Assembly (NCBI GenBank): GCA_026981635.1
Contig: JALSIF010000258.1
Span: 1 to 11,969, forward strand
Direction of reading: 5' to 3'
Length of the DNA: 11,969 nucleotides
Origin: JALSIF01 sp026981635 [NCBI: bacterium]
Lineage (GTDB): Bacteria > 4484-113 > JALSIF01
Positions 1 to 11,969 of the stretch are shown here, piece by piece. The first letter of the stretch is position 1; each line of letters begins with the position of its first letter. The notes under the pieces are model-generated. The model saw only the letters and a program-made list of their open reading frames with translations. It ran no database searches and was not told the origin of the DNA. Position numbers and translations under genes: made by a program.

Positions 1-1148
1 AGCCGGTGGAGAAGGGAGACCTTTCCATCCTGGTACAGGCAACCGGCACGGTTGAACCCATTGACCTGGTCAAGGTGAAGGCGGAGGCCTCCGGCAAGAT
101 CGTGGAGATGAACGTGGAGGAGGGCCAGTTCATTGAAGCGGGGACGGTGATTGCCCGCCTTGACCAGACCGACCAGCGCATCGCCCGCGACCGGGCCAAG
201 GTAGCGGTGGAGCTGGCCAGAAAGGAGCTTGAACGCATCCGCCAGGGGCAGAACCCGGCCAACCTGCGCGCGCTGGAGAATGCGGTGGAGACCGCCCGCC
301 TCAACCTGAAGAACGCCCGCGACAGCTATGAGCGGATAAGAGAGCTCCACGAGCAGGGTTACGCCAGCGACCAGGAACTTGACAATGCCAAGCACCAGCT
401 ATCCCTCGCCGAGGAGCAGCTTAAGAAGACAGAAGAGGACCTGCGCCAGGCCCAAAGCTTTGACCTCAGGCAGGCGGAGAGGCTGGCTGAACTAAGGCTC
501 AAGGACGCCCTACTGGCCCTGGATCAGGCTGAACGCCAGCTGGGCAAGTCAACCGTCATCGCCCCCATCTCGGGGACCATACTCAAGAAGTTCGTCAGCG
601 AAGGAGACACCGTGCAGTCCTCCCTCTCCAGTTTCACCGAGGGAACCACCATCGTCACCATGGCAGACCTAACCGCCATCCAGGTGAGGGCCGATGTGGA
701 TGAGGTGGACATCGGGAGGGTAAAGCCCGGCCAGCGGGTGGAGGTCTCAAGCGACGCCTACCCAGGAGAGGTCTTCCCCGGCAAGGTCAAGCGGGTGCTC
801 CCCCAAGGGAAAAACATCCAGGGGCTGGTGAGCTTTGAGGTGATCATTGAGCTTGAAAATCCCGAACTTAAGCTCATGCCGGGAATGACGGTTGACTGCG
901 ACATCTACGCCGAGGAGCTGAAGGACGTACTGCTGGTTCCCTTTGAGGCAGTGAGGGCTGACGAGGACGACAACCCCATCGTCTATGTGTGGAGCGACGA
1001 GGGCAAGGAACCGGAGAAGCGCAGGGTGGAACTCGGCGCAACCGACTACGAAAAGATCCAGATCATCAGCGGAGTGAAGGAGGGGGAGCTGGTCCAGGTG
1101 GAGCACCTGCCCGAAACCCTCACCCTGAGCTTCACCGCCGGGGGCTAG
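1..1148 (+). CDS. Periplasmic adaptor subunit of an ABC exporter (MacA/HlyD family), 5' end missing
   Basis: This is a membrane-fusion (adaptor) protein that bridges an inner-membrane exporter and an outer-membrane channel. The reading frame is open to the left edge, so the N-terminal membrane anchor or signal lies outside the window. The GTG at position 6 is probably internal, because the text GDLSILVQATGTVEP matches the segment just after the anchor in MacA. Numbering from that GTG, residues about 20-55 form the first lipoyl half (ASGKIVEMNVEEG). Residues 57-180 form a long charged coiled-coil hairpin. Residues 181-225 form the second lipoyl half (TVIAPISGTILKKFVSEGD). Residues 225-300 form a beta-barrel domain and 305-380 the membrane-proximal domain. 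The hairpin tip carries R110-x3-L114-x6-S121, the RLS pattern that contacts TolC-type channels. Two permease genes follow 34 bp downstream on the same strand. The substrate is unknown. Confidence 0.9.
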   Translation, partial: PVEKGDLSILVQATGTVEPIDLVKVKAEASGKIVEMNVEEGQFIEAGTVIARLDQTDQRIARDRAKVAVELARKELERIRQGQNPANLRALENAVETARLNLKNARDSYERIRELHEQGYASDQELDNAKHQLSLAEEQLKKTEEDLRQAQSFDLRQAERLAELRLKDALLALDQAERQLGKSTVIAPISGTILKKFVSEGDTVQSSLSSFTEGTTIVTMADLTAIQVRADVDEVDIGRVKPGQRVEVSSDAYPGEVFPGKVKRVLPQGKNIQGLVSFEVIIELENPELKLMPGMTVDCDIYAEELKDVLLVPFEAVRADEDDNPIVYVWSDEGKEPEKRRVELGATDYEKIQIISGVKEGELVQVEHLPETLTLSFTAGG

Positions 1149-1182
1149 CGGTGAAACGAGTGGTGCCTGTCTCAGATGGAAC

Positions 1183-2517
1183 ATGAAGAGAGCGAAGCCA
1201 ACCGGTCCAACCGCTGGCCTCCTAGGTCTTCTTATCAGGAGCCTGGCGGTGGGCAGGTTCACCCTCACCATCGCCGCCCGCAACCTCACCGCCAACCCCA
1301 TGCGTAGCCTGCTCACCTCCCTCGGGCTTCTCATCGGGGTCTCCGGGGTGATCGCCATCGTGGCGGTGGGCGAAGGGGTCAAGGCCTACTTCCGCAGAGA
1401 GCTCAGTCAGCTAGGAAGCAATTTAATGTTTATAATACCCCAAGCAGAAATGGAAGAAGGAAGACTGCTCCAAGTGGCAAAAAAATTTAAGAATGAAGAT
1501 ATTAATTTTTTAAATTTAAACTCAACCACAACTCTAATTGTCTATGGAGCTAGCCAAACTGAGGTACTGGTAAGAGCTAAAGGAAGAAGTCGAAATGTAG
1601 ATATAACTGGTGGAAATCCAGTTAGTGCCGAAGTACTTGATCTTAAATTTTCTCATGGTAGGATGTTTAACCACAGCGAACACCGCAACCGGGCTAAAGT
1701 AGCCGTTTTAGGGAACAAAGTTAAGCAGTGGCTCTTTCCTGGGGTTAGAGACCCAGTGGGTGAGACGATAAGAATCAAGGGGGTCAATTTCAAGGTTATC
1801 GGGGTGGTAAAGCCCCGCGGTCGCATCGGGGGTTCTCCGGATTGGGACAGAATCATATTTATCCCTCTGCCCACCTTTCAGGCCTACATCTCGGGCAAGG
1901 ACGAGGTGGAGTGGATTACTGCGGCGACCAAAACTCCCGAGGAGCTGGGGGTTTCCTCCAACCGGGAAGCCATCAAACTGGCCGAGGCAGAGCTGACCCG
2001 TCTGCTCAGGGTTAAGCGAAAGATTAAGAACCCCTCCAAGGATGACTTTCTCATCCTCACTCCGACCGATTTCCTGGAGTTTGGCGACACCTTCTTCAAC
2101 ATCCTCATCATAGTCTTCGGGGTGGTGGCCATGGTGGCGCTGGTAGTGGGCAGCATCGGGATCATGAACATGATGCTGGTCTCGGTGAGTGAGCGCACCC
2201 GCGAGATCGGGCTGCGCAAGGCGCTGGGGGCTACCCGGCGAAGCATAGTCCTCCAGTTCCTGCTGGAGACCTCCTTCCTTACCCTGACCGGCGGCCTGCT
2301 GGGTCTGCTGGTTGGCTACGCCGCCGGCGAGCTGCTCTCCCTGTGGCTCTCCAGCACCGGCATCTTCTCCGGTGAAGACATCTTCCACGCCGCCATCCCC
2401 CTGCCCTACATCCTCATCACCCTGGGGGTCTCGGTGAGCGTAGGCATCGGGGCAGGCATCTGGCCAGCCATCAAGGCGGCCACCTTGGACCCCATTGAGG
2501 CGCTGAGGTACGAATAG
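1183..2517 (+). CDS. MacB/FtsX-type ABC transporter permease, first of a tandem pair
   Basis: This 444-residue inner-membrane permease has the MacB layout without an ATPase domain. A cytoplasmic N-terminus leads into TM1 at about 44-64 (LLTSLGLLIGVSGVIAIVAV). A large periplasmic domain covers about 65-300, and TM2-TM4 lie near 305-330, 355-385 and 405-430. The segment SERTREIGLRKALGATRRSI (336-355) after TM2 is the family's conserved coupling region for the ATPase. The usual C-terminal signature (PAIKAATLDPIEALRYE) is present. The ATG start is preceded by no strong ribosome-binding site. Bases coding for about residues 80-166 are strikingly AT-rich and use codons such as AGA, TTA, AAA and ATA, unlike the rest of the gene. 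The reading frame stays intact. It lies 34 bp after the adaptor and 7 bp before a second permease, so co-expression is likely. Substrate unknown. Confidence 0.9.
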   Translation: MKRAKPTGPTAGLLGLLIRSLAVGRFTLTIAARNLTANPMRSLLTSLGLLIGVSGVIAIVAVGEGVKAYFRRELSQLGSNLMFIIPQAEMEEGRLLQVAKKFKNEDINFLNLNSTTTLIVYGASQTEVLVRAKGRSRNVDITGGNPVSAEVLDLKFSHGRMFNHSEHRNRAKVAVLGNKVKQWLFPGVRDPVGETIRIKGVNFKVIGVVKPRGRIGGSPDWDRIIFIPLPTFQAYISGKDEVEWITAATKTPEELGVSSNREAIKLAEAELTRLLRVKRKIKNPSKDDFLILTPTDFLEFGDTFFNILIIVFGVVAMVALVVGSIGIMNMMLVSVSERTREIGLRKALGATRRSIVLQFLLETSFLTLTGGLLGLLVGYAAGELLSLWLSSTGIFSGEDIFHAAIPLPYILITLGVSVSVGIGAGIWPAIKAATLDPIEALRYE

Positions 2518-2524
2518 CTAGCCA

Positions 2525-3874
2525 ATGGGCGGGAAAAAGCGGCAGCGGGAAAGCACTGACTCCCCGCCGGGGGGTGGATCGGGCCGCCGGTTGGGCACCC
2601 TATTTGCCACCCAAGCCATCCTCATAGACAACCTGCGCATCTCCCTGGAAAGTCTCTTTCGCAATCGCCTGAGGAGCTTTCTCACCCTGCTTGGACTCTT
2701 TATCGGGATCGGGGCGGTGGTTACCATCATGAGCGCCGGCGAAGGACTTAAAAACTACTTCCGCAGCTACACCGAAAAGATCGGTGAAAACACCCTCTAC
2801 GCCATCCCTGCCCGCATCTCCCTGAGTGGCCGGATCAACCGGGAGGCCAAGGCCTTCAAGCTGAGGGATGTGGCCTTCCTGAAAAACAACGCCACCACCC
2901 TGAAGCAGGTGGAGGGCCTGGCCATGGGTCAGACCACCGTCAAGTTCCACAATAGGACCCGCCTCTACCCAGTCTTTGGCGTTGAATCAAGCTTCTGGGA
3001 CTTTGAACAGATTGATATCGTCAGGGGGAGAAACTTCAACCCCGGCGAGATGAAGAGTGCTGCCCGGGTGGTCATCCTGGGCAGCAAGGTGCCCGAAGAC
3101 CTCTTCCCCGAGAACCTTGACCCCGTAGGTGCCTCCATCAAGATCGGCGGCGAGGACTACCTCGTGGTGGGCCTGCTGGAAGAGGTAGGACAGCGGGGCT
3201 CCTTCAACGTGGACAAGAGCCTCTACCTTCCCCTCTCCACCGTCCAGCAGAGGATTCTGGGCAGCGACGAGATAGTCACCATCTACCTCAAGACCAAGTC
3301 CCCCGAGCAGCTGGGGGTCTCAACCTCCAAGCAGGCGGTGGAGCTGGCCAAGGCAGAGGTGACCCGCTTGCTGCGCATCTCACGACGCATCAGAGACCCC
3401 TCCAAGGACGACTTCATCGTCATGGACATCGCCGCCTTCGTTGACTTCGCAACTCAGTTTGTCAGCGTATTAGTAATCGTTTTCGGGGTCATCGCACTCA
3501 TTGCTTTGATTGTGGGGGGGGTGGGAGTCATGAACGTGATGCTGGTATCAGTAACCGAACGGGCGCGAGAAATCGGCCTGCGCAAGGCCATCGGCGCCCA
3601 CCCGCTGGTCATCATGACCCAGTTTCTGCTGGAGGCGGGCATCCTCTCCCTGGGCGGAGGGCTGGGGGGAATCATCCTGGGCTATCTGGGGGGTTGGGGG
3701 CTGGCCGCCTTCCTCAGCAACCTGCCCGGGGTGACCGAGCAGATCGTTCCCGCCATTCCTCTGGATCAGGCCCTGCTTGCCACCGGGATTGCGGTGGCGG
3801 TGGGCATCATCTTTGGCACCTGGCCAGCGGTAAGGGCCGCCCGGCTTGACCCGGTAGTAGCGCTGAGAAACTAG
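2525..3874 (+). CDS. MacB/FtsX-type ABC transporter permease, second of a tandem pair
   Basis: This 449-residue permease is a paralogue of the gene just upstream. A hydrophilic, Arg/Gly/Ser-rich N-terminal stretch of about 30 residues precedes TM1 (about 52-72). A periplasmic domain covers about 75-308, and TM2-TM4 lie near 312-340, 366-396 and 415-435. The coupling motif TERAREIGLRKAIGAHPLVI (344-363) and the C-terminal end (WPAVRAARLDPVVALRN) match the family. Both permeases share the stretch around PEQLGVST, EVTRLLR and DPSKDDF in the distal periplasmic domain, supporting origin by duplication. The two probably form a heterodimer, which is an inference. The ATG start lies 7 bp after the previous stop and has no good ribosome-binding site, so it may depend on coupled translation. 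Its TAG stop overlaps the stop of the convergent hydrolase gene. Confidence 0.9.
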   Translation: MGGKKRQRESTDSPPGGGSGRRLGTLFATQAILIDNLRISLESLFRNRLRSFLTLLGLFIGIGAVVTIMSAGEGLKNYFRSYTEKIGENTLYAIPARISLSGRINREAKAFKLRDVAFLKNNATTLKQVEGLAMGQTTVKFHNRTRLYPVFGVESSFWDFEQIDIVRGRNFNPGEMKSAARVVILGSKVPEDLFPENLDPVGASIKIGGEDYLVVGLLEEVGQRGSFNVDKSLYLPLSTVQQRILGSDEIVTIYLKTKSPEQLGVSTSKQAVELAKAEVTRLLRISRRIRDPSKDDFIVMDIAAFVDFATQFVSVLVIVFGVIALIALIVGGVGVMNVMLVSVTERAREIGLRKAIGAHPLVIMTQFLLEAGILSLGGGLGGIILGYLGGWGLAAFLSNLPGVTEQIVPAIPLDQALLATGIAVAVGIIFGTWPAVRAARLDPVVALRN

Positions 3875-4716
3875 TCTTCTTGGGTAGTCTCAGCCAGAAA
3901 GTCAACCACCGGTCCCAGGGCGGCTGCCAGCACCGCCTCATGGTCCAGGCGGTCAAATAGCCTGAGGGATACTACCGCCCCAGCTTCCTCCAGAAGCTCG
4001 GCAAGCCTCACCGCCTCCCCGGGAGGGACAATGCGATCTTCCCCTCCGGCCAAGATGAGCACCCTCACCCCAGGGGTGGCCAGCTTGCCGCTGAAGCTTC
4101 GCTGCCGGTAGAGCTTGGGGCACTCCTCCACATCACAGCCCAGCATCTCTCCCAGCCAGCGGCGGCGAAAGTCCTCCCGGGAAAGCCTGGCAACCGAGCT
4201 CAGGTCCCAGGGAGGTGCGATGACCGCCGCTCCCCCAATCCCCGGCAGCCTCTCCATGATTTTTAGGGCCACCAGGGCACCCCGCGAGTAGCCAACCAAA
4301 TAGAGGGGACGCTCCCTTCTCCCTCCTACCAGCCTGCTTATGAGTCGCAAAACATCTTCAACCTCACCCCCGCCCAGCTCCGATCTTCCCCTTCGCTCCC
4401 CCCGAAACTCCGGTGCCGCCACCAGAAAGCCGATTCCCGCCAGCCGCCTGGCAAGGTGAAGGTCCAGCCTTCTCAGTCCCACGAAGTCACCGTGGAGGTA
4501 GATGAGCAGCGGGAGGGTGGCAGGGTCCCTATCCTTGGGCCAGGCTAAAAAGAGCCTGAGTTTCTCGCCGGAGAGACTCCGGTAGCTTCTAAGTTCACCC
4601 CGCACCCCGGCTCCCACTCCCAGCGGTCCTCCCCGGGCAACCGGGGACCATGACAGGGCAAGGCTAAAAGCCAGCGCGGCCACCAAGAGCCCATTTATCC
4701 TCCCGGCCGCTCCCAT
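3871..4716 (-). CDS. Exported alpha/beta hydrolase (dienelactone hydrolase / prolyl oligopeptidase-like)
   Basis: This is a 281-residue serine hydrolase of the alpha/beta fold. Residues 1-27 look like a signal peptide: Arg6, a hydrophobic core at about 9-22, and possible cleavage near A27. The oxyanion region is LIYLHGDF (71-78), the nucleophile elbow is GYSRG with Ser144, the acid is probably Asp227 in GGEDRIVPP, and the base is His259 in DRLDHE. All three triad positions are therefore present. Cys194 and Cys199 could form a disulfide after export. The substrate cannot be inferred, since esterases, peptidases and dienelactone hydrolases share this plan. The start ATG is one base beyond the recJ stop, so it is likely the last gene of the secD-secF-recJ operon and translationally coupled to recJ. 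Its TAG stop overlaps the stop of the convergent permease gene. Confidence 0.82.
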   Translation of the reverse strand: MGAAGRINGLLVAALAFSLALSWSPVARGGPLGVGAGVRGELRSYRSLSGEKLRLFLAWPKDRDPATLPLLIYLHGDFVGLRRLDLHLARRLAGIGFLVAAPEFRGERRGRSELGGGEVEDVLRLISRLVGGRRERPLYLVGYSRGALVALKIMERLPGIGGAAVIAPPWDLSSVARLSREDFRRRWLGEMLGCDVEECPKLYRQRSFSGKLATPGVRVLILAGGEDRIVPPGEAVRLAELLEEAGAVVSLRLFDRLDHEAVLAAALGPVVDFLAETTQED

Positions 4717-4717
4717 C

Positions 4718-6451
4718 CTAGGCAGGTCTGAGGTCCCTCAGCTCTAGCCGAGGGCGGAGTTCACTTCTGAACTCATCCACCCCCAGACGAACCAGCAGAT
4801 CAAAGGCCCCGTCCACTGCCCCGATGCTGTCGGCCAAGTGGGACAGGCGAAAGCCGATCAGCTCAAGCTCCTCCCCTTCCCAGCTCACCTTCAGTCTCAG
4901 GTGGGTTTTGTCGCTCCCCACCAGGGAGTGACCCACCACCCGGGCAGTGGGGATGATCAGGTGGGGTTCGGGGAACCCTTCCCCAAAGGGATGAAGCTTC
5001 TCAAAGCCGGTGAGAAGATCGGCCGGGCCGTCCTGGGGAGTGAGGTAGCCATCCACCCTGACCTCTTGCTGGTCAACCCGGGTGGATGCTGCCCTGGCCC
5101 GCTGACAGGCCTCCACCAGATGGCCCAGGTTCTGCCGGGGAACGGTAAGCCCGCAGGCGTCGGGATGTCCCCCCCAGCGGATAAGTCCCGCCTCCCCGGC
5201 CACCTCATCCAGCAGCGCCTTGAGATCTACCCCGCCAAAGCTGCGCCCGCTGCCGTGGAGGGTCCCTGGCCGGGCAGCATGGGCAGTTAGCAGCAGGGTG
5301 GGCCGACGAACCCGGTTGGCGATGTGGGCGGCCACTATCCCCACTACCCCACAGTGCCATTCCTCACCTGCCAGCACCACCACTTCCGGGGGACCATCCG
5401 GATAGTGTTCCCTGAGGAGCAGCAGCGCCTCTCGCTCCACCCTCTCCTGGATGGAGCGGCGGGACTGGTTGCACTGTTCCAGGCTCTCAACCAGACTGCC
5501 CGCCCGATGGGGATCGCTCTCCCAGAGCGCCCGAAAAACCAGGTTGGCGTCCGCCATCCTTCCCGGCGCATTGAGCCGGGGGACGATGCGCATGGCCACA
5601 TCCCAGGCGGTAATCACTCTTTTGCCGGCTAGCCTGGCCTTCTCCAACAAAGCTCGCATGCCAAGCGGCAGCCAATCAGGTCCTGCCGCCAAACGCTCCA
5701 GCGAGAGCTTGGCCAGATGACGGTTGAATCCCACCAAGGGGACCACATCCCCCACCGTGGCCAGGCCCGCCAGGACGAGCATCCCCTCAAGCTTTTCGTC
5801 CCACTCCCTCCCCGCCTGCCGATAGAGCTCCATCGCCAGAAGCAGGGCAAGCCCCGCTGAACAGGGGAGAAACTGCTCATCCCCAAGCAGAACAGGGTTT
5901 GCCAAGGTGCACTGGGGTAGCTCCACTCCCGGGCGGTGGTGGTCAACCACATAGACCTCAAGTCCCGCCTCCCTGGCCTCGGCCACCACTCCAGGGTCGC
6001 TGGTACCCACGTCCAGGGCCAGGATGTGGCGATAGCCCCTACGGTGAGCAGTAAGCAGGGGCTCCAGATGGAGGCCATAGCCCTGACGCTGGCGGTCAGG
6101 GATAAAGATGTTTACCGGCACCCCCAGCTCATAGAGGGTGTACATGGAGATGAAGCCCGCCACCACCCCGTCGGCATCGTAATCGGAATAGACCAGTACT
6201 GGCTGCCGCTCCCTTCCCGCCTCCAGCAACCCCGCTGCGATCTTCTCAAGTTCAGGCAACCTGTCCAAACCCCGCTTAATGTCAGCCAGAGTTGGACTGA
6301 TGAACTGGGAGAGGGGCTGGCACTCCTCCACTTCCCGCGCAAGGATCAGCTGTTGCCAGAGAGGGGAGAGACCAAACTCCACCTGCCACTCGGGCCTCGG
6401 GCAGGTATCCCTTAGCCGGGGTTCCTGCCACTCATACTTGGGTATGCGCAT
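4718..6451 (-). CDS. recJ: Single-stranded-DNA-specific exonuclease RecJ
   Basis: RecJ is a cytoplasmic 5'-3' exonuclease on single-stranded DNA that acts in recombination and base-excision or mismatch repair. The 577-residue protein carries the DHH-superfamily motifs in order. These are SDYDADGVVAG (89-99, metal ligands D90 and D92), LDVGTSD (146-152, D147), VVDHH (168-172), TVGDVVPL with D235, and RLNAPGRM (292-299). The DHHA1 part follows with GVVGIVAAHIAN (368-379), GSGRSFGGVDL (400-410) and GGHPDACGL (427-435). Residues about 465-577 match the RecJ OB-fold (KLHPFGEGFPEPHLII). Tyr88 stands where the Thermus enzyme has His in motif I; other RecJ proteins also vary there. The length is that of the core enzyme with no extra C-terminal domain. 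It starts 53 bp after secF and is followed after one base by the hydrolase gene. Confidence 0.95.
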   Translation of the reverse strand: MRIPKYEWQEPRLRDTCPRPEWQVEFGLSPLWQQLILAREVEECQPLSQFISPTLADIKRGLDRLPELEKIAAGLLEAGRERQPVLVYSDYDADGVVAGFISMYTLYELGVPVNIFIPDRQRQGYGLHLEPLLTAHRRGYRHILALDVGTSDPGVVAEAREAGLEVYVVDHHRPGVELPQCTLANPVLLGDEQFLPCSAGLALLLAMELYRQAGREWDEKLEGMLVLAGLATVGDVVPLVGFNRHLAKLSLERLAAGPDWLPLGMRALLEKARLAGKRVITAWDVAMRIVPRLNAPGRMADANLVFRALWESDPHRAGSLVESLEQCNQSRRSIQERVEREALLLLREHYPDGPPEVVVLAGEEWHCGVVGIVAAHIANRVRRPTLLLTAHAARPGTLHGSGRSFGGVDLKALLDEVAGEAGLIRWGGHPDACGLTVPRQNLGHLVEACQRARAASTRVDQQEVRVDGYLTPQDGPADLLTGFEKLHPFGEGFPEPHLIIPTARVVGHSLVGSDKTHLRLKVSWEGEELELIGFRLSHLADSIGAVDGAFDLLVRLGVDEFRSELRPRLELRDLRPA

Positions 6452-6504
6452 GGGTGGTTGCTTAGAAAATAGCGCACCGCGGGCAGGCTGTCACCTGGAA
6501 AAGG

Positions 6505-7677
6505 CTAGCCGCTGGGACTGTCCTCTTCTTCCTCTCCTCCGGGCGCTGAGCCGGTCTCCTCAGTCACCCGCTTAACCTCCAGCAACTTTCGCTCCTCCTC
6601 TCTCCGCTTGGCCTTCTTCTTGGCCTTCTTCCTGGCCTCCCGCCTGCTCTCCTCGGGACGGGCCTTCCTTTCTGGCTTCTTCGCCTTCTGGGCGCGAGTG
6701 GCCATCCGTTCAGCCAGCTCGGCTAGGGTGAGGGTACGCTCCTCATCTTCTCCCCGCATGGCATAGACAAAGGGGGAGGCGATAAAGATGGAGGAGTAGG
6801 TTCCCGCAAGAATGCCTACCATAAGCGCTGCCACGAAGTCACGAATAGTATGGCCACCGAAGACAAATAGAGCTAACAGTACTGCCAGGGTGGTACCGCT
6901 GGTGTTTAGGGACCTGACCAGGGTCTGGGTAAGGCTGAGGTCTATCACATCCCTCAGCCTAAGGGTGGGGAAGTTTCGCATGTTCTCCCGGATACGGTCA
7001 AAGATGATGATGCTATCGTTGATGGAGTATCCGATGATGGTGAGAATGACGGCGATGAAGGCACCGTTTATCTCTATTCTGGCCAGGGCCGACACCCCCA
7101 GGGTGATCAACACATCGTGAAGCAGAGCCACGATCGCCCCGAAGGCAAACACCAGCGAGGTGAAGCGGGCAAAGATGTAGATGAGGATGACAAAGCTTCC
7201 CACCACCAAGGCAATGATGGCCTTGCGGATGAGCTCGGTACTCACCGTGGGACCAACCGTCTCTTCGGAGAGGACTCTGTTTTCTCCCAGCGAGATGGTT
7301 AGGTCCTCCTTGAGCTGCTCCATCTTTTCGGCGTGCTGGGCGTTCTGTTCCTCGGGGGAGAGCTCCGGATCCACCGGCACCTTGATCCTGATCTGGTAGG
7401 TGTTCTCCTCCCCCACCACCCTCTGCACCAGGGGGTCACGGGTGGAGTACTTGGCGGCAATCTCGGCGATCTCCTTGGAGGAGACCTGCTCGTCAAAGCG
7501 AACCTCCAGCATGGTTCCGCCCAGGAAGTCAATCCCCAGCCGGAAGGGCTCTCCGATGGAGCGTTGGTTGTAGAACATGCCTGCAAATCCAGCCAGAATG
7601 ACCAGGATGGAGATGACTATCCAAAGGCGGCTCCACCTGAGGTAGGGGAAGGGCCTTGCCTCTTTAAGCCACTCCAT
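6505..7677 (-). CDS. secF: Protein translocase subunit SecF with a long charged C-terminal tail
   Basis: SecF works with SecD in the inner membrane and uses the proton gradient to help finish Sec-dependent export. The protein has 390 residues. TM1 lies at about 18-36. The periplasmic domain begins with GIDFLGGTMLEVRF (48-61), a family signature. TM2-TM6 lie between about 150 and 305. YSINDSIIIFDRIRENMR (217-234) and TLVRSLNTSGTT (252-263) are diagnostic SecF motifs. A typical SecF ends near residue 310. Here about 80 more residues follow, first Lys/Arg/Glu-rich (about 325-370, including KKAKKKAKRR) and then acidic and Gly/Ser-rich (GGEEEEDSPSG). The tail should be cytoplasmic. AGGGGG on the sense strand about 8 bases before the ATG is a plausible ribosome-binding site. 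It lies 59 bp after secD and 53 bp before recJ. Confidence 0.95.
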   Translation of the reverse strand: MEWLKEARPFPYLRWSRLWIVISILVILAGFAGMFYNQRSIGEPFRLGIDFLGGTMLEVRFDEQVSSKEIAEIAAKYSTRDPLVQRVVGEENTYQIRIKVPVDPELSPEEQNAQHAEKMEQLKEDLTISLGENRVLSEETVGPTVSTELIRKAIIALVVGSFVILIYIFARFTSLVFAFGAIVALLHDVLITLGVSALARIEINGAFIAVILTIIGYSINDSIIIFDRIRENMRNFPTLRLRDVIDLSLTQTLVRSLNTSGTTLAVLLALFVFGGHTIRDFVAALMVGILAGTYSSIFIASPFVYAMRGEDEERTLTLAELAERMATRAQKAKKPERKARPEESRREARKKAKKKAKRREEERKLLEVKRVTEETGSAPGGEEEEDSPSG

Positions 7678-7736
7678 CTTGCGTCCCCCTGACTGTGCCT
7701 GCCTGAAAACCTGATGCCCTCATGCGCTCTTTTCCT

Positions 7737-9044
7737 CTAGACATATAGCCTCTCCGCCTTGACCCCCTGGGAGATGAGCAGGTCCAGCAGGAAGCGGGTG
7801 ATGTAGATTGCCGAAAAGAAGGAGGCCAGGATGCCCAAGGTGAGAGTAATGGCAAATCCCCTCACCGGCCCACTGCCCAGCCACATGAGCATCAGGGCCA
7901 TGAGTATGGTGGTCACATTGCCGTCAATGATGGCCACCAACGCCCTGTTAAAACCTGCCTCAACGGCCGCCGCCACCGGTTTGCCCCACCTCACCTCCTC
8001 CCGGATGCGTTCAAAGATGATCACATTGGCATCCACCGCCATACCGAAGGAGAGGATGAGGCCAGCGATTCCAGGTAGGGTGAGGGTGATGCCAAAGAGG
8101 CTGATGAAGCCCAGGGTGATCACCCCGTAGAGGAGCAGGGCAAGATCGGCCACCAGGCCGGGCAGGCGATAAAACAGGATCATGTAGGAAAGGACCAGGA
8201 TCAGCCCCCACATCCCTGCCTGAATGGAGGCGCTGAGGCTCTCTTGACCCAGGGTAGGACCTACCACCCGGTCCTGGATGATACGCAGAGGGACCGGCAG
8301 TCGGCCAGCGTTGATCTGGCGGGCGAGGATCAGGGGCTCGTCGGGGCGGGTCCAGGCATCGTTCTCTATGAATCCAGCCCCCTGGGTGATGGGCGAGTTG
8401 ATGCGGGGACAGGAAAGCACCTTCTTGTCCAGCAGAATGCACATCGGTCGGCCCACATTGCGGCTGGTGAACTGGGCAAAGCGGCGAACCGCTTCTCCCT
8501 TCAGCTCAAAGTGAACCACAAACAAACCAGGCCGGTTTGGGTGTGGATCGGCCGAAGCGCTCTTCACATCATCACCGCTTACGATCACCTTGAAGTTGCG
8601 ACCGGACAGGTCCTCCCCCTCAGGGAAGTACTGGCCCCTCGTATCTACAACCTCTAGCACCGCCGTCTGGCCGATGAGCTTCTTGATCTCGTCCAGAGTC
8701 AGGTCGTCGGGCTTCTCCTTCTTGGGCTTGACTCCGGGAACCTGGAGCTGGATCCGGTCATTGCCCACCTGAGTAACCACGATCTCGCGGGTGCCTTGGG
8801 GGTCAACCCGGTTCCTGATAACCTCAATTGCCGCCTCCATGTCATCGGGGGTGAGGGTGTAGTCGGGGGGCGGTACCGCTTCCAGCAGGATGTCTGCCCC
8901 ACCCCTGAGGTCAAGCCCGAGGATGAAGAGATCAGAAACCGACTGGATACCCCCCGGCCGGGTCACCTTGTAAAGTGGGTTCCACAGGGCCAAGGCGACC
9001 ACCACCAGGATGACCAGCAATCTGGTTAGGTTTTTCGTCCCCAT
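7737..9044 (-). CDS. secD: Protein translocase subunit SecD
   Basis: SecD is the partner of SecF in the proton-driven SecDF accessory complex. I chose the ATG at 9044, giving 435 residues (MGTKNLTRLLVILVVV...). An in-frame ATG exists at 9209, but its 55 extra residues look non-coding and would overlap the divergent OsmC-family gene. TM1 is at about 8-25. LGLDLRGGADILLE (42-55) is the P1 signature, followed by RVDPQGT (79-85), the region QINAGRLPVPL (243-253), VGPTLGQESL (261-270) and five further TM segments from about 275. FGMAVDANVIIFERIREE (333-350) is the conserved TM4 motif that carries the proton-relay Asp. The protein is shorter than enterobacterial SecD but normal for compact forms. 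It is the first gene of the probable operon secD-secF-recJ-hydrolase. No YajC gene is next to it. Confidence 0.95.
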   Translation of the reverse strand: MGTKNLTRLLVILVVVALALWNPLYKVTRPGGIQSVSDLFILGLDLRGGADILLEAVPPPDYTLTPDDMEAAIEVIRNRVDPQGTREIVVTQVGNDRIQLQVPGVKPKKEKPDDLTLDEIKKLIGQTAVLEVVDTRGQYFPEGEDLSGRNFKVIVSGDDVKSASADPHPNRPGLFVVHFELKGEAVRRFAQFTSRNVGRPMCILLDKKVLSCPRINSPITQGAGFIENDAWTRPDEPLILARQINAGRLPVPLRIIQDRVVGPTLGQESLSASIQAGMWGLILVLSYMILFYRLPGLVADLALLLYGVITLGFISLFGITLTLPGIAGLILSFGMAVDANVIIFERIREEVRWGKPVAAAVEAGFNRALVAIIDGNVTTILMALMLMWLGSGPVRGFAITLTLGILASFFSAIYITRFLLDLLISQGVKAERLYV

Positions 9045-9188
9045 GAGAGCGGCTATTTTAGAACCAAGACCAGCTTGCCCGAAAAAGGCGAGCAATGCTA
9101 GCACACCAGGAGCAAGCGTTTGGCTCCTCTCAGATGGACAGGATCCTCCTAGCCTCCCAACTTTTGGATATCGGCTAGTATTTCGTCC
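9045..9188. promoter_or_regulatory. Divergent promoter region between secD and the OsmC-family gene
   Basis: This 144-bp spacer must drive both secD (minus) and the OsmC-family gene (plus). On the plus strand TAGTAT at 9176-9181 ends 7 bases before the ATG at 9189. On the minus strand TAAAAT (9060-9055) ends 10 bases before the secD ATG at 9044. Neither start has a purine-rich ribosome-binding site, and neither -10-like element has a good -35. An imperfect inverted repeat, AGGAGC / GCTCCT with a 9-base spacer (9108-9128), lies near the middle and could be an operator or hairpin. The location is firm; the individual elements are guesses from base pattern only. Confidence 0.45.
9108..9128. repeat. 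Short inverted repeat in the secD/OsmC spacer
   Basis: AGGAGC (9108-9113) and GCTCCT (9123-9128) are perfect reverse complements separated by 9 bases. The pair sits between the two divergent start codons. It may be a regulator-binding site or chance; there is no T-run that would make it a terminator. Confidence 0.3.
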
Positions 9189-9647
9189 ATGATCGCCCAG
9201 GAAATTCACCAGGTCCTCTGCCAGTGGGATGGAGGCCCCGAGGGCAAGGGGAAGGTGACCATCCTAAGATCCGGCCAAAGCCTCACCTTCGGGCTGGCAG
9301 AGACCTTCGGAGGCGGCGGGGTGGGGGAGGCCACCCCGGAAGAGATGTTGGGCATGGCCCTAAGCTCCTGCTACGTCCTCACCCTCGCCGCCCTGGCCAA
9401 GCTCGCCCGACTGGAGATCGCCTCCATCGAGGTGAGCACCCAGAGCCAGGTGGAGAGGGATCGGGTAAACCGTGGCTACCGCATAACCAGCATCCTGCGC
9501 CGGGTAAGCCTCAGGATCAAGCGGCAGGATCAGGCCGAGTTGGCTGAGGAGCTTCTCCACAAGGCCGATCAGTTCTGCGTCATAAGCCGAGCAGTGAGGG
9601 ACAAAAGCAAGCTAGAGCTTGAGGGAGAGGTTGAGGTAGCTAGCTAG
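9189..9647 (+). CDS. OsmC-family protein (peroxiredoxin-like)
   Basis: OsmC/Ohr-family proteins are small cytoplasmic thiol peroxidases or stress proteins that act on organic hydroperoxides. The 152-residue product has the family layout: an N-terminal beta region with GPEGKGKVTIL (16-26), then EATPEEMLGMALSSC (47-61) with Cys61 at the start of the central helix, then ADQFCVISRAV (126-136) with Cys130. Both cysteines of the expected redox pair are therefore present. The match is closer to the general OsmC/YhfA-like group than to a clear Ohr, so the substrate is open. The gene stands alone on the plus strand, divergent from secD and 12 bp from the tRNA 3' end. No ribosome-binding site precedes the ATG, and a -10-like TAGTAT lies 7 bases upstream, compatible with a leaderless mRNA. 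Confidence 0.88.
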   Translation: MIAQEIHQVLCQWDGGPEGKGKVTILRSGQSLTFGLAETFGGGGVGEATPEEMLGMALSSCYVLTLAALAKLARLEIASIEVSTQSQVERDRVNRGYRITSILRRVSLRIKRQDQAELAEELLHKADQFCVISRAVRDKSKLELEGEVEVAS

Positions 9648-9659
9648 GCAATGGAAAAG

Positions 9660-9734
9660 TCGGGGAGGCGGGATTCGAACCCGCGACCTCCAGCACCCCA
9701 TGCTGGCGCGCTAACCTGGCTGCGCCACTCCCCG
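9660..9734 (-). tRNA. tRNA-Pro (anticodon GGG)
   Basis: The minus strand folds into a full cloverleaf of 75 bases. It has an acceptor stem CGGGGAG/CTCCCCG (7 bp), a D arm GCGC/GCGC and an anticodon arm CCAGC-ATGGGGT-GCTGG with GGG at positions 34-36. A 5-base variable loop and a T arm GCGGG-TTCGAAT-CCCGC follow. C1-G72 and A73 (complement of T at 9660) are the bacterial proline identity features. CCA is not encoded, since the next bases are CTT, so it must be added enzymatically. It reads CCC and CCU codons. It lies tail-to-tail with the OsmC-family gene and downstream of panB. Confidence 0.96.
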
Positions 9735-9746
9735 ACGCACCCTAAT

Positions 9747-9752
9747 TTTATA
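9747..9752 (-). promoter_or_regulatory. Candidate -10 element of the tRNA-Pro gene
   Basis: TATAAA, within TATAAAAT (9752-9745 on the minus strand), lies 12 bases before the mature tRNA 5' end, so transcription would begin a few bases upstream of it. No good -35 (TTGACA-like) stands at 16-18 bp. It is the only AT-rich run in the GC-rich panB-tRNA gap. Confidence 0.4.
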
Positions 9753-9799
9753 CCACCGTCCCGGCCCTTTCCACCCCAATGGACCCGCCACTTGCCAAA

Positions 9800-10648
9800 T
9801 CACTTGCCGGCCGCCGGCTCGGTCTCCCTCGGCTTTCCAAGGGCCTTGCCATCTCCCTGGGTCATTGCCGGTGGGTAGCTTCCCTGGCGCACATCCTCAC
9901 CCCAGCGGCGGGTGGCCTCCCTGCCCACCTCAAGGAGTTCGGCATACTTCACCACAAAGCTCGGCACCTTGCCGGGAAGCATGCCCAAAAGATCGTGGAT
10001 AACCAGGATCTGCCCGGCACAGCCCGGCCCCGCGCCAATGCCAATGGTGGGAACGGGGAGGCTTCGGGTAATGCGGGCGGCAAGCTCGAGATCAACCATC
10101 TCCAGCACCACGGCGAAGCAGCCCGCCTCGGCCAGCGCCTGGGCCTCCCACATGATGCGCTCCGCCTCGTCCTCGCTTCTTCCCTGCCGGCGGTAGCCCC
10201 CCAGCACCCGGACCATCTGGGGCTGAAGCCCCACGTGGCCCATCACCGGCACCCCCGCCTCCACCAGCCGGCTGATGGCGGTTAGGTTCACCTCGGAGGC
10301 CCCCTCTAGCTTGATCCCGTCCGCTCCGCTCTGCTGGAAGAGCCGGGCGCCGTTTCTGACCGTATCCTCCACGGTGAGCTTGAAGGTGCCAAAGGGCATG
10401 TCCACCACCACAAAGCGCTCCGGAAGAGCGCGCTTTACGATCCTCCCGTGGTAGGCCATCTGCTCAATGGTTACCGGGGTGGTGGTGACCTCCCCCTGGA
10501 CCACGTTGGCCAGGCTGTCCCCCACCAGCACCAGGTCGGGATCGCATGCCTCGGCAAGATGGGCGGTAAAGAGGTCGTAGGCGGTGATACAGACCAGCCG
10601 CTCACCGGCGGCAAACTTGGCGCGCCATTTCCTGAGGTGGAAGCTCAT
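9800..10648 (-). CDS. panB: 3-methyl-2-oxobutanoate hydroxymethyltransferase (PanB)
   Basis: PanB adds a one-carbon unit from 5,10-methylene-tetrahydrofolate to 3-methyl-2-oxobutanoate (alpha-ketoisovalerate). This gives ketopantoate, the first committed step to pantothenate and CoA, in the cytoplasm. The 282-residue protein shows the family's TIM-barrel motifs: ITAYD (21-25), LVGDSLANVVQG (41-52), TTPVTIEQMAYH (56-67), VVVDMPFG (80-87) and GADGIKLEG (108-116). Metal ligands Asp44, Asp83 and Glu115, Lys113 and the catalytic Glu183 are all in place. TIGIGAGPGCAGQILVIHDLL (from 201) is also typical. The C-terminus runs about 20 residues past the usual end. AAGGAGG at 10667-10661 supports the ATG at 10648. 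It is the only gene here that ends in TGA. panC and panD are not in the window. Confidence 0.96.
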   Translation of the reverse strand: MSFHLRKWRAKFAAGERLVCITAYDLFTAHLAEACDPDLVLVGDSLANVVQGEVTTTPVTIEQMAYHGRIVKRALPERFVVVDMPFGTFKLTVEDTVRNGARLFQQSGADGIKLEGASEVNLTAISRLVEAGVPVMGHVGLQPQMVRVLGGYRRQGRSEDEAERIMWEAQALAEAGCFAVVLEMVDLELAARITRSLPVPTIGIGAGPGCAGQILVIHDLLGMLPGKVPSFVVKYAELLEVGREATRRWGEDVRQGSYPPAMTQGDGKALGKPRETEPAAGK

Positions 10649-10660
10649 CTCGAGTCTCCC

Positions 10661-10667
10661 CCTCCTT
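10661..10667 (-). promoter_or_regulatory. Shine-Dalgarno sequence of panB
   Basis: AAGGAGG on the minus strand is a perfect anti-16S match, 12 bases before the panB ATG, with further GGGGAG closer in. It is the strongest ribosome-binding site in the window and decides the start. Confidence 0.7.
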
Positions 10668-10697
10668 GTCTGGATTTACTAGCGGATAGGCTCTGGT

Positions 10698-10718
10698 CGG
10701 GAGCCCTTAGGCTTCCCG
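10698..10718. other. Hairpin between the DUF362 gene and panB
   Basis: On the minus strand CGGG-(A)-AGCC, loop TAAG, GGCT-CCCG forms an 8-bp GC-rich stem with one bulged A. No T-run follows, so it is not a textbook intrinsic terminator. It could end or stabilise the upstream DUF362 message, or sit in the panB 5' leader: a TATGAT -10-like sequence lies just upstream at 10733-10728. Confidence 0.45.
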
Positions 10719-10736
10719 CCACCTTCCATCATAGCG

Positions 10737-11969
10737 CTACCCGGCAGGGCTGGCGAATCTTTCCAGCTCCACCCTCCCCTTCCATCCCGGGGGAGGCTCA
10801 AAGGGGATGGCCAGATTCTCCTCCACCCAACTCAGGCTCCGTACCGCCCCATCCACCAACACCTCAATCTGGTCCCGGCAGCTCCCCTCCGGAACCAGCG
10901 CAAGCTCAGCGGGAATGGGGTGCCAGGCTTCCCTGAGCAGGGCAATCTTTCGCCAGTCAAGCCCCATCAGGGCGGCTGCCAGGTGGTCCACCGCCACCGG
11001 GTTGAAACCGGCCAGCAAGACACCACAACGGCGGGCGGTGGGATGGAGGGGGCCGTTGCCCTCTCCCCCTATAACCCCGTCAACCAGGCTGATCTCCGTC
11101 CGGCATAGCCCATCGGTCATCTCTCCCTCCGGACTTGCGTAGCAGAGGAGCTTGTTGAGATCGTGCACCATCCGCCAGCAGGTGTCATTTCCCCACCAGC
11201 TCCCGTCATAGTTGAGGTGGGGATCGTGGAGCCTGACCAGGCGGTCTATCGCCGCCATCAGATAGCGAAGCAGGCGCTGAAGGGTGGGACGGTCAGCAAA
11301 TAGGTCAAACCGCTCCATAAGGAAGTTTCTAAGTTCCTTTAGCCGGCTCCGCCTCTCATACTGGTCACCGTGGCCGCTCTCCGCATCCCCCGCCCGGTGG
11401 TGGGCGAGGTAGTCCTTGCGGCAGTTAATACCCACCAGGTTCTTTAGCGCGCAGGTTATGCCCGCCTTGCGGTGACACTTGAGCTTGGGCAGGTTGACCA
11501 CCAGCTTAGCGGCCAGAAAGTCACGGTGGACGAAGTAAAGGTTTCGCTCCGGGTTGTGGTTTTGGGGCACCACCCGGGGGTCGTAGTTGGTCACCCGGAA
11601 GCGCCGGTAGTCCTGGATGATGGGCATGAGGCTTGACTTCTGGCCCAGGTCCACCAGCACATACTCAACCTCAGGCCGAAACTCTCTCCTCAGCACCACA
11701 TTGTGCTCATCCCTCAATGTCACCTCATAGCGGAAGTCCTTGAGCTCAAACTGGACCTCCGCCGGCAGGCGGCAGGCAAACCGCTCCACCATCTCCACGG
11801 TGCCAAACAGCCCCAGCAGCCTCTCCCACTGGCAGCGCTGGATGGGGGCATCCCCCAGCACCATCCTTCCTCCGCCGCGCCTCACCAGTGCAATCAGGGC
11901 ATAGTCAAGCAGCGGACGGATTACCGAGGGATGGGTAATGAGGGCGGGCAGATTCTCCTCTTCCCGCGG
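10737..11969 (-). CDS. DUF362 domain-containing protein, 5' end missing
   Basis: The frame stays open from the stop at 10737 to the right edge, giving 410 visible residues; the start lies beyond the window. A GTG at 11885 is an unlikely start. The 28 codons before it encode conserved-looking text (ALITHPSVIRPLLDYALIAL) that leads directly into GGGRMVLGDAP, as in DUF362 proteins. Other family marks are NLPKLKCHRKAGIT followed by CALKNLVGI (about visible residues 159-181) and VDGVIGGEGNGPLHP (about 296-310), then FNPVAVD (about 322-328). DUF362 proteins have no well-defined general function, and some carry a ferredoxin-like cluster domain. No CxxCxxC pattern is visible here. Several scattered Cys and His residues (for example KLKCH, CRKD, HHRAG) could bind metal, but that is a guess. 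panB follows after 88 bp on the same strand. Confidence 0.85.
   Translation of the reverse strand, partial: PREEENLPALITHPSVIRPLLDYALIALVRRGGGRMVLGDAPIQRCQWERLLGLFGTVEMVERFACRLPAEVQFELKDFRYEVTLRDEHNVVLRREFRPEVEYVLVDLGQKSSLMPIIQDYRRFRVTNYDPRVVPQNHNPERNLYFVHRDFLAAKLVVNLPKLKCHRKAGITCALKNLVGINCRKDYLAHHRAGDAESGHGDQYERRSRLKELRNFLMERFDLFADRPTLQRLLRYLMAAIDRLVRLHDPHLNYDGSWWGNDTCWRMVHDLNKLLCYASPEGEMTDGLCRTEISLVDGVIGGEGNGPLHPTARRCGVLLAGFNPVAVDHLAAALMGLDWRKIALLREAWHPIPAELALVPEGSCRDQIEVLVDGAVRSLSWVEENLAIPFEPPPGWKGRVELERFASPAG

Follow-up and report, generated by a model that had tools for sequence, protein, structure and literature searches.

The locus and its AT-rich tract

The window, i.e. the whole stretch of DNA analysed (11,969 bases), belongs to a fragmented assembly of 1,745,230 bases in 317 contigs with an estimated completeness of 85%. 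A periplasmic adaptor gene is followed by two tandem permease genes, the first of which (p1) contains an AT-rich tract. The only Rfam match in the window was a tRNA gene. The features are as follows:

6..1148, + strand: HlyD/RND-type periplasmic adaptor, upstream of p1, starting at the contig edge, of ordinary GC content
1183..2517, + strand: p1, the first MacB-type permease (444 amino acids; MacB_PCD at residues 42–253, FtsX at 314–437)
1405..1668, + strand: AT-rich tract in p1, codons 75–162 (two-state model, codon profile, composition, edge fit)
1669..1827, + strand: 3' margin after the tract, codons 163–215, of intermediate GC content (0.528) (codon profile, composition)
2525..3874, + strand: p2, the tandem paralogue of p1 (449 amino acids; MacB_PCD and FtsX), without the dip
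9660–9734, − strand: tRNA gene

The p1 protein is predicted to be a MacB-like permease, with a periplasmic core domain followed by an FtsX-like C-terminal domain, both above the Pfam cut-offs (MacB_PCD, PF12704, 129.1 bits against 27; FtsX, PF02687, 74.3 bits against 25.5). Residues 27–442 matched MacB (PDB 5nik), which shares both domains; in contrast to MacB, the tandem permeases p1 and p2 lack an ATPase domain within the chain. The MacB equivalog model (NF007826), which requires an ATPase fused in front, gave 189.2 bits against a cut-off of 966. Because of this score, and because the match started only at MacB residue 257, p1 is best described as a separate-subunit relative of MacB, not MacB itself.

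The GC content of p1 was 0.692 at positions 1261–1380, 0.358 at 1441–1680 and 0.492 at 1681–1800, in agreement with the values counted by hand in a sequence-only reading of this DNA (approximately 69%, 36% and 50%). That reading had also described an unbroken reading frame and a switch in codon choice, and both were confirmed, with AGA, TTA, ATA and AAT in use in the patch. It had placed the patch at residues 80–166; the patch is real, but the limits set by a two-state codon model (codons 75–162, log-likelihood score 78.4) lie slightly upstream. Over these approximately 260 bp the GC content was 0.35, with 0.49, 0.35 and 0.20 at first, second and third codon positions (GC1, GC2 and GC3), and GC3 was approximately 80% on either side. 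In ten-codon steps, GC3 was 0.8–1.0 for codons 21–70, 0.5 for 71–80, 0.0–0.3 for 81–160, 0.8 for 161–170, 0.3 for 171–180 and 0.6–1.0 from codon 181.

In 2000 shuffles of the codons within p1, the maximum score was 26.0, compared with 78.4 observed. The fall in GC3 in p1 (0.61) was the largest among the 246 sampled genes of the same genome with 240 codons or more (median 0.11, 95th percentile 0.31). The tract is bounded and its signature is unlike that of both flanks, as expected of a recombination mosaic. As the sequence-only reading had stated, p2 had no dip (GC3 of 0.78 in the columns matching the tract), and a dip was found in none of 17 aligned permeases from nine genomes of the same class.

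A step was the best fit at both edges of the tract (codons 75 and 159). A gradual recovery on the 3' side had been proposed, and approximately 50 codons of intermediate GC content do follow the tract, but the step at codon 159 fitted as well as any slope tried. Within the tract, GC3 was independent of column conservation (0.19 in 16 conserved codons, 0.17 in 69 variable codons), i.e. the tract was contiguous, which favours recombination. In the 3' margin, GC3 was lower in conserved columns (0.45) than in variable ones (0.72). Codon selection tied to conservation was rejected, as the whole-gene correlation of GC3 with column conservation was just 0.11 in p1 (p 0.03; p2: −0.11) and conserved and variable columns of the tract were alike.

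Origin of the protein encoded by the tract

The sequence-only reading had further proposed that a periplasmic module from a low-GC relative was recombined into p1, which could change the specificity of the permease. For such a module no support was obtained. When residues 72–190 of p1 were searched against 385 genomes, matches of any kind occurred in 80 of them, the own genome included. The best non-self match was p2 (49 bits), followed by six genomes of the same class, the sixth of which had an E-value equal to that of one genome outside the class.

Trees were constructed with 19 permeases, namely p1, p2 and 17 from the nine same-class genomes. In the tree of the patch (residues 79–166), p1 and p2 were sisters (81/83; 71/81 with a mixture model) and adjoined one group of family f2 (80/84; 81/87). 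They were sisters again in the C-terminal tree (residues 167–444; 98/96; 96/93), in which their position among the groups was weakly resolved. The N-terminal tree (residues 25–78, 54 columns) gave no resolution (4/0 for p1 with p2); with FastTree, these 54 residues of p1 grouped with an f4 gene (0.706) and those of p2 with f2 genes (0.721). Both genes form long branches, which can attract each other, and in the patch tree the p1 branch was no longer than that of p2.

Phylogenetic conflict between the tract and its flanks was thus not found in the two trees with resolution, and with the present sampling none would be expected from a donor of the same lineage. The sequence-only reading had named two observations that together would speak against a replacement, namely the same tree for all segments and a dip shared by close relatives. 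The two resolvable trees did agree, but no relative showed the dip.

In the tract columns, p2 had a GC1 of 0.51 and a GC2 of 0.39, close to the values of p1. The GC1 of p1 was the lowest of the 19 permeases and that of p2 the next lowest, the other 17 ranging from 0.56 to 0.66. The fraction of AT-coded amino acids in the p1 patch was within the range of the homologues, and that of GC-coded amino acids (G, A, R, P) was at its low edge (0.21; others 0.21–0.36). The shift is therefore mainly at third positions, though not purely synonymous. The mean identity of the patch to the genes of other genomes was 0.219 for p1 and 0.224 for p2. Since its matches, trees, GC1, GC2 and identity resemble those of p2, the amino acid sequence of the patch looks native and no more diverged than that of p2.

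The nearest permease in the same-class genomes was 43% identical to p1. None of the 40 nearest genomes searched belonged to the own family, and the nine same-class genomes are from other families. Among the same-class loci and stretches, all with a GC content of 0.54–0.64, no AT-rich donor or relative of the own lineage was found. As a source of the AT-rich codons by gene conversion, p2 was rejected, being GC-rich in the same columns. Seven stretches of viral contigs matched a pattern of the patch and none was a relative. In plasmids, 586 records matched the whole permease, all with less than 60% identity; the ten of these that were listed were ABC permeases at 33–36% identity.

AT-rich tracts in other genes

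The own genome contains at least six more such tracts, which lay beyond the sequence-only reading. The two-state codon model was applied to 76 unmasked contigs (525,626 bases) with 421 genes of at least 150 codons; a quarter of the own-genome contigs examined (25 of 100) consisted entirely of N and were unusable (all under 3,000 bases, the longest 2,982). Internal tracts scoring above 40, a threshold chosen after the scores were known, were present in seven of the 421 genes, with weaker ones trailing below. Besides p1, the scan detected:

L140, 6696–8525: ClC channel with CBS domains, tract at codons 178–372
L191, 8022–9176: Na/Ca exchanger, tract at codons 65–278
L182, 3230–4687: TrkA-Usp protein, tract at codons 181–323
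L123, 2–1378: helicase fragment at a contig edge, tract at codons 331–389
L193, 901–4071: AcrB-type RND pump, tract at codons 297–369
L178, 4211–5065: CheR methyltransferase, tract at codons 171–207

The tracts of the seven genes were approximately 110–640 bp long. Membrane transporters are encoded by four of the genes, p1 included, and a TrkA-like protein by one more; the other two, CheR and the helicase fragment, are non-transporters. Resampling of synonymous codons in the 421 genes (20 replicates) gave a maximum score of 15.5, and with codons shuffled within genes, the scores at ranks 5–11 averaged 33.9 to 14.3, compared with 110.8 to 41.3 observed. The seven tracts have 14 edges, and at each of them the best slope gained at most 2.5 log units over a step. 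On the left side of the Trk and helicase tracts the fit tended toward a slope (gains of 2.2 and 2.5).

Four more ORFs were low in GC over more than 80% of their length (L148, 622–2484; L180, 4967–5749; L116, 6079–7170; L284, 697–1449) and look like ordinary acquired genes. One encodes a DpnII-type restriction endonuclease and lies next to a DNA methylase gene that is partly low in GC; another encodes a class II glutamine amidotransferase. The Pfam search with the L116 ORF gave no match.

As a control, 305 genes (399 kb) from five same-class genomes were scanned in the same way. The highest score was 26.9 and none exceeded 40, i.e. 0 of 305 genes compared with seven of 421. By hand arithmetic, the chance that all seven tracts fall in the own genome at random is approximately 0.02 ((421/726)^7, for 726 genes). 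This control is weaker than it appears, because in two of the genomes (G003 and G009; 105 genes, GC3 of 0.68–0.70) no more than two or three of the seven tracts would have exceeded 40. In the remaining three genomes (200 genes) all seven would score 39–114, and restricting the arithmetic to these 200 genes gives approximately 0.07. The control stretches were from a few large contigs and not matched in gene content.

The origin of the encoded protein was examined for the p1, exchanger and ClC tracts. For the exchanger tract, matches were obtained in six of the nine same-class genomes and in no genome among the 375 others. GC1, GC2 and the amino acids of this tract fell within the range of the homologues or at its very edge, the shift being mainly at third positions. 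In the ClC tract the amino acids were clearly AT-shifted; as tract and flank alike matched genomes outside the class better, this gene is uninformative on origin. Within the class, the TrkA-Usp protein gave only partial matches.

In p1, the exchanger and ClC the tracts were located in less conserved parts. Measured as identity to the own genome's protein, windows of equal length scored lower in 3% (p1), 12% (exchanger) and 14% (ClC) of cases; among the 17 relatives of p1 alone, 11% of windows were lower. Breakpoints were not concentrated in conserved blocks (six breakpoints in three genes, mean percentile 0.54). The ratio of patch to flank identity was lowest for the own genome in p1 (10 rows), the exchanger (7) and ClC (6); both ClC comparisons leave out one relative (L206) whose reading frame aligned only from residue 161. 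An acceleration of the p1 patch due to the dip was rejected, because p2, which has no dip, was equally low in the patch columns. We read the low ratio of p1 as probable isolation of the lineage, a reading for which the p2 control applies to p1 alone.

Proposed recombination tracts and alternative explanations

Because the protein encoded by the tract looks native and similar tracts recur in a few other genes of the genome, the dip looks like patchy recombination or local drift in composition and not like a swapped-in foreign part. We hypothesize, with moderate confidence, that it is a homologous recombination tract. A segment of p1 would have been exchanged for its counterpart in the same gene of a close, AT-richer relative, which belongs to the own lineage but has not yet been sampled. 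The contiguous tract, its step edges, the native protein, the AT-rich third positions and the similar tracts elsewhere in the genome fit this hypothesis. The replacement proposed in the sequence-only reading thus stands in part: the step edges and distinct codon usage of the tract agree with recombination with a more AT-rich allele, whereas the import of a foreign module is unsupported. Both the event and the identity of the donor we infer from these features.

Lateral transfer of gene fragments, in which exchange is not bound to whole genes or domains, was described by Chan et al. 2009 (PMC2639706). As far as its accessible text goes, the breakpoints there are likewise inside genes and inside domain-encoding regions. 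They were, however, detected within orthologous gene sets, in contrast to p1, in which the resolvable trees agree and the tract is marked by base composition alone.

Several observations argue against recombination. Neither a donor nor an AT-rich relative of the lineage turned up in the genomes searched. The breakpoints lie outside conserved stretches, where homology-dependent crossovers would be easier, and the tracts tend toward variable parts of the proteins, as drift predicts. The AT-shifted amino acids of ClC, the low GC1 of p1 and the lean toward a slope on the left side of the Trk and helicase tracts also count against it. The grouping of p1 with p2 might reflect long-branch attraction, and the FastTree N-terminal placements split the two genes.

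The missing AT-rich relative and the position of the tracts in variable stretches leave room for local decay, an explanation we consider unlikely but still a serious one. The tracts would be the genome's own DNA in fast-evolving parts of genes, where a GC-raising force (biased gene conversion or selection) is absent and synonymous sites have become AT-rich. The native proteins and mainly third-position shifts of p1 and the exchanger, the less conserved location in all three genes examined, and the occurrence in several genes of one genome but in none of the 305 of five relatives are consistent with it. Edges that fit steps are not, nor is a p1 patch branch no longer than that of p2; moreover, just seven of 421 genes were over the threshold, though variable regions are common. 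Studies of bacterial GC-biased gene conversion and AT-biased mutation (Weissman et al. 2019, PMC6867656; Ely 2021, PMC8153448) provide a frame for synonymous sites turning AT-rich where the GC-raising force is missing. In their accessible text these studies concern GC at the genome level, unlike the short tracts inside single genes described here.

We regard a chimera of assembly or binning, in which reads of a low-GC relative from the same sample were joined into the contig, as improbable. The fragmented and incomplete state of the assembly speaks for it. Each tract would, however, require two in-frame joins at homologous positions, where few shared k-mers are to be expected, and such paired joins would be required in all seven genes; the grouping of the p1 patch protein with p2 also speaks against it.

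That p1 acquired a periplasmic module from a distant organism of low GC content, with altered specificity for substrate or partner, is quite improbable. The AGA, TTA, ATA and AAT codons would suit such a source, and several unrelated low-GC loci fitted the tract about as well as the low-GC ORFs of the own genome. The best matches of the patch were nevertheless the own paralogue and same-class genomes, the patch and C-terminal trees kept p1 and p2 as sisters, GC1 and GC2 were near those of p2, and the viral contigs held no relative of the patch. Neither the p1 nor the exchanger tract appears to encode a protein closer to a distant lineage than to the own class. Codon usage was rejected as a pointer to the donor: the tracts, which had been picked for AT-richness, fitted each other or the low-GC ORFs better than the host, and unrelated low-GC loci were similar.

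It is very improbable that synonymous codons were under selection or that the tract carries an overlapping signal (regulatory RNA, internal promoter or translational pause); the mainly third-position shift and a possible enrichment of membrane transporters (four of seven, with one TrkA-like gene) would agree with it, but there was no Rfam match inside the tract, the two promoter-like sites in 1100–2600 were both outside it, p2 and the 17 relatives have no dip, and CheR and the helicase fragment are not transporters.

Since p1 groups with its own paralogue and mainly third positions have moved, a dip in composition within a gene need not signal a foreign protein module. A limited literature search, based on partial texts, yielded no paper noticed to describe sharp AT-rich tracts that recur within native genes, and this does not prove that none exists. 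We suggest, with low confidence, that this lineage carries many sharp AT-rich tracts in native genes, with little change in the proteins. It would then be a natural experiment: over a few hundred bases, whatever holds GC high would be off or reversed. If so, a comparison of strains could separate biased gene conversion from selection and from mutation. If reads and strains bear out the recurrence, it would make a useful lineage for studying what sets the GC content of bacteria.

The consequences for annotation are small, p1 being an ordinary permease whose protein is expected to work like its paralogue and relatives. An insert near p1 residues 250–263 (window positions 1930–1990 and 3300–3350) was common to p1 and p2 and absent from all 17 aligned same-class permeases, which suggests that the two genes arose by duplication within the own lineage.
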